Positions 1 to 64,000 of a DNA stretch of 64,000 nucleotides are shown piece after piece. The position numbers and the translations under genes were made by a program. Location: NCBI GenBank assembly GCA_022823865.1, contig JAJEHF010000068.1:1-64000 (forward strand), read 5' to 3'. Origin of the DNA: Bryobacterales bacterium. Lineage in GTDB: Bacteria; Acidobacteriota; Terriglobia; Bryobacterales; UBA6623. Below the pieces are notes generated by a model. The model worked only from the letters and a program-made list of their open reading frames with translations. It was not told the DNA's origin and made no database searches. Each line of letters begins with the position of its first letter. The first letter of the stretch is position 1.

Positions 1-2
1 CC

Positions 3-137
3 AGCGGCAGCAGGCCCATGCTTCCGCCTCGGCAGCTTCCGCGCAAGTCGGCGCTGGGAAACTGGCCCTTGCTGACGAACCTGTCGAAGGGGGATAACGC
101 GCTATCGATCAGCCACCGATACCGCGCAGCGGTTTAG
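3..137 (+). other. possible 3' end of an unknown gene, cut by the window edge
   Basis: One frame is open from the window start to a TAG at 135-137, about 44 codons, ending just before the left end of the RIT element. The translated tail (ending ...HRYRAAV) is not one I recognise. It is not the missing N-terminal part of the ISAs1 transposase found on the other side of the RIT element. It may be noncoding. Confidence 0.2.
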
Positions 138-142
138 TCCAT

Positions 143-176
143 GGCTTTTTATGTCGTGGCGGGGGTTATGTGGCGG
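143..176. repeat. left terminal inverted repeat of the RIT element
   Basis: This 34-nt sequence is the exact reverse complement of 3565-3598. Its inner part (164-178) is repeated in inverted orientation at 217-232, so a 15-bp stem with a loop of about 40 nt can form inside the left end. Palindromic ends of this kind are typical of RIT elements and are likely recombinase binding sites. Confidence 0.9.
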
Positions 177-240
177 CCGAGACGCAACTTACTGCAATAG
201 AGAAGCGTCCCAGCCCGGGCCGCCACATAACCAAGTTGCT

Positions 241-1257
241 TCACAGGGAACTGAGGAATGCCATCAGTCCCTGATTGTCCTTCCATGCACCGCCACGATC
301 ACCATCGTCGCCTTTTCCCAAGTCGCACTTGTCGATCGCTCGGGCTTTCGTCGCAAGATCGATTTCGGCGTAGATGTTCGTGGTGCTGAGGCTGGCGTGT
401 CCCAGCCAAGCGCGGATGGTGTTGATGTCCACCCCGGCCCGCAGCAGGTGCGTGGCAGTTGTGTGGCGCACGGTGTGCGGAGTGACCCTTTTCGAGACCA
501 TCGAGGGCACCTGGCGGGCTGCCACCTCGGCGCAGCGTGTGACCACGGCGTAAACGCCGTAGCGCGTGAGAGGCCTCCCGCAACGGTTCAGGAACACGTG
601 CTCGTCCGACGGACGCTCGCGCACTGCCTCGGTGAGTTCCCGGGAGGTCGACTGCCACAGCGGGCACAGCCGCGTCTTGCGGCCCTTGCCCTCCAGCCGT
701 GCGATCAAGCGGCCCCCGGACCCGGCCTCGGGCAGCAGGCCTCTGACTCGCAGCTGGGCCGCCTCCGTGGCGCGCGCCCCCGTGTTGTACAGGAATTTCA
801 GCAGCAGGCGCTCGCGACGGCCGCGCGCGGTGCGCGGGTCCGGCGCGGCCAGCAGGGCGTCGATCTCGGTTTGCTCGAGATAGCACACCGGGCTTGTCGC
901 GACCTTCTTCAGCGGCAGGCTGCGAACCTGCCCGCACCATGCGACATGCTCAGGACTGCGCGCCGCCACGAAGCCGGCGAACGCGCGGATGGCCGCCAGC
1001 CGCTGGTTGCGGGTCGCCGCGCTACAACCGCGATCCTGTTCAAGGTGCTGCAGGAACAGGCGCACGCGCTCGGCGGAAACGTCTGTGACGAGGAGCCGGT
1101 CGACGGCGCGACGCGCTACAGCGGACAGGAACGGCAGCAGCAAGGCCAGTGTGTCGCGGTAGCTGAGCTGGGTGTTGCTTGCCAGGTTACGTTCGGTGAC
1201 CAGGTGCTCGGCGAGGTAGCGGCGCACCCACGGGCCCAGCAGGGTCTCGCTATGCAT
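241..1257 (-). CDS. RIT element tyrosine recombinase, RitC type (338 aa)
   Basis: This is the third recombinase of the trio, a phage-integrase-family enzyme thought to cut and rejoin DNA through a catalytic tyrosine. Visible motifs are the first Arg in TGARATEAAQL, the HTVRHTTATHLL box (H-x-x-R), LGHASLSTTNIY with the second His and the nucleophilic Tyr, and a SAM-like N-terminal core-binding domain. A longer frame extends upstream to 1548. I chose the ATG at 1257 because it overlaps the end of RitB by 8 nt and has a good Shine-Dalgarno sequence (aaggaggctgcc) just before it. It is probably translationally coupled to RitB. The family is clear; the RitC assignment rests on gene order. Confidence 0.85.
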   Translation of the reverse strand: MHSETLLGPWVRRYLAEHLVTERNLASNTQLSYRDTLALLLPFLSAVARRAVDRLLVTDVSAERVRLFLQHLEQDRGCSAATRNQRLAAIRAFAGFVAARSPEHVAWCGQVRSLPLKKVATSPVCYLEQTEIDALLAAPDPRTARGRRERLLLKFLYNTGARATEAAQLRVRGLLPEAGSGGRLIARLEGKGRKTRLCPLWQSTSRELTEAVRERPSDEHVFLNRCGRPLTRYGVYAVVTRCAEVAARQVPSMVSKRVTPHTVRHTTATHLLRAGVDINTIRAWLGHASLSTTNIYAEIDLATKARAIDKCDLGKGDDGDRGGAWKDNQGLMAFLSSL

Positions 1258-2203
1258 GGCAGCCTCCTTCCCGGGCGCACGCATGGCGCTCGAATTTCCG
1301 CCCCGCCTGCCCCAGCAGGGCCGGCGTGGTCGCCAGATAGGGTTCGGTTTCGGCCACGCTGGCATGGCCCAGATAGGTGGACAGCAGCGGCAAGAGCCGC
1401 TGCACGTCGCCTCCCCGCCGGTACCACTCGGTGAGTCGTTCGGTGGCGAAGCTGGCGCGCAGGTCGTGGAGGCGAGGCTGGTAGCGGGCCCCGTCCGTCC
1501 GCAGCACGCCGGCGGCTGCGCGCACTTGCCGGAAGGCGTGTCCGACATTGTCGTATCGCAAGGGCCTTCCCCGGCTGTCCGCTAGGAAGGCCGACTCGTC
1601 ATCGTGAGGCGGGAAAGCCGCGCACCGTGCCGACCGGTAGGCTTCCAACTCCGGGACTAGGTCCGCCCCCATTGGCACCAGCCGCATTTTGTGGAACTTC
1701 GCCCGACGGACCGTGAGCAGGGCTTGCGGCAGGTCGACGTCCCGCAGGCGCAGAGCCAGCGCTTCACCGACCCGCAGGCCAGTGGCATACAGCAGCAGAA
1801 CGAGGGTCCGCAGGGCCTCGGCAGGGACGGTCGAATGTTGCGGCCGGTAGCTGTCAGCAGCCCTCAGAAGGCGCCGGACCTCCTCCCGGGAGTAGATGTG
1901 CGGCCGCAAGGGCGGCACCAGCCGGGGCGCCTGCGATGGCAGCGGAACCCGGCTGGCCAGCCCGCGGCTCGTCGCGTAGGCGTAGAAGCCGGCCAGCGCC
2001 GAGCGCTTGCGCTCCCAATACCGGGTGGGCGTGCCTCGCCCGTCGAGGAAGGCGCGCACGCTGGCATCGGGAATCTCAGCGCAGGGCGTCTCCGGGCCGA
2101 CGCTGTGGCAGAAGGTGCCGAGCACCGCCGCCCCGGAGTCGAACAACACGCCCGTCGCCCGTCGGTGCGCGACGTATTCGTCGACCGCTTCGCGGAGCGT
2201 CAT
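1250..2203 (-). CDS. RIT element tyrosine recombinase, RitB type (317 aa)
   Basis: The middle recombinase of the trio. Catalytic motifs are visible: Arg in ATGLRVGEALALRL, HDLRASFATERL (H-x-x-R), then LGHASVAETEPYL with His and Tyr. Its start overlaps the RitA stop by 4 nt (ATGA) and its end overlaps RitC by 8 nt, so the three genes form one tightly coupled unit read leftwards. At about 317 residues it is the shortest of the three, as usual for RitB. No frameshift or lost catalytic residue is seen. Confidence 0.85.
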   Translation of the reverse strand: MTLREAVDEYVAHRRATGVLFDSGAAVLGTFCHSVGPETPCAEIPDASVRAFLDGRGTPTRYWERKRSALAGFYAYATSRGLASRVPLPSQAPRLVPPLRPHIYSREEVRRLLRAADSYRPQHSTVPAEALRTLVLLLYATGLRVGEALALRLRDVDLPQALLTVRRAKFHKMRLVPMGADLVPELEAYRSARCAAFPPHDDESAFLADSRGRPLRYDNVGHAFRQVRAAAGVLRTDGARYQPRLHDLRASFATERLTEWYRRGGDVQRLLPLLSTYLGHASVAETEPYLATTPALLGQAGRKFERHACAREGGCHA

Positions 2204-3459
2204 GGCAGCACCCCCTGCAGGCTGAAGTCAGCGACTTGGCGGAGACCTGCCAGGTCCACCTTCGCGTAGACGGCCGTGGCGGCCGGGTCCCGATGGCCTA
2301 GGCAGTCACCGATCTCCTTCATGTTGAAGCCCTGCTGCAGGAGCCGCGTGGCGTGGGCGTGGCGCAACGCATGCGGCCCCCAGTGCCGTAACGGGCACTC
2401 CAATCTGCGCAGGTGCTGGCTGACGATGCAGTAGACAGCTCCGCGGGTGAGCGGCCTCACAGGCGCTCTCAGCGTCAGGAAGAGCTCCGGTCGGCGCGGC
2501 CGACGCGGCCGCCCCTGGCGGAGATAGCGGATGATCGCGTCACCCACCGAGCGCTGGAGGGGGAACAGGTGCTGTCCGGCCTGCTTGGAGCGACGGAACA
2601 GGATCGTCTCGCGCTGCCAGTCCAGATCGGCGAGGCGCAACCGACGGATCTCGCCCGAGCGCACGCCGTAGACGGCGCAGAGCAGCAGCACGGCCCGGGC
2701 GCGCGCATGGGCCGGACCCTCGCCGTCCATCTGGTGGAGCAATTGCTCCACATCCTGCCATCCCGGACCGGCTGGCAGGGACTCCTGCTGGTAGGCGGGT
2801 GCGGGACGGACGGCCTCGGCCACCTGCGGGTCGCACCAGCCTTGGGAGGCGCTGTAGCGCAGGAAGTGGCGCAGATCGTACTGGTACGCCCTCAGTGTGA
2901 CCCGGCTGCAGCCGTCGGGCCCTGCCTTGCGCGCGACGGCCTCGTCCAAGTCCGCAGCCGAGAGAGTCCGCAGCGAGTCTTGCCGCTGGCAATGGCGGGT
3001 CAGGAACTCCTCGGCCCGGCGACACCGTCCGGCGATCGTTGTCTCGGCCAAGGCCCGTTCGTGCCGCATGTATGCGGCGTACTGCGCCACTCTGTCAGCG
3101 TGAGCATGGGACGGCACCAGCTCGCTGTCTATCAAGCCTGCGAACCCCAGCCACTGGGTGGCGACCCGCACGAGCGGCTTGCGGCTAGTGCGAGGGCCCT
3201 TCCGGGCGCTCAGCGAGGGTACATTGCCTGACGCCCAGCCGTCCGCTGCGGCCTCGATCTGCGCCAGGGTGACTGTGGACGCTTCTTGCAAGTCCAAGCT
3301 GCGGATGACCGCCATCTGCCAATAGGCGGTCATCCGCAACGTAGTCGGCGCGTAACCGCGTTCGGCGCAGTGCGTGAGGTACTCCAAGCGTGAACGCGCG
3401 AGCGGGGCTTCACGGTAGCTCCGAATCGTGCGTTCCTCCTGAAACAATTGAGAAAACAT
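2200..3459 (-). CDS. RIT element tyrosine recombinase, RitA type (419 aa)
   Basis: The first and longest recombinase of the trio. The N-terminal half is an all-helical DNA-binding region. The C-terminal half carries the catalytic Arg (YGVRSGEIRRL), HALRHAHATRLL, and LGHRDPAATAVYAKVDL with the terminal Tyr. The open frame reaches 3543, but the ATG at 3459 (reading MFSQLFQEER) sits 6 nt after a strong aaaggaggt ribosome site and is taken as the start. It lies about 110 bp inside the right terminal repeat, leaving room for one promoter driving the whole trio. Confidence 0.87.
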   Translation of the reverse strand: MFSQLFQEERTIRSYREAPLARSRLEYLTHCAERGYAPTTLRMTAYWQMAVIRSLDLQEASTVTLAQIEAAADGWASGNVPSLSARKGPRTSRKPLVRVATQWLGFAGLIDSELVPSHAHADRVAQYAAYMRHERALAETTIAGRCRRAEEFLTRHCQRQDSLRTLSAADLDEAVARKAGPDGCSRVTLRAYQYDLRHFLRYSASQGWCDPQVAEAVRPAPAYQQESLPAGPGWQDVEQLLHQMDGEGPAHARARAVLLLCAVYGVRSGEIRRLRLADLDWQRETILFRRSKQAGQHLFPLQRSVGDAIIRYLRQGRPRRPRRPELFLTLRAPVRPLTRGAVYCIVSQHLRRLECPLRHWGPHALRHAHATRLLQQGFNMKEIGDCLGHRDPAATAVYAKVDLAGLRQVADFSLQGVLP

Positions 3460-3564
3460 GGTTGGACCTCCTTTCTTGGGGGATGAGTCCAACCGTTTTC
3501 GCAATTTAGTTATGTTGTGTCGAGCGGCTCGTGACTTCCGCACTCTGAACGACTACCGAGCTTG

Positions 3565-3598
3565 CCGCCACATAACCCCCGCCACGACATAAAAAGCC
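3565..3598. repeat. right terminal inverted repeat of the RIT element
   Basis: This is a perfect 34-bp reverse complement of 143-176. A weaker inverted partner (gttatgttgtgtcg near 3509-3522) lies inside, mirroring the internal stem at the left end. The repeat ends at the codon where the ISAs1 frame resumes. Confidence 0.9.
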
Positions 3599-4114
3599 AA
3601 TCAGCCCACGGTTCTGGAGCAGGTGCGCGAGGGCTTCCACTGGGAGTGCATGCCGCTGCATACGAGCACGGGCTGCGAGCACGGGCGGGTCGAGCAGCGC
3701 TCGATCCGGGTCAGCGACGAACTCGATCCGAGCGTGCCGTACATCAGCTTTCCCGGGGTGCGCTTTGTAGCGCAGCTGCAGCGTGCGGCCGCATACAAGA
3801 AGGACGGTTACCGGCGCAAGCCGGAGACCGTCTACCTGCTCACCAGCCTGCCGCCGGAAGTGGTCACACCGGCGCGGCTGTTGCAGCTCAACCGGGGCTA
3901 CTGGGGCATCGAGAACCGCGTGCACTGGGTGCGCGACGTGGCCTTGCGCGAGGACGCCAGCCGTCTGCGCAAGGGTGCGCTGCCGCGCGTGTGGGCGGCC
4001 TTCGCCAACTTGGCGATCTCGATCCTGCGGCTGCTGCGGACCGTCGGCATCAAGCGTCGCATGAGCCAGTTGGGCTTCCGGCCGGACTCGGCCGTCCAAC
4101 TCCTGCTTGGCTGA
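3593..4114 (+). pseudogene. ISAs1-family transposase, C-terminal fragment
   Basis: About 173 codons encode the C-terminal part of an ISAs1-type (H-repeat associated) DDE transposase. The frame begins at KANQPTVLEQVR, equivalent to the family's ALKGNQPTLL region, and contains the typical box GYWGIENRVHWVRDVALRED followed by ASRLRKG. The N-terminal half, with the first catalytic Asp residues, is missing: the frame meets the end of the RIT element upstream and a TAA lies inside the repeat. The natural stop at 4112-4114 is kept. It is certainly nonfunctional as a transposase. Confidence 0.85.
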
Positions 4115-4620
4115 ACACCCGCCACTGCGCTGTGGTCTTGGCGCTCGCTCGGCGATGGTGTGTCGGCTCGCCCGCCGGACCATCAAGCTGGGCTTGCAGC
4201 GGCTTGAGAGCATCGCCGTAGTACTCCCGCACAGCCTCTCAACTTGGCTAATCGCCGTCCCGCACGGGTTCCCCGCGTCCGAATCTGCCTCCTAATGCTG
4301 TTCGTCCCCAACATTGAATTATGCCTGCAACGGCCACAACCCGCAATTCCCATGCCCTTCCCAGGGGCCGAGCGCGTAGTTTTTCTCGCGCCCGCGCCGC
4401 CCGTTACGGTTGCGGTCCGCAGTGTGCTTGCCGGGCATGCCGTGCATTGGACGTAGGACAGCGTCGTTTGGATTCACCCGGCAGGGATTTTCTTGCCCTG
4501 ACGTTGCGGTTCGGCCAAATTACGGTGAGATGGAGGGCGCAATCGGGTTCGTTCGGGCCGGGCCGGCGCTATAGTAACTGAGAGGTGTTGTTGCAATCTG
4601 AAACGCCTGCTGGTTCCGCG
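4115..4620. other. intergenic, no gene recognised
   Basis: About 500 nt between the ISAs1 fragment and the next gene. The first 150 nt are probably the residual IS right end, though no inverted repeat partner is left to confirm this. The rest presumably holds the promoter of the methyltransferase-like gene. No convincing tRNA, riboswitch or terminator was seen. Confidence 0.4.
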
Positions 4621-5217
4621 ATGGGCCTTGCACGACGAGCAGCGCTCTCCGCCGCCGCGCCATTGGCTGTGGCGGGCATTGCGCTGTCATTCTGCGCCAG
4701 CCTTGGTGCCCAGCCCCGTGCCCGAGTGCCGCTCGTGGATCAGCGCAGCGTCGCGCCGTACGTGCCCATGCCTTGGCACGTCGTGGACCGCATCATGGAA
4801 GTGGTCGAAGTCTCCGAGGACGATGTGGTCTACGACCTTGGATCCGGCGACGGGAGGATCCTGCTGCGTGCCGCCAAGGGCCGCGGCGCCCGCGGCGTTG
4901 GCTACGAGATCGATCCTGCCTTGGTCGAAGAGGCGCGCTCGGCGATCAGCGCGGCCGGTGTCCAAGACAGGGTCGAGGTGCTTGAGGGTGACTTCTTCGA
5001 TGCCGACTTGAGTCCGGCGACCGTCGTGACGCTGTTCCTGATCACCTCTGCCCAGCGGCAGCTGCGTCCCAAGCTCCTCGAGGAGTTGCGTCCCGGCACG
5101 CGGGTCGCGTGCTATATGTGGGAGATTCCCGGCTGGAACCCTTCCAAGACCGTTACCGTGCCGGTGAGCGGCGCAGCCCATCCGATCTATGTCTACCGAG
5201 TGGGCAGCCACCAGTGA
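4621..5217 (+). CDS. class I SAM-dependent methyltransferase-like protein with signal peptide (198 aa)
   Basis: A Rossmann-fold methyltransferase domain starts near residue 50: VPMPWHVVDRIMEV, then motif I YDLGSGDGRILLRAA, an acidic residue after strand 2 (GYEIDP), and GDFFDADL as motif II/III. The first 35 residues look like a cleavable signal peptide (basic start, Ala/Leu-rich core, ending near LGAQPRA), which is odd for an enzyme needing cytoplasmic SAM. Start: the ATG at 4621 is preferred; an in-frame GTG at 4585 would only lengthen the leader. The substrate is unknown. The gene stands alone, about 80 nt before topA on the same strand, so joint transcription is possible. Confidence 0.7.
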   Translation: MGLARRAALSAAAPLAVAGIALSFCASLGAQPRARVPLVDQRSVAPYVPMPWHVVDRIMEVVEVSEDDVVYDLGSGDGRILLRAAKGRGARGVGYEIDPALVEEARSAISAAGVQDRVEVLEGDFFDADLSPATVVTLFLITSAQRQLRPKLLEELRPGTRVACYMWEIPGWNPSKTVTVPVSGAAHPIYVYRVGSHQ

Positions 5218-5297
5218 TCGGTAGGTAGCCCGCTCCGCTCGCAACCCGTCGCGTTCCGATCAATCCCCGCATTGGTGCTATAGAGAATAGGAGCACT

Positions 5298-7928
5298 ATG
5301 GCCGTTCCTTCCAAGACGGGCGAATCGCGCGTCCTCGTGATCGTCGAGTCGCCCACTAAGGCCCGCACGATCGCGAAGTTCCTGCCTAAGGGCTTCGAAG
5401 TGAAGGCGTCGGTCGGGCACGTCCGTGACTTGCCGAACAGCGCCACCGAGGTTCCGGCCAAGTATAAGAAGAAGCCATGGGGCCGACTCGGCGTCAACGT
5501 CGAGGGAGAGTTCGAGCCGGTCTACGTTGTTCCGAAAGGCAAGAAGGACGTGGTCAAGGAGATGAAGGCGGCCGTCAAGAAGGCCGACCTCATCTATTTC
5601 GCCACTGACGAAGATCGCGAGGGAGAGTCCATCAGCTGGCATCTGCATGACGTGCTCGGGCCTGCGGTGCCGTACAAGCGGCTGGTATTTCACGAGATCA
5701 CCAAGACCGCCATACGCAAGGCGCTAGCTTCGCCGAGGGAAATCAACCAAGATTTGGTGCGAGCCCAGGAAACGCGCCGCATCGTGGACCGGCTGTTCGG
5801 CTACGGCGTCAGCCCGCTGCTGTGGAAGAAGATGATCCCGAAGCTCAGTGCCGGGCGAGTGCAGAGCGTAGCCGTGCGGCTCATGGTGGAGCGCGAACGC
5901 GCCCGCCAGAGCTTCACCAAGGCCAGTTTTTGGGGACTGAAGGCCCGCTTCGCCAAGGACGGCCGGGCGTTCGATGCCGAGCTCGTGGAGTTGGCGGGCG
6001 AGCGCGTGGCGACCGGCAAGGATTTTGATCCGGACACGGGTTCGCTCAAGGCGAGCGCCCAAGGGACTTCCCGACGGCTGCTGCAACTTGGTCGCGAGCG
6101 CGCCCGAGAGGCCGAAGACGACCTGCGGGCTTCATCTCCCACGGTCGTGTCGGTCGAGGAGAAAGCGTTCTCGGCTTCGCCCCAGCCGCCTTACGTCACC
6201 AGCACGCTCCAACAGGAGGCCAACAGCAGGCTTCGCTTCCAAGCGCGGCACACGATGCGGCTCGCGCAGCAGCTGTACGAGAACGGTTTCATCACCTACA
6301 TGCGCACGGATTCGACCGTGCTCTCCGACGAGGCCAAGACGGCCGCCCGCAACTTGATCGTGGAGCGGTTCGGCCGGGAGTTCCTTTCGGAAAACGTGCG
6401 CTACTACCGCAACAAGGTCAAGAATGTCCAAGAGGCCCACGAGGCGATTCGACCGGCCGGCGGCCAGTTTCGGGCCATCGACGAAGTCCGCAAGCGGCTG
6501 GGCGCCGATGCCGCGAAGCTCTACGAAATGATCTGGCGCCGCACGTTAGCGAGCCAGATGCCCGACGCTCGCGGCACGAACTCGACAGTGCTGCTGGATG
6601 CGGGCGAAGCTCGGTTTCGAGCGGGGGGCAAGACGATCGAGTTTGCCGGGTTCCTCAAGGCCTATTCGGCCGAGGCCGTGCCCGGAGACTCTCCTGTCGA
6701 TGCGAAGGAGCGCCTGCTGCCGAAGCTTTCTCAGGGCGACGGCGTGACGCTCGAGTCCTTCGAGGCATCCGAACGCCACACGCAGCCGCCGCAGCGCTTC
6801 ACGGAAGGGAGCCTGATCCGCGAGTTGGAACGGCTGGGAATCGGGCGTCCGAGCACTTGGGCGACGATCGTGGACTTGGTGCAATCGCGCGCTTACGCGT
6901 CTAGGCGCGGCACCGCCTTGGTGCCGACGTTCACCGCCATGGCGGTGGTGGACTTGCTCGAGAAACACTTCACGCGCCTCACCGACTACGAGTTCACGGC
7001 TGAGCTCGAAGACCAGCTCGACGCGATCGCGAGGGGCGAGCTGGGACGCTTGGAGTACCTCAAGATCTTCTACTTCGGCAACGGCTTCAAGGGCCTCAGG
7101 ACGCTGATCGACGACGGCGAGGCCGAAATCGATCCCCGCACGGTGTGCACTTTGCAGGTCGGCAAGCGCGAAGACGGGACGTCCGTGGAAGTTCGGATCG
7201 GCCGCTACGGCCCTTTCCTCTCCGACGGAACCGCCCGCTGCAGCGTGCCCGAGGAGCTCTCGCCGGACGAGTTGGATCTTTCCAAGGCCACCGAATTGCT
7301 CGAACTCGCCGGCAAGGGGCCAGCAGCGCTCGGCGTCGATCCGCAGTCAAACCTGCCCGTCTACCTCAAGCAGGGTCGCTACGGCCCATTCGTGCAACTC
7401 GGCGAAGGGGAGGGTGAGAACGGTTCCAAGCGGGCTTCGCTGCTGCGCGGGATGGCGCCGGAGTCCGTGGACATCGAAGTGGCCCTGAAGCTGCTCTCTT
7501 TGCCGCGAGAGCTCGGCGCCCACCCAGTGAACGGCCACGCGGTCTTGGCTGCGAATGGGCGCTACGGTCCTTTCGTGCGCTGCGATCAGGAGGTCCGCTC
7601 GATACCAGCGGACATCAGCCCGCTAGAAATTAGCTTGGAGCAAGCCCTCGACCTGCTCAGCAAGCAGAAGCCCGCGGGTCGGCGCCCCGCTCGGGCCGAG
7701 CTTCTGATGGCGGTAGGAAAGCACCCCGAGACGGATGCAGAGCTGAAGGTGATGGCGGGGCGTTACGGGCCCTACGTGACCGATGGCGAGGTCAACGCTT
7801 CACTGCCGAAAGGCGACGACCCCGAAAGCGTGACGGTCGATCAGGCCGTCGAACTACTGCGGGCGCGGGCGGCCCGCATCGCGGAAGGCGGAGGGTCTCG
7901 GCGGCGCGCTCGCGCCAAGCGGTCGTGA
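5298..7928 (+). CDS. topA: DNA topoisomerase I (876 aa)
   Basis: Type IA topoisomerase that relaxes negative supercoils by transient single-strand cleavage. The N-terminal Toprim domain has VIVESPTKARTIAKFL and ATDEDREGESISWHL, with the Mg-binding acidic residues. The active tyrosine is Tyr334 in FITYMRTDST, and the later GIGRPSTWA box is present. After about residue 610 come four C-terminal repeats built around GRYGPF/GRYGPY; no Cys-type zinc fingers are seen. The basic tail (SRRRARAKRS) is common in this family. A ribosome site (aggag) lies 8 nt before the ATG. The stop is followed 7 nt later by tsaB, suggesting one transcript. Confidence 0.97.
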   Translation: MAVPSKTGESRVLVIVESPTKARTIAKFLPKGFEVKASVGHVRDLPNSATEVPAKYKKKPWGRLGVNVEGEFEPVYVVPKGKKDVVKEMKAAVKKADLIYFATDEDREGESISWHLHDVLGPAVPYKRLVFHEITKTAIRKALASPREINQDLVRAQETRRIVDRLFGYGVSPLLWKKMIPKLSAGRVQSVAVRLMVERERARQSFTKASFWGLKARFAKDGRAFDAELVELAGERVATGKDFDPDTGSLKASAQGTSRRLLQLGRERAREAEDDLRASSPTVVSVEEKAFSASPQPPYVTSTLQQEANSRLRFQARHTMRLAQQLYENGFITYMRTDSTVLSDEAKTAARNLIVERFGREFLSENVRYYRNKVKNVQEAHEAIRPAGGQFRAIDEVRKRLGADAAKLYEMIWRRTLASQMPDARGTNSTVLLDAGEARFRAGGKTIEFAGFLKAYSAEAVPGDSPVDAKERLLPKLSQGDGVTLESFEASERHTQPPQRFTEGSLIRELERLGIGRPSTWATIVDLVQSRAYASRRGTALVPTFTAMAVVDLLEKHFTRLTDYEFTAELEDQLDAIARGELGRLEYLKIFYFGNGFKGLRTLIDDGEAEIDPRTVCTLQVGKREDGTSVEVRIGRYGPFLSDGTARCSVPEELSPDELDLSKATELLELAGKGPAALGVDPQSNLPVYLKQGRYGPFVQLGEGEGENGSKRASLLRGMAPESVDIEVALKLLSLPRELGAHPVNGHAVLAANGRYGPFVRCDQEVRSIPADISPLEISLEQALDLLSKQKPAGRRPARAELLMAVGKHPETDAELKVMAGRYGPYVTDGEVNASLPKGDDPESVTVDQAVELLRARAARIAEGGGSRRRARAKRS

Positions 7929-7935
7929 CCGCCGC

Positions 7936-8619
7936 ATGAACCTGCTCGCGATCGACACGGCTCGGCATGAGGGCAGCATCGCGCTGCTGTGCGATGGCGC
8001 TGTCGTCTGCGAGGCCCCTCTGGGCCAGGGTCCCGGGTTCGGCGAAACGCTGTTCCAAGCCATCGAGCGCCTGCTGGCCGAGCGGTCTCTGGCGCTGCGG
8101 GACATAGACTTCTACGCCGCCGCGACCGGTCCGGGATCCTTCACTGGCATCCGCGTCGGCCTGGTGGCGGCCAAGGCGCTGGCTGAGACGAATCGCAAGT
8201 CCCTGGTCGGCGTTTCCAACTTGCGGGCGCTGGCATCCTTGGCGCGTGGCGCCGCCGTTCGAGTGCCCGTGCTGGACGCCCGCCGGGGAGGGCTGTTCGC
8301 GGGATTCTACGCGGCAGACTGCGAGGCGCTCCGGCCCGATGCGTACTGCCAGTGGACTGAGCTGGAGCCCGAGCTGGAATCCCTGGGGGCCACGCTGGTC
8401 AGCAACGAGCAGGATCTGTTCGAGGCCGACGGCGCGCTGGCGACGGCGAGCGGGGCGGCGTGTCAGACCGCTCCGGCCGCGCTCGCCGCCGCGGTGGCTC
8501 GCGTGGCTGCGGGGGATGTCGCCGCTGGCCGGGCCTGCAGGCCCGAGCAGGTCGAGGCGAACTATATCCGGCGACCCAACGCGCGGCTGCCGCGCCAGCC
8601 TCAGGCCGCCAGGCGCTGA
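7936..8619 (+). CDS. tsaB: tRNA threonylcarbamoyladenosine biosynthesis protein TsaB (227 aa)
   Basis: TsaB is the partner of TsaD in making the t6A37 modification of ANN-decoding tRNAs. It is an ASKHA-fold protein without its own catalytic site. The N-terminus (MNLLAIDTA) and the hallmark [13 protein letters not shown] at about residues 63-75 are clear. It follows topA by 7 nt in the same direction. Its last 19 nt overlap the end of metX on the opposite strand. tsaD and tsaE are not in the window. Confidence 0.93.
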
Positions 8620-9698
8620 AGGGTGTTCTCGAGGAACCCCTTGATCAGCGGGGTCTGTCCGCCGGCCTCCAGCAGGAAGGCGTCATGCCCGTAGTTGGAC
8701 TGCAGCTCGACGTACGCCACGTCGCGGTTGCGGGAGCGTAGCGCCCGGGTGATCTCCTGCGATTGGTAGCTCGGATAGAGCCAGTCGGAGGTGAAGCTCA
8801 GCACTAGGAAGCGCGTCTCTCCTCGCGCGAAGCAGTCTTCCAGCGAGTCGCGCTCTGCGGTCAGGTCAAAGGTGTCCATCGCCCTCGTAATGACGATGTA
8901 CGAGTTGGCGTCGAATCGGCTGACGAATTGTCCGCCCCGGTAGCGCAGGTAGCTTTCTACCTCGAACAGATCGGTTTCGTCCGCCGCCGCCCTCCGCCGC
9001 CGCCCGAATTTCTCGCGCATGGAGTCATCGCTCATGTAGGTGATGTGCCCGACCATGCGCGCCACGGCCAGGCCCCGTTCCGGATAGGTGCCTCCGTAGT
9101 AGTCGCCGTGGCAGAAATCGGGATCGGCCAGGATGGCTTGGCGGCCCACCTCGTTGAAGGCGATTTGCTGGGCCGAGTGGCGGTGTGTGCTGGCGATCGG
9201 GATCACCGATGCAACCGCGTCAGGGTAGGAGGCGGCCCACTGCAGGGCCTGCATGCCCCCCATCGAGCCGCCCGAGACGCACAGGAGCTTGCGAATGCCC
9301 AGCGAGTCCGTCAGCTGCTTCTGCAGACGCACCATGTCCGCGATGGACACGTGGGGGAACTGCGAGCCATAAGGCTCGCCGGTGGCGGGGTTGGTCGAAC
9401 TCGGCCCCGTCGTGCCCGCGCATCCGCCCAGCACGTTCGAGGACACGACGAAGTATCGATTCGTGTCGAAGGCCTTGTCGGGTCCGATCATGTTGTCCCA
9501 CCAGCCGCTCTGCTTGCCATCGCAGCCGCTGCCTGCGGCGTGGGCGTCCCCGGAGAAGGCATGCAGGATCAGGATCGCGTTCGAGCGGCGCTCGTTCAGC
9601 TCGCCGTACGTCTCGTAGGCGACGGAAACAGGCGCTAGGGTCTGGCCACAATCGAGTTCGATGGAGCCGAACTCCGCTATCTGGCTGGAAACTCTCAT
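8601..9698 (-). CDS. metX: homoserine O-acetyltransferase MetX (365 aa)
   Basis: Alpha/beta-hydrolase enzyme that acylates L-homoserine in methionine synthesis. Visible features are the family N-terminus ([12 protein letters not shown]), [11 protein letters not shown], the [14 protein letters not shown] oxyanion region, the nucleophile elbow [14 protein letters not shown], and the C-terminal catalytic Asp/His region ending [12 protein letters not shown]. The frame is open upstream to 10076, but the ATG at 9698 ([10 protein letters not shown]) matches the family start; the extra N-terminal residues would be low-complexity and antisense to the tkt leader. The acyl donor (acetyl versus succinyl) cannot be settled by eye. 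It is divergent from tkt across 241 nt that must hold both promoters. Confidence 0.92.
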
Positions 9699-9939
9699 CC
9701 CGTTTCGCCTATCCACTATTTTGCGCCAAGCGATCCGGCCGCTTGTCTGGCACGCCGGCTGGCCCGTATCGCGGGCGGCGCGCACGCCCTGCAAGTTATC
9801 ATGGAAGCACGGTCGCCGGGGCCGCTCGGTCGCGGTTCGGCCGTGCCAGTTTTCGACCGGCCGGGCGTGTTCCGCCCCGCAGTGCGGGCGGTTGCCGGCC
9901 GGCGCTGCCCGTCCCTTTCGAGAGGTTTCAGCCAATCCC

Positions 9940-11802
9940 ATGTCCATCGCACTTGCAGCCAACGCGCTCGACGGCCTGAAAGACAAGGCCACGAGGATGA
10001 GGATCCACTCGGTGCGGTCGACCACGGAGGCCGGCAGCGGGCATCCGACCACCTGTGCTTCGGCGGCCGAGATCATGACCGCCCTGTTCTTCGACGCGAT
10101 GCGCTATGACCCGCGCGATCCGGCCAGCGAGGAGAACGACGTTTTCATCCTCTCCAAGGGCCACGCCGCTCCCGTGCTCTACGCGGCCTGGTCAGAGGTC
10201 GGCTACATCGCGGAGGACGAGCTGCTCAATCTGCGACGCATCGATTCCGACCTCGAGGGCCATCCGCCGACAACACTGCCGTTCGTCGACGTGGCCACCG
10301 GGTCCCTCGGCCAGGGCCTCAGCGTGGGGGTGGGCATGGCCCACGCCTGCCGCTTGGATGGCAACGACCGGCGCATCTGGGTTCTGCTCGGAGACGGCGA
10401 AGTTGCCGAAGGGTCGGTCTGGGAGGCGGCGTCGATGGCTGCCAATGACGGACTCGGCAATCTGATCGCCACCGTGGACGTGAACCGGCTGGGGCAGAGC
10501 GCGCCGACCATGCTGCAGCACGACATGGAAGCCTACCGGACCCGCTGGGAAGCGTTCGGCTGGGAAACTCTGGTCGTGGACGGCCACGACATCCACGCGC
10601 TGATCGAGGCCTATGCCAGGGCGTGCGAGTCTTTCAGCCAGCCGACCGTCATCTTGGCCAAGACCTATAAGGGACGGGGCATCCCCTGCGCCGAGGACAA
10701 GGACGGCTGGCATGGCAAGCCGATCCCCAAGGGCGCGCTTGCCGACGAAACGCTGGAGTCGCTTCGGGCCCAGCTCACCGGTGCGCGTTTCGACTGGACG
10801 CCGAACCTGCCGCCGCGGCGCAACGGGCAGCGTGCGGAGCCGGCCCGAGTCGAGCCGCCGCCGTATGAGGTCGGCGGCCCGGTAGTTGCGACGCGCCAGG
10901 CCTACGGAGCGGCCTTGGAGGCGCTGGCTCGCGCCGATTCGCGCGTTGTCGGCGTCGACGGGGATGTCGGCAACTCTACCTTCACCACGGACATAGGTAA
11001 GGTGGATCCGGGGCGGCTGCTGCAGTGCTACATCGCCGAGCAGAACTTGGTCGGCGTGGCGATGGGACTGGCCTGTCGCGGCAAGATCCCGTTCGCCTCG
11101 AGCTTCGCCTGCTTCCTGGCGCGAGGGTACGACTTCATGCGTCTGGCGGCCATCAGCTCGACCAACATCAAGCTGGTGGGGACGCACGCCGGGGTCTCGA
11201 TCGGCGAGGACGGCGCCTCGCAGATGGGATTGGAAGACTTGGCGATGGCCTGCGCCGAGCCGAATTACACGGTTTTCTATCCCAGCGACGCAACCAGCGC
11301 CTGGCGGGCGATCGAGCTGGCCGCCCGAATCGACGGACCGGTGTACGTCCGCACGAGCCGCCCCAAGACCGAGATCCTGTATGGACCGGGCGAGACGTTC
11401 GAGGTTGGCGGGTCCAAGGTGATCAGGTCGAGCGCTCACGACAGCGTCGCAATCATCGGGGCAGGAGTGACCCTATACGAGGCGTTGAAGGCGGCGGATG
11501 AGCTGGCGGCGGAGGGAATCCAGGCGCGCGTGATCGACCTGTTCAGCGTGCAGCCGATTGACCGCGAGACCTTGGCGAAGGCAGCGCTTGAGTGCGGCGG
11601 CAAGATCATCACGGTGGAGGACCACTATGCCCATGGCGGGATCGGTTCGGCAGTCTTGGCGGCGCTTGCTGAGCAGGATGCGCGGGTGCGTCAGCTCGCT
11701 GTCAGGGGCATCGCGCGTAGCGGCAAGCCTGGCGAGTTGCTAGACCGGTTCGGGATCTCGGCGCGCCACATCTCCGCTGCGGCGCGGGAGATTCTTGCCT
11801 AG
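9940..11802 (+). CDS. tkt: transketolase (620 aa)
   Basis: Thiamine-diphosphate enzyme moving two-carbon units between sugar phosphates in the non-oxidative pentose phosphate pathway. The N-terminal domain has the TPP/Mg-binding stretch [17 protein letters not shown]...N, preceded by [11 protein letters not shown]. The pyrimidine domain has [16 protein letters not shown], and the C-terminal domain ends at residue 620. At about 620 residues it is the short animal-type form, not the 660-residue E. coli type. The ATG at 9940 reads [17 protein letters not shown], a plausible family start. Its 3' 590 nt are duplicated as a decayed copy about 3.7 kb downstream. Confidence 0.94.
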
Positions 11803-11813
11803 TCTGATCTCCT

Positions 11814-12118
11814 AACGCATTCGGCTAAGTCACACCGATCCCAAAGTCGGGACGTACACCTACGCCGAGCTCGCTAGCTCGCTTCGCCGCCTCGCGTTCG
11901 GTCAAGTTATACTCTCTTATCGTGAAACTATTGCAAAATTATCTGGTCCATATATTACGTTTCCAAAAGGCATTGTTGCAGATCCTGAACTCTTCACCGC
12001 GGCCAAAGGAACTTTGCAAAAGCCTCGATTTTCAGACTATCTTCTTGCGTCTTGGGCGGTCGGATCTCTGGCGCGATTAGCCACCTACCTTGTCGGGTCT
12101 GACTCAGGGGATGCCTGA
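11814..12118 (+). other. possible small or truncated gene of unknown function
   Basis: A frame of about 100 codons with no ATG start runs from the TAA near 11811 to a TGA at 12116-12118. It reads sensibly (for example TYTYAELASSLRRLAFGQV and FTAAKGTLQKPRFSDYLLAS) and is much richer in A+T around 11900-12010 than the neighbours. It converges on the methyltransferase gene with about 34 nt overlap. I do not recognise it. It may be the remnant C-terminus of a gene brought in with the restriction-modification-like module. Confidence 0.25.
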
Positions 12119-13095
12119 AATAGCAAGCCGAGATATATGTCGACGACTTCACCTGCATCGATTTGTGCGATGGTCTGGCGGACCTCCGCGTCGCTCCAAC
12201 GATCCATGAAGCGCACGGCCGACAGGGCGGCGTACTCATGGCTGAGGTCCATGCTGAGCCAACGGCGACCGAGTTCCTCGGCCGCTTGGCCTGTGGTGTT
12301 TGAACCAGAGAAGATGTCTACCACTAAATCTTCTGGGTCGGTAAGGAACTTGATGAAGAACTGTGGCAGTGCGCTTGGGAACCTCGCGGGGTGGCTCTTT
12401 CGGTCCAGCATGTTGCAGAGCCGCAGATAGCTTGAATTGCTTTCCGTGTTTGGGATTTGCAGTAGGTTCGATGGGATCGCGCCTCCGTTGTCCTTGGCGA
12501 AGGCCTTTGCGATATCGTGTCCTGACGGTCTCTCCTTCGGTTGGTAGAACCTGTCTGGATCCTCAAGCAACGCCTTCATCCGCTCGGAATACGGCACCAA
12601 CACCCGCGTGACGTCCGCCTTTGGCGCGGCCGATCGGGCGAACCACCAGACCGTGTTCACCGCGTCCTTGGCTCGGATCTTTCGCTTGTTGACCCATTCG
12701 ATCGGTGACGGCAGCTTTGCCGGATTGAACCAGAAAAACTCTTCTGCTAGCTCATAGCCGAGGCGCTCGCAGAAATCCAGCAGAACGTGGTAGTTGTAGA
12801 GCGATCGCACGGGTTTCCCGCGCTTGTAGGCTCCGCCGAGGTCGAGTACGAAACTACCGCTATCCTTTAGCACTCGGTACGCGGCCTCTCCAAACCTCCC
12901 GAGCCACTCGACATACTGATTCTGCTCTTTGTTGCCGTACGCCTTCTGTCGTAGTAGCGCGAAGGGAGGGCTGGTCATGACTAGGTCGACCGACCGATCC
13001 GGGAGGTGCGCTAGCAACTCCAAGCTGTCACCGCACAGCTGAGTGCCACGGGGCGTGCGATACACCTGTTTGTCGAGCGGGAAGTCAAGATTCAT
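12085..13095 (-). CDS. site-specific DNA methyltransferase, beta class, probably cytosine-N4 (336 aa)
   Basis: A DNA amino-methyltransferase. The catalytic motif IV is TSPPF at residues 41-45 and the SAM-binding motif I-like FSGSNTTG is at 262-269, giving the IV-then-I order of beta-class enzymes. An S-P-P-(Y/F) catalytic box is most often seen in cytosine-N4 enzymes; adenine-N6 activity is not excluded. Its ATG overlaps the stop of the upstream HEAT-repeat gene by 4 nt (ATGA), so the two are translationally coupled. This suggests a modification partner of a two-gene restriction-like module. Sequence specificity cannot be read. Confidence 0.88.
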   Translation of the reverse strand: MNLDFPLDKQVYRTPRGTQLCGDSLELLAHLPDRSVDLVMTSPPFALLRQKAYGNKEQNQYVEWLGRFGEAAYRVLKDSGSFVLDLGGAYKRGKPVRSLYNYHVLLDFCERLGYELAEEFFWFNPAKLPSPIEWVNKRKIRAKDAVNTVWWFARSAAPKADVTRVLVPYSERMKALLEDPDRFYQPKERPSGHDIAKAFAKDNGGAIPSNLLQIPNTESNSSYLRLCNMLDRKSHPARFPSALPQFFIKFLTDPEDLVVDIFSGSNTTGQAAEELGRRWLSMDLSHEYAALSAVRFMDRWSDAEVRQTIAQIDAGEVVDIYLGLLFQASPESDPTR

Positions 13096-14648
13096 CGGGC
13101 ATCTCCCGCATCAGGGATGTTCGCGTCCGGTTGCAGCTCCCAGCGCTGCGCTATCCAGCTTTCGGCGAACGACCACAACACTGTAATCGCGTAATGAAGC
13201 TCGGGTGCCGTTTGCTGTAGATTCGCTACCGCGCCCGCGAGGCGCTCTCTGGGCAAGTGGCCAGCTAGCCAAACGGCCCAAGCGGAGGGGTTCCCACTGG
13301 TAAGCTGCGCACGAAGCGTATCTATGGCGTCGGCTGATAATCGCCTGTGCTGCCGCAGTGCCTCGGCACAGCCGGCTGCGGTCGCAGGATCCATTTCCTG
13401 CAATCCGGAGAGAAGTATGGGGACTGCGTCTGAGCGCAGGCTGACGATGCCCTCGAGGGCCTCTTCGCGGAGGTTCTGATCCACATCCCCAAATGCTTGT
13501 ACAAGGCGCCGACACGCCTCTGAGCCACCGACGCGACTCAAGGACCAAGCTGCGGCGCTACGTGCGAAGTACGGGCGTTCCGTGTCATCCAAGATAGTGC
13601 TCAGCATCCTCACACACTCATGGGTGCCGGCTTCTCCCAACGAAATCACTGCCTCGAGCTGAATCTGCGGGTCGGGGCTTCGCAGATACGGCGCGAATAG
13701 GTCTTGCGCTCTCATCCCTTGGATTGCAACGAGGTACGCCGCGGCCTCCAGCCGGATGTACATGTCTTCCTCCTGATCGCCCTCAAGACTCCCAATGGCT
13801 CGGGGTAGAGAGTCGCTGCGCCTATGTCGGAGCCTCGCCAACTTTACTCCAGTGAACCGTTGAGTCCGCTCGCGGGAGTTCAAGAGCTGTATAAGGTGAT
13901 CGTCAGTTAACACCCCGGAACAACGCAGGTCATAATCGACTTCCGGCCTGACTCTCGACGCGATAATCTGGTTGAGCGCGACTTTGTCTCCGCTCTCCAC
14001 TACTATCTTCATCGGTGAGGGAACCGTCTGCGTGTGACGGTGCCCATCGCTAGCTCTGGCAATCGTGATTTTCTGACCGCTAACGGCCTCGACGACGCCG
14101 TCCCGCTTGGAAAACCGCGACTTCCACGAGATACTGGTTTCCGATCCTTCGGTCACGCCCTTGGTTGATGCGTTGTCCTGTGGCTCGGCCCGGAACCGGC
14201 CGACCCGCACGTAGTTTACCTTCCCTTGGGCGCGCCACTGGATCCAGTTGCGCTCATGCCAGTATGAGATCGGCTCCTCAAGCCGACCGATGCTCCACTG
14301 CTTCTCTTCGTCCTCTTTGCAGACCGGGAAAGCAACCACGTCGGTATCCACCATACCGAAGTCCCACGCACGTTCATGGGCGGAGAGGCTATGGGACATC
14401 GACAGTTCGGTCTTCGTCTTGGCGCGACTCTCAACGCGAAGTCCGCAGAGCTCGCAAACAAGATCCGGAATACGGACTCGCTTGCGCTTGACGTCCTTCC
14501 AAAGTTTCGTGTCCATTGCGCCTCGTTCGAGCTCAACGATCCGATGGCCCAAGCGCTCCAGATCTTGCGCCACGTGTCGGCTACCCACGGCTCCAAGGGC
14601 TATCTTCCGGAAAAAGCTGGAGTCGGGCTTGAGGGCTAGACGTGGCAT
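13092..14648 (-). CDS. HEAT-repeat protein with nuclease-like N-terminus, partner of a DNA methyltransferase (518 aa)
   Basis: Residues 1-140 include PDLVCELCGLRVESRAK at 61-77: a Pro-Asp pair, a CxxC pair and an E-x-R-x-K string. This resembles the acidic/Lys core of PD-(D/E)XK nucleases combined with a small Cys motif. A middle region of mixed strands follows (about 150-280). From about residue 295 to 470 there are repeated helical pairs of the HEAT/PBS type (IRLEAAAYLVAIQG, IQLEAVISLGEAG, FARSAAAWSLSRVGG, LREEALEGIVSLRSD). It is the first gene of the coupled pair and the methyltransferase is the second, an arrangement that argues for a restriction or DNA-binding role. The nuclease reading is inference from a motif; the HEAT repeats are clear. 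Confidence 0.6.
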   Translation of the reverse strand: MPRLALKPDSSFFRKIALGAVGSRHVAQDLERLGHRIVELERGAMDTKLWKDVKRKRVRIPDLVCELCGLRVESRAKTKTELSMSHSLSAHERAWDFGMVDTDVVAFPVCKEDEEKQWSIGRLEEPISYWHERNWIQWRAQGKVNYVRVGRFRAEPQDNASTKGVTEGSETSISWKSRFSKRDGVVEAVSGQKITIARASDGHRHTQTVPSPMKIVVESGDKVALNQIIASRVRPEVDYDLRCSGVLTDDHLIQLLNSRERTQRFTGVKLARLRHRRSDSLPRAIGSLEGDQEEDMYIRLEAAAYLVAIQGMRAQDLFAPYLRSPDPQIQLEAVISLGEAGTHECVRMLSTILDDTERPYFARSAAAWSLSRVGGSEACRRLVQAFGDVDQNLREEALEGIVSLRSDAVPILLSGLQEMDPATAAGCAEALRQHRRLSADAIDTLRAQLTSGNPSAWAVWLAGHLPRERLAGAVANLQQTAPELHYAITVLWSFAESWIAQRWELQPDANIPDAGDAR

Positions 14649-14917
14649 GATGACAATCTAACTCAATGGCTTCCGGCGATAGGCCGGACGGAAGTCCAAC
14701 GGGCCACCCCAGCACGGTACGCCGGAACGGGATTACGCCCATAGGCAACTGCTCGGCCACGCTACGATGGAGTGGATCGCGGCACGGAGCATGCCCATCG
14801 TTCAAGCCCGAACGTTTGGTGGCTTGATGAATCGGCAGTTTGATGGATTCGGCTGCGTCTCCTCCGGGCGAAGAGGATCCCGCGCAGGAAAAGAAATCCC
14901 TGACCGAGCGGCGGCCG

Positions 14918-15321
14918 ACGCCTCGAAGATGGGATTGGAAGACTTGCCGATGGCCTGCGCCGAGCCGAATTACACGGTTCTCTATCCCAGCGACGCGACC
15001 AGCGCTTGGCTGGCGATCAAGCTGGCGGCGGCAGGAATCTAGACGTGCGTGATCCACTCGTTCAGCGTGCAGCCGTTTGACCGCGAGACGTTGCCGAAGG
15101 CGGCGATTGAGTGCGGCGGCAAGATCATCACGGTGGAAGACCACTATGCCCACGGCGGGATCGGCTCGGCGGTCTTGGCGGCGCGTGCCGAGCAAGATGC
15201 GCAGGTGCGTCAGCTGGCTGTGAGGCGCATCGCACGGAGCGGCAAGCCTGACGAGCTGCTAGACCGGTTCGGGATCTCGGCACGCCACATCGCCGCTGCG
15301 GCGCGCGAGATGCTTGCGTAG
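14918..15321 (+). pseudogene. decayed duplicate of the transketolase 3' end
   Basis: This segment copies the last ~590 nt of tkt (from about 11213 to the stop at 11802) in the same orientation. It has lost exactly 186 nt between two AGCTGG hexamers (11315-11320 and 11501-11506 in the parent), and a CAG codon has become TAG soon after the junction. Apart from that it stays colinear to the natural stop, with scattered substitutions. Similarity seems to continue a short way past the stop. No promoter, start codon or N-terminal domain is present. It cannot encode an enzyme. Confidence 0.93.
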
Positions 15322-15473
15322 CCACGAGCATCTCGCGCATTAACCCCGTGCCAGCTGCATCCCGATCTTCAAGAGGCGGGGTGTACTAGGCCACAGCGGT
15401 CAACTTGCCGGGATTGATTCAGGCAATGTCCCGGCGCTTCTTCTGGCAGTCGCCACGAAATTCCTGCTTGACG

Positions 15474-15743
15474 CTAAGCGTCATACAGAGCGGCCTGCAG
15501 AGCGATCGGTAGCGGAGCAACGATCAGGGGCCGTCCCTTGCTCGTACGAGAAGCCTCGGGCAGGTCCATGCCCTCCCGCATCGTCGCGGCGATCAATTCC
15601 CGAAGCAAGTCCGCGGCTTCGGCCAGTGCCTCCTGGCGGGTTGCGCCGTCCGTCGCGCCCCAACCGAAATCGGGGAATGTGACGACATAGCGGCCGTCGC
15701 AATCTCGTTCGATGTAGGCGGGGTAGGTGTAGGTGCCAGGCAT
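15474..15743 (-). CDS. HicB-type antitoxin, short form (89 aa)
   Basis: The sequence TYPAYIERDCDGRYVVTFPD, followed by a TDGATRQEALAEAADLL helix, is the partial RNase-H-like fold of HicB antitoxins, which block the HicA mRNA interferase. The protein stops right after ALQAALYDA; many relatives continue there into a C-terminal helix-turn-helix domain, so this copy may be truncated. No convincing hicA gene is seen directly upstream or downstream. The ATG at 15743 matches the family start; the open frame extends further upstream. Confidence 0.65.
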   Translation of the reverse strand: MPGTYTYPAYIERDCDGRYVVTFPDFGWGATDGATRQEALAEAADLLRELIAATMREGMDLPEASRTSKGRPLIVAPLPIALQAALYDA

Positions 15744-15847
15744 GGGTTTGATCCTCGTGGGCTTGCCCGCGTAGAGTGTACGGTGTGAGCCCGGGCCTTT
15801 CGGTGAGCTGCCGACCGCTTGTGCCACCAAGGTAGCAGTCCGCGCGA

Positions 15848-16183
15848 GTGACGGTGAAGAAGAAGCGCGTGCATGGAGTCGTGGCACCCTCAGAGCATGC
15901 CGCCCTTCGGGTCACCCCGTCCCATCCGGGACCGTCGATCCGACGCAGCTGCATCGGCAGCGAGGCGGCCGGCTGCGGGGGCGCACTGACCGTCAAAGAC
16001 GCGGCGGAGCGGCTGGGCGTGTCGCGCGTCGCGCTCTCGCGCCTGCTCAACGCACGAGCAGGCATCTCGCCGGAGCTGGCCCTGAGGCTGGAGGCGGCCG
16101 GCTGGGGCGACGCGATGTCGTGGACTTGGCGGCAGGCCAGCTACGACCTAGCCCAAGCGCGCAAGAGGCGCGCCGCCGCCTGA
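15848..16183 (+). CDS. HigA/VapI-type helix-turn-helix antitoxin-like protein (up to 111 aa)
   Basis: The C-terminal 65 residues match XRE-type antitoxins of the HigA family: LTVKDAAERLGVSRVALSRL, LNARAGISPELALRLEAAGW, then a tail like YDLAQARKRR. The N-terminal part contains a recognisable HPG segment (VTPSHPGPSIRR), but the stretch joining it to the HTH is abnormal, so a compensated frameshift or decay is possible. The GTG at 15848 is only the first start in frame. No HigB toxin was found next to it. It is divergent from the HicB gene, with start regions about 100 nt apart. Confidence 0.45.
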   Translation: MTVKKKRVHGVVAPSEHAALRVTPSHPGPSIRRSCIGSEAAGCGGALTVKDAAERLGVSRVALSRLLNARAGISPELALRLEAAGWGDAMSWTWRQASYDLAQARKRRAAA

Positions 16184-16359
16184 ATCCCCGAGGCGGCCCT
16201 TGGACCCTGCCCGTCCCTCGCGTAGGCCGTGAGCGGCATCTCAGGGCCTGTTCTTGTGGCGGTTACCAGAATCGCCGTTTTTCGCGTTCTGGAGCCCTCC
16301 GGGAGAAAGTCCCACGTCCGACGGTCCGGGAAAGGCCGCCAGCGGCCCTTGCAGTGCCG

Positions 16360-19300
16360 TTATGGCCGTTTCTGGCGCGGGGCCTGGCTCACGAGGACCT
16401 GCCGCAAGTCCGGTTGCGCCGGGCAGGCGCGCTTGAAGTGCGGGCAATGTATGCAGCGCTCGTCCTCTCGGAGCGGATACGCTTGCGACCGCTGGGCTGC
16501 GAAGAACTCTTCGACCAGACGTTTGGCACCTTCGAGCGCGCCGTCGCTGACATCGATGTCAATCGGGGCTCCGTGGCGAAGGTAGAACACGACGGCCCGA
16601 TCCACGGCTGTTTGTGCCTTGGCCAGCCCGGCAGCGTACAGCTGGAGTTGGGCAGCGTACTGTTCTGCCGAAACCTCCAGTTCTGAGGCGGGTCGATTGT
16701 CCGTCTTGTAATCGACCAGGATGCGCTCTCCCCCCTCTTCAAACAGGAGGTCGACCGTGCCTCGCAGCAGGTAGTCGCCGACTGTGAACACGAATGCCAT
16801 CTCGCGGTCGATCCGACCGGCCCGCTGGCTGCGCAACCCCAGATCGTGGTCCGCGAATCTCTCGGCCAGGGCTCGAACCGCCGGGCTCGGGTCTTGAAGC
16901 TGCCCGGCGAGGTGCTCATGAACCTGTTGTCCGAACAAGGAGGGGTCGATATCGTCGCGACCTCGCCGCTGGCCGCGGTCATCGCGACGATCGTCGAGCT
17001 GCCCCGATCCCAGATCGTCGCTCTCAAGGCCGAGATAGCGCGAGAGGAAGTACTTTCGGGGACACTCCGCAAACAGCGACACCGACGTGACAGCAGCTGA
17101 GTAGTCGGCCTGGGCTGCAGGGGCCAACGGCTCGAGCACCTCCGGGGCGGCCCACGCTTCAGCGGCCCGCGCCTGGCTGTCAGGCGCTTCCCCGACTGTC
17201 TTGCTGTAGAGAAACTCGACGTCTCCGATCATTCGTTCCTCGAGGCCGTCGGTCGGAGCCTCCTTTGGGTTGATGCCCAGCCTGTCGAAGACCGTCTTGG
17301 CCCAGCCGCTCCTTTGTGTGGCACCTGCATACGATGTGCTGAGGATCAAGTGCTCTTCGGCACGTGTCATGGCCACGTACAGCAGCCGCTCCGCTTCCGT
17401 GCGCTCGCGCTCGGCGATGTCGGCGCTGGTCCTCGCAAACGCGGTGTCGGGCACAGGGTCGCCTTCGAACGGCTGGCGCCAGCGGGCTCCGATGCCATGG
17501 TCCTCCGAGAACAACAGCCCGGCTTGGCGCGCTGTAGGGCGGCTCTGCAGCGCGGCCAGCACCACTACGGGAAACTCCAAGCCCTTGGCCGCGTGCATGG
17601 TCAGCACTTGGACCGACGCCGCGCTCTCGGCGCCCTCGGGAGCGGCTTCTTCGGGGCGCTGTGCCTCCAGCGCCCGATCTAGGGCGGCGGAGATCGCATC
17701 CAGCGAAACGAGGCCTTGCCGCTCCTTTCTGGCGATCCATTCGAGCAGTTGGTCGACCCGAGCCAGCGCCAGATCGCTGTCGTCCTGCCGGGCGAGAAAT
17801 GACCGATATCCGCACCCCGAGATAGAGCGCGCCAGCAGGAAGCGCGGCGGGACAGCGGCCCGATCGGCACGGCAGCGAGCGAGAAGTTGGCGGAAGCGTT
17901 CCAACCGCCTCGCTCCATCGGGGTCCAGGCCGGCCGCGTTCGGAGAGTCTGCCGCCAGGGCTTCGGAGAGGTTCTCGAAGAGGAGTCTGATTCGCAGCAG
18001 GGCCGCATCCGTGATGCCGCAAAACGGTGACTTCAGCACGGCTGCGAGACTGACCTCGTCCCTCGGGTTGCGCACCACCCGGAGGAAGGCTGCGAGTTCT
18101 GCCGTCTCGGGGGCATGGAACAATCCGCGGTCGGTACTGGTCAGGCAAGGAATGCCGTGCCGCCGGAGCGCTCCCGCGATGACGGCGCCGCCGGCGTGCG
18201 TGCGCACGAGGATGGCGACATCTCCCCACCGCAGGCCGCGCGTGCCGCCGCCGGCCTCGCGGTCGACAACGCGCAGCTCCGACTTCAATGCCCGCAGCCG
18301 GTGCGCCAGCCGAAGCGCTTCCTGCGTTCGCGCCTCCGATCCGGCGTCGCACACGACTTGCACTTCAAGGCAGGCCGATTCCTTGGGGGGAAACTGGTAC
18401 GCCGCATTGAGGCGGTGGCGCTCCACCCCGCTGGAATCGCCTCCGGGCAGCAGGCGATGCACGGCGGCCAGCACCTCTGGGCGGCTGCGAAAGTTGTCCA
18501 GCAGGCGGATGACGTCGCCGCCGCGCTGCTCCACGCGCTCCCGGTACCGGCGGAACACGTTCTGATCTGCATGTCGAAAGCCGTAGATCGATTGGTTGAT
18601 GTCTCCGACGACGAACCGAACGGGCCGCCGGTCCCCGTGCGCGTCCAGCAACCGGTCGACCAATCGGACCTGGAGAGGATTCGTGTCTTGAAACTCATCG
18701 ATCAAGATGTGCTCGAACGCCAAGGCCGGACAATCGGGAGACGCCAGCAGGTCCGCTGCCAGGGCCAGGGCATCGTCAAAGTCGAGCCGTCCCGACGTGC
18801 GCTTGGCTGCGCCGAAGCTGGCCAGCGTGCGTCGTGCCAACCCGCGCAGCCACTTGCGGGCCGACTCGTTTGCCGCACAAACGGCAGCCGAGCGACAGGC
18901 CGGCAACAAAACGTCCTTGATCTCGCCCACCAGTTCCTTCGCTGCGCCGCGCCTCTGCACGGGCTGCAGCAGGGCCGCGATCGTCTCCAGCGCGGCGGGG
19001 CTGGCATCAGCCTCGGCGCAGGCCAGTCTGGCCTCGTCGGCCGCGCGTGCGACCCCCTCTGACTGCTGGACCCCGGAGAGGCAGCGTAAAGCGTCTGCCA
19101 GCGCGCCGAGGGGCGGCCGGGGGCTCGTTGTAAACGGCCTGCAGCCGTAGCTGCGGATCCGGTAGATCAAGTCCGCCAGGTCTCTATGGATCGACGAGGT
19201 GTCCTCGCCCGCTGATCGTGCCGCGCTGGGACCGTAGTTCGCGAGAAACGCCTCCAGCCCCGGACCGCTCTTGCCGAAGGCTTCGTCGAGAGCCTGCTCG

Positions 19301-19680
19301 ATGGCCTCGGACAGCAGTTCGTTCGCTTCGCCCGCATCCAGCATCTCGAACCCCGGATCGACTCCGGCCTCGAGCGCGCGCTCGCGCAGCAGGCGGCTGC
19401 AAAAGGCGTCGATGGTCGAGATCTGGGCGGACTCGAAGAGGCTTCGGTGCTCGCTGGCCGGGCGGCTCTCTCCGACCAGGCGCGAGTGCATCTCAAGCGC
19501 TGCCTTCTCGGTGAAGGTGATGGCCAGAATGCGCTCGGGCCGTACGTGCCGCTCGACAATCAGCCAGCGCAGCCGCTCGACCAAGACGCGGGTCTTGCCC
19601 GAGCCCGGCCCCGCGACAACGCAAATGTCTCCTCGCTGCCAGCTCTGCACGGCGCGCAGCTGTTCCGGCGTCAGTTCCAT
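16360..19680 (-). CDS. addA: ATP-dependent helicase/nuclease AddA-type subunit (1106 aa)
   Basis: UvrD-family helicase fused to a RecB-type nuclease; with AddB it processes double-strand DNA ends for recombination. Motifs in order: VAGPGSGKTRVLVERL (Walker A, residues about 20-35), ITFTEKAALEM, LIDEFQDTNPLQ (Walker B), GDINQSIYGFRHAD, LTMHAAKGLEFPVVVL, RLLYVAMTRAEEH, then the nuclease box GTVDLLFEEG...LVDYKTDN near 975-995. Unusually, the nuclease domain also has Cys in AECPRKYF (about 868) and a C-terminal CIHCPHFKRAC (about 1077), the spacing expected of an iron-sulfur staple. The ATG at 19680 shares one base with the addB stop. Confidence 0.9.
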   Translation of the reverse strand: MELTPEQLRAVQSWQRGDICVVAGPGSGKTRVLVERLRWLIVERHVRPERILAITFTEKAALEMHSRLVGESRPASEHRSLFESAQISTIDAFCSRLLRERALEAGVDPGFEMLDAGEANELLSEAIEQALDEAFGKSGPGLEAFLANYGPSAARSAGEDTSSIHRDLADLIYRIRSYGCRPFTTSPRPPLGALADALRCLSGVQQSEGVARAADEARLACAEADASPAALETIAALLQPVQRRGAAKELVGEIKDVLLPACRSAAVCAANESARKWLRGLARRTLASFGAAKRTSGRLDFDDALALAADLLASPDCPALAFEHILIDEFQDTNPLQVRLVDRLLDAHGDRRPVRFVVGDINQSIYGFRHADQNVFRRYRERVEQRGGDVIRLLDNFRSRPEVLAAVHRLLPGGDSSGVERHRLNAAYQFPPKESACLEVQVVCDAGSEARTQEALRLAHRLRALKSELRVVDREAGGGTRGLRWGDVAILVRTHAGGAVIAGALRRHGIPCLTSTDRGLFHAPETAELAAFLRVVRNPRDEVSLAAVLKSPFCGITDAALLRIRLLFENLSEALAADSPNAAGLDPDGARRLERFRQLLARCRADRAAVPPRFLLARSISGCGYRSFLARQDDSDLALARVDQLLEWIARKERQGLVSLDAISAALDRALEAQRPEEAAPEGAESAASVQVLTMHAAKGLEFPVVVLAALQSRPTARQAGLLFSEDHGIGARWRQPFEGDPVPDTAFARTSADIAERERTEAERLLYVAMTRAEEHLILSTSYAGATQRSGWAKTVFDRLGINPKEAPTDGLEERMIGDVEFLYSKTVGEAPDSQARAAEAWAAPEVLEPLAPAAQADYSAAVTSVSLFAECPRKYFLSRYLGLESDDLGSGQLDDRRDDRGQRRGRDDIDPSLFGQQVHEHLAGQLQDPSPAVRALAERFADHDLGLRSQRAGRIDREMAFVFTVGDYLLRGTVDLLFEEGGERILVDYKTDNRPASELEVSAEQYAAQLQLYAAGLAKAQTAVDRAVVFYLRHGAPIDIDVSDGALEGAKRLVEEFFAAQRSQAYPLREDERCIHCPHFKRACPAQPDLRQVLVSQAPRQKRP

Positions 19681-22388
19681 CAGCTCGTGCCGTCCATGGA
19701 CTCTTCGAGGTCGCTTGGCGGCAGCCATTCGACGCGGCAGACGCTGCCGAATTCGCAGAAGCTGTCGCAGAACTCGCGGTCTCGCGGGCGAACCGCGATG
19801 CCTCCGTCGAGCACTTCTTCGACCGCCTCGGCCGCCTCGGAGCGGGCCGTGTCCAGCAGCGCGCGCATGGCGTCCTGCGTGATCGGCTGGAGTCCGCACT
19901 CGCCGTCGATCGCAGCGCCTGCGAAGCTGGTCTCCCCGCGCAGGCCGCACAGCACCATGCCGGTCGGCTCGAAGCTGAGCTGCTGCTCGAGCGCGGCCAG
20001 ATAGAGCAGCATCTGGAGTTCTTCGCCCTCCAGGTGCCGCTTGAGAAGTTCCTTGACACGACTCGGCCGAGCGTACTTGTAGTCGGTAACCAGACAGCGT
20101 TGGTCCGGATCGACGTCGTAGCGGTCGATGCGGCATTTCACGACGGGCTGGGAGCCGAGGCTGCTGATACGGAATTCCGCGGCTTCCTCGAACCGCGACT
20201 GCATGCCCTCCGGCAGCGCCATCTGGATGGTCTGGTCGCTGTCGGCGAAGCGCTGCAGGTCGGCACGGAGAGCCAAGCGATAGCGCTCGGTGCGAAACGT
20301 CTCTTCGAGACGAAGCTCGCTCAGCTTTGCGTCGAAGGCTCGATCCAGGATCTTGCCGATCTGCCCGCCCTCGCGATTCCAGCAGTCGACCGCGGCGTGG
20401 ACGATCGTGCCGAGCGCCTGCGCGTCAAGCCTCTGGCCGGGGAGCGGCGGCCTGCCCTGCAGCCGAAGGGTGGTGGCCGAGAAGAAGCGGTAGGGGCATT
20501 GTCGGAAGTCGCCGATGCCTGAGACGCTGAATTGCGGGTTCCGTTCTGCCACGGCCCCGAGCAGGGCGCGCGGCAGGCTGGCAGCGGGCTCGGACGGCGA
20601 TTCCGCAGCGGGGGATCCCATGCGCAGCCGCGGGCTGCGGCGAACTTCGGCCGCGCCGTCCTCGATCAGGCTCGACCTCGCCTGAGGCTGGCCGTCGCTG
20701 GCGCGCAGGGGGTAGCTCAGGACCAATTGCTGCGTTGCCCTTGAGGAGGCGACCTCGAAGAGCCGGCGCTCGGCTTGCGCCCGGTCGGCCGAAGTGCGCA
20801 GGTCGATTCCTCGGCCGCGCAGCTGGATGCGATCCTCGTCATCGAAGAAGATGTCTTGCGTAAACCTGCGCGGGAACCAGCCTTCTGCCAACCCGCAGAC
20901 GAACGCAACCGGAATCGACCATTGCCGGGACTCTGCGATCGGCAGAACATGCACGACGTCGAAGCGCTGGTCCGGCACGGCCAGGGTCGTGTTGCGAAGG
21001 ACGTCTTCGAACGCGTCGGCGAATGTCTGCAGCGCCGGTCGCTTCCTGCCCGCGAATTCGGGCAGGTCGCCCGTTTCCTCGAGCGCGCGCGCCAAGGCTT
21101 GCCGCGCCCGGATGGCGACTCGCCAGTCGCATGTCCGCAGGAACGACTCCGTCCCGACCGGAGGCCGCAAGTGCTGGACCCAGTTGAGCAGTTCTAGGCA
21201 GTCGGCCTGCCAGCGCTTCGCGCCGACGTGCCGCCGGTGCCAGTCCTGGCACGGTGCGAGCCCCCGCAAGAACCGCCTGACCGCCGGAAACTCTCCCGCC
21301 GAATTCACTAGGAATTCCAGTCCCTCGCCGGGCAGCGCATCCCGCACCGCGAAATCAAACTTGTCGATCCCGGGATCGGCACCGACCGGAGTGAGCGGGG
21401 AGCATATCGCTTCGATCGCCCTCTCTGCGGAGAAGCGCGACTCGATGACGCGCAGCCACTCTAGGAAGTGGCGGGTCACGCCGTGGTCGGCCAGGGAGTC
21501 CCTGCTCCAGAACCTGTGAGGAATGCCCAAGGCCTCGAACACCTCGCGGATGAGCCCGGCGTAGTGCTCGAGCGAGCGCACGATGATTGCGTGCTGGTGT
21601 AGCGGCCGGTTGCTGGCGAGAATCCGCCTGGCGATTTCCATGACCTCCGCGCGGGGAGAGGGCGCTTCTACCAATTCCGGCTTCAAGGCTGCATCGCGGG
21701 GGGGCGGCGGCAGCGGTTCGGGCTTGCCCGGCGGGTAATGCGGCAGGCCCTCCGGCATCGCCACGACGAACTCCTCGGACTGCTCGTCCAAGGCACCCAG
21801 GAGTTCTTCCTGCTGCTTGGTGAAGATGTCGAAGCCATCGACGTAGACTGTCCGGACCGCGCTCAAGCCCTGCTCGCGGATCCGCGCGGCCGCCAGCGCT
21901 ATCCGCTGGTTGGTGTGGGCGAAACCCTCCTGCGCCAGGCTGCTCTCGAATTCACGGAAGACTCCCGCGAAGGCGCGCTGCTGGCGTGTCCGCGCGGCGG
22001 GCTCGACTTGGTAGCTGTCTGCCCCGGCCGCCCAGAACTCGCGCATCAGGCCGTCGATGCGGCTGCGCAGCCGGGCCGAGCCGGAACGGGACTCCAGGCC
22101 CGGTTGACCCGAAGCTTCCACGGCTTGGCTCAGAAGGCGATCCTCGACGACTCCGCCGGCCTCGCGAACGTCCGGGGTCAAGCTCCGGACATACTCCGGC
22201 ATCGTCGAAACCACCCTTGCGGGCACCATCAGGCCCCTCCGGGCCAGCTGGTTGAGCAGGTGATTCCGCATGCTGGCGGTCGGAACCAGCAGCAGGACTT
22301 CGTCGCTGCGGCCGGCACGGATCGCAGTCTCGAGGGCCCGTAGGATGTGCGCTGTCTTGCCGCTGCCGGGAGGTCCGATCAGTAGCAC
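19680..22388 (-). CDS. addB: AddB-type helicase-like/exonuclease subunit (902 aa)
   Basis: Second subunit of the end-resection complex. A Walker A loop lies at the very N-terminus (GPPGSGKTAHILRAL). The rest of the helicase-like part is degenerate, as is usual for AddB. The C-terminal nuclease has GDFRQCPYRFF near residue 633, the catalytic VTDYKYARP near 769, and CDSFCEFGSVC near 880, together the four cysteines of a 4Fe-4S nuclease staple. The start is a GTG at 22388. It is upstream of addA and overlaps it by one base, so the order addB-addA is one operon, read leftwards from the 184-nt gap shared with the LolD-like gene. Confidence 0.87.
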   Translation of the reverse strand: MLLIGPPGSGKTAHILRALETAIRAGRSDEVLLLVPTASMRNHLLNQLARRGLMVPARVVSTMPEYVRSLTPDVREAGGVVEDRLLSQAVEASGQPGLESRSGSARLRSRIDGLMREFWAAGADSYQVEPAARTRQQRAFAGVFREFESSLAQEGFAHTNQRIALAAARIREQGLSAVRTVYVDGFDIFTKQQEELLGALDEQSEEFVVAMPEGLPHYPPGKPEPLPPPPRDAALKPELVEAPSPRAEVMEIARRILASNRPLHQHAIIVRSLEHYAGLIREVFEALGIPHRFWSRDSLADHGVTRHFLEWLRVIESRFSAERAIEAICSPLTPVGADPGIDKFDFAVRDALPGEGLEFLVNSAGEFPAVRRFLRGLAPCQDWHRRHVGAKRWQADCLELLNWVQHLRPPVGTESFLRTCDWRVAIRARQALARALEETGDLPEFAGRKRPALQTFADAFEDVLRNTTLAVPDQRFDVVHVLPIAESRQWSIPVAFVCGLAEGWFPRRFTQDIFFDDEDRIQLRGRGIDLRTSADRAQAERRLFEVASSRATQQLVLSYPLRASDGQPQARSSLIEDGAAEVRRSPRLRMGSPAAESPSEPAASLPRALLGAVAERNPQFSVSGIGDFRQCPYRFFSATTLRLQGRPPLPGQRLDAQALGTIVHAAVDCWNREGGQIGKILDRAFDAKLSELRLEETFRTERYRLALRADLQRFADSDQTIQMALPEGMQSRFEEAAEFRISSLGSQPVVKCRIDRYDVDPDQRCLVTDYKYARPSRVKELLKRHLEGEELQMLLYLAALEQQLSFEPTGMVLCGLRGETSFAGAAIDGECGLQPITQDAMRALLDTARSEAAEAVEEVLDGGIAVRPRDREFCDSFCEFGSVCRVEWLPPSDLEESMDGTS

Positions 22389-22572
22389 GGGCTGTCTGTT
22401 CCTTCGTGCGGCAGGGCCGTGAACGCTGCCAGCTGCCGTGGTCTGATGCCTAGCGGCCCGGATGGTCGCTCGGCCTGCCCGGCGCTACGCCGGTCGCAAG
22501 ATTCTACCACCACTTGCCCTTTGTGGAACAATGGGATTGGAGGCGCGCGATCGCTCCGGCGATCCTCAGGCA

Positions 22573-23250
22573 ATGCCCCCCGATCTCTCTGTTCGCTCCT
22601 TGCGCAAGGTGTATCCGCATCCGGCGGGCGCGCTGCAGGTGTTGAACGATCTTTCCTTGGAGATGTCGCTGGGTGAGGCCTTGGCCATCATGGGCCCTTC
22701 CGGCTCCGGAAAGAGCACCCTGCTCTACATCCTGGGGTCGCTGGAAACGCCCAGCGGCGGCACGGTCGAGGTGTGTGGCCAGAATCCGTTCGCGCTGGAC
22801 CGGGCTGGCGTTGCCGCGTTCCGAAACAAGACCGTCGGGTTTGTCCTGCAGGACCACCACCTGCTGCCGCAGTGCACCAGCCTCGAAAACGTATTGCTGC
22901 CGACGCTGCCGGCCGGCGGCGCCACGCCTGCACTCGTGGCCCGCGGCAAGCAGCTGCTCGAGCGCGTGGGGCTGGCCGAGCGCATGGACCGACTGCCCTC
23001 CGAACTGTCGGGCGGAGAACGGCAGCGCGTCGCCATCGCCCGCGCCTTGATCAACGCGCCGCCCGTCGTGCTGGCGGACGAGCCCACAGGGAACCTCGAC
23101 CGTGTCAGCGCGGAAACAGTCGGCAGCCTGCTGCTGGAATTGCAGCGCGAGCAGAACATCTTGCTCATCGCAGTCACGCACAGCGCGGGCCTGGCCGCCC
23201 GCTTTCCCGCCCGCGCCGAATTACTGGATGGCCGCTTGCAGCGGCAATGA
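22573..23250 (+). CDS. LolD-type ABC transporter ATP-binding protein (225 aa)
   Basis: ABC ATPase with Walker A GPSGSGKSTLL, the Q-loop (VLQDHHLLPQ), signature LSGGERQRVAIARAL, Walker B VVLADEPTGNLD and the switch His (VTHS). The length, the ADEPTGNLD box and the KVYPHPAGALQVL start resemble LolD/MacB-class ATPases, which drive lipoprotein release or other MacB-type exporters. No permease gene (LolC/E or FtsX-like) lies next to it; glgC follows. The partner must therefore be elsewhere. The ATG at 22573 is chosen because the preceding residues are not family-like. Confidence 0.85.
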   Translation: MPPDLSVRSLRKVYPHPAGALQVLNDLSLEMSLGEALAIMGPSGSGKSTLLYILGSLETPSGGTVEVCGQNPFALDRAGVAAFRNKTVGFVLQDHHLLPQCTSLENVLLPTLPAGGATPALVARGKQLLERVGLAERMDRLPSELSGGERQRVAIARALINAPPVVLADEPTGNLDRVSAETVGSLLLELQREQNILLIAVTHSAGLAARFPARAELLDGRLQRQ

Positions 23251-23293
23251 TCTGACCGTTAGGGCGGCCGGCCGTCTCAGGAGGCCCAATCGC

Positions 23294-24547
23294 ATGGAAA
23301 ACGTAAAGGTTCTAGGACTCATCCTGGCTGGCGGCAAGGGTACACGCCTCTTTCCCCTGACCAAGGAGCGGAGCAAGCCGGCCGTGCCGTTCGGGGGCAA
23401 GTACCGCATCATCGACTTCGTCCTGAGCAACTTCGTCAACTCCGGGATCTACTCGATCTACGTCCTGACGCAGTTCAAGAGCCAGTCCCTGCTGCAGCAC
23501 ATGCGCAACGCCTGGCAGTTTTCGGATTTGCTCACCAGCCAGTACATCCTGCCGGTGCCCGCGCAGATGCGCAAGGGCCCGCAGTGGTATCGCGGCACGT
23601 CGGATGCGATCCACCAGAACATCCACCTGATCGAACTGTCACAGCCCGAAATGGTGGCCGTCTTCGGCGCGGACCACATTTACTTCATGGACATCCGCCA
23701 GATGATCGACTACCACCGCGACCGGGGCGCGGTGGGCACCGTTGCGGCCCTTCCGATTCCGGTCTCGCAGTCGGAGCGCTTCGGCACGATGGAGGTTGAC
23801 GAGGACTGGCGCATCTTGCGCTTTTATGAGAAGGTGGCCAAGCCGCCCGAGATTCCCGGCCGGCCAGGCTGGTGCCTGGCCTCGATGGGAAACTACCTGT
23901 TCGACCCCACGACGCTGGTGAGCGCGTTGCGGCGGGACGCCGCTCGCCCGGACAGCTCTCATGACTTCGGCCACAACATCCTGCCGGAGATGGTCGACGC
24001 CGTGCCGATCTACGCATACGACTTCCTCAGCAACGAGGTGCCCGGCGAGAAGCCCGAGAATCACGGCTACTGGCGTGACGTGGGCACGATCGAGTCGTTC
24101 TACGACGCCAACATGGACCTGCGATCCATCAGCCCTAAATTGAGCCTGTACAACCCGGAATGGCCGCTCCGCACGGCCGAATACCCAACCGGGCCATCGC
24201 GTTATTGCACGGACGCCGAGGGGCGGCGCTGCGATGTCGTAGACTCCGTGATCTCCGAGGGCTGCGTGCTGTACGGCTCCTCAGTGCGCCAGTCGATCTT
24301 GGGGCGCAATGTCCACATGGAGTCGGGCGCGTGCGTCGAAGACTCCATCGTGATGGCGCGCTGCCACATTGGCGAGGGTGCGCAGATCCGCCGGGCCATC
24401 ATCGACAAGAACGCCAGAATCCCGGCTGGCGCCAGGATCGGCTTCGACCGGGAGGCCGACATCCACAACTACGGCATCTCGGAGAGCGGCATCGTGCTGG
24501 TGGAAGGATCCCGCACCGCGATTCCGGTCAGTCCGGCCGCGATCTGA
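23294..24547 (+). CDS. glgC: glucose-1-phosphate adenylyltransferase (417 aa)
   Basis: Makes ADP-glucose from glucose-1-phosphate and ATP for glycogen synthesis. The nucleotidyltransferase domain begins at once with LILAGGKGTRLFPLTKERSK, KPAVPFGGKYRIIDFVLSN follows, then FGADHIYFMD. The C-terminal half is a left-handed beta-helix of hexapeptide repeats (SVISEGCVLYGSSVRQSILG). The length is normal for GlgC. The ATG at 23294 is preferred over upstream in-frame codons that overlap the ABC gene in another frame. No other glycogen gene is close. Confidence 0.95.
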   Translation: MENVKVLGLILAGGKGTRLFPLTKERSKPAVPFGGKYRIIDFVLSNFVNSGIYSIYVLTQFKSQSLLQHMRNAWQFSDLLTSQYILPVPAQMRKGPQWYRGTSDAIHQNIHLIELSQPEMVAVFGADHIYFMDIRQMIDYHRDRGAVGTVAALPIPVSQSERFGTMEVDEDWRILRFYEKVAKPPEIPGRPGWCLASMGNYLFDPTTLVSALRRDAARPDSSHDFGHNILPEMVDAVPIYAYDFLSNEVPGEKPENHGYWRDVGTIESFYDANMDLRSISPKLSLYNPEWPLRTAEYPTGPSRYCTDAEGRRCDVVDSVISEGCVLYGSSVRQSILGRNVHMESGACVEDSIVMARCHIGEGAQIRRAIIDKNARIPAGARIGFDREADIHNYGISESGIVLVEGSRTAIPVSPAAI

Positions 24548-24566
24548 CCGAACCGGGGGCCGTTCC

Positions 24567-24959
24567 CTATCGCAGGGACGCCAGCAGGCCGGGCAGGCTG
24601 GCGGCTAGCGCTCCCCGCGTGTAGACTTCGTCGTAGCCGGCATCGCGGGCCTCTTGCAGGACGGTCTCGCGGACGTGGCTGGCGAACGCGATCAAGCGCG
24701 GAGCGCCGGACGGTGCGAGCGAGCGCAGCTCGCCAACTACGCCGAGCGGATCAACCGAGGTTGCATCCAGGTCGACAATGATCAAGTCCGGCCGGGAATT
24801 CGCCGCCTCGACGAGCGCTTGGCGAGAGCCCGCGAACCGGACGGAAACGCCGAGCTGCCTGGCCGTCCCGGAGACCTTCGAGCCGAAGAACAGGTCTGGA
24901 ATCGCGGCCAAAACTCGTTTGTCAGCCGTGTCTTTTGCCGGAATCGAACCTGAGGCCAT
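24567..24959 (-). CDS. receiver-domain-like protein (130 aa)
   Basis: Reads as a single CheY-like fold: hydrophobic strands alternate with helices, with LIIVDLDATSVDP giving an Asp at the expected phosphorylation site and FASHV corresponding to the T/S position. The acidic pair near the N-terminus of true receivers is missing (the start reads RVLAAIPDLFFGSKV), so it may not be phosphorylated. No output domain is present. It is convergent with glgC and divergent from mqnD, with only 26 nt between the two starts, so their promoters must overlap. Confidence 0.55.
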   Translation of the reverse strand: MASGSIPAKDTADKRVLAAIPDLFFGSKVSGTARQLGVSVRFAGSRQALVEAANSRPDLIIVDLDATSVDPLGVVGELRSLAPSGAPRLIAFASHVRETVLQEARDAGYDEVYTRGALAASLPGLLASLR

Positions 24960-24985
24960 CTGGTAACCTGAGTCTAGCAACCCAC

Positions 24986-25822
24986 ATGCCCGACAAACGC
25001 GAATTTACGATCGCGCATAGCCCCGACGCCGACGACGCGTTCATGTTCTACGCCCTGGCCACGCACAAGATCGAGTCCGACCTGCTCGAATTCAAACACG
25101 TCCTGAAGGACATCCAATCGCTCAACCAAGACGCGCACGCGGGACGCTATGACATGACAGCGATCTCCTACCATGCGTATCCGTACGTGGCCGACCGCTA
25201 CGTGCTGACCGCGGCCGGGTCCAGCGTGGGCGATGGCTACGGTCCGATCGTCGTCGCTTCGGAAGAGTTGGAGCCGCGCGATCTGGCGGGCAAGCGGGTC
25301 GCCGTTCCGGGCCTGTTGACGACGGCGTACCTCGCACTGAAGCTCTACGAGCCGGCCGTCGAGCCAGTTGTCTGCGAGTTCGACAAGATCATCGGCGAGG
25401 TGGAGAGCGGGGCTGTTGACGCGGGAGTGGTGATCCACGAGGGACAGCTGACGTTTGCCGACTCGGGCTTGCACGACGTGGTCGATCTTGGCGAGTGGTG
25501 GAAGCGCTCCGAGGGCTTGCCGCTGCCCCTGGGCTGCAACTGCATCTTGCGCGAGCTGCCTTCGGAGATCCAGCAGGAGGCCCGCCGCAAGCTGGCGGCC
25601 ACGATCCAGTACTCGCTCGACCATCGGTCGGAAGCGCTGGAATACGCGCTGCAATTCTCGCGCGGCTTGGACAAGGACCTGGCGGACAGCTTCGTTGGCA
25701 TGTACGTCAACGGCCATACCACAGACATGGATCCAGAAGTGCTCAAGTCGGGGCAACTGCTGCTTGACAGGGGGTTCTCGGCCGGCTTGATTCCGCACCA
25801 GGTTCGTTTAGAGTATGTGTAG
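24986..25822 (+). CDS. mqnD: MqnD-like 1,4-dihydroxy-6-naphthoate synthase (278 aa)
   Basis: A periplasmic-binding-protein-like fold enzyme of the MqnA/MqnD family in the futalosine route to menaquinone. The N-terminus IAHSPDADDAFMFYAL corresponds to the family's SPDxxD(A/T)F box, and HAGRYDMTAISYHAYPYVA and GPIVVASEEL are typical. The C-terminal region (MYVNGHTTDMDPEVLKSG) fits MqnD better than MqnA. The ATG at 24986 follows the receiver-domain gene divergently. The next gene starts 24 nt after its stop, suggesting co-transcription. Other mqn genes are not in the window. Confidence 0.8.
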   Translation: MPDKREFTIAHSPDADDAFMFYALATHKIESDLLEFKHVLKDIQSLNQDAHAGRYDMTAISYHAYPYVADRYVLTAAGSSVGDGYGPIVVASEELEPRDLAGKRVAVPGLLTTAYLALKLYEPAVEPVVCEFDKIIGEVESGAVDAGVVIHEGQLTFADSGLHDVVDLGEWWKRSEGLPLPLGCNCILRELPSEIQQEARRKLAATIQYSLDHRSEALEYALQFSRGLDKDLADSFVGMYVNGHTTDMDPEVLKSGQLLLDRGFSAGLIPHQVRLEYV

Positions 25823-25846
25823 TTCGGCGAGCCGACCGAGGGTGAT

Positions 25847-27151
25847 ATGCGGGCCATAGCTTCCAGCTGGAGGATCCTCCTGTGGGGAACGCTCGCGGTA
25901 TTCGCTCTGTCCGCGCAGGATTGGGTCGCGGGATTGGAGTCAGCCGAAGAGGATGAGCGGGTCAAGGCGGTTCGGGCGATGTCCAAGTCGCCTGACGGCT
26001 TCCGGCACTTGGATAAGCTCGCTCCCTTGCTGAGCGACGATTCCGAGGAAGTCCGGGCCGCGGCGGTGATCGCGCTGATGAAGATGCGGTCCCTCGAGGC
26101 GCAGCCGCTGCTGATCGACGCTGCCGCGGATGCCTCGCCGGACGTGCAGGCGTTGGCGGTGGACGGCTTGGTGTCGCTGTACGTGCCCGACTATGTGAGG
26201 CTCGGTCGGCTGTCGGCGCTGAAGTCGTTCGCGTCTGCGCTCAAGGCGCGGTTCTCGAAGCCGAGCCCGCTTGTGGTCTCGGCTTACGTCGAGGTCAATC
26301 CTGCGGCGCTCGAGGCCATTGCGAATGTTCTCGTGCGCGGCGGCAGCAACGAGGCCACGGCGAACGCGGCCCGAGCGCTGGGCGTACTGCGCGGTAACGA
26401 GCACGCGGACGCGCTGCTGGAGGGCGCGCGGTCGCGCGACTCAGCCACGATTATCGAGAGCGTGCTCGCGATCAAGAAGATTCAGGCCATCAGCGCGGGC
26501 CCCGACATCGTCTTCCTGTTGCGCGATCCGGCGCTGCAAGTCCAGGAGGCCGCGATCTTGACAGCGGGCCAGCTCCGCACTCCCGAGGCGGTACCGCAAC
26601 TGGTGCAGATCTGCCAGGCGAGCAAGAAGGGCCGCATTCGGGCGCACGCGTTGACCGCCCTGGCCAAGATTCCGGACAACGGCCAGCGCCGCCTGTTCAC
26701 GAGCTTTCTCAGCCACAAGGACAAGCTCCTGCGGGCTGCGGCGGCCGAGGGCCTAGGCCGCATCGGGGATCCCGCCGACAAGCGGGTGGTCGATCATCAG
26801 TTCTCGATCGAGAAGGCAGAGGGCGTGAGGCTGTCCCTGGCCTTCGCCGGGGTGCTGCTCGGCAACCCCCTGCGCCTTGCCTACCTGATCGAAGGCCTCA
26901 ACTCCACGGCGCGGCGGCTTGAGGCTCGTCCCTTCTTGGTTGAGCTGGCACGCGATCCCGAAGTCCTGTCGAAGCTGTACATCCCGCTCACCACCGGCTC
27001 CGTGCCGCAGCGGCGCCACCTGGCCTTCGTGCTGTCTCAGAGCGGCACGCGCGAGAGCGTCCCGCACTTGGAGAACCTGACGCGGGATGCCGTTCCCGAA
27101 GTCTCCTCCGCTGCTGTGGAGGCTCTGCGCGTGCTGCGCGCCCGACTGTGA
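25847..27151 (+). CDS. exported HEAT-repeat protein (434 aa)
   Basis: An N-terminal signal peptide (about 24 residues ending ALSAQ) is followed by a solenoid of HEAT/PBS-type helix pairs over nearly the whole length: EEVRAAAVIALMKMR, PDVQALAVDGLVSLY, IRAHALTALAKI, LLRAAAAEGLGRIGD, EVSSAAVEALRVL. It lacks any enzymatic motif I can see. It is likely a periplasmic scaffold. It sits 24 nt downstream of mqnD and is convergent with the MBL gene. It is unrelated in sequence to the HEAT-repeat protein at 13.1-14.6 kb beyond the repeat type. Confidence 0.75.
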   Translation: MRAIASSWRILLWGTLAVFALSAQDWVAGLESAEEDERVKAVRAMSKSPDGFRHLDKLAPLLSDDSEEVRAAAVIALMKMRSLEAQPLLIDAAADASPDVQALAVDGLVSLYVPDYVRLGRLSALKSFASALKARFSKPSPLVVSAYVEVNPAALEAIANVLVRGGSNEATANAARALGVLRGNEHADALLEGARSRDSATIIESVLAIKKIQAISAGPDIVFLLRDPALQVQEAAILTAGQLRTPEAVPQLVQICQASKKGRIRAHALTALAKIPDNGQRRLFTSFLSHKDKLLRAAAAEGLGRIGDPADKRVVDHQFSIEKAEGVRLSLAFAGVLLGNPLRLAYLIEGLNSTARRLEARPFLVELARDPEVLSKLYIPLTTGSVPQRRHLAFVLSQSGTRESVPHLENLTRDAVPEVSSAAVEALRVLRARL

Positions 27152-27158
27152 GGGTCGG

Positions 27159-28565
27159 CTACTGCTGCTCTTGCGCTTGCTTGCGGTAGCGGTTGGATGT
27201 CGAGAGCGTGTAGTTTCGCACCGGGCCGTTGAAGGTGCGCTCGCCTACGATTGCCAGCGCGTCCGCCATCATCAGCTTGGCGGCGCTGTCCTCCGGGCGG
27301 AGGCGGATGGCGTGACGCAGCAGTTGCGCCGCGCCGAGGGGGTCGTCGGAATCCATCAACTCGCGAGCCTTGGCGACGAGCGCGTCCACTCCGCCGGCTA
27401 GGTCGGCGAGGCGCTCGGATTGCTTGCGCGGGCTCTCGCGGTGCAGGGACAGAGCGTCCCCGTCGAACCACCCGAGATCCTGGGCGTAGAGGTCTCGAAT
27501 CGTGCCCTCGACCGTGCCGTAGTAGTCCCCGAGGTAGTCCAGCTCGGCGAAGCGCTCGGGAAGCCGGGCGTATTCGACCAACTCGTCCGGGGTCATCTGC
27601 TTCGAAAGCCCGTCGAGGGTGCGGTCCAGCACCCACTGCATCGCGTCGCGATAGTTGGCGAGGACGGTCTTGGCGTCGTTGAGCATCGGTGTCGTGTGGC
27701 CGCCCACGACATGCAGCGGGTCTTGCTGGACCATCTTGTCGATGCTGGCGATCCAGTCGCGCAACGACCTGCGGGCCGTGCCGCGCAGTGGATAGACATT
27801 GGGCCAGGACTGGTAGAAGTTGTCTCCGGCGAAGACCACTCGCTGGTCCGGCAGCCAGACGTAGAGCTGGTCTTGGGTTTCGCCCGGAGCCGCCACCAAC
27901 TCAAGCCGGACGCCGGCGATTTCCAGCGACTTGCGCTGTTCCGAGAACTTGTGCGTGGGGCGCACCTGAGCTGGCCGCGGGCTGGCGGCGGGCGCGCCGG
28001 GCCGGCGCAGCCCGTCCTGCATCATGTTGCCCTGCGGTCGGCGGTCCGGCGGGATTGCAATGCCGATGCCCATCCGCTGCTCCAGCGGCAGATCGAAGCC
28101 TTGGCTGTTCGAGGCCCGCAGGCCGGGGCCGAGGCCCTTGCTGCGCACGAGGGCCTGCTCGGAGCCGTAGTTGTCCCGCGCCCAGACTTCGATCCCCTTG
28201 CCGGGCTCGAAGAAGGCCGGCGCTCCGTTCGTGTGGTCCCCGTGGCCGTGGGTGTAAACGATGGCGCGCACCGGAAGCGAGCTGATCTCTTCGAACGCCG
28301 CCCGCACTTCTCGGGCAGCCGAGGGCATTTGCCCTGGATCGACGATGATCACGCCATCGTCGCCGACGATCATCGAATTCGCGGAGACCTGGTAGCCGAT
28401 CGCGGTGTAGACATTCTCGGCGACCTGGATCACTGCCGGCTCGAACATCTTGTTGCGCTCTTGCAGGCGCTTGGTCGCCTCGCTGGGCTGCGCCCAGAGC
28501 GCCAGCGCGGTCGCCACTAGGCACGCTGAGAGCCGGGTGAGGTGATGTATGGAACGGAACGCCAT
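27159..28565 (-). CDS. exported metallo-beta-lactamase-fold hydrolase, alkylsulfatase-like (468 aa)
   Basis: A signal peptide (residues 1-26) is followed by an MBL fold with THGHGDH at 105-111, a later metal ligand region (VFAGDNFYQSWPN) and VGGHTTPML. The stretch after about 300 (YRDAMQWVLDRTLDGLSKQM, LGDYYGTVEGTIRDLYAQDLG) is the alkyl sulfatase dimerisation region of SdsA1/BDS1-type enzymes. Canonical members are about 650 residues with a C-terminal SCP2-like domain; this one ends soon after the dimerisation helices, so the SCP2 domain is missing. The substrate is uncertain, perhaps alkyl sulfates. It is the last gene of the leftward moeA run. Confidence 0.72.
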   Translation of the reverse strand: MAFRSIHHLTRLSACLVATALALWAQPSEATKRLQERNKMFEPAVIQVAENVYTAIGYQVSANSMIVGDDGVIIVDPGQMPSAAREVRAAFEEISSLPVRAIVYTHGHGDHTNGAPAFFEPGKGIEVWARDNYGSEQALVRSKGLGPGLRASNSQGFDLPLEQRMGIGIAIPPDRRPQGNMMQDGLRRPGAPAASPRPAQVRPTHKFSEQRKSLEIAGVRLELVAAPGETQDQLYVWLPDQRVVFAGDNFYQSWPNVYPLRGTARRSLRDWIASIDKMVQQDPLHVVGGHTTPMLNDAKTVLANYRDAMQWVLDRTLDGLSKQMTPDELVEYARLPERFAELDYLGDYYGTVEGTIRDLYAQDLGWFDGDALSLHRESPRKQSERLADLAGGVDALVAKARELMDSDDPLGAAQLLRHAIRLRPEDSAAKLMMADALAIVGERTFNGPVRNYTLSTSNRYRKQAQEQQ

Positions 28566-28628
28566 ACTTGCAAAGGCGTCTGGGAGGCGGGCGGGGTTGC
28601 AGGGGTGCCGCTGGCGCCCGGAGCCGGG

Positions 28629-28835
28629 CTAGCGCTTCCGCTGCTTCTGCTGACCGACGCGAACTTTGCTGAGGGAGGCTCTCTGTTCCTCCCACGCCTT
28701 CCAGTCGAAGCGCTTGGCGGCGTCTTCGAGATAGGCCTTGACATCAGCGCCCTTGGGCAGCACCGCGACGACGGTCGCCCGCTCCCCGGAATCAGGCTTG
28801 TAGATCGAGTATTTTCTCGCGTTCGGAATGCCCAT
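28629..28835 (-). CDS. small conserved-looking protein of unknown function (68 aa)
   Basis: A 68-residue, highly basic and charged protein without signal or membrane segment (MGIPNARKYSIYKPDSG..., ending QQKQRKR). It lies in the leftward gene run between the VWA gene (64 nt upstream) and the MBL gene (63 nt downstream) and uses the same codon style as its neighbours. I do not recognise the family. The C-terminal part, with several Lys/Arg and Gln, could bind nucleic acid; that is only a guess. Confidence 0.5.
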   Translation of the reverse strand: MGIPNARKYSIYKPDSGERATVVAVLPKGADVKAYLEDAAKRFDWKAWEEQRASLSKVRVGQQKQRKR

Positions 28836-28898
28836 GATTGCCCTGCCCTGATGATAGCAATGTCGGTCCGGCCCGGACCCTCGGCAGTTTCGCTGCCG

Positions 28899-30083
28899 TC
28901 ACTCCTCAGCGTCGTCGCTGCTCTCGACGGGCTCTCCGTCGGGCATTGCCGTGGGTCCGTGAAAATAGCCCACGCGGTGCCGCAGACGCAGCTTCTCGTA
29001 GGGAACGGTGACCTCGATGCGGTGATAGATGCCGCGCTCGTTGAGGTTGTTGGGCCGGTAGCTCAGCCGGTACTGGCTGCGGATGTCCTCGCCGATCTTG
29101 ATGATGGATTCTTGGACGCCGCTGGTGGTGCGCGGGCTGTAGGCGCGGCCGCCGGTCCCCTTTGACAGCACCTCCAGCGGATTGTCGAAAATCAGGTTCT
29201 TCACGCCCCGGACCAGATCGATGATGATCGGGATCATGTTCGGGGTGACCGAGTAAGTGGCCTGTTGCTGCGCGGTCGGCGTGTTCGGCGTGCCGGGCAT
29301 GGTGGGCCGCACGACTATTCCGGCGGGTATAGTCGGCGCCCGGACTTCGGGCTTGCGGCGCAGCCGCGCCGACAGCGTCGACAAGCGCACGGGGTATATC
29401 GCGATGTTGTACAGCTGCGCGGTGCGGAGGCTTTCGCCCAAGCCGATCCGGCTGCCGTTGTTCTGGGACTCCGAGATCACCACGATGATCTTGTGATGGC
29501 TTTCCGGGCGCTTGAGGAGCATGCGGATTGCGCTGTACATGGCGTCAGCGAGGGCAACTGCAGACGTACCGATGCGCATCCCCTTCAGTCCTGCGTCGAG
29601 CTTCTTGGTGTCGTTGGTGAAGTCCACCAGCAGCTTGATGCGACTGTCGAACGTCATCAGCGCCGCTTCGCCGTGTTCGCCGAGCACGAGTTCGGTGAAC
29701 AGATAGGCGGTCTTGCGGATATCGCCCAGGATGCCCTCGACACGGTCGCTCGTCTGCACGCAGATCACCATCGAGATCGGCAGGAAGCTCACGTCGAAGC
29801 CCACCACTTCTTGCTCGACGTCGTTGTCGAAGACGTTGAAGTCCTCCTTGATCATGTCGTGGATGTACTCGCCCTTCGGGCTGCGGACGGTGACGGGAAC
29901 GGTCACCTCGTCGATTTCCTCCAGGAAGATGGCGGGCTGGTCCGACTCGAACAGGGTCTCGGGATCGAACAGGTCTGCGCCGTCTTGGGCGGCGAGCGCG
30001 CCGGCGGCTAGCGCGGCGGCCGTGGCGAGAATGCATGGTCTGGACAGGGCGCGGTGCATGGTTCGCTGCGACAGAGTCTCCAT
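28899..30083 (-). CDS. VWFA-related acidobacterial-type exported protein (394 aa)
   Basis: Signal peptide (about residues 8-32, ending ALAAQ), then the N-terminal strand PVTVRSPKGEYIHDMIKEDF and VFDNDVEQEVVGFDV, typical of the acidobacterial VWFA-related family (TIGR03436). The von Willebrand A-like fold runs from about 95, with ISMVICVQTSD in place of a standard DxSxS MIDAS, MTFDSRIKLLVDFT and KIIVVISESQNNGS. The C-terminus has the domain-specific QYRLSYRPNN and a beta-rich end. It is probably periplasmic; the ligand is unknown. The ATG at 30083 is used, 16 nt downstream of moaC on the same strand. This gene is one of the main taxonomic clues. Confidence 0.82.
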   Translation of the reverse strand: METLSQRTMHRALSRPCILATAAALAAGALAAQDGADLFDPETLFESDQPAIFLEEIDEVTVPVTVRSPKGEYIHDMIKEDFNVFDNDVEQEVVGFDVSFLPISMVICVQTSDRVEGILGDIRKTAYLFTELVLGEHGEAALMTFDSRIKLLVDFTNDTKKLDAGLKGMRIGTSAVALADAMYSAIRMLLKRPESHHKIIVVISESQNNGSRIGLGESLRTAQLYNIAIYPVRLSTLSARLRRKPEVRAPTIPAGIVVRPTMPGTPNTPTAQQQATYSVTPNMIPIIIDLVRGVKNLIFDNPLEVLSKGTGGRAYSPRTTSGVQESIIKIGEDIRSQYRLSYRPNNLNERGIYHRIEVTVPYEKLRLRHRVGYFHGPTAMPDGEPVESSDDAEE

Positions 30084-30099
30084 TGTTAAGCTTCGCCCA

Positions 30100-30594
30100 T
30101 CAAAGGTCAGCGCTGTCGGGCCCCGAGGTGCTGTCGCGGCGGTAGGTGCCGCTCTTGCCGCCGGTTTTCTCGAGCAATCGGATTTCGCGAATCTCGATGC
30201 CTTTGTCGAGCGCCTTGCACATGTCATAGACGGTCAAGGCGGCCACCGTCGCCGCCGACATCGCTTCCATCTCGACTCCGGTGCGAGCGAAGGTTGCCGC
30301 GGTGGCGGTGATCGCGACGCCGCCCTCCTGGACCTCGACCGCGACATCGGCATGTGTCAATGGCAGGGGGTGGCACAGCGGGATCAGGTCGGCGGTCTTC
30401 TTTGCCGCTTGGATCCCGGCAATGCGGGCGATCTCCAAGGGATCGCCCTTGGGGTTTCGGGGCAGCTGCTCCAGCACCTCCGGCGCCAGGCGGACGAACG
30501 CGCGAGCCTTGGCGGAGCGCTGCGTCGCCGACTTGGAGCCCACGTCGACCATCGAGGCGGAACCCGCGTCATCGAAGTGAGACAGTCTGCTCAT
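30100..30594 (-). CDS. moaC: cyclic pyranopterin monophosphate synthase MoaC (164 aa)
   Basis: Catalyses the second half of the GTP to cyclic pyranopterin monophosphate conversion in molybdopterin synthesis. The core KKTADLIPLCHPLPLT is unmistakable, as are GVEMEAMSAATVAALTVYDM and the start MVDVGSK (VDV motif). The ATG at 30594 overlaps the moeA stop by 4 nt. moaA, moaD, moaE and mogA are not seen in this window, and the molybdoenzyme served is unknown. Confidence 0.95.
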   Translation of the reverse strand: MSRLSHFDDAGSASMVDVGSKSATQRSAKARAFVRLAPEVLEQLPRNPKGDPLEIARIAGIQAAKKTADLIPLCHPLPLTHADVAVEVQEGGVAITATAATFARTGVEMEAMSAATVAALTVYDMCKALDKGIEIREIRLLEKTGGKSGTYRRDSTSGPDSADL

Positions 30595-31799
30595 AGGGGC
30601 ATCACGCTGATCAGATCGCCTGCCGCCCATTCCGCGCGATGGTCCGAGGCGACCATCAGGCAGTCCGCCCGGGCGAATGCTGTGACGTCGCCGGATCCTT
30701 GGCCGCGGTCGGCGCGCACGCGAGTGTCTCCGAACTCCCCCTCGAGTCGCGCTCCCAGGAAGCGGGTCAGGACAGGCTTGTGCCGGAAGGCCTCCGCTAG
30801 CGGCACTTGCTGAAACCGCAGGGGCGAGCTCGGGGCTCCGCTGGCCAGATCGACCGCAATGGAAGCGAACACCTCGAAGGTGACCATGGTCGAGAGCGGG
30901 TTTCCGGGCAGGCCGAACACGAGGGTGTCCCTGCAGCGCCCAAACACGAGAGGCTTACCCGGCTGGATCCTAACCGAGGTAAAGAACAGTTCTGTGCCGA
31001 GGTCGGCCAGGACTTCCTCCACCAAGTCGTGCTTGCCCATCGACACGCCGCCTGACAGCAACAGGACGTCGCTGGCCAAGCCCTCCTCGATGCGGTGGCG
31101 GGTGTCCTCGAGAGTGTCGTTCGCGATGGGCAGGATGCGCGGCAGGCCTCCCCTGCGACGCACTTGGGCAGCCAGCGAATGGGCATTGGAGTTGCGGATC
31201 TGGTAGCTCTGCGGGCGAGAGCCGATCGGCAGCACTTCATCGCCCGTCGACAGGATTGCCACGTTTGGCTGGCGGTACACCGGCACGTCCGTGCAACCGA
31301 CCGTCCCGAGCTGCGCCACGCCGGGGTACCCGATCTTGGTGCCTGCCCGAAGCACGCACTGGCCTCGCTTGGTCTCCGAGCCGGATGGGATCAGATTGCG
31401 CCCCGCCGGGACCGAGTCGGCGAGTGTCACCGACGATCCATCCCGCTGTGAGTACTCGACCATGACCACTGCGTCGGCGTTCTCCGGCCCGGGGGCTCCG
31501 GTCATGATCTCGACGGTCTGGCCCGGCTCCAGCGCGAAGTGCGAGGGCTCGCCGGCACGGGTCTCGCCGATCAGTTCAAGCGTTGTCGGCACCCTGGAGA
31601 CATCGGACGCGATGACCGCGTACCCGTCCCTTGCCGAGCGGTTGAACGGCGGATAATCGCGGTCAGCGCAGATATCGCGGGCCAATATCCTGCCCGTTGC
31701 GGCATCCAGCGGCACGGCCTCGGCCGTGAGTTGGCCAACGGTTTCCCGCGTGCGCTCGGAGACGATCGCACGGGCTTCCTCGAAGCGAAGCGGGTCCAT
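30591..31799 (-). CDS. moeA: molybdopterin molybdenumtransferase MoeA (402 aa)
   Basis: Inserts molybdate into adenylated molybdopterin. Visible motifs are YPPFNRSARDGYAV near residues 60-73, VEIMTGAPGPENADAVV, the MPT-binding fold with STGDEVLPIG, LLSGGVSMGKHDLV and VFGLPGNPLSTMVTFEVF. The length is standard. The ATG at 31799 (MDPLRFEEA) is preferred over two upstream in-frame ATG codons. It is the first gene of the leftward run moeA-moaC-VWA-small protein-MBL. The start region faces the TIGR04255 gene across about 260 nt, in which no clear operator or riboswitch (for example Moco) was recognised. Confidence 0.93.
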   Translation of the reverse strand: MDPLRFEEARAIVSERTRETVGQLTAEAVPLDAATGRILARDICADRDYPPFNRSARDGYAVIASDVSRVPTTLELIGETRAGEPSHFALEPGQTVEIMTGAPGPENADAVVMVEYSQRDGSSVTLADSVPAGRNLIPSGSETKRGQCVLRAGTKIGYPGVAQLGTVGCTDVPVYRQPNVAILSTGDEVLPIGSRPQSYQIRNSNAHSLAAQVRRRGGLPRILPIANDTLEDTRHRIEEGLASDVLLLSGGVSMGKHDLVEEVLADLGTELFFTSVRIQPGKPLVFGRCRDTLVFGLPGNPLSTMVTFEVFASIAVDLASGAPSSPLRFQQVPLAEAFRHKPVLTRFLGARLEGEFGDTRVRADRGQGSGDVTAFARADCLMVASDHRAEWAAGDLISVMPL

Positions 31800-32061
31800 T
31801 GAGAAGCGGTACGTCACTCCCATGGATGCGACGCACATTGAGAGTTTCGCACAAATCCCCTTGCAGGGTTTCGCGCCCAGCGTCTCAACCCGCGGGTCTC
31901 CAGGCGCACCGCGGGCTGAGTCGAGGGTCCGGGCAACCGCAGGCATTAGCGAGACTGCCGGAGCCCTTGGGAGGGGTCTGGCGACATCGCTTACACTTGA
32001 TGTGTTTCTGAACCGGAAGCAGTCGCAACGTGCTGAAACGAACCTAGCCGAAGACGATCCG

Positions 32062-32922
32062 ATGACGACTCGCCTGTTCAGGCCGGAGGGCCTGCCAGAC
32101 TTTCGAGATCCACCCTTGGTGGAAACAGTCCTGTCGCTTCAGTTCCAACCGTTAAGAGAGTTCAGCCCGGCCCATGTCGGCCTGCTGTGGCATAAGTACC
32201 GCCACACGTTCCCACTGGTCGAAGAGCGCACGCCGCTAGACGCTGTGCGGGAGAGCTTCGAAGTGCCGTCGCCGCGGCACGAGGAGGCGATGATCGACGC
32301 AAAGCCGCCGTTGCCGCGGGTATGCTTCTTGAACGAATCGAAGACGGAACTCATCCAGATTCAGGCGGGGAGACTCATTCACAATTGGCGCAAGACAGGG
32401 AAGATCTCGACACCCTATCCCCGCTATGAGCGCATCCGCACGAACTTTCGGCATGAGGTCTGGGAGTTCCAAGAGTTTCTGACCGACGAGAAGCTTGGCA
32501 AGCTTGCGATCGACCAATGCGAAATCACCTACATCAACCACATCGAGACCTGTGAGGCATGGCAGGGACACGGACAAATCGAAGGGGTCCTTCGAACCTG
32601 GACCCCGCAACCACGCTCTTTCTTGCCCGAATCAGAAGATGCGAGCATCCAGCAGAGATTCGTGATTCGGAATGAATCCAATAGCCCGTTGGGAAGGCTC
32701 CACGTTTCGCTGACGCCAGCGTGGAAGGAGGAAGATCGATCGCCGATCCTCGTCCTGACCCTAACCGCTCGCGGGTCCCCCATCGACAAGGGGATCAATG
32801 GGGCCTTCGACTTCTTCGACTTGGGGAGAGAGTGGATCGTGAAGGGGTTCTTGGATCTGACGACAACGGAAATGCATCGAGCCTGGGGAAGCACGGATGT
32901 CGGAAGTCTTGCTGTCGATTGA
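32062..32922 (+). CDS. TIGR04255 family protein (286 aa)
   Basis: The start (FRDPPLVETVLSLQFQPL), the middle FLNESKTELIQIQAGRLIHNW followed by YPRYERI, and the late AWKEEDRSPILVLTLTARG fit the sporadically distributed family TIGR04255, whose function is not known to me with certainty. There is no signal peptide and no catalytic motif that I can name. It is a lone gene between moeA (divergent) and a DUF3500 gene (convergent), with codon use somewhat richer in A+T than its neighbours, consistent with lateral gain. The ATG at 32062 is the family-like start; the frame is open further upstream. Confidence 0.65.
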   Translation: MTTRLFRPEGLPDFRDPPLVETVLSLQFQPLREFSPAHVGLLWHKYRHTFPLVEERTPLDAVRESFEVPSPRHEEAMIDAKPPLPRVCFLNESKTELIQIQAGRLIHNWRKTGKISTPYPRYERIRTNFRHEVWEFQEFLTDEKLGKLAIDQCEITYINHIETCEAWQGHGQIEGVLRTWTPQPRSFLPESEDASIQQRFVIRNESNSPLGRLHVSLTPAWKEEDRSPILVLTLTARGSPIDKGINGAFDFFDLGREWIVKGFLDLTTTEMHRAWGSTDVGSLAVD

Positions 32923-33079
32923 CCGCTAGTTCGGTCCTCCCGAATCGGCGATTCTCTCAACAAGATCGTCGGCGTCGCGCCCTGCCGCGACCCCTGATCG
33001 TCGTTCGGTCGGGAGTGTCGAACTCTCGCGTACTGGACACCCGCCGAACTTGATCCCGTAGTCGCCGCGGGTTGTTGGC

Positions 33080-34213
33080 TCAGTCCGCAGCCACTGTCGC
33101 AGCGGCGTGGCCATCGCCCCGGTAGTGCGCGGCTAGCACGTCGTATCCAAAGTCCCCTTCGAATTCGCGCCAGACCGCGTGGCTGTGATTGCTCTGGTTC
33201 TGGGTGTTGGCGAATTCAATCAGGAAGGTTGGCGACTGGATGCGGTAGTAGTTGCCGGCCAGGTGCCGGTTCTCGGTGGTCTTGCTGCCGATCTCGATCG
33301 GCTCGGCGGCCGGTCGGTCGATGTCCCCCGCCCAGCCGAAAAGGAGATCACCCTTGGGCGTCTGCGCGGCTGCCTTCATGCGCCGCGCAGCGACCTCCGG
33401 CGGCATCGTGGCGGCGTACTCCCCGATCAGTGCGAGCAGGTCTTGATACTGGCCGTCGGTTAGTTCCGACGCGGCAACGCCCTGCGGCTCGCCGTCCAGC
33501 TTGGCACGCTTGTCGGCCATCGTCACGATGTCGTACGGAGCCTGCTTGTCGAAGATCGCGCGCTTGCGTTGAGCGGCATCCAGAGATACGAGCAGCGCCC
33601 GTGCCATGTCCTCTTCGCGCTCGAGGGCTCGCATGCCCTTGTGCAGCCCCTGCGGAACCTCGTGAGGATTGGCACCCAGGAAGGTGGGGCTGGACGCCAC
33701 CAGCTTGCCGTCGCGGATGAAGTAGTGAAGCGAGACGTGGTGGCCTTCCACTCGCCAGCCCCAGTCGCCCGTCATGCCCGGCTCGCCGAAGAACGTGAAA
33801 TGGAAGCGCTCGGTGTCACGGTAGCCGGTTCGGTCGTCCTCGATCACGCGGACGATCTCCTCCAGCGCCATCACATTCATGGTCTTGACGAATCCCGCGC
33901 GGCCCAGCCCCGTGCTCAGCAGGCCGTAGGCGAGATGGCGCTGCTTCGGGTCCATGTCCTTGAACGTGATCCCGTTGCGCACGTAGCCGTACTCGTCCGC
34001 GAAGCCGGTTTCGGGGAAGTAGTGCCAGTTGGTGCGCTCCTCGGCGTCCATGGCAAACAGCGTCCCCATGCGCTGCATGCGGTCGAGGGACTCAAGGAAG
34101 CGATTGGCCGCGTCGGCCATCAGCGCCTCGGTCTTCGCCGACTCGTAGCCGGTCAAGGCACACAGCGCGAACAGCGCCACGAACACGGCGCGCACGACAC
34201 CTTGTCGGATCAT
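33080..34213 (-). CDS. DUF3500 domain protein, exported (377 aa)
   Basis: An N-terminal hydrophobic segment (FVALFALCALTGY) acts as a signal or anchor. The rest resembles DUF3500 proteins: RTNWHYFPE, HLAYGLLSTGLG, RFHFTFFGEP, WGWRVEGHHVSLHY, PTFLGANPHEV, and late HSHAVWREFEGDFGYDVL. These often occur in Acidobacteriota and planctomycetes and are listed as uncharacterised. The conserved His and Trp residues suggest a periplasmic binding or metal role, but no reaction can be named. Confidence 0.75.
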   Translation of the reverse strand: MIRQGVVRAVFVALFALCALTGYESAKTEALMADAANRFLESLDRMQRMGTLFAMDAEERTNWHYFPETGFADEYGYVRNGITFKDMDPKQRHLAYGLLSTGLGRAGFVKTMNVMALEEIVRVIEDDRTGYRDTERFHFTFFGEPGMTGDWGWRVEGHHVSLHYFIRDGKLVASSPTFLGANPHEVPQGLHKGMRALEREEDMARALLVSLDAAQRKRAIFDKQAPYDIVTMADKRAKLDGEPQGVAASELTDGQYQDLLALIGEYAATMPPEVAARRMKAAAQTPKGDLLFGWAGDIDRPAAEPIEIGSKTTENRHLAGNYYRIQSPTFLIEFANTQNQSNHSHAVWREFEGDFGYDVLAAHYRGDGHAAATVAAD

Positions 34214-34279
34214 TGCTTTTCTCCAGGGCCCGGTCTGGCCACGCCTGGGATTATACGACGCGCCCGGCGCGGAGGCGAG

Positions 34280-35407
34280 CTACGCGTTCATCATCTGGTC
34301 CCACGTGACCTCGGCCCGGTGCGCGATCGCCATCTCCCCCAAAAGGGCTGTCAGCGTGCTCTCCGCGCCCCTCACGCCGGTGTTCGCGGGCTTGTCTTCG
34401 AGGATGCGCCCGAAGAACTCCTCCAAGGCGTCGATGGTGATGTCGTGCGGGGACTTCTCCTCGACCACGTCGTTGCGCCCCCTGTGAAACCGCCAGTAGC
34501 CGCGGGCGGTTTCTACCACGCCATCCTGGCAGAAGTAGCGCTCGTAGACCTCCCGGTAGAACGGGGGGCACATGTACGCGCCGGCCAGGTTGGCTTGGAC
34601 GCTGCCGGGATAGTCGAACGTGACGTTGAGGTGGTCGAGCAGGTCGCCATACTTCATCACGGCGCGTCCGCCCGTGCCGATGGCCTTGACGGGGTGTGCG
34701 CCGACGAACCAGTTCATCGCGTCGATGTTGTGGCAGAACGTCTCGGTGATGATCTCGCCGAAGGTGTCGCGCCAGCGCTTCCACTGGGCCAGCCTGTCCG
34801 CCGGGTCGGTCGGCTTGGGGCGGACCGGCTCCTTCCCGGTCATGCCGCTCTTGAGGAAATGCGAGTGGACTAGGTTGATCTTGCCGATCTCGCCGGAATC
34901 GATCAGCTTCTTCGCCGCGTGGTACACGTCGCCGTGGCGCTGTTGGAAGCCGAACGTGATGTTGAGGCGGCGCGGGGCCGCGTCGGCCAAGCGCATCACC
35001 CGCTTGGCCCCTTCGACGTCCTCCGCGGCGGGCTTCTCGATGTAGATGTGCTTGCCCGCTTGGATCGCGGCCTCGAAGTGGTCCGGATGCATGTACACCG
35101 GGGTGGCGATGATGACGGCGTCGACATCGCTGGCGAGCACCTCGTTGAGATCCTTGTGCAGGCGCACGCCGTCTAGGGAGACCCGTTCCTTCGCCCGCTC
35201 GATGGAGGCGTCGGAGATCTCGGCGACCGAGACCAGCCGGGCCTGTGGCAGGCCCGCGATGTGGCGGGCATGGCTGCTGCCCCTGCCTCCGAGGCCGATG
35301 ATCCCGACCGAGACCGCGGAGTTCGCCGCGCTGGTGGAGGCCGCAGACAGTGGCACGACCGCGGCAGTGCGGATCAGGCCGCGCCGCGTGAGCGAGTTTT
35401 CTGGCAT
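34280..35407 (-). CDS. Gfo/Idh/MocA-family oxidoreductase with Tat signal (375 aa)
   Basis: A twin-arginine leader (LTRRGLIRTAAVVPLSAAS) is followed by the NAD(P)-binding GIIGLGGRGSSHARH, IATPVYMHPDHFEAAIQAGK and EKPAAEDVEGA, the standard order of the Gfo/Idh/MocA fold. The C-terminal half has the sugar-oxidoreductase barrel (FCHNIDAMNWFVGAHPVKA). It is thus exported folded with its cofactor, as in many acidobacterial and planctomycete homologues. The substrate (a sugar, inositol or related) is not known. It is divergent from citrate synthase with about 190 nt between starts. A second family member is present only as a fragment at 51.1 kb. Confidence 0.87.
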   Translation of the reverse strand: MPENSLTRRGLIRTAAVVPLSAASTSAANSAVSVGIIGLGGRGSSHARHIAGLPQARLVSVAEISDASIERAKERVSLDGVRLHKDLNEVLASDVDAVIIATPVYMHPDHFEAAIQAGKHIYIEKPAAEDVEGAKRVMRLADAAPRRLNITFGFQQRHGDVYHAAKKLIDSGEIGKINLVHSHFLKSGMTGKEPVRPKPTDPADRLAQWKRWRDTFGEIITETFCHNIDAMNWFVGAHPVKAIGTGGRAVMKYGDLLDHLNVTFDYPGSVQANLAGAYMCPPFYREVYERYFCQDGVVETARGYWRFHRGRNDVVEEKSPHDITIDALEEFFGRILEDKPANTGVRGAESTLTALLGEMAIAHRAEVTWDQMMNA

Positions 35408-35597
35408 GAGTCGGTAGCACCCAGTGTATAGTCCCGCTCCGTGTCGCGCGTCGCGCTGGCATGACCTCCGCAGAGCGTTGCAAGGGCGGGTGGTGATGCC
35501 CCGCGGCGCGATGCCCCGGCGGGGCCTGCGGGCTGCCGGTTCGGGTTTGTTATTCTGGGAACCGTTGCGTCCCCACGGGACGGCTTGGGAGAGGGCT

Positions 35598-36917
35598 TTG
35601 GACGAGGGCAAGCTCAGCATTACGGACTCTCGCACAGGAAGCGAGTACGAGCTCCCTATCTCCAGCGCGTCCGTTCGGGCGATCGAGCTGCGCCAGATCC
35701 GCCAGGATCCTGGCGAGTTCGGCATGCTGAGCTACGATCCCGGTTTCACCAACACCGCCGCTTGCACCAGTCGGATCGCCTACATTGACGGCGCCAAGGG
35801 AATTCTGCGGTATCGCGGCTACCCGATCGAAAAGCTGGCCGAGAACTGCACCTACACCGAGGTGGCCTACCTCCTGCTCAACGGAGAGCTGCCCACGCGC
35901 CACGAATTGGAAGTGTGGGACACGGAGCTGATGGAGCATACCCGCGTCCATGAGAACCTCAAGAAGTTCATGGACGGATTCCTGTATGACGCCCATCCCA
36001 TGGGTGTGTTGGTCAGCACCGTGGCAGCGCTGTCAACGTTCTATCCGGACGCTAAGCAGATCGACAGTCGCAGCAACCGATACCGCCAGCAGCTGCGCTT
36101 GGTGGCCAAGATGCCAACGGTGGCCGCTTACGTCTACCGCAAGAGCCAGGGCTACGCCTATCCGGATCCTGACTTGGGACTGAGCTACACCGAGAACTTT
36201 ATCCACATGCTGTGGAGCGGCACCCCCCGCCAGACCAATGAGGGCAACCTCAAGGTCTTGGCACGGGCTCTCGATACCTTGTTCATCTTGCACGCCGAGC
36301 ACGAACAGAACTGCTCCACTTCGACGATGCGCCAGGTCGCCAGCGCCGACGCGGATCCCTTCGTGGGCGTGGCAGCGGCCGCTTCGGCGCTCTACGGGCC
36401 GCTGCACGGCGGTGCCAACGAGGCGGTGCTGGCGATGCTCGACGAGATCGGCAGCGCCTCCGCGATCCCGGAATTCATGCGCCAGGTCAAGGCCGGCGAG
36501 CGGCGCCTGATGGGATTCGGCCACCGCGTCTACAAGAACTATGATCCGCGCGCCCGCATCTTGCAAAGGATTGCCGCGGAGGTTTTCGAGATTACCGGCA
36601 AGAATCCCAAGATCGATCTTGCGACAGAGCTCGAGCGGATCGCTCTTGAGGACGACTACTTCGTCAAGCGGCGGCTCTACCCGAACGTCGACTTTTACTC
36701 GGGCATCATCTATCAGGCGATGGGCTTCCCGATCGAGATGTTCACGGTGCTGTTCGCGCTTGGGCGGGTGGCCGGATGGCTGGCTCATTGGGAAGAACTG
36801 ATGTCGGACCCCGAAAAGCGCATCGCCCGCCCGCGCCAGATCTATGCCGGGCCTGACGAGCAGGAATTTCTGCCGCTCGACGAGCGCCTGAGCAAGGCGC
36901 GCGCCGAAGTCACCTAG
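35598..36917 (+). CDS. gltA: citrate synthase (439 aa), probable TTG start
   Basis: Condenses acetyl-CoA with oxaloacetate at the entry of the TCA cycle. The family blocks are all present: FTNTAACTSRIAYIDGAKG, LRYRGYPIEKLAE, HAEHEQNCSTSTMRQV, YGPLHGGANEAVL (catalytic His), MGFGHRVYKNYDPRA (catalytic His) and the late NVDFYSGIIYQAMGFP. The open frame starts at 35424, but no ATG there fits. A TTG at 35598 (LDEGKLSIT) follows a ggagagggc ribosome site and gives a normal length. The last 4 nt overlap the convergent neighbour. Confidence 0.9.
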   Translation: MDEGKLSITDSRTGSEYELPISSASVRAIELRQIRQDPGEFGMLSYDPGFTNTAACTSRIAYIDGAKGILRYRGYPIEKLAENCTYTEVAYLLLNGELPTRHELEVWDTELMEHTRVHENLKKFMDGFLYDAHPMGVLVSTVAALSTFYPDAKQIDSRSNRYRQQLRLVAKMPTVAAYVYRKSQGYAYPDPDLGLSYTENFIHMLWSGTPRQTNEGNLKVLARALDTLFILHAEHEQNCSTSTMRQVASADADPFVGVAAAASALYGPLHGGANEAVLAMLDEIGSASAIPEFMRQVKAGERRLMGFGHRVYKNYDPRARILQRIAAEVFEITGKNPKIDLATELERIALEDDYFVKRRLYPNVDFYSGIIYQAMGFPIEMFTVLFALGRVAGWLAHWEELMSDPEKRIARPRQIYAGPDEQEFLPLDERLSKARAEVT

Positions 36918-38482
36918 TCTGACGTGCGTTCCTGCGCGCCGGCGGGCGGAGGCTCCCACGGCAGCCGTCCGTCGCAACGGTCGCGGTAGTAGGGCGCGAT
37001 GTCAGCCACCTCGCCCGCCCGCGCCGCCGGCAGGCGCTGCAAGTCTGCGTCGTCGTAGATGTCCGCCCAGTACGCATCGACTGGCCCCATCCGGTTCCAC
37101 GGGTTGACCGCGTCGTTGTCCGCCGGGGCCGAGAACGACGCATACAGGCTCTGGCGGTTGAGCGGCTTGCGCAACCCCTGGTAGTACCACGGCTGCAGCA
37201 GCAGCTCTCCGCGTCGCGGCTCTGAGTCGGCACCGATCTTTGGACGCAGCGTCACTACCAGCATTTCGTTCAGCGATGTGCCCGTCGAGAATCCGCCGTA
37301 GGATCCGTCGGCCCGGTAAAGGCTCTGGTCGCGGCGCATCACCGACGACGTGAAGCGATTCGCCCCGAGCAGTGCGTGGGCCGCGCCATCCTGGGTCGGG
37401 TAGCCCCACGCCTCTCGGCCGAATTCGCTGCCTGCCAAGGAGGTCTTCAAGTGAGAGATCGCGTACCAGGCCCGCTGCCCGTCGATGCCGCAGCGGGCAA
37501 GCAGCCAAGCCTCGTCGAGGGCCGGGTCATTCAGGCCGCGGATTGTCATCACCCGTACCAAGGCATTGGGGTCGGCAATGCACGGCGCTGGGACTAGGCG
37601 TTCGACAACGTGCGGATTTGCCACGCAGTCCACGGATACGATGAGCAAGCCTGCCAGCCGGACGCGGCTTTGGCTGCGGTACCCCTCCAAGTCGGCCGCG
37701 CCGGAGAATTGCGTGTCGATTTCCGGCAGGCCCAGCGTGCCCTTGGGGTAGTTTCGCAACGCGAACGGCTCGAAGTCCGCTGCGGCGACATGCCGCACGA
37801 ACTCCTGTCCTCGCTCGGAACGGCCCGGCACGTCGTGCGAGGAGATCGGGCCGGATGCCCCCAGTCTGGCTAGCCAGCCGCCGAGCTTGCCGGACGTCTC
37901 GGCCGGCTCAGTTTGCGTCGCGGCTGCCGCGCCCGTCGCAGGCAAGCGCCACAGTTCGACGGGCTGGTCGCCGAGCGGACCTTCCGCCCAATCGGGCGAC
38001 AGCTGGTGCCGGTACGACAGCCAAGGACGGTCCTCTGCGGATGCATCCGCTTCGGCGGCCACCGGCACGGCTCTGACCGAGAACTCGTCTTGTCCAGAGA
38101 CGGCAAGTGTCCAGGCGTCCTCTGCCCTGCGGACCACCCCTCGCAAGGCCGGAAGGTGGAGCGCTTCGCGCATGCGCCAATACGCCCGTGGATCCTCCGT
38201 CCAGATCGCCTGCGGCAGCAAGTGTGGCTTGCCGTCCAGCAGGACTTGCAAGCCCAGACTGCATCGGGCGGCGCCGCCGCTGTCCTGGAATTCGATTTCG
38301 AGTCTTGCTTCCGGCCCGAGTTCCAGCGGCGGCGGCAGTTGCGGAGGAGACGCGACCTTGTATGTGAGTCGAAGTCCCTGCGGAGGGGCTTCGGCGCGCG
38401 CAATGCTGCGGGCGGCAAAGGGAAGCGCCGCAGATGCTGCGAGAAAGCGCCGCCGGCCGATCACGAAACCATTGTGCAGCAT
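36914..38482 (-). CDS. acetoacetate-decarboxylase-like exported protein (522 aa)
   Basis: A Tat-like leader (VIGRRRFLAASAALPFAAR) precedes two regions. The first, about 40-230, is beta-rich with no match I can name. The second, from about 230, resembles the acetoacetate decarboxylase (ADC) fold: LPEIDTQFSGAADLEGY, LIVSVDC, YAISHLKTSLAGSEFGREA followed by WGYPTQDGAAH. The family's lysine cannot be placed with confidence, so decarboxylase activity is unproven. The protein is longer than classical ADC (about 250 aa), owing to the N-terminal half. It is convergent with gltA (4-nt overlap). Confidence 0.55.
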   Translation of the reverse strand: MLHNGFVIGRRRFLAASAALPFAARSIARAEAPPQGLRLTYKVASPPQLPPPLELGPEARLEIEFQDSGGAARCSLGLQVLLDGKPHLLPQAIWTEDPRAYWRMREALHLPALRGVVRRAEDAWTLAVSGQDEFSVRAVPVAAEADASAEDRPWLSYRHQLSPDWAEGPLGDQPVELWRLPATGAAAATQTEPAETSGKLGGWLARLGASGPISSHDVPGRSERGQEFVRHVAAADFEPFALRNYPKGTLGLPEIDTQFSGAADLEGYRSQSRVRLAGLLIVSVDCVANPHVVERLVPAPCIADPNALVRVMTIRGLNDPALDEAWLLARCGIDGQRAWYAISHLKTSLAGSEFGREAWGYPTQDGAAHALLGANRFTSSVMRRDQSLYRADGSYGGFSTGTSLNEMLVVTLRPKIGADSEPRRGELLLQPWYYQGLRKPLNRQSLYASFSAPADNDAVNPWNRMGPVDAYWADIYDDADLQRLPAARAGEVADIAPYYRDRCDGRLPWEPPPAGAQERTSD

Positions 38483-38674
38483 CAAGGTGTTGGACGGGAC
38501 GATCGCGAGGTTTCCCAGCGTGCAGGCTGACGTAGAGATCCCCGCCGCCGAGGATCTGATGGCCATCGCGGCGCGCTCGGACCGGGCAAGGCGAACCGAG
38601 GGATCGTGTATTCTGGAGGCACGGGGAACGGCCTGCCCGCGACCACGCAGCGGCGACTGCGGGGCCACGCCGAT

Positions 38675-38751
38675 GCCGACGTAGCTCAGTTGGTTAGAGC
38701 GCCTGATTGTGGATCAGGAGGTCGATGGTTCGAATCCATCCGTCGGTACCA
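38675..38751 (+). tRNA. tRNA-His (GTG), with U-1 and A73
   Basis: A complete cloverleaf: acceptor gccgacg paired with cgtcggt, D stem gctc/gagc, anticodon stem cctga/tcagg around loop ttgtgga (anticodon GTG), variable aggtc, T stem gatgg/ccatc, and a genomically encoded CCA at 38749-38751. The base before the acceptor is T and the discriminator base 73 is A, whereas almost all bacterial tRNA-His have G-1 paired with C73. G1:U72 at the top of the stem is a wobble. It lies in the gap between the ADC-like and RraA-like genes. Confidence 0.96.
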
Positions 38752-38811
38752 CCCCTGGCAGGGTCGCGTGCCGTCGGGCGGAATGGAATGCGCCGTAGCG
38801 CGCCTGCGCCA

Positions 38812-39636
38812 TCATTGGCTTTCGGCGCCCTTGCGAGACTCTTCGTACTCTCGCAAGGTCTTCTCGTCTGGCGGGTAGACGCCGTAGATCGAGCGCCCTT
38901 CTAGCAGCAGCTTGCGCTGAAAGCTCTCGAGGCCTTGCTTGGACAGCGCAGCATCCACGACTTCCTCCGCCAGCAGTGCCGGAATGACCAAGACCCCGTG
39001 CCGCTCGCCGAGCAGCAGATCTCCCGGACGGACGGTGACGTTGCCGATGCGCACAGGCACCTGGTAGTCCACGCTCATCAGATTGGGCCGCACGGACGAG
39101 GCTTGGCCGCGCCTCTGGTACACCTGCAGCGGCATGCCCGCGATCTCGGGCACGTCCCGCAATGCCCCGTCCACGATCAGCCCCGTGCCGCCTTGGGCGA
39201 GGAACCGGACGGTGGTAATCTCCCCCGAGACCGCCGAGCGGGTGTCGCCGCCCGCGTCGAACACCAGCACGTCTCCCGCCTGCGCTTCCTCGGCGGAAAC
39301 GTAGTTGAGCTGCTTGCGCTTGGCGTAGATCTCCTCGCGCAGGTCGGGGCGGGTCGGCAAGTACCGCATCGTGCGCGCCCTTCCGACAAGCCGACGATCG
39401 GGGTGCAAGGCGTCTAGTTCATGGATGAAGCAATGCTCGAAGCCCCTGCTTTCCAGCTGGGACCAGACGGCTTCCAGCGGAGCCCGCGCGAGCTTGTCGA
39501 ACAGAACTCGGTCAGCTGCCGTGAGCCGTTCCAGCACATAGGGGCTGATCTTGCGATCGATCGATTCGATCTCCAGGCCGGACTGAGCCGACAAGCCGGC
39601 ACAGGCGATCAGGGCGATGGATAGTCGGCACGTCAT
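38812..39636 (-). CDS. RraA/HMG-aldolase-like family protein, exported (274 aa)
   Basis: An N-terminal signal (about 18 residues ending GLSAQ) precedes an RraA-like fold: PDRRLVGRARTMRYLPT, GDVLVFDAGGDTRSAVSGEI and GTGLIVDGALRDVPEIAGM, the last two being the family's signature around the active-site Arg and Asp. Relatives include 4-hydroxy-4-methyl-2-oxoglutarate aldolase and RNase E inhibitor RraA. An exported member more likely acts as a lyase than as an RNase inhibitor. It lies 132 nt downstream of the OPT transporter gene on the same strand, so a shared role in uptake and breakdown is possible. Confidence 0.72.
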   Translation of the reverse strand: MTCRLSIALIACAGLSAQSGLEIESIDRKISPYVLERLTAADRVLFDKLARAPLEAVWSQLESRGFEHCFIHELDALHPDRRLVGRARTMRYLPTRPDLREEIYAKRKQLNYVSAEEAQAGDVLVFDAGGDTRSAVSGEITTVRFLAQGGTGLIVDGALRDVPEIAGMPLQVYQRRGQASSVRPNLMSVDYQVPVRIGNVTVRPGDLLLGERHGVLVIPALLAEEVVDAALSKQGLESFQRKLLLEGRSIYGVYPPDEKTLREYEESRKGAESQ

Positions 39637-39768
39637 AGAAGAGTCTCCAGTCTCGGTCGCTCGCCCGCAGTGTAGCGCGGGCGTCGGCCGCGCGGACGAT
39701 CTAACTTCGAGAGCAGCGCGTCGGTTGGCAGTGCCCGCGCTCCGCACGCAGGCGGAATTCCGCCGGAA

Positions 39769-41547
39769 CTACAGCGTCGGCACTTCCAGCAGGGTCATCG
39801 CGGCCTTGAAGATCCCGAACAGTCCCTCGCCCGCCACCAGGCCTGACGCGACCGCGAAGCTGAGCTTCTTGGCCTGTGTCGGGTTGACGCGTTGCCAGAT
39901 CACTAGGACGAGCGAGCCGAAGAAGATCACCAGCGAGAAGAATGCCTGCACGATGAATGCGATGCCGACCGCTAGCCCGCTGGGCAGGTACGCTGCCAGC
40001 TTCGGCACCTTCCGCAGGCAGGCCAGCAATGCGCCGAAGACTGCTCCGATCGCCACTGCCGGCACGGCGTTGGGAGGCAGGGCGTCCAGCCCCTGAGTCA
40101 GGAGTTCGGCCATCGCCTTCCAGGAGAAGGCTGCGGGGGCGGGCAGCTGATCCCCTCCGAGGGGGTAGGCGCTGGTAACCAGCAGGTAGGCCGGAATGCA
40201 GAACAGCACGCCCGCGGCCAAGCCCCACAACTGAGCGACAAACTGGCGGCGCGGGGAGGCGCCCAGCAGCTTGCCGGTCTTGAGGTCTTGCATCATGTCC
40301 GCCGCTTGCGACGCGCCGGCTCCTGTGATGGCGGCTGCCATCAGGTTGGTCGACGTGCTGCCTGGAGCGATCCCCCCGTAGACCAGTTGGGTGACCTTGC
40401 CCATGCCTCCAACCGGGTTGATGTCTGTCTCGCCGGTGGAGCGAACCGCTACTGCCGCCAATGCGAACGACAGGACTAGGGCCACCAGCGTGAGGTGCGG
40501 CGGAATCTCGAACAAGTACCAGGCGGCGATGACGGTGCCGACCGCCGCGACGGCCAGGCCGTTGCGCCACCATGCGGTCGGAATCCGGTCCTCCCCGACC
40601 TCGCTCGATCCGATCAAGGGCCCGCTCCGGAAAGTTCGCAGGAAGGTGCGCCAGCTCAGCGCAAGCGACATCAGGGCTTCTGAGACCATGATGGAAACTC
40701 CCGGCCACAGTAGCCAGCCTCTCGGGCCGTCCGTGTAGCTCATCACGCTGCCCGGCGCCCAGCCATTGGCTTGGACCCAAGGCCCCAGAATCCCCCAAGC
40801 CACGATCGCGCCAAGGGCCAGGCTGGCGCCAACCCGAGGTCCGATCAGGATGCCTGCCCCGAACAGCATGGGTCCGAAGTAGAGCCGAAATCCCCATGCT
40901 GCCGCGACCGCCAGGGCGCCGATCCCGAAAAGATCCGCTGGCGGCATTTCCAGGGCCGGCACGAAGTAGGTCGCAAGCGTGAAGGCACCGGCTGCGGCGC
41001 CTGCCCAAAGCAGCGCGCGAGCCTTGTCCACCGCTGCTTGGGCCTTGGCGAACATCGCCAGGATCGTCTCGGCCGTCGCGGTTCCGGTGGGGAAGCGCAG
41101 CTTGTCGACATCGATCATCTGCCGGCGCAGGGGAACGGCGAAGAACACTCCCAGATAGGCGATTGACAGGCCCCACAGGAACAGGCCCGGTATGGGGATG
41201 TCGTAGCCCAGCAGGCCCATCGCTGGAATCGCCGACAGCAGCCCCGCCGCCGAGGCCATCGTGCCCGCGGCAGAACCAGATGTCTGCGTGATGTTGCACT
41301 CCAGCACGGACAGGGACCGCCCCATGACCATGAACAGCGCGAACCCGAGAATCGCGGCGATGAGCGACCCTCCGAACGACCAGCCGATCTTCAAGCCCAT
41401 GTAGATGTTCATGCAGGAGATGAAGCCTCCCAGCAGGCAGCCCGCGACAACGGCCCGCGCAGTCATCTGCCGCTCTCCCGGCTGGGGCGTGTAGACTTGC
41501 TCGCCTAAGGTTGGAGGCGCCTCTTCGACGGTCGGATGCTCGGTCAT
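39769..41547 (-). CDS. OPT-family oligopeptide/metal-chelate transporter (592 aa)
   Basis: A polytopic membrane protein with about 14-16 predicted hydrophobic segments. After a short cytoplasmic N-terminus come LGGFISCMNIYMGLKIGWSF, NITQTSGSAAGTMASAAG, and DKLRFPTGTATAETI, all typical of OPT/YSL-type proteins, and later INPVGGMGKVTQLVYGGIAP and DLKTGKLLGASPRRQFVAQL. OPT carriers move peptides or siderophore-like metal complexes with protons. The ATG at 41547 (MTEHPTVEEA) is preferred. It is divergent from the unknown gene at 41765; the 217-nt gap holds both promoters. Confidence 0.9.
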   Translation of the reverse strand: MTEHPTVEEAPPTLGEQVYTPQPGERQMTARAVVAGCLLGGFISCMNIYMGLKIGWSFGGSLIAAILGFALFMVMGRSLSVLECNITQTSGSAAGTMASAAGLLSAIPAMGLLGYDIPIPGLFLWGLSIAYLGVFFAVPLRRQMIDVDKLRFPTGTATAETILAMFAKAQAAVDKARALLWAGAAAGAFTLATYFVPALEMPPADLFGIGALAVAAAWGFRLYFGPMLFGAGILIGPRVGASLALGAIVAWGILGPWVQANGWAPGSVMSYTDGPRGWLLWPGVSIMVSEALMSLALSWRTFLRTFRSGPLIGSSEVGEDRIPTAWWRNGLAVAAVGTVIAAWYLFEIPPHLTLVALVLSFALAAVAVRSTGETDINPVGGMGKVTQLVYGGIAPGSTSTNLMAAAITGAGASQAADMMQDLKTGKLLGASPRRQFVAQLWGLAAGVLFCIPAYLLVTSAYPLGGDQLPAPAAFSWKAMAELLTQGLDALPPNAVPAVAIGAVFGALLACLRKVPKLAAYLPSGLAVGIAFIVQAFFSLVIFFGSLVLVIWQRVNPTQAKKLSFAVASGLVAGEGLFGIFKAAMTLLEVPTL

Positions 41548-41764
41548 CTCGATAGACAATACTACTTTCTGGCCTGCGCCCATCGCCTTGCGTTGCATCC
41601 ATGGCGTGCGAACCGAGCGTTGGATTTGCCTTCAAGCGTCGCCGGGCTGCTACAGTTCAGCCCCGGGGCGCTTGGCGTCGTCGCCGCGACCGCCAGCCGC
41701 GCCCAGTTCAGGGCCGGAGCGACGGCCGCTAGATCGGCAAACCCTCTGATAACATCAAGGGAAC

Positions 41765-42553
41765 GTGTCGAACGCACAGGCCTTAACCCCCGCTGGGCTT
41801 GACGACGCACGAGGGATTCCCACCAAGGAGTTCGTCGCCAGCTGCCGCGAGGTTCTGATTCCCGTAAACGAACATGTTTCGTACTTTTCTGTAGAGCCGC
41901 TCGACGAAAAGGAGCGCCAGCGCTTGGTCTTCGATCCGATCGGCGCGCTGCCGCCGAAGGTCTTGGGCTTGGTTCCCAACCTGCGCTTGGTGCTGGTACC
42001 GTTCCTAGCCACCGAAGCAACCTCGGAGAAAAGTGGTGCGACTGTTCGGATCAGCTTTAGCGAACCCCCGGGAAACAAGCGCTGGTTTTCTGATTACCAG
42101 AAGACCGAGACGGAGCACTTCATCTTCGTGGCCATTCGCAGCGACGATTACTTCGACTCCCATGTCCTGTTCTATCAAGCACTTGCCTCGCGAATTATCG
42201 AGTATGCTGACGGCCAGCTTGCCGAGATGTTCAACCTGTTGCTGGACACGGAGCTGAAGAAGAACGCGCGCGGCGAGGTCAACGAATTCGCATGGCTCTG
42301 CAAGAAGGACCTGCTCGCACTGGCGGCGGACGCGGAGGAGAGGCAGCGCTGCCTGGCAGCCTATCGCGACGCGGCGCTAGCCGACACGCTGGCACTGTAC
42401 CTGCACGGCCTGTGCTGCGACATCGACCTTGACAACGGCCCGAAACAGCTCGCCAGCAGGTACATTCGGTTGAGGCTCCACCTGCTGAAGGACTTCCTGC
42501 CCCCGCCCAGGGGCGTGGCCCTGTTCCCCGACGAACTGGCGGCAACCGGCTAA
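41765..42553 (+). CDS. hypothetical protein (262 aa)
   Basis: No family is recognised. The sequence is soluble with no signal or membrane part. It has an N-terminal region with ALPPKVLGLVPNLRLVLVPF and a helical C-terminal half with several conserved-looking Leu/Tyr and charged residues (YFDSHVLFYQALASRIIEYA). The start is GTG at 41765. The next gene starts at the base right after its stop, so the two are coupled and may act together. Codon use matches the core genes, so it is probably native. Confidence 0.6.
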   Translation: MSNAQALTPAGLDDARGIPTKEFVASCREVLIPVNEHVSYFSVEPLDEKERQRLVFDPIGALPPKVLGLVPNLRLVLVPFLATEATSEKSGATVRISFSEPPGNKRWFSDYQKTETEHFIFVAIRSDDYFDSHVLFYQALASRIIEYADGQLAEMFNLLLDTELKKNARGEVNEFAWLCKKDLLALAADAEERQRCLAAYRDAALADTLALYLHGLCCDIDLDNGPKQLASRYIRLRLHLLKDFLPPPRGVALFPDELAATG

Positions 42554-43582
42554 GTGGCTGTCAGCGCGGCGGATCCCGACCGATTAGACGCCGATCTGTC
42601 TCTTCCGAGCGAATCCGACACGGCGCTGATGCGCCGTCTCGACGGCGACATCTTGGTGCTGGGAGTCGGCGGCAAGATGGGCCCGACGCTGGCCCGTCTG
42701 GCCCGAAGGGCCGCCGACAGCGCGGCGAGGCCGCGGCGCGTCATCGGGGTGGCTCGTTTCAGCGATGCGTGCGTGCGCCCGCGCCTCGAGCGCTGGGGCG
42801 TCGAGACCATCCGGGCCGACCTGCTATCACGCCGGGACGTCGCGGCATTGCCGCGCGCGCCCAACGTGATCTTTATGGCGGGCCACAAGTTTGGCACCGC
42901 CGGCAACCCGGCCCGGACCTGGGCGGCCAATGCGTATCTTCCGACCTTGGTGGCCGAGACCTTTCCCGCAGCGAGGACCGTCGTATTCTCCAGCGGAAAC
43001 GTCTATCCTTTCACCGCTGCTCCGGGACGCGGCCCCTCCGAGCGACATCCGACCGAGCCCGTGGGGGAGTACGCCCAGTCCGTGCTCGGCCGCGAGCGCT
43101 TGTTTCAGTACTTCAGCGAACTGCACGGCACGCCAGCTGCAATCCTGCGCCTCAACTATGCCGTCGAGCCGCGCTACGGCGTGCTGCGAGACATCGCGGA
43201 TCGGGTACGGAACGGCAGCCCGATCGATCTGGCGATGGGCTATGTCAATGTCATCTGGCAGCGGGACGCCAATTCGATCGCCCTACGCCTGCTGGAGCAG
43301 TGCTCAGTGCCGCCGCTGACGGTGAACGTGACCGGGACGGAGGCGCTGAGCGTGCGCGCGATTGCCGAGCGCTTCGGTCGCGTCTTGGGGGTGGAGCCGG
43401 TCTTTTCCGGATCCGAGGACCCTACAGCCTTGCTCAGCGACGCTCGCCAGTGCGCGGCGCTGTTCGGCCCGCCGCCGACTGGATTGGACGAGATGGTTGA
43501 TCGCATCGCTGGATGGATTCTCGCGGGCGGCCACGGCTTGGGCAAGCCTACGCACTTCGAGGAGCGGGGCGGCTCGTTCTGA
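42554..43582 (+). CDS. NAD(P)-dependent epimerase/dehydratase-like protein (342 aa)
   Basis: A Rossmann-type extended short-chain dehydrogenase. The nucleotide site is LVLGVGGKMGPTLARLARRA near residues 32-52, a variant of GxxGxxG. VIFMAGHKFGT and VVFSSGNVYPFTAAPGRG give the Ser of the catalytic pair. The later GEYAQSVLGRERLFQYFS places E/Y where YxxxK is expected but lacks a clear lysine (YAQSV), so catalysis may differ. The start is GTG at 42554, directly after the upstream stop. It might be a UDP-sugar or nucleotide-sugar enzyme; the substrate is not known. Confidence 0.7.
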   Translation: MAVSAADPDRLDADLSLPSESDTALMRRLDGDILVLGVGGKMGPTLARLARRAADSAARPRRVIGVARFSDACVRPRLERWGVETIRADLLSRRDVAALPRAPNVIFMAGHKFGTAGNPARTWAANAYLPTLVAETFPAARTVVFSSGNVYPFTAAPGRGPSERHPTEPVGEYAQSVLGRERLFQYFSELHGTPAAILRLNYAVEPRYGVLRDIADRVRNGSPIDLAMGYVNVIWQRDANSIALRLLEQCSVPPLTVNVTGTEALSVRAIAERFGRVLGVEPVFSGSEDPTALLSDARQCAALFGPPPTGLDEMVDRIAGWILAGGHGLGKPTHFEERGGSF

Positions 43583-43670
43583 TCGTTCTGAGAACCGCGT
43601 TCGTGGCGAGCCGGGCTAGGCCCCGCAAGACTGCGCTTGCGAGCTTACGGGTTGCGGCGCGGCCGGCCGC

Positions 43671-44213
43671 CTACTGCCCGGCCGGCGGTTGGGAGACGAT
43701 TGCCTCCCGGCAGCGCTGGGCCTCTCGGTGCGCCACGCTCATCGAACTCTCTAGGTGCTCGGCCAGCTGGCGCAGGTACTGCTTGACGGTAGCGATGCCA
43801 TCCGCGTTGCGGTTGCGGGCGGAATCCAGCAGCTCGGCCACGGCAGCGTTGTAGTACTGGCGAGCGCCGGCCGCGATCGAGCCCATGAGCGAGTCTGTGC
43901 GGTCCAGCCAGAGGAACGTGTCCATCGCATAGGTAAGGCGCTCGGGATTGCGGCCCAATGCCTGCGCCGCAAGGCTTACCTGCTCCATTTCCTGCAGCAG
44001 GGCTTCGTGCTGGTCGATGTAGGCCCCCGGCGCTCCGTCTTGGACCCATTCCTGCGGCCGCAGCTGTGCCACGACCTTTCTCGCGGTCTCCATGTTCTGC
44101 ACAACGCCCTGCGACAGCTCTTCGACCTGCCAGCGGGGGATCATGCCCTCCTGCTGCGCGAGCGCCGCTCCTGCCAGAGCGATCGCGAGGGAGGGGACAT
44201 GGTACAGCTGCAC
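43671..44213 (-). CDS. exported hypothetical protein (180 aa)
   Basis: A GTG at 44213 gives a start MQLYHVPSLAIALAGAALAQ, a signal peptide, followed by a helical protein (GVVQNMETARKVVAQLRPQE, a DTFLWLDRTDSLMG stretch, and a C-terminal coiled helix ending QPPAGQ). It contains no motif I know. Family members of this kind occur in acidobacterial genomes as uncharacterised proteins. The upstream part of the longer open frame (to 44393) overlaps the start region of the divergent PSCyt gene and is not coding. Confidence 0.5.
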   Translation of the reverse strand: MQLYHVPSLAIALAGAALAQQEGMIPRWQVEELSQGVVQNMETARKVVAQLRPQEWVQDGAPGAYIDQHEALLQEMEQVSLAAQALGRNPERLTYAMDTFLWLDRTDSLMGSIAAGARQYYNAAVAELLDSARNRNADGIATVKQYLRQLAEHLESSMSVAHREAQRCREAIVSQPPAGQ

Positions 44214-44350
44214 TGAACCACTATAGAGCCTCGGCGGACTGATCTCACTGGCCGGAGCCAGTTCCGGCTCTTGCGCGCAAGCGACTTCCGCCACACGCGC
44301 GAGCCAGTCCGACGTTGCCGCATGATAGGCGGGTCGGCTGGCAAGGACGT

Positions 44351-47300
44351 ATGATTTACTTGAAGCTCCAGATGTTGAGACAGCTAATCCCATTCTCGGG
44401 AGCGCTGCTGCTGCTCCCAGCCCTGTCCGCCCAAGAATCGGCCGGCCTCGAGCATTTCGAGCGCCACGTCCGGCCGCTGCTGGCCGAGAAGTGCTACGCC
44501 TGCCACAGCGGCGACACCATGGCCATGGGGCAGCTGAGGCTCGACTCCAAGGAATCGCTCCTGCAAGGCGGCAGCCGAGGCCCTGCGATCGCGCCGGGGG
44601 ATCCTTCTTCCAGCCTGCTGCTGAAAGTGGTCTCGTACGCCTCGATCGACTTGAAAATGCCTCCGTCGGGCAGGCTGTCGGACGAGGAAGTGGCCAACCT
44701 CGAGGCTTGGATTCGGATGGGCGCGCCGGATCCTCGCTCCGCGACGGTGCCCGAGGTCGAACAAGCCGGCGTCGATCTAGAGGAGGGCCGGCAGTTCTGG
44801 AGTTTTCGCCCGGTAGGCCGGCCGGCGTGGCCTGACGTAAGCAACACGGACTGGGCGCGCGCCGACATGGATCGGTTCATCCTCGCTCGGCTGGAAGCCG
44901 AGGGATTGGAAGCGCCCGACGGAGCCGACCGGCGGACGCTGCTGCGACGGGTCACGTTCGATCTGACCGGCTTACCGCCGACCCCAGCCGAGCTGGAGGA
45001 GTTTCTGTCCGACCGGGCCCCGGGGGCGTACTCGCGCGTCGTAGAAAGGCTGCTCGGCTCGCCGCATTACGGGGAGCGTTGGGGGCGACACTGGCTGGAC
45101 TTGGTGCGCTGGGCCGAGACCAACGGTCACGAATTCGACAACAACAAGCTCGATGCTTGGCGGTTCCGCGACTACGTCATCGAGTCGTTCAACGCCGACC
45201 TGCCCTACAACCGCTTCCTGCAGGAGCAGATCGCGGGCGACCTCATGCCGCCGAGGCTGTCGGCGGACGGCACGCACTACGTCAACCCGATCGCTTCCGG
45301 CATGTACTGGCTGTGGGAGGTCCTCAATTCCCCGACCGACTCGGTCAAGGCGCGGGCCGACCAGATCGACAACCAGATCGACGTGTTGACCAAGGCCACC
45401 CAAGGCTTGACGGTCGCCTGCGCCCGCTGTCATGACCACAAGTTCGATCCGATCCCCACGGCCGACTACTACTCGCTGTTCGGAATCCTAGCGTCCACGC
45501 ATATGGACGAGACCTGCATCGACTCCCCGGAAAGGGCGAGCGCGATTCGGGCGGCGGACAGGGAGATTGGCGAGATCAACGGACAGATCGCCGGCCTGCT
45601 GCAGGGTGCCCGGAGTCGCGCCGCCGAGGGATTGGCTGATCGGCTCGTTGCCGCGTCGAAGGAAGCGGGCCCGGAAGATCCGGACGGTCTGGCGGAGGAA
45701 CTGGCTTATGCGGTCGAGGAACCCTCGCACCCTCTCTATCCGTTCGCCAAGATAGCGGAATCGCAGGCTGCGGAAGGCGCTGCTGACTTCGGGGAACTGC
45801 TCGCCGGCATGCGGCAAGAAATGGCCGAATGGGCGTCTAAGGCGGATCGCAGCCACCAGCTGTGGAGCGAGCGAGGGGACGAGATCTTCGAAGACTTCGA
45901 GGGCGGCTTTGGCAAGTGGACCGTGAACGGCGCCGGTTTCGGATCCGGCCCGGTTCGGAGCGTCCCGCCTGCTCAGCGGCTGGGCGGCCATCGGGGCCAG
46001 GCGCTGGCAGCATCTTCCGGAAACGGCGCTGACGCACTGGTGGGAACCCTCACCACGGAGAAGTTCCGCATGCCCGCCAGATATGTCCACGTGCGCCTGG
46101 CGGGTCCGCAATACGAACGCCGTCTCAAGGAAGACGCCCCGGCGCGCTTCACCGTGATCGCGGACGAGCACAAGTCCGGGCACGCCATGCCTGATGGCAG
46201 CGGCCGCCTGCGCTGGCACACCATCGCGATGACCAAGGAGCGCGGGCGCATTTGCTCGATCGAGATCGTGGACCGAGACCGGGCGGGCTCGATCACGGTG
46301 GACCAAGTCGTATTCTCGTCCGCGCCCGAGCCCCCGCCGATTGCCGGACCCGTCAATGCCCGGATCTTGGACCTGCTCGCTGCCGAGACAATCCGTTCCT
46401 TGCCCGATCTCGCGCTGGCCTACGAGGCTCTCGCCCGAACACTGTCCGCGGCGGCAAGCGATCCGGTGGACGACGCGCTGCTTTCGGGAATTCTCGGCCA
46501 CGTCCGGCGCGAGCAAGCGGCCGAATTCCTCGCCGAGGACGAACTTCGGCGCTATTCCGGGCTCGCGTCCCGCCGCGACGGGCTCGACCAGGCCCTGCCC
46601 GCTTCGACGTTCGCGATGTCGAGCCGGGACTGGCAGCCCGCCGACTCGCCGATCCACATCCGCGGCAACCACAAGAATGCGGGCGAGATCGCTCCGCGCC
46701 AGTTCTTGCAGGCGATCGCCGGCAGCGAGCAAGAGCCGTACCGCAACGGCTCGGGGCGCTTCGAACTGGCGCAGTGGGTGGCCAGCGAGAAGAACCCGCT
46801 CACCGCCCGCGTGATGGCCAATCGGGTGTGGCACCATCACTTCGGCCGCGGCATCGTGGCAAGCCCGGACAATTTCGGCCGCATGGGCGAGCAGCCCACG
46901 CACCCCGCCCTGCTGGACTTCCTGGCGCGAAAGTTCATGGACTCGGGCTGGTCGGTCAAGGACCTGCACCGCGAGATCGTTCTCTCGAGCACGTACCGGG
47001 CGTCCAGCGCGCCGTCGGAGAGGGCCAGGGCGATGGACCCGTCGAACCGCCTGCTGTCGCACTTCCCGGTCCGGCGCCTTGAGGCCGAGGCCATCCGCGA
47101 TTCTCTGCTGGCGGTCTCCGGGGCGTTGGACCCGTCCGTGGGCGGGCCCGGAGTGCCGCCGCACATCAGCGAGTACCAGGACGGCCGTGGCAAGCCCGCG
47201 TCGGGGCCGCTGGACGGCCTCGGCCGGCGCAGCGTCTACCTGCAGGTGCGGCGCAACTTCCTGCCGCCGCTCTTCCTGGCCTTCGACTACCCGTTGCCGA

Positions 47301-47620
47301 TCTCGACCGAGGGCCGCAGGGGTGTCTCGGCCGTGGCTTCCCAAGCGCTGCTGATGCTCAACAACGAGTTCGTCAACGGGCAGGCCCGGCTTTGGGCCGA
47401 GCGCACGCTGCGGGCGCACGAGGGCACGCAGGAGCGCATCGCAGAAATGTACCTGCGGGCCTACGGCAGACCGCCGGAGGAGTCAGAATTCTCAGAGATC
47501 GAAGGTTTTCTGGCCAGCCAGGTGCGCTTGCGGGACTCGCCGGGACTCGACGACCCGGCTATCTGGGCCGATCTTGCTCACGCCGTCTTCAACGCGGCGG
47601 AATTCTTGTTCGTGCGCTGA
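44351..47620 (+). CDS. planctomycete-type cytochrome C/DUF1549/DUF1553 protein (1089 aa)
   Basis: A signal peptide (residues 1-28) is followed by a c-type heme site CYACH at 48-52 (PSCyt1). Next is the DUF1549 region (FILARLEAEGLEAPDGADRR, LTGLPPTPAELEEFL, HYGERWGRHWLDLVRWAETN) with a second heme-like CARCHDHKFDP. The segment at about 510-660 is a beta-rich insert ending GSITVDQVVF that resembles a carbohydrate-binding module. The C-terminal DUF1553 part has AQWVASEKNPLTARVMANRV and NFGRMGEQPTHPALLDFLA. Such proteins are probably periplasmic oxidoreductases for sugar or sulfated-compound breakdown, but none is clearly defined. The ATG at 44351 is preferred. DUF1080 follows 45 nt later. Confidence 0.87.
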   Translation: MIYLKLQMLRQLIPFSGALLLLPALSAQESAGLEHFERHVRPLLAEKCYACHSGDTMAMGQLRLDSKESLLQGGSRGPAIAPGDPSSSLLLKVVSYASIDLKMPPSGRLSDEEVANLEAWIRMGAPDPRSATVPEVEQAGVDLEEGRQFWSFRPVGRPAWPDVSNTDWARADMDRFILARLEAEGLEAPDGADRRTLLRRVTFDLTGLPPTPAELEEFLSDRAPGAYSRVVERLLGSPHYGERWGRHWLDLVRWAETNGHEFDNNKLDAWRFRDYVIESFNADLPYNRFLQEQIAGDLMPPRLSADGTHYVNPIASGMYWLWEVLNSPTDSVKARADQIDNQIDVLTKATQGLTVACARCHDHKFDPIPTADYYSLFGILASTHMDETCIDSPERASAIRAADREIGEINGQIAGLLQGARSRAAEGLADRLVAASKEAGPEDPDGLAEELAYAVEEPSHPLYPFAKIAESQAAEGAADFGELLAGMRQEMAEWASKADRSHQLWSERGDEIFEDFEGGFGKWTVNGAGFGSGPVRSVPPAQRLGGHRGQALAASSGNGADALVGTLTTEKFRMPARYVHVRLAGPQYERRLKEDAPARFTVIADEHKSGHAMPDGSGRLRWHTIAMTKERGRICSIEIVDRDRAGSITVDQVVFSSAPEPPPIAGPVNARILDLLAAETIRSLPDLALAYEALARTLSAAASDPVDDALLSGILGHVRREQAAEFLAEDELRRYSGLASRRDGLDQALPASTFAMSSRDWQPADSPIHIRGNHKNAGEIAPRQFLQAIAGSEQEPYRNGSGRFELAQWVASEKNPLTARVMANRVWHHHFGRGIVASPDNFGRMGEQPTHPALLDFLARKFMDSGWSVKDLHREIVLSSTYRASSAPSERARAMDPSNRLLSHFPVRRLEAEAIRDSLLAVSGALDPSVGGPGVPPHISEYQDGRGKPASGPLDGLGRRSVYLQVRRNFLPPLFLAFDYPLPISTEGRRGVSAVASQALLMLNNEFVNGQARLWAERTLRAHEGTQERIAEMYLRAYGRPPEESEFSEIEGFLASQVRLRDSPGLDDPAIWADLAHAVFNAAEFLFVR

Positions 47621-47665
47621 GCCCGCGAGCGCTTGATCGGCTATGCTTGAACCTCGGGATCAACC

Positions 47666-48538
47666 ATGCTGCGCACCATCCTGCTAGCGACCCTCGCTGC
47701 CAGCGTCGGACTCGCCGAACCATCGCACAACAGCCTGACCGATGCGGAGAAGCTCCAAGGCTGGCAACTGCTCTTTGACGGCTCGACCTCCACGGGCTGG
47801 GAGGGCTTTCAGGACACCCCGTTCCCGGCCAGTTCGTGGGCGATCGAGGACGGCACGATCCGGACCTTGTCCGACAACAGCGGCGGCGACATCGTCACCG
47901 TGAGCCAGTTCGAGAATTTCGAGCTGACCTTCGATTGGAAGCTCGTCAAGGGCGGAAACAGCGGTGTCAAGTACCTGGTTCAGAAGGCTTGGGCCGGACC
48001 CGGCTACCGGCCCCACCTGAGCCCGGACGCCAAGCGGCGCTCGATGCTGAGGGCTACCGGCCCGGAGTATCAACTTTTGGACGATGACAATCTGAACCGT
48101 CGCAGGCGCGGCTGGGAGTACTCCAGCTGCGGCTCGCTGTACCTGCTCTACAAGCCTGTCGCTGACAAGCCGGTCCGCCCTGCGGGCGAATGGAACACCT
48201 CGCGCATCGTGGTCCGCGGCACCCACGGCGAACACTGGCTGAACGGCGCGAAGATCCTAGAGTACGAGTTCAATTCCCCGGAAATGTTCGCGCGCGTCGA
48301 GCAAACCAAGTTCAAGCGCGTGCCGGGGTTCGGGTTCAAGGGTCCCGGTCACATTGCGCTGACGCACCACAACCACCCGGTGTGGTACCGCAACATCAAG
48401 GTGCGCGCCCTGCAGGGCCCGCGTGTCTCGGACTTCCTGCCCGGAAGGCTGTTTGACCCCGAAGGGCTTATCCCGCCTCCCCCGCAGCTGCCCCAGCCGG
48501 GCGATCCGACCACCTCGGACGCGCGCCCCAGCCACTAG
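47666..48538 (+). CDS. DUF1080 3-keto-disaccharide-hydrolase-like protein (290 aa)
   Basis: A signal peptide ends near residue 17 (ASVGLAEP). It is a concanavalin-like fold: GWQLLFDGSTSTGWEGF, FENFELTFDWKLVKGGNSGV, YQLLDDDN, then ARVEQTKFKRVPGFGFKGPG, and GHIALTHHNHPVWYRNIKVR, the end box typical of DUF1080. It probably hydrolyses 3-ketosugar glycosides in the periplasm. It lies 45 nt after the PSCyt/DUF1553 gene, an association that is common in Acidobacteriota and Planctomycetota and suggests shared substrate use with an oxidoreductase of the Gfo/Idh/MocA type. Confidence 0.85.
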   Translation: MLRTILLATLAASVGLAEPSHNSLTDAEKLQGWQLLFDGSTSTGWEGFQDTPFPASSWAIEDGTIRTLSDNSGGDIVTVSQFENFELTFDWKLVKGGNSGVKYLVQKAWAGPGYRPHLSPDAKRRSMLRATGPEYQLLDDDNLNRRRRGWEYSSCGSLYLLYKPVADKPVRPAGEWNTSRIVVRGTHGEHWLNGAKILEYEFNSPEMFARVEQTKFKRVPGFGFKGPGHIALTHHNHPVWYRNIKVRALQGPRVSDFLPGRLFDPEGLIPPPPQLPQPGDPTTSDARPSH

Positions 48539-48646
48539 ACCTCGACTGTAACAGGCGCGTCCGCTCGCGCTGCCTCCGGGGCTTTAGAGTGAGAGAACGG
48601 GCTTGCTGTCCGCCACTAGGGCTGCGGGTGCTTTGCCTCTCTTCCC

Positions 48647-49669
48647 ATGTATTCCTTTCGAACCTTACTCGGCCTTCTCCTTGCGCTTGCGAGCCCGGGG
48701 GTCTTGTCGGCAGATATCGTCACGCTGACCAACGGGGATCGACTGACCGGCACTGTGCGCCGGGTCTCGGAAGGCATGCTGACGCTGCAATCGAACCTTG
48801 CCGGCACGGTGCAGATAGCGTGGAGCGACGTTCGGGAGATCCAGAGCGACGCGGACTTTTCGGTGTTGACGGCGCGCGGACAGCGTCTCGACGGTCGGCT
48901 GACCTTCGAAGGCGCCCGTGTTGTGATCGCGCAGCAGTCCCGCGAGCCGGTAACCCTCCCGTCGGCGGAGGTCACTCGGGTCGTGCGCGGGGAGCGCCAA
49001 CGCGGCGCGCGAAGGGTGATCTCGGCACTGGACGGTTCGGCGGACATCGGCTTCAGCGTTGCCAGAGGCAACCAGAACCAGATGCAGTCCTCAACCGGAG
49101 TCAGGGCGGGCTATACCTCCGCGCAATACCGGTTCTCGGGGCGGATCAACTCGCTGTTTGCGAGGCAGGACGGGGCCCGTTCCCAGAGCCGGCATGCTCT
49201 CAACGCGCGCCTTGACCGCTTCCTCAACGACCGGAGCTTCGCCTATGCGCTGACCGGCCTTGAACGCAACGAGCGCCGCCTGCTGGACCTGCGCAGCCGG
49301 CTCGGCGGCGGCATGGGCTGGCGCGTGCGGAGCACCGGCAACACGAAGCTGTCGCTGCTTGGCGGCATCGCCTACGTTCACGAGCGGCTGCGCGAGCAAG
49401 CCAACCAATCGACCCTGGAGTCCTTCGGCGGACTGGAGTGGTCCACCCTGCTGCTGGGTGTGGTCAGCGTGGATACCCAGCTGACGATCCATCCCAGCCT
49501 GCTGGATGGCTCCGACGTCCGCGTCGAGTACGACGGGACGTTCCGCGTGCCAATCGCGGGACGGTTCACTTACTCGCTGCGCCTGTTTGACCGCTACGAC
49601 ACGCGGCCGGCGGCGATGGTCGCGCGCAACGACTACGGCGTCGTCACAGGCCTTGGGGTCGTCTTCTAG
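48647..49669 (+). CDS. DUF481 outer-membrane-type beta-barrel protein (340 aa)
   Basis: A signal peptide (about 23 residues) is followed by a short N-terminal region that reads VTLTNGDRLTGTVRRVSEGM and then VQIAWSDVREIQSDADFSV, a repeat-like strand pair. From about residue 125 comes a barrel-like C-terminal part with alternating strands typical of DUF481 (YdiY) proteins (GYTSAQYRFSGRI, GLERNERRLLDLRSRLGGG). It has no catalytic motif. It is the last gene of the rightward group, convergent with the CorC-type gene 10 nt later. Confidence 0.72.
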   Translation: MYSFRTLLGLLLALASPGVLSADIVTLTNGDRLTGTVRRVSEGMLTLQSNLAGTVQIAWSDVREIQSDADFSVLTARGQRLDGRLTFEGARVVIAQQSREPVTLPSAEVTRVVRGERQRGARRVISALDGSADIGFSVARGNQNQMQSSTGVRAGYTSAQYRFSGRINSLFARQDGARSQSRHALNARLDRFLNDRSFAYALTGLERNERRLLDLRSRLGGGMGWRVRSTGNTKLSLLGGIAYVHERLREQANQSTLESFGGLEWSTLLLGVVSVDTQLTIHPSLLDGSDVRVEYDGTFRVPIAGRFTYSLRLFDRYDTRPAAMVARNDYGVVTGLGVVF

Positions 49670-49679
49670 CCCGCAGGCC

Positions 49680-50924
49680 CTACGAATCTGCGCCCTCGTC
49701 GCCGGACTGGACCGTCAGCTTGACCCGGACCGCGTGCCCGCCCTGTTCCTCTATGACCTCGGCGGCGGCGCCTTCCAGCTCCACCGTGTCGCCAGCCTCC
49801 AGCAGGCGTCCGATGCGGCTGACCAGAAGGCCCGAGAGCGTGTCCACGTCAGTCGACTCGAGGCTGAGCTTCACCTCGCGGTTGAGGCGCTCCAAGGGCA
49901 CCGAGCCGTTCACCAAGTACACGCCCGGGCTCTCTTGCTCCACTTCCGGCGCTTCCGCATCGAATTCGTCCTGTACCGCGCCGACAATCTGCTCGACCAC
50001 GTTTTCCATGGTGACGATGCCAACTATCGAGCCGTACTCGTCGTCGACGAGCGCCATGTGCTGGTGGGTGTTCTGCATCTCGCGCATCAGCTGGCTGATC
50101 GGCATGGTCTGGGGGACATGGCAGAGTTCCCGGGAGACCGACCTCAGGTCCAAACGCTCGTCGGCCGCCAAGCCGAGCAGATCCTTGATGTGAACCAGCC
50201 CGACGACTTCGTCCAAGGACCCCTCGCAAAGTGGAAAGCGAGTGTGGCGAGATTCGCGAGCGAGATCGAAGCACTCCGAAGCCGGCTTTTGGAGGTCCAA
50301 GAACACCACGTCGCGACGGGGCACCATGACCTGTCGGGTCAGCATGTCGTCAAAGCGGAACACGGCGCTGATGAGCTGGATCTCGGAGGGCGTTAGCTCT
50401 CCGGACTGCCCGCCTAGCTCGATGCTCGCCTGGATCTCGTCTTCGGTAATCCTGGGAGTGCCGCGCGCCCCCGAGAAGAGGTCTGCGAATTTCTGAGTGA
50501 TCGTGACGACAGGGGAGAGGGCCTCTTGCAGCACGACCAGCGGCCAGACGATCCTGTGCCAGATCGCTTTCCAGTGCGTCGCGCCATAGGTCTTTGGCAG
50601 GATCTCGCCGATAAACAGGATGGCCAAGACGAGCCCGATTGAGAAGGCGGGAACCCACTTCGCCCCCAGCAGCCTAGCGGCCAGCATGCCGCAGATCGTT
50701 GCGCCAGCGGTGTTGGCGATGGTGTTCAGTACCAAGATGGCAGAGGTGGGCTTGGCGATGTCGGCCTTCATCGCTATGAAGTGTTCTGCCTTGTCCGCGC
50801 GCTCGCCGCCGGCCTTTTCCGCTTCCAGAGCGCTCATGCGCGTGGAGTAGAGCGTGGCTTCAAGCAGCGAGCAGATGGCCGAGATCAGGACCGTCAGGCC
50901 GCCGCAGATGAGTAGGTAGGTCAT
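49680..50924 (-). CDS. CorC/HlyC-type transporter, CNNM domain plus CBS pair (414 aa)
   Basis: The N-terminal CNNM (DUF21) domain has four hydrophobic segments (about 1-175), including NTIANTAGATICGMLAARLL and FIGEILPKTYGATH. A CBS pair lies at about 200-330 (VMVPRRDVVFL, HTRFPLCEGSLDEVVGLVHI, MALVDDEYGSIVGIVTMEN). The CorC_HlyC transporter-associated domain is at about 330-400. Family members handle Mg or Co export or regulate it. No partner is next to it. Confidence 0.88.
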   Translation of the reverse strand: MTYLLICGGLTVLISAICSLLEATLYSTRMSALEAEKAGGERADKAEHFIAMKADIAKPTSAILVLNTIANTAGATICGMLAARLLGAKWVPAFSIGLVLAILFIGEILPKTYGATHWKAIWHRIVWPLVVLQEALSPVVTITQKFADLFSGARGTPRITEDEIQASIELGGQSGELTPSEIQLISAVFRFDDMLTRQVMVPRRDVVFLDLQKPASECFDLARESRHTRFPLCEGSLDEVVGLVHIKDLLGLAADERLDLRSVSRELCHVPQTMPISQLMREMQNTHQHMALVDDEYGSIVGIVTMENVVEQIVGAVQDEFDAEAPEVEQESPGVYLVNGSVPLERLNREVKLSLESTDVDTLSGLLVSRIGRLLEAGDTVELEGAAAEVIEEQGGHAVRVKLTVQSGDEGADS

Positions 50925-51115
50925 CGCGGCCTAGCTCGCGCGGCTTCCGCCGGGTCCCGAGCATTTCTTGCGGACGCTCACTATCGGACTGGTTTGGGGA
51001 TCGCAGTACGGAGGCCGGCCGCTATGCCGGCCGGGCCCGGGACGAATGGGCTCGCTTCGTGGAGGCTGATGATCGGGGTCCGATTCGGGCTGCATGTGTC
51101 GCGCGGATGTCTCCG

Positions 51116-51420
51116 CTAGGCTCCTTTGGGGGTGCTCCAGTGCGTGCGGTAGGCACGCTTCACGTACAGGTTTGCGTGGGGATCGCCCACGATCGTCTCG
51201 GTCTCTTGGTCGAAAGCCAGAGTGCGGCCTGTGCGGGACACGATGTTCGCTAGATGGCAGTGGATCGCGGAGAGGTGGCCTGTCGCAATGTCGGCCGCAG
51301 GCAGCTCGCGAGTGCGGACGCACTCGATGAAGTTGCGCATGTGGTCGTCCGACTCGTCATCCGCGTCGTTGTGCTCAACCAGCTTGCCTTTATTGTCGTA
51401 CAGCTTGAAGCCCCAGTCTC
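51116..51420 (-). pseudogene. Gfo/Idh/MocA oxidoreductase, C-terminal fragment cut by an IS
   Basis: About 100 codons read DWGFKLYDNKGKLVEHN, HMRNFIECVRTRELPAADI, ATGHLSAIHCHLANIVSRTG and VKRAYRTHWSTPKGA, matching the C-terminal end of acidobacterial and planctomycete Gfo/Idh/MocA proteins. The reading frame runs into the left end of the IS at about 51420. The N-terminal NAD-binding half is not present beyond the IS right end, so that side has been lost or moved. Confidence 0.8.
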
Positions 51421-51480
51421 TTCCAATGAGAGATGAGCATGAACGGAGGGCTTGTTTCCAACGTGAAATGAGCATGAAGG
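51421..51480. repeat. tandem double left terminus of the IS
   Basis: Two related copies, about 36 nt apart, of the terminal motif that occurs once (inverted) at the right end. The outer copy matches the right end better near the GCATGAACGG end. This suggests an imperfect end duplication or nested insertion. Confidence 0.7.
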
Positions 51481-51513
51481 GGGCCCTAGAAGGGGTGTGG
51501 GGATCATCGGAGG

Positions 51514-52773
51514 GTGATCTTGCAGCTCGATTTGGAAACTCACAAGAGCTTGGACGATGTGCGCCAGTTCCTCGCCAGCACCCCGCCGGGGGCCACCCTG
51601 GCACTGCAGCGCAAGCAGGCCTACGAGCATCTCTCACGGGTGCTGCGGCGCTTCGCGTACTGGAAGCTGGGCAAGGCGGACAGGGGCCTGCTACGCAACT
51701 ATCTGGAGCGCACCACGGGGCTGTCGCAGTCGCAGCTGACGCGCCTGATCCAGCGCTACCTGGCCGAGGGCCAACTGGCGGACCGGCGCCGAGGCGCGGC
51801 CAAGCCGTTCCGCCGCAAGTACACGGGGGCGGACATCGAGCTGCTGGCCGAGACCGACGAGTTGCACGGGAGGCTGTCCGGACCCGCCACGCTGGCGCTG
51901 TTCCAGCGTGCTTGGGAGCTGTTTGGCGACGCGCGCTTCGAGCGCTTGGCGGGGCTGTCGAACGGGCACCTGTACAACCTGCGGCACAGCCGCAGGTATG
52001 TGCAAAGGCTGGGTGCGCAGCAGGCCACGCGGCCCACGCAGGTGGCCATCGGCGAGCGCCGGCGGCCGCGGCCGGAGGGGCGGCCGGGCTACCTGCGGAT
52101 TGATTCGGTGCACCAAGGCGACCTGGACAAAGTCAAGGGGGTCTATCACATCAATGCGGTGGACGAAGTGACGCAGTTCGAAGGCGTGGGCAGCACCGAG
52201 CGGATCGCGGAGAGCTACTTGCTGCCGCTGCTGGAGAGCATGCTGGAGGCCTTCCCGTTCGAGATTCTGGGCGTGCATGCCGATAACGGCTCCGAGTACA
52301 TCAACCACCAAGTGGCGCGCCTGCTGGAGAAGCTGCGCGTGGAGGAGTTCACCAAGTCGCGCCCGCGGCACTGCAACGACAACGCGCTGGCGGAGTCGAA
52401 GAACGGCACCGTGATCCGCAAGCAACTCGGCTACGGGCACATCGCCGGGCGGTACGCCGAGCGGCTCAACGCGTTCAACCGGGACGTGCTCACGCCGTAC
52501 CTGAACTACCACCGCCCGTGCTACTTCCCCTGCGAGCAGGTGGATGCCAAGGGCAAGCTGCGCAAGCGCTACCGCCGCCAGGACATCATGACGCCGTACG
52601 AGAAACTGAAATCGCTGCCGGGCGCGGAGCGCTTCCTGCGCGACGGGATCGACTTCGCCCAGTTGGACAAGCAGGCCTACCAGTACAGCGACAACGAGGC
52701 GGCCCGGCGGCTCAACGAGGCCCGCGACGAGCTCTTCCGAGTGATCCGGGGGGAGGCCGCTAGCGCGGCCTGA
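51514..52773 (+). CDS. DDE integrase-core transposase (419 aa)
   Basis: The start is GTG at 51514, within the sequence atcggagggtgatcttgcag. An N-terminal HTH region (TGLSQSQLTRLIQRYLAE) is followed by an rve-type catalytic domain: Asp in YLRIDSVHQGDL, Asp in GVHADNGSEYIN, and Glu in NALAESKNGTVIRKQLGYGH. The C-terminal part has YLNYHRPCYFPCE and YRRQDIMTPYEKL. It looks full length and intact, so the IS may be active. It resembles integrase-core transposases but I do not assign an IS family by eye. Confidence 0.85.
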   Translation: MILQLDLETHKSLDDVRQFLASTPPGATLALQRKQAYEHLSRVLRRFAYWKLGKADRGLLRNYLERTTGLSQSQLTRLIQRYLAEGQLADRRRGAAKPFRRKYTGADIELLAETDELHGRLSGPATLALFQRAWELFGDARFERLAGLSNGHLYNLRHSRRYVQRLGAQQATRPTQVAIGERRRPRPEGRPGYLRIDSVHQGDLDKVKGVYHINAVDEVTQFEGVGSTERIAESYLLPLLESMLEAFPFEILGVHADNGSEYINHQVARLLEKLRVEEFTKSRPRHCNDNALAESKNGTVIRKQLGYGHIAGRYAERLNAFNRDVLTPYLNYHRPCYFPCEQVDAKGKLRKRYRRQDIMTPYEKLKSLPGAERFLRDGIDFAQLDKQAYQYSDNEAARRLNEARDELFRVIRGEAASAA

Positions 52774-52848
52774 GGGCCGGGCCGTTCATGCTCATTTCGG
52801 ATTGGAAACCGGAAATTCCAGGGGGCTAACTGTATGGGCACAGAAACT

Positions 52849-52872
52849 GGCCGGTGGGCTAGCCCACCGGCC
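52849..52872. repeat. perfect 24-bp palindrome
   Basis: ggccggtgggct is followed directly by its reverse complement, so a 12-bp stem could form with a tight loop. It lies 40 nt beyond the IS right end in a stretch without a gene. It might be a recombination site or a remnant terminator, but no T tract follows. Confidence 0.8.
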
Positions 52873-52914
52873 CCCCTCCGCCACCCGCGGCCCTGCCAAC
52901 CCTGTGCCCCTAGC

Positions 52915-52942
52915 GCGGGGGAAGGGGGTCCCCTTCCCCCGC
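52915..52942. repeat. 28-bp G/C-rich near-perfect palindrome
   Basis: gcgggggaagggg, then gt, then the reverse complement ccccttcccccgc. It lies 43 nt after the first palindrome. Runs of G and C make it a strong hairpin in either strand. No gene overlaps it. Confidence 0.75.
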
Positions 52943-53048
52943 GACCCCTTCCCCCCTGCCGCTATAATCGCCTTCTCCCCAGCTCCTCTCCTCCACCCTC
53001 TTCAGGCTCATCTGTGGATTGGAAAGGACTCCGTGAACCGCGTATTCA

Positions 53049-53253
53049 TCTGGTGCCCGTGAAAAAACATGCCTGATTGGTCACTATTCGCGCCTCCGTT
53101 AGTGTCGAGGCGTGAGTTGGTGTCGGGCCAAAGTGTTGTTCGAGCATGGCGACAGCGTTGCCGGCGAGCGCGATTTGAATGGCGGCGAGAGGATTGAAGC
53201 CGAGCGCGTCCATGGACTGCAGGTAGCTGGAGATGCGGGCATAGGCCCGTTCG
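53049..53253 (-). other. C-terminal tail of a broken gene, possibly a transposase
   Basis: An open minus-strand frame of about 67 codons (reading YARISSYLQSMDALGFNPL, then AAIQIALAGNAVAMLEQHFG) ends at a stop at 53049. Its upstream side has no start and ends abruptly at about 53254, where the enolase-superfamily fragment begins on the plus strand. The amino-acid content is natural-looking. I do not recognise the family. Confidence 0.3.
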
Positions 53254-53487
53254 AAAGCAGCCCGACATCCACTGGTGCGGCGGCATGAGCGAGCTGGTCA
53301 AGATCGCGCACATGGCCGCCGCGCACGACATTCCGGTGATTCCGCACGGCGGCGGCCAGCGCGATGCTGTGCACTTCATCTACGCTACGCCCAACGCCCC
53401 TTGGGCGGCGATGCTCATGGCCGCACCGGGCGGGCCGGATGTCGTGTACGAAAGATACGAAGAATGCAATAGCCTGAACCGGTCGTA
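53254..53487 (+). pseudogene. enolase-superfamily (mandelate racemase-like dehydratase) C-terminal fragment
   Basis: About 77 codons read KQPDIHWCGGMSELVKIAHM, AAAHDIPVIPHGGG, then FIYATPNAPWAAMLMAAPGG and PDVVYERYEECNSLNRS. The layout (Gly-Gly box, helix, VIPHG strand) is that of the C-terminal barrel end of sugar-acid dehydratases in the enolase superfamily. It has no start and lacks the N-terminal capping domain and most of the catalytic lysines and metal ligands, so it is a remnant. Confidence 0.7.
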
Positions 53488-53541
53488 ACTCCTTCCAGCG
53501 CGGGAGGTGCCGCACTTGGGCGCCGGGTCTCTTCGCTTCCG

Positions 53542-55263
53542 TCAGGGTCTGTCGCTGGCGGCGGTCTCGCTCCCTGTCTCGAGGAGCCGCCGGATAGCAT
53601 CGGTGGTGTCCGTTGGGCGGACGACCTTGGCCAAGCGCTCCGGATCGCCGTCCGTGTTCTGGCGGCTGAGCGCTTCTTGGAATCGCTCCTGGTGATCCGC
53701 CAGGTCGAGCGGCGTCTCGCCCTGATCGTTCTCCCAGTCGATCGGCGCGCCCTTTGCATGCAGGAACTCGATGACTCCGGGTGAGCGGTTGCCGGCGGCA
53801 ATGTGGACGGCCGTCTGGCCCTGCCGCGACAGGCTGATCGCCCTGACGGGGTCCGGATACCTGTCGTCCGGATCGTACGTCGCTGTCAGGTCGGCCCCGT
53901 GCACAATCAGCTCTTCCAGTACCGGCAGGTCTCGCGCGACCACAGCGACAGAGAACGGGGTGTGGCCGTCCTGCCGCACCAGGTTCGGGTCTGCTCCGGC
54001 ATCGACCAGCACCTGGACCAGTTCGAGGCTCCCGGAACTCGCGGCGATATGCAGCGCCGAGGATCCGGGCGGTGCGGGATTGATTCTCACGTCGCCGTCG
54101 GGACCCGGCGTCGGGTACTTGGTCTGCTGGTCCGGGACGGCCCCGCCCTCCAGCAGCCGCCTCACCAATTCGAGTGCGTCCTCGGGGCCAAAAGGCAGGG
54201 GCTGGGGTGGCGGGCCCAGAGTCACCAGCGCGGGCAGTGTGCGATACACCCCGTCCGATCTGCCGTGCCGGGGGCGCGCGACCCAGGCGACGGCCAGGGC
54301 CGCGGCGTGTAGCGGGGTGTACCCAGCCGTGTCGGCGGCGGTCGCTGACGCTCCCCGATCGAGAAGGATGTGCGCTGCGTCAATGTCCGGCGCGAAGTTC
54401 TGCGAACTCCCCGCACGGGCCGGCGCGCCCTGGCCCGGCTTGAAGTCCTCGGCGAGAGGCACCCAGTTGTACAACGCGGCAAGCAGCGGGGTGGTCCCGT
54501 CGGCCGCCGCCTGGTTGACATCGAGCCCGCCGTCTAGCAGCATCCGGGCCGATACTAGGTCGCGCTTTCTCAATGCGAAGAAGAGGGCACTCTGGCCTCC
54601 TCGCTTGCTCATGTAGTGCCCGTCCGAATTCCACGGGATCCCGGTCTTGCCGAGCGTGAAACTCGTCGGGATGTAGACCGTGTATTTCACGTCCCACGTC
54701 TTCGTCACCGCGTGGATGTCCGCACCGCTCTCAAGTAACAGGCGAACCGCTCCCGGATTCCCTGCCGACCACATCAGCGCGGTCTGTCCGAATCTCCTCT
54801 CGCGGGCATCGGGATCGGCGCCGCTCGCGACCAATCGCCGCATGATCCCCACCTGGCCGAGGCGGGCGGCGGTCATCAGGGGGGTTTCCCCGTTCTCCCG
54901 GGCAATGTTGGCATCGGCGCCGTGGTCCAGCAGCAGCCTTGCCACGTCCGGCGCTCCGTTCTCGATCGCGAGGTGAAGGGGGCCGAGACCGAGCGCGTTG
55001 GTGCGGTCCGGATCGGCACCGTGCTCCAGTAGCTGCCGCGCGATCTCCGCATTGCCGCGGATCGCGGACCAGGCCAGCGCGGTCGAGCTGTCGCCCGCGA
55101 CGGCGTCCGCATCCGCCCCCTGTGCCAGCAGAGCGGCCACTGCCGAACGGTCGTCATCGTGTGCGGCCTCGACAAGTGCCTGACCGCTGCCTGCGGCGGC
55201 CGGGCCCCCGATGGCCAGGCCGCCGGCCAGTGCCAACCGTGCGACCGGCCCGGACCTAGTCAT
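53542..55263 (-). CDS. exported ankyrin-repeat protein (573 aa)
   Basis: A signal peptide (MTRSGPVARLALAGGLAIGG and on to AAGSG) is followed by about nine or ten ankyrin repeats (for example DRSAVAALLAQGADADAV, LHLAIENGAPDVARLLLDHG, TPLMTAARLGQVGIMRRLV, ALHIAASSGSLELVQVLVDA, VHIAAGNRSPGVIEFLHAKG). Repeats of this type bind partners; the protein is probably periplasmic. It starts 5 nt after the DUF1552 stop, as the third gene of the operon DUF1592-DUF1552-ankyrin, a known neighbourhood in Acidobacteriota and Planctomycetota. Confidence 0.85.
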   Translation of the reverse strand: MTRSGPVARLALAGGLAIGGPAAAGSGQALVEAAHDDDRSAVAALLAQGADADAVAGDSSTALAWSAIRGNAEIARQLLEHGADPDRTNALGLGPLHLAIENGAPDVARLLLDHGADANIARENGETPLMTAARLGQVGIMRRLVASGADPDARERRFGQTALMWSAGNPGAVRLLLESGADIHAVTKTWDVKYTVYIPTSFTLGKTGIPWNSDGHYMSKRGGQSALFFALRKRDLVSARMLLDGGLDVNQAAADGTTPLLAALYNWVPLAEDFKPGQGAPARAGSSQNFAPDIDAAHILLDRGASATAADTAGYTPLHAAALAVAWVARPRHGRSDGVYRTLPALVTLGPPPQPLPFGPEDALELVRRLLEGGAVPDQQTKYPTPGPDGDVRINPAPPGSSALHIAASSGSLELVQVLVDAGADPNLVRQDGHTPFSVAVVARDLPVLEELIVHGADLTATYDPDDRYPDPVRAISLSRQGQTAVHIAAGNRSPGVIEFLHAKGAPIDWENDQGETPLDLADHQERFQEALSRQNTDGDPERLAKVVRPTDTTDAIRRLLETGSETAASDRP

Positions 55264-55267
55264 TCGC

Positions 55268-56566
55268 CTACACCTCCACGCGGTTGAGCCTGCCCGTGCT
55301 GTCGCCCAGCTTCTCGGTCGGCACGCCCACCTTGTCGAGCATCGTCAAGTACAGGTTCGTGAGCGGGGTCGTGTCACCAGGGAACGCGACATGCCGCCCG
55401 CCCGCGACACGCCCCGCGGCCCCCCCCGCGAGCAGGATGGGGAGATCCCGCTGGCTGTGGCTCGTCGGCACGCTGAGGCTGCTTCCGTACATGATCAGCG
55501 AATGGTCCAGCAAGGTGGAACTCCCTTCGCGGACAGCGTCCAGCTTGCCCAAGAAGTAGGCGAGCAGCTCGCACTGGTTCACGTTGATCTTCGCGAGCGC
55601 GTCCAGCTTGTCCTTCTCGAAGTTGTGATGCGAAATCTCGTGGTGCCCCATCGAGATGTCTAGGTGCGGGAAGTTCATCGAGGTCGCCTCGCGACCGTAC
55701 ATGAATGTCCAGACCCGGGTCAGGTCTGCCTGAATCGCCAGCATCTGCAGGTCGAACATGAGCTTGACGTGCTCGGGCCACGAGTCCGGTATGCCCGGAG
55801 GGCGGTCCGTGGGGGGGAGGTCAACCGGGGGTCTCTGCATCGCCACTGCGATCCTCCGCTCTACGTCGCGAATCGACTCGAAGTACTGGTCCAGCTTGCG
55901 CCGGTCGTCCGCTCCCAGCTCCGCCTCGAGTTCGGCGATCCTGCCGGCGACGGCATCCAGCGCGCTCTTGTCGGCCGCGTCCCTGCGCCGGGCTGCCTGC
56001 GGGTCGACGCGGCCGCCCTCGCCGAACAGCCGTTCGAACACGAAACGCGGGTTCTTCTCGAACGGCAACGGGTTGGTCGCGGTCTTGAATACGGGCCCGG
56101 GCAGATTCCCTATCTCTTCGGTGGTGAGTTCCAGCGAGGAGAACTGGGTCTGCTTGCCGAGCGCCCGGGCCGCCACCTGATCCACCGAAATCCCCACCTC
56201 GATCTTGCCCTTGGTCGGCTCACAGCCGGTCATGAACGAGGCCATGGCCCGGTCGTGGAATCCGGCCTTCGAGCGGTCCGGATCGGACGAGAGGCCGGTC
56301 AGCACGACGAGCTTCTGCCGATGCGCGGCGAGCGGCGCCAGCGCCTCGCTCGCTTCGTAGCCGGGGCCGTCCCCCGTTGGCCGCCAGCGATCCCGGTCCA
56401 CGCCGAGGGGAAAGTAGATAAATCCGAGGCGGCGCACGGGAGCCGCGGCGGTCCGGCCCTCAGCAGTCAGGGCGGGAACCATGGCATCCAGCAAGGGAAG
56501 CGCCAGGGCTGTTCCGGTGCCACGCAGGAATGTCCGGCGGGGAAGATGCTTTCTGGTCACGAACAC
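55268..56566 (-). CDS. DUF1552 domain protein with Tat signal (432 aa)
   Basis: The N-terminal leader KHLPRRTFLRGTGTALALPL is a twin-arginine signal. The DUF1552 body contains LGFIYFPLGVDRDRWRP, LVVLTGLSSDPDRSKAGFHD, ASFMTGCEPTKGKIEVGIS, MSRVWTFMYGREATSMNF-like text (LTRVWTFMYGREATSMNFPH) and a histidine-rich MGHHEISHHNFEKDKLDA, ending LYLTMLDKVGVPTEKLGDST. The function is not established; the family is encoded next to DUF1592 proteins. It starts 12 nt downstream of that gene. Confidence 0.87.
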   Translation of the reverse strand: MFVTRKHLPRRTFLRGTGTALALPLLDAMVPALTAEGRTAAAPVRRLGFIYFPLGVDRDRWRPTGDGPGYEASEALAPLAAHRQKLVVLTGLSSDPDRSKAGFHDRAMASFMTGCEPTKGKIEVGISVDQVAARALGKQTQFSSLELTTEEIGNLPGPVFKTATNPLPFEKNPRFVFERLFGEGGRVDPQAARRRDAADKSALDAVAGRIAELEAELGADDRRKLDQYFESIRDVERRIAVAMQRPPVDLPPTDRPPGIPDSWPEHVKLMFDLQMLAIQADLTRVWTFMYGREATSMNFPHLDISMGHHEISHHNFEKDKLDALAKINVNQCELLAYFLGKLDAVREGSSTLLDHSLIMYGSSLSVPTSHSQRDLPILLAGGAAGRVAGGRHVAFPGDTTPLTNLYLTMLDKVGVPTEKLGDSTGRLNRVEV

Positions 56567-56578
56567 GGTTGGCTCCTC

Positions 56579-58948
56579 CTAGTCTTCGGGCGATTGCCGC
56601 ATTTGGAACGGCACGCTTGCGATCGCGCCGAGCACCAAGTCGGCGAAACGGTACCCGTTCGATTCGGTCTCGCGCAGGATGCTCCGGACGGTCGGCTGAT
56701 CCCGAGCGTTCAGCTCGCGCCCGAGGGCGTACGTCAGCAGGCGCTCGACCGTGGCGTGCGCGAAGCGTTCCGGCCGGCCTAGAAGCAGTGCTTTCAGGCC
56801 CTCCGGCCCTTCGATGGTCTCTCCGGAAGCCAGGGAGCCGGATGCATCGATCGGTTCGCCGCGATCCTCGCTCCGCCACCGGCCGAGAACGTCGAAATTC
56901 TCGAGTGCGAATCCCAATGGGTCGATCCGGGCATGGCAAGAGGCGCACGCCGTGTCGGCCATGTGCCTTGCCAGCTGTTCCTTGGCTGTCAGCTCCCGGC
57001 CGCCCTCGCCGCTTTCCTGAAGCGGCGGGATATTAGCCGGAGGGGGCGGGGGCGGCGAATTCAGCAGGTTGCCGAGAATCCAGGTGCCCCGCAGGACGGG
57101 CGAGGTACGCGCGGCGTGGGAGGTCGCCATCAGGACGCTGCCGTGGCCGAGCAGCCCGCCCCTGCCGGACTCGCGCGGCAGCCGAACCCGGCGGAATCCC
57201 GGGCCGATCACTCCAGCGATCCCGTAGTGGCGCGCCAGCCTCTCGTTCAGATAGGTGTAGTCGGCGCCGAGCAAGTCCAGAACGCTCCGGTTCTCCCGGA
57301 ACAGGCCGCGCAGGAAGAGGCGGGTTTCCTTTTGGAAGGCCGCCTTTAGCGCGGAGTCGAATCGGGGGTACGCATCGCGATCCGGCTGGAATCCCGCGAC
57401 CTTCCGTAACCCGAGCCACTGCCCAGCGAAATTCTCGACCAAGGCCGAGGATCGCCCGTCCGCCAGCATGCGCCGGACCTGGCGCTCCAGTTCTGCCGGA
57501 TCCCTCAGATCCCCCCTTGAGGCCGCGTCGAGCAACTCGTCGTCCGGGATGCTGCTCCACAGGAAGAACGAGATGCGGGACGCGAGTTCGAAATCCGACA
57601 CCGGACGAGCGGAGTCTCCCCGCGCGGCGGGTCCGTCGAACTCGAGCCGGAACAAGAAGTCCGGCGCCAGCAGGATGTCGCGCAGGGCAGCGGCTATGGA
57701 CTCATCGAACCCTTGCTCTCGGCGAGCGGCCGAGAACGTGGCCAGCAGGGGGCGCAAGTCCGCTTCGGAGACATCCCGCCGAAATGCGCGGCGCGCGACC
57801 GAGGAGAGGATTCTGGACGCGCACCCTGGCTCGTCGCGCGCGTCGGTCGGCATGCAGACGAAGAGGCGCCTGCGGCTCGGCGTGTCGACCGCTCGGACGG
57901 GATCGAAGGGGCCAGAGATTTCGATCCTGCCCAGGGGGGGCGGTCCGGGAAGGCCGTCGAATGCAGATTCTCCCGAGGTCATGCCCGCGATTTCGAATAG
58001 CGCGACCCGCCGGCCGTCCACGCGGAATTCGATGGGTGGCCTGACCGCCGTTCCGAGCAGGTCCAGAGGACCGCCGAGGGCCTTTCCCCCGCGGCCGCTG
58101 ACATCCGAGACCGGCCCCTCCCGGACGGCGAACTCATCGGGGAAGGCGACGATGACGACGTGCGGGCCGGCATCCAGCCGGACTCTCGTGCGGAAGAATC
58201 GCACGCCCTCGGTCGGCGTCAGGCTCTGCTTCTCGAGAAACGCCCGCAACTCGTACTCGCCCCCGTACGGGAAGTGGTGGGCCACGCGGATTCCGCCGCG
58301 CGTACCGTACGGCAGGCCCTGTCCCTGCCACTGGGCCTGCGTGCCGGTGGCCCGGAAGATCTCGACCACCGGGGAAGGATCGCTGACGCCCGCAGCCAGG
58401 CGGCTCGCCCGGCGGGCGGCCTTGAGGTACCCCTCGAGGAGCAGCGGAGACATCGAGAGGGCGTCGCCGATGTTGTCGAAGCCAGACGCCTCCCCGTCTG
58501 GCGGCAGTCGGCTCGCAATCGGAACGCTCAGCGCCAGCAGGTCGCGGACCGCATTGGAATACTCCGTCCGGTTCAGGCGTCGGACGACGGTCCGTCCTGC
58601 GTACGGCGACCGTCTGGCGGCCTCGTCTAGGCTCTTGATCAGCCCGTGCTGAAACGCGTTCATCGCCGCCGCATCCGGTCGCGGCGCGCCGGCCGGTGGC
58701 ATCTCCCCGGCCGCGAGCCTGCGGACGACCCGTTCCCATACGTCGGGCCGGGCCGGCGGGTTTCCGGGATCAGCCTCGCCGAGTGCCAAGCCTCCGGCTG
58801 CAGAGTCGCCGGAGTGGCATGTCAGGCAATACTGCCGCAGGAAGGTGCCACCGTCCGGCTCCACCGCCGCCAGCAAGGCCGGCACCACAAGCAACGGGGC
58901 GGCCGTCAGGGCGCGGGGGATCCTGCGGCCGTTCAATGGCGGCGGCAT
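56579..58948 (-). CDS. exported DUF1587/DUF1592/DUF1588/DUF1585 cytochrome protein (789 aa)
   Basis: A signal peptide (about residues 10-29) is followed by a c-type heme CLTCH at 41-45. Next come DUF1587 (VVRRLNRTEYSNAVRDLLAL), DUF1595 and DUF1592-type parts (SRISFFLWSSIPDDELLDAA; VENFAGQWLGLRKVAGFQPD; FLRGLFRENRSVLDLLGADY), then DUF1588/DUF1585 with CASCHARIDPLGFALENFDV as a second heme site. Such proteins are probable periplasmic electron-transfer or oxidising enzymes of unknown substrate. The ATG at 58948 (MPPPLNGRR) is chosen. It is the first gene of the operon with DUF1552 and ankyrin. Confidence 0.87.
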   Translation of the reverse strand: MPPPLNGRRIPRALTAAPLLVVPALLAAVEPDGGTFLRQYCLTCHSGDSAAGGLALGEADPGNPPARPDVWERVVRRLAAGEMPPAGAPRPDAAAMNAFQHGLIKSLDEAARRSPYAGRTVVRRLNRTEYSNAVRDLLALSVPIASRLPPDGEASGFDNIGDALSMSPLLLEGYLKAARRASRLAAGVSDPSPVVEIFRATGTQAQWQGQGLPYGTRGGIRVAHHFPYGGEYELRAFLEKQSLTPTEGVRFFRTRVRLDAGPHVVIVAFPDEFAVREGPVSDVSGRGGKALGGPLDLLGTAVRPPIEFRVDGRRVALFEIAGMTSGESAFDGLPGPPPLGRIEISGPFDPVRAVDTPSRRRLFVCMPTDARDEPGCASRILSSVARRAFRRDVSEADLRPLLATFSAARREQGFDESIAAALRDILLAPDFLFRLEFDGPAARGDSARPVSDFELASRISFFLWSSIPDDELLDAASRGDLRDPAELERQVRRMLADGRSSALVENFAGQWLGLRKVAGFQPDRDAYPRFDSALKAAFQKETRLFLRGLFRENRSVLDLLGADYTYLNERLARHYGIAGVIGPGFRRVRLPRESGRGGLLGHGSVLMATSHAARTSPVLRGTWILGNLLNSPPPPPPANIPPLQESGEGGRELTAKEQLARHMADTACASCHARIDPLGFALENFDVLGRWRSEDRGEPIDASGSLASGETIEGPEGLKALLLGRPERFAHATVERLLTYALGRELNARDQPTVRSILRETESNGYRFADLVLGAIASVPFQMRQSPED

Positions 58949-59045
58949 CTGGCGCCACGGTCGGAGGCGACCGCAACCGTGCGTGTTTCTTCGCGAACGC
59001 ATGGCCGCAAGCGGGCTGGCGTTTCTATGGTACAGGAGCGCGGTC

Positions 59046-59165
59046 TCTTCCAATGAGAAATGAGGCTGACGAGGGCTCTGAAGCGGATATGTCGATCATC
59101 GGAGGGTGGTCTTGAGTCTCGATTTGGAGACTGATCCGAATTCGGGCGATCCGCCCCGCTTCCTC
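59046..59165 (+). mobile_element. remnant of an IS left end (same family as 51420)
   Basis: The start tcttccaatgagaaatgag matches the IS left end, and the later atcggagggtggtcttgagt followed by ctcgatttggagact matches the region around that IS's transposase start (MVLSLDLET against MILQLDLET). Similarity fades by about 59165 and no transposase follows. It is a relic. Confidence 0.75.
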
Positions 59166-59230
59166 GCGGGCAAGGCGGGAGGACAGTCCTTCGTTCCGCT
59201 CAGCGCGCCGCAGGCCCCGAGCCCGCTTGT

Positions 59231-59419
59231 GCAGGGCAGGCACGTTTTTGATTGCGGGCACTGTCGGCAGCGGGTGCCCTCGCGCAGCGGATGCGCTGGC
59301 GCGCGCTGGGTCGCGAGGAATTCTCCGACGAGGCGCTTCGCATCGTCGAGCGCCCGTTCCCTGACGTGAGTGGCAATTGGCGCGCTTTTGCGGAGATAGG
59401 ACACGATGGCGCAATCGAC
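59231..59419 (-). pseudogene. fragment of an addA 3' end (duplicate of the local addA)
   Basis: The minus strand encodes VDCAIVSYLRKSAPI, LDDAKRLVGEFLATQRAPAH, then PLREGTRCRQCPQSKTC. The same stretch in AddA at 16.4-16.6 kb reads VDRAVVFYLRHGAPI, LEGAKRLVEEFFAAQRSQAY, then PLREDERCIHCPHFKRAC. The fragment covers about 63 codons and has no start. It is clearly a paralogous piece of addA rather than a gene. Confidence 0.8.
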
Positions 59420-59422
59420 ACG

Positions 59423-59671
59423 CCTGCGCGCCTTGGCGAGCACGGCATCTGCGTCAACACACTGGCGCCCGGCTTGATCCTGAGCGACAGCATCTTGAAA
59501 AACGATGCCCATCTTGAGGGTGCGAGCGAATCGGTGCTCGCCAGCCGCGCGATCCGACGCCACGGGCATCCGAGCGACCTGATCGGAGCGCTGATTTTTC
59601 TCGCGTCGTCGGACAGCGACTTCGTGACAGGACAGACAATCGCCGTGGACGGCGGCTCGATCAATACCTGA
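59423..59671 (+). pseudogene. short-chain dehydrogenase/reductase C-terminal fragment
   Basis: Reads ARLGEHGICVNTLAPGLI, IRRHGHPSDLIGALIFLASS, and SDFVTGQTIAVDGGSINT, the C-terminal third of an SDR enzyme (like 3-oxoacyl-ACP reductase) including the final DGG box and a natural stop. No N-terminal NAD-binding part or catalytic YxxxK is present. It begins where the addA fragment ends, on the opposite strand. Confidence 0.82.
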
Positions 59672-60182
59672 TCGATGGAAAGGCGGTCCCAGCCAAGCTT
59701 CGTCGAATGGATGTCTTGGGGCTGTAGCACAGAGCCAACAAAGCGTTCGCGCGTCACTCCGATGTCGTGTTTGGCCATGGGCCGGACCGCTATAGTCGTC
59801 GGCGGACGAGACGCCGCGGCACGGGCTCGGGCGTGATCGCCGGCAAGCTGGAGCCCGAAATTCGGCGACCAGCAGTGCCAGTCCGGGACCGGCGAGGGCG
59901 CGGGCTCGCCTGTAGCGCTTGGCGTCGTCCAGATCCCCGCCCCACAGGATTGCCCTGCCCTCGCCCTTGTGCACGTCCGCGGGCAGCCCTAGGTAGAACA
60001 GCAGGACGACGCCGAGGATAATGAGCGGGAGCCGAGGCAGCCGGAAGGAGAGAGAAGCTGTTCCATAATGGGATCTGGGTCAAGGAGGGGCGGTGCTGCG
60101 GAACGTCGTCCAAGCCCCTCAAGTCGGCGGCTGTAAGCTTTGCGTAGTGGCGCGGGGAGTGCCGAGCAGGAGGAGAGAACCG
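59672..60182. other. scarred intergenic region, no clear gene
   Basis: About 510 nt between the SDR tail and the DUF433 gene. The minus strand shows weak coding-like stretches (a hydrophobic one near 59960-60060 and a short MAKHDIGVTRERFVG frame near 59740-59780), but neither has a supporting start or family. I list no gene here. Confidence 0.4.
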
Positions 60183-60461
60183 ATGAGCGCTGTCAAGGAA
60201 GTGGGAAGCGGGCCGTCGGCGCAATGGCAAGACCTACCGAAGGAAGGCGTGTTCGCTACGCCGCTGGTGCAGACCGAGGACACGCGCTGGGGACGCGTGC
60301 GGTTCGAGGGCACGCGCGTGCCGGTCGCCACACTGTTCGACTATCTTGCGGACGGGCAGTCCTTGGCGGACTTCCTAGAGGCGATTCCGGCAGTCCGGCG
60401 CGAACAAGCCGTCGCCGCGCTACGCCTCGCCAGCCGCGTCCTGGCGGGAGAGCGCGGATGA
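60183..60461 (+). CDS. DUF433 antitoxin-like protein (92 aa)
   Basis: The C-terminal two thirds (VRFEGTRVPVATLFDYLADG and SLADFLEAIPAVRREQAVAA) is the DUF433 fold, a winged-helix-like DNA-binding antitoxin. The gene overlaps the DUF5615 gene by 4 nt (ATGA), the usual order antitoxin-toxin for this module. The ATG at 60183 is preceded by gaggaga-type sequence and matches the family start. Confidence 0.85.
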   Translation: MSAVKEVGSGPSAQWQDLPKEGVFATPLVQTEDTRWGRVRFEGTRVPVATLFDYLADGQSLADFLEAIPAVRREQAVAALRLASRVLAGERG

Positions 60462-60775
60462 AGGTGCTGCTCGACGAGGATCTGGACTACAGGCTGGCAC
60501 AGTCGTTCCCCACCAACTTCGATGTCTACTCAACGCAATGGATGGGGTGGTCGGGAATGTCCAATGGCGACCTGCTGCGCGCTGCCGCGGCAGACGGTTT
60601 CGATGTTCTGGTCACGGCGGACAGAAACATGAGATACCAGCAGTCGCAACCTTCCATGCCGGTTCTGGTGCTGGAGGTCGGGAGTACGGCCCTACGGGAT
60701 CTGCAGGAGTGTGTTCCACAGATCGCAAGGGTGCTTGCAGGCCCCCTCGAGCCGCGATACTACATCGTCGGGTAG
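60458..60775 (+). CDS. DUF5615 PIN-like toxin (105 aa)
   Basis: The N-terminus MKVLLDEDLDYRLAQSF and the inner VLVTADRNMRYQQSQ carry the acidic residues of the PIN-like nuclease core of DUF5615 (Mut7-C-like) proteins. They pair with DUF433 partners as toxin-antitoxin modules. Both genes look intact. The target is not established; a PIN-type RNase is the likely role. Confidence 0.85.
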   Translation: MKVLLDEDLDYRLAQSFPTNFDVYSTQWMGWSGMSNGDLLRAAAADGFDVLVTADRNMRYQQSQPSMPVLVLEVGSTALRDLQECVPQIARVLAGPLEPRYYIVG

Positions 60776-61086
60776 CGGGAACACGGATGGGATTTCAGCC
60801 GCTAAAGCGCTGCGTGGCGACCGGCAATTGCGACAACGTTCCGCAATCATCTTCTCGAGAGCCGAAGAGACCGCAATACCTCACAAGACAGTCCCACTGA
60901 CGTGATTATTGGACATGAAGCAGAGCGGTCGGCCCGGCTCCGTAATTCGGTCCGCGCTCCGGTGCGCTGTGGACATACGCCAAGAAAGGATCCCTCCGTC
61001 TTGGCAGCTGTGGAATGTGCCGTCTACTGCGGGCAGAAATGAAATCGGGCAGGGATGTTCTGGCATCAACGCTCTCTGCATCTTGG
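60776..61086. other. intergenic, nothing recognised
   Basis: 311 nt between the toxin gene and the end of the MmeI-like gene. Short open frames exist but show no family or coding sense. The two flanking genes converge here. No terminator with a T run was identified. Confidence 0.4.
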
Positions 61087-63945
61087 TCACTGACCGCCGC
61101 CGTTGAGCGCCAGCAACTCGCGCAGAACGTCGTCGTCTGAGATGCCTACGGGCCAGCCGTACGCGGCTGCCACAGCCTCATCCAAGGCCTGATGCGCATC
61201 GATGAGCCACTGCGGCCGGGCGTTGTACAGGTTCGTCAGCGTCCGCTTCTTGAGATCCTTTGCGGCGTCCTCGTTGCGCGGGACTGGCCGCTTCGGGTAG
61301 CCGGGCACAGGCTCGTCCACCCACTCGACCCACTCCGGCGGGTTGAGCCACCGGTCCCGCAGTTCGACCAACCTTCGGGCTTCGTGGGCTACAGTCATGG
61401 CCCGCGGATCTTCGGCGTACTCGCTGGCCGAAGCGTCCGGCGTCAGACCGGGCGGGAACGGGAACGTCTCGAAGGTGGTAGTTGGCGTGTAGCGCGGATC
61501 GTTGCCCTTGCCGAGCCACGTCCCGAGCCGGAGGGACCAGACCTCGTGGAACCGGCTGTGCAGGATCCCGAAGGTTGTGTCGTCGTCCCGCGCGATGACG
61601 ACCAGTTGCTTGTCGGGGCAGACACGGACATCGCACCAGGCGAACAGGCGGTACTTCGCGACCTGCGGGGTAGCGATGTAGCGGAGCAGTCCGGTGAGCG
61701 TCCGCCACATGCGCTGAGGCGGCTCGAAGTGGCGATACCAGTACCTGCGGCGCACGGCACGTGGATTCAGTTGACGCATCGGGCGGACGCGTTCCTGCGC
61801 CCACCGGAACGGCCCCTCGTAGAGCGCGGCGTCGGCTTCTGACCTTTCCCATCCGAAATCGACGATCCACTTGCCGGCCGATCGACGGGTCAGGTCCATG
61901 CCGTTCATCCACGGCTTCAGAACGTCCGCATTCGTCCGGCCGTTCGGGTTGGCCGGCAGGCGGAGCCACTCACGCGCTTGGTCACCTGGTACATCGAAGG
62001 GGCCGCCCTTCGTGTCGCCCTTGAACGCGACGCCCACGTTCGCCGGAAGCGTCTGGAGTCGAGTGAGGTCGATACCGCTGCTGTCCCGCCGCGCCGTCAG
62101 ATCAGCGTAGATCTCGTCGACGGGCTGTCCATCGAGACGCGTTTCTGACGCGAACCCGTCGTCAGTGCCCGAAAAGCAGACCAGCGACACTCGCACCGCC
62201 GCGCCGTCGTTGACCCACGGCTCATCGCTCCACGCTTCGAAGACACGTCGTGTGTCGGTTGCCGCTTGCAGCGCTCGTCGGTTCGAACCGCTGCGGATGG
62301 AGTTCGTCGCAACCAGTCCCGCCCGGGTTACTCTTCCGGCACCGATCTGCGTACCAGCCCTCGCGAACCAATAGCAGACGAGATCTGCGCCTCCCGGCAC
62401 GCGCCCGCTGTAGGCTCGTCGAAGTCGAGACACGTAGTCCTCGCCGAGTTTGCCGATCTGAAGTCCGGCACCGAGAAAAGGGGGGTTTCCGATAACGACG
62501 TCTGCCCTCGGCCAGTCCGGTTCGCTGCCGTCCAGAGTCAGGATCGCGTCCCGGCACTCGATGGTGTCGAGCGGCTTCAAGATCGGGTTCCGCGCCTCCA
62601 AAAAGCCGTTGCGCCGCATCCACTGGATCTCGCCAATCCAGACCGAGACGCGGGCCAACTCGGCCGCATACGGATTGATCTCGATGCCCTTGACGTTGGC
62701 CGGACCGATTTCCGGGAACGCCCGTTCGAAACCCAGCACCTCCGCTTCGAGCTGGACGCGGTGCTCCAAGTCCTTCAGAGCCTGCAAGGCGAGGTAGAGA
62801 AAGTTGCCCGAGCCGCACGCCGGGTCCAGCACCGTGAACGCTCTCAGGCGATTGAGGAACGCCCGGTACCGCCGCTGGGCCTCGTTCCGCCGCTTCGTGC
62901 GAGCGGCCGATGACTTGGCGGCTTCCGCACTCTCCAGCCCGGCAGCGGTCTCCGCCTTCTCCACGGCCCACTCGGCAAGCCATGGGCGGATCACCACCGG
63001 TTCGATCAGCAGGAAGATCTTGTCACGGTCGGTGTAGTGCGCCCCGAGCTGGGCGCGCTTGTCCGGGTCCAGCCCGCGCTCGAACAGGGTGCCGAGTATC
63101 GACGGGTCGATCTCCGACCAGTCCAGCCGCGATGCGGCCAGCACAGTTTGGATGTCGGACTTCTCCAGCGGCAGCGCGGTGGCGTCGTCGAACAGTCCCC
63201 CATTGAACCAGTCGACTGTCTCGAAACCGACCCGGCCACCGGTGGCCATCACCCCGAACAGATCGCCGGCAAGAGCCGCGAATTGTGTCGGCGTGCGCTG
63301 CGCCTGTTCCAGCATCCGCGTGAACATGTGGCCCGGCAGCAGCCCTACATCATCCGCGAACATGCAGAAGACGAACCGGTTGACGAAGTGCGCGACCTCG
63401 TGCGCGTCGTGGCCCCGCTCGCGCAGCGAGTGCGCAAGCGCTGCAAAGGATGCCGCGACACGCTCCGTGAGTGCCTGCCGGGTTTCGCCCGGCCGCAGCC
63501 GCTCCGGGTCGGAAAACGCCCACTTGAGCCTGTCGCGAATGGAAGCGTCCGCGAGGTCGTCGAGTCCGAACTCGTAGGTCTTGCTGACACAGTTGGTCCA
63601 GTTGGTGCGGATTCGGAACCGCAGCATGTCGGAGACGATCAGCAGCGGCGGGTTCTCCAGCGCCAGCGCATACTGCCGCAGCTGGTCGAACGCGGCGTCG
63701 AGGTTCGCGTGCTGGCCCTTGTACTCCCATGCGAAGTGGTGGCTCTTCCAGACATCGGCCCAGCCGTCCCCGCCAGTGTCTTTGCGAGCGCCCCGCTCGA
63801 AGCAGTACGTCTTGCCGGTCGGGTCGGCCTCGGCCGGTGTCGGCTCGCCGAGCATCCGGCACAGGTCGATGAAGTGCTCCTGCGACGCGGAGCTCTCCTT
63901 CAACTTGGAGGCTCTCCACTTGGCGATGAACTCGTACGGTGTCAT
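61087..63945 (-). CDS. MmeI-like type IIL restriction-modification enzyme (952 aa)
   Basis: A single-chain enzyme with nuclease, methylase and specificity parts. The N-terminal nuclease-like site is DVWKSHHFAWEYKG with Asp64 and Glu74-Tyr-Lys76. A helical connector follows. The gamma-class adenine methylase core has LDPACGSGNFLYLAL near 375 and the catalytic VIGNPPFLGAGLQIGK near 490. The TRD lies after about 600, ending with the WLGKGNDPRYTPTTTF region and FPFPPGL. A C-terminal helical part follows. Domain order and length match MmeI/type IIL enzymes, which cut some 20 nt away and methylate one strand. The whole gene is inside the window. Confidence 0.85.
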   Translation of the reverse strand: MTPYEFIAKWRASKLKESSASQEHFIDLCRMLGEPTPAEADPTGKTYCFERGARKDTGGDGWADVWKSHHFAWEYKGQHANLDAAFDQLRQYALALENPPLLIVSDMLRFRIRTNWTNCVSKTYEFGLDDLADASIRDRLKWAFSDPERLRPGETRQALTERVAASFAALAHSLRERGHDAHEVAHFVNRFVFCMFADDVGLLPGHMFTRMLEQAQRTPTQFAALAGDLFGVMATGGRVGFETVDWFNGGLFDDATALPLEKSDIQTVLAASRLDWSEIDPSILGTLFERGLDPDKRAQLGAHYTDRDKIFLLIEPVVIRPWLAEWAVEKAETAAGLESAEAAKSSAARTKRRNEAQRRYRAFLNRLRAFTVLDPACGSGNFLYLALQALKDLEHRVQLEAEVLGFERAFPEIGPANVKGIEINPYAAELARVSVWIGEIQWMRRNGFLEARNPILKPLDTIECRDAILTLDGSEPDWPRADVVIGNPPFLGAGLQIGKLGEDYVSRLRRAYSGRVPGGADLVCYWFARAGTQIGAGRVTRAGLVATNSIRSGSNRRALQAATDTRRVFEAWSDEPWVNDGAAVRVSLVCFSGTDDGFASETRLDGQPVDEIYADLTARRDSSGIDLTRLQTLPANVGVAFKGDTKGGPFDVPGDQAREWLRLPANPNGRTNADVLKPWMNGMDLTRRSAGKWIVDFGWERSEADAALYEGPFRWAQERVRPMRQLNPRAVRRRYWYRHFEPPQRMWRTLTGLLRYIATPQVAKYRLFAWCDVRVCPDKQLVVIARDDDTTFGILHSRFHEVWSLRLGTWLGKGNDPRYTPTTTFETFPFPPGLTPDASASEYAEDPRAMTVAHEARRLVELRDRWLNPPEWVEWVDEPVPGYPKRPVPRNEDAAKDLKKRTLTNLYNARPQWLIDAHQALDEAVAAAYGWPVGISDDDVLRELLALNGGGQ

Positions 63946-64000
63946 GTGCGCATCCAGCGTGGCTCCTGACGACCGGTGCCTGCCGTGCCAGCATTGTCCG

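Follow-up and report, generated by a model that had tools for sequence, protein, structure and literature searches.

How restriction-modification (RM) genes that lack a transposase enter genomes is an old question, and three kinds of described event come close to the locus analysed here. RM systems inserted with a long, variable target duplication are already in print (Nobusato 2000 and Furuta 2010, as reported in the available text of PMC3031569 and PMC3874152). In E. coli, single crossovers with circular molecules bearing part of a gene end produced duplications of 109–950 bp in 14 sequenced clones, according to the available sections of PMC3240628. Displacement of 3′ modules in Vibrio T6SS clusters leaves orphan genes behind, and the accessible part of PMC5361080 shows its authors proposing the same kind of one-sided recombination that we consider below.

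We analysed a 64,000-nt window, meaning the whole stretch from position 1 to 64,000 of the forward strand of contig JAJEHF010000068.1 (Bryobacterales bacterium, GCA_022823865.1, a draft of 231 contigs), in which the last 595 nt of the transketolase gene tkt are duplicated on either side of a pair of RM-like genes (Table 1). Like the published RM insertions, this locus has RM-type genes, no transposase, a flanking direct repeat of host sequence and an empty site in relatives; it differs in the size of the duplication, given as "in the order of 100 bp" in the available text of PMC3874152, in having copies of approximately species age, and in that the unit may predate the duplication in the genus. 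With the homology-facilitated illegitimate recombination and single-crossover integrants of PMC3240628, as far as its available sections describe them, it shares a single homologous end and a partial-gene duplication, whereas those were laboratory plasmids and this is a natural RM-like unit with slight microhomology at the joint. The Vibrio modules also leave copies 3′ of a new module at a hotspot, but in the accessible part of PMC5361080 they are effector-immunity modules whose immunity genes are kept, whereas here the unit is RM-like and a gene tail is kept.

Table 1. Features of the tkt–helicase interval, in window coordinates.
Feature	Coordinates	Strand	Basis or remark
Intact transketolase gene tkt, 620 aa	9940..11802	+	Pfam Transketolase_N/pyr/C; NCBIfam NF004559, 826.9 bits against a cut-off of 488
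Copy U, 3′ end of intact tkt	11208..11802	+	Alignment to 14913–15321
Stretch from tkt stop to methyltransferase gene, G+C-poor (50%)	11803..12084		Open + frame of 92 codons, from ~11837 into the methyltransferase gene 3′ end
DNA methyltransferase, M.PvuII (N4-cytosine) type, 336 aa	12085..13095	-	phmmer; PF01555; PADLOC PDLC03323, E 5.5e-150
HEAT-repeat protein, 518 aa	13092..14648	-	PF13646; candidate restriction partner of the methyltransferase
Spacer	14649..14912		DNA similarity to cyanobacterial loci L048/L049 ends at ~14723/14709
Copy D, decayed and 5′-truncated tkt 3′ end	14913..15321	+	186-nt deletion at 15018/15019; TAG at 15040–15042
Resident downstream flank	15322..15533		Directly 3′ of the single tkt end in G005 (to 15432) and G001 (to 15533)
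HicB-like antitoxin	15474..15743	-	26.9 bits, just below the Pfam cut-off of 27
HigA-family antitoxin, part of ORF 15848–16183	15989..16183	+	TIGR02607, 53.5 bits against a cut-off of 47.7
UvrD/AddA-like helicase, right neighbour of the hotspot	16360..20136	-	ORF and synteny; name from sequence reading alone

Copies U and D form a direct, colinear repeat in two blocks, with 98 of 106 positions identical between 11208–11313 and 14913–15018 and 269 of 303 between 11500–11802 and 15019–15321, preceded by a weak 8-nt extension at 11198/14905. This bears out the initial annotation, which had the intact tkt ending at 11802 (the gene has Pfam and NCBIfam matches), its tail recurring in the same orientation at about 14918–15321, and a HEAT/methyltransferase pair between the two tails; the two genes fill 12085–14648, and a further 282 nt and 264 nt lie outside them. 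Both lesions that it described in the second copy are also present, an in-frame loss of 186 nt between two GAGCTGGC stretches and an in-frame change of CAG to TAG. The faint similarity that it saw beyond the stop codons does not exceed that of shuffled sequence: 18% of 2000 shuffles scored equally high when 80 nt were compared with 80 nt. A search of the whole 231-contig genome with the tkt tail (limit E 0.001) recovered only U and D, the latter in two pieces (down to E 1.1e-110).

The methyltransferase aligns with M.PvuII (1boo) over nearly its full length (residues 9–320 of 336, E 9.2e-128 by phmmer), and its SPPF motif is invariant in all 11 aligned sequences. The partner departs from the PvuII RM system: it is a HEAT-repeat protein whose gene overlaps the methyltransferase gene by 4 nt, and no R.PvuII-like gene was found among the window proteins searched for families. 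Among the papers listed by literature searches on PvuII or restriction-modification with a HEAT-repeat partner, none mentions such a pair in its title or the opening of its abstract. The HEAT protein matched no nuclease family in Pfam, NCBIfam, structure and PADLOC searches; PADLOC returned HEAT-ARM_XIII at 1.1e-6, and the AlphaFold model is poor (mean pLDDT 44). A motif in its N-terminal part, R-x-P-D-x-x-C...G-x-R-x-E-x-x-x-K, is invariant in 13 of 13 aligned sequences; considered as a nuclease motif, it gave a best structure match at E 0.013, to RNA polymerase beta′, nothing better than 0.029 in Pfam and nothing at 0.1 in PADLOC. The window is not depleted in CAGCTG (41 seen, 44.3 expected), a count that weighs neither for nor against methylation of this sequence, and it shows no avoidance of the kind that would signal active restriction.

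The unit contains no transposase, the remaining 282 + 264 nt holding only the 92-codon frame, which has no Pfam match, and no inverted repeats of at least 20 nt pairing the two unit ends were found; it is not organised as a composite or IS-type transposon. The G+C-poor stretch gave only short matches (22–83 nt), in three of 20 relatives, and the spacer is matched as a whole in genome G004 alone among the loci compared. The best reading is that the HEAT–methyltransferase pair constitutes a small RM-like mobile unit with a core of ~2.65–2.75 kb and a putative restriction function. To judge from the methyltransferase family alone, the unit would presumably protect CAGCTG-like sites through N4-cytosine methylation, and the HEAT protein would presumably cut unprotected DNA.

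A contig scan for close relatives of the HEAT protein gave nine loci, eight of them with a full-length relative at 75–79% identity, in MAGs titled Candidatus Palauibacter, Gemmatimonadetes/Gemmatimonadota, Cyanobacteria, Synechococcus and Gammaproteobacteria; MAG contigs can be misbinned, and the cross-phylum picture depends on them. MAGs of this kind presumably come from sponges and corals. The methyltransferase gene adjoins the HEAT relative at 10 of the 15 loci examined (the eight full-length scan loci and two further genomes), and the other five comprise two distant relatives (~30%, one with a weak 65-residue methyltransferase match on the opposite strand), two fragments (L045, at a contig end, and L046), and L055, which is at a contig end. 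Searches of plasmids, phages and viral contigs yielded no close relative of this protein. In the 11 genus genomes (E 1e-10), the HEAT gene is full-length only in the window genome and is represented by a 60-aa remnant in G004; outside the window genome, a PvuII-type methyltransferase is present at E 1e-40 only in G007 (51%).

The initial annotation had suggested looking in relatives for an empty site with one tkt 3′ end, and such sites are present in two genomes of the genus. The single tkt end matches window positions 15020–15432 in G005 and 15020–15533 in G001, in each case as one alignment crossing the tkt stop. Since these single ends run straight into 15322 onward, the resident flank belongs to D, and it is 11803–14912 that is extra. 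The helicase lies within about 30 nt of tkt in G009 and G010, and the tract between the two genes is variable: the window has antitoxin genes there and G005 similar ORFs, the tract of G001 is shorter, and G004 holds a large island. We read the tkt/AddA-like helicase interval as a defence-gene hotspot in the genus.

A similar bracket is seen in cyanobacteria. At 10 pair-bearing loci searched for bracketing repeats (E 0.01), seven had none, three of these seven having less than 600 nt on one side, and L042 had one of only 33 nt. Loci L048 and L049 have direct repeats just outside the pair (89%, alignments of 160 and 179 columns), corresponding to the start of a UPF0093 gene (PF03653, in L049) and some 55–70 nt upstream of it; the UPF0093 protein of this bracketing gene, which we take to be hemJ, is also found at L048 (94%). 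The genomes of L048 and L049 each hold two full copies of this hemJ-like repeat, and a dispersed repeat as the source of the bracket is ruled out by that number, the only other match being one of 68 nt (76%) in G405. In G408, the sequence after the single hemJ-like copy matches the right flank of L048 (none of 2000 shuffles did as well) and does not match the left one (0.59). The alignments of G410 and G411 also span this point, as judged by alignment alone; those of G414, G409 and G407 stop before the end of the repeat. No HEAT match at E 1e-10 was found in G408, G410, G411, G414 or G407, and G409 has a 58-residue HEAT piece elsewhere in the genome. In G412 the start of a HEAT gene is located beside the hemJ-like gene, at a contig end, and L048, L049 and G412 probably represent one insertion by descent. 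That a bracket recurs around this pair at a second gene speaks in favour of duplication being part of the way in which such units integrate.

We then estimated the age of the tkt duplication from 409 aligned columns of U and D, judging changes as private or shared against five relatives. D has 27 private changes, spread over the codon positions (12/7/8), and U has 12 (2/1/9); the decay of D looks neutral. U and D share a departure from the commonest base of the five relatives at four sites at most, and at only one site are they identical and unlike all five. The dS between U and D is 0.227, as compared with 0.168, 0.192 and 0.284 between U and G005, G001 and G004 respectively, and 0.157 and 0.168 between D and G005 and G001; the third-position distance between U and D minus that between U and G004 is -0.036, which is not significant (interval -0.102 to 0.029). 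By these measures U and D are not recent, being about as diverged as species are. AU tests compared five trees whose backbone was fixed, with G004 and G009 as sisters. Over all sites, U and D as sisters was the best of the five (0.78), followed by D basal to U/G005/G001 (0.44), D with G005/G001 (0.43), D with G004/G009 (0.075) and D outside all six (0.007); third positions gave 0.88, 0.18, 0.27, 0.09 and 0.033 in the same order. The last of these trees, in which D predates the divergence of all six close species, is rejected by the AU test; the SH test on third positions gives 0.06. Unconstrained ML trees place D away from U, with weak support. Our best estimate from these comparisons places the separation of the tails at roughly the time when the window species diverged from G005/G001.

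A simple account of the layout is that there was a single entry of the pair, shortly after the lineage split from G005/G001, in which 595 nt of tkt were duplicated, and that D decayed thereafter. The empty sites in G005 and G001, the like arrangement at the hemJ-like gene and the precedent for RM systems in the available text of PMC3031569 and PMC3874152 all speak for it, and since the sister placement of U and D is the best of the five trees, there is room for a plain insertion with duplication early on the lineage. Against it, dS between U and D is as large as between species, the free ML trees do not join the two copies, and the contents of the same interval in G004 are difficult to accommodate, so that we regard this course as somewhat unlikely.

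In G004, also a draft genome, a remnant of the HEAT gene 5′ end and the window spacer matches 14480–14916 (74.8%) and joins the helicase side (16402) directly, with no tkt copy beside it. The spacer is identical at 192 of 262 positions (73%) and the HEAT 5′ part at 132 of 163 (81%); the addA and addB genes have dS values of 0.34 and 0.27 between the window and G004, and the spacer divergence appears to be about the level of neutral sites between the two species. At the joint the window reads GAGCGGCGGCC and then tkt, and G004 reads CAGCGGCGGCC and then intergenic sequence of the type found 3′ of the tkt stop in G010; microhomology at the window joint (14912–14916) is slight, with at most a few nucleotides in common with tkt. 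Because the spacer and the HEAT 5′ part have diverged to about the neutral species level, the HEAT gene and spacer were probably joined before the split between the window species and G004; D is probably the younger element. The same pattern in G004 could also result from transfer between congeners. The species-level age of the tails and this remnant without D together suggest that the pair, or a donor or congener carrying it, was probably at the window locus before this duplication.

G004 also contains a second, decayed tkt fragment, corresponding to 10856–11064 and 11070–11315, and followed by a stretch matching 15342–15433, a HicB-like gene and then the HEAT remnant. On contig C52 of this genome the intact tkt is followed by genes for a PLD-SNF2 helicase, a PIN-like protein and an ImmA/IrrE-type protein, the last two named from sequence reading, and then by a type IIG RM gene of which only the C-terminal part is present; contig C68 ends in the N-terminal part of that gene, adjoining the decayed tkt fragment. 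The two parts cover positions 966–1369 (C52) and 38–917 (C68) of profile PDLC03620, and the island spans the contig gap, the two ends not overlapping. The fragment groups with the tkt of G004 itself (bootstrap 96, 13 shared-derived sites, 7 and 24 private), and this indicates that an RM island between tkt and a duplicate of the tkt tail arose there separately, with a different start. A second tkt fragment is present in only two of the 11 genus genomes, the window genome and G004, with the tkt of G002 cut by a contig end. Because the extra copies start at 11208 in the window and at 10856 in G004, we reject entry by site-specific integration at a single att point within tkt.

An alternative explanation is that the duplication is unrelated to the pair, with D, its flank and the antitoxin DNA having come from a G005/G001-like lineage and been placed beside a resident pair through one-sided recombination that had its anchor in the helicase. 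This is consistent with the G005/G001-type flank that D carries, with D being as close to those two genomes as U is, with the survival of D with (G005,G001) in the AU test, and with the direct joining of the G004 spacer to the helicase side. It leaves the hemJ-like bracket around the same pair unexplained, however, and none of 403 sites unites D with G005 and G001 to the exclusion of U and the remaining three relatives; we consider such an import improbable. A draft of 231 contigs also invites the explanation that the tkt tail of another strain was joined to the contig in assembly or binning. D has pseudogene-type decay and host-like G+C (0.655), the flank after it has the same order in two relatives, and similar arrangements are seen in G004 and two cyanobacterial assemblies, all of which make an artefact highly improbable.

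The explanation that we favour, with moderate confidence, is a mobile RM-like unit in a defence hotspot, with the duplication arising from one-sided or single-crossover integration. The event would leave an intact tkt and one truncated extra copy attached to the resident flank. We infer that the integration would have been one-sided and homologous, or a single crossover (circle-like), or, what amounts to the same, would have captured the unit between offset ends, and that in the window lineage the duplication would postdate the arrival at the locus of the unit, or of a congener carrying it. The repeat, the empty sites, the neutral-looking decay of D and the parallels in cyanobacteria and G004 are direct observations; all support for how the junctions formed is comparative. 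Insertion with long target duplication, as originally proposed for this locus, agrees with the repeat, the empty sites and the parallels, and the part that fares less well is the simple order of events, given tails that are not recent and a G004 remnant and spacer without D. On the timing of the duplication relative to unit entry, that remnant in part indicates that the pair came first, an outcome that the initial annotation had itself named as refuting its proposal, whereas the sister topology of U and D points the other way.

A broader and rather doubtful proposition is that HEAT/M.PvuII-type pairs are new, self-mobilising, transposase-free defence units that cross phyla and enter by way of long partial-gene duplications, with cuts by a HEAT nuclease starting the process and the repeats allowing loss, amplification and re-entry at hotspots. 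What the comparison provides is one pair that is flanked, in different phyla, by long partial copies of two host genes unrelated to each other, each gene having empty sites in relatives. The second RM island at tkt repeats the layout, and natural junctions of different ages allow recombination models to be compared, with a unit that is compact enough for a movement test in the laboratory.

The HEAT-repeat protein, the candidate restriction partner of the M.PvuII-type methyltransferase, carries a conserved stretch that is invariant in all 13 aligned sequences, members at about 30% identity included. A second copy of the HEAT gene in the SB0668 Synechococcus bin (G406) covers only the initial 173 residues, as an open stretch with one stop, and lies near a contig end. 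A further M.PvuII-like methyltransferase (51% identity) is present in the relative G007, where its neighbour, in place of the HEAT gene, is a small ORF that on reading looks like a GIY-YIG protein.

Locations of the features discussed.
Feature	Location	Strand	Position
R-x-P-D-x-x-C...G-x-R-x-E-x-x-x-K	window 14418-14474		HEAT residues 59-77
Open frame, 92 codons	window 11837-12121	+	enters methyltransferase 3' end
Island in congener G004	L029 107-6410 and L046 9466-12301		between intact tkt and decayed tkt tail
Second HEAT copy	G406 C43:17455-17979 (L055, L087)
M.PvuII-like methyltransferase	G007, L057 905-2577

The island of the congener contains a Type IIG RM gene, divided between two contig ends, together with ImmA/IrrE-type, PIN-like and PLD-SNF2 helicase genes. 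For the open frame between tkt and the methyltransferase gene, most of which lies in DNA of 50% G+C, we found no Pfam or plasmid match.

To the left of the pair, window 8001-10400 is a recent exchange that takes in the metX-like gene and the 5' part of tkt: identity to the relative G005 is 98–99% there, as against 90–95% in the neighbouring DNA on both sides.
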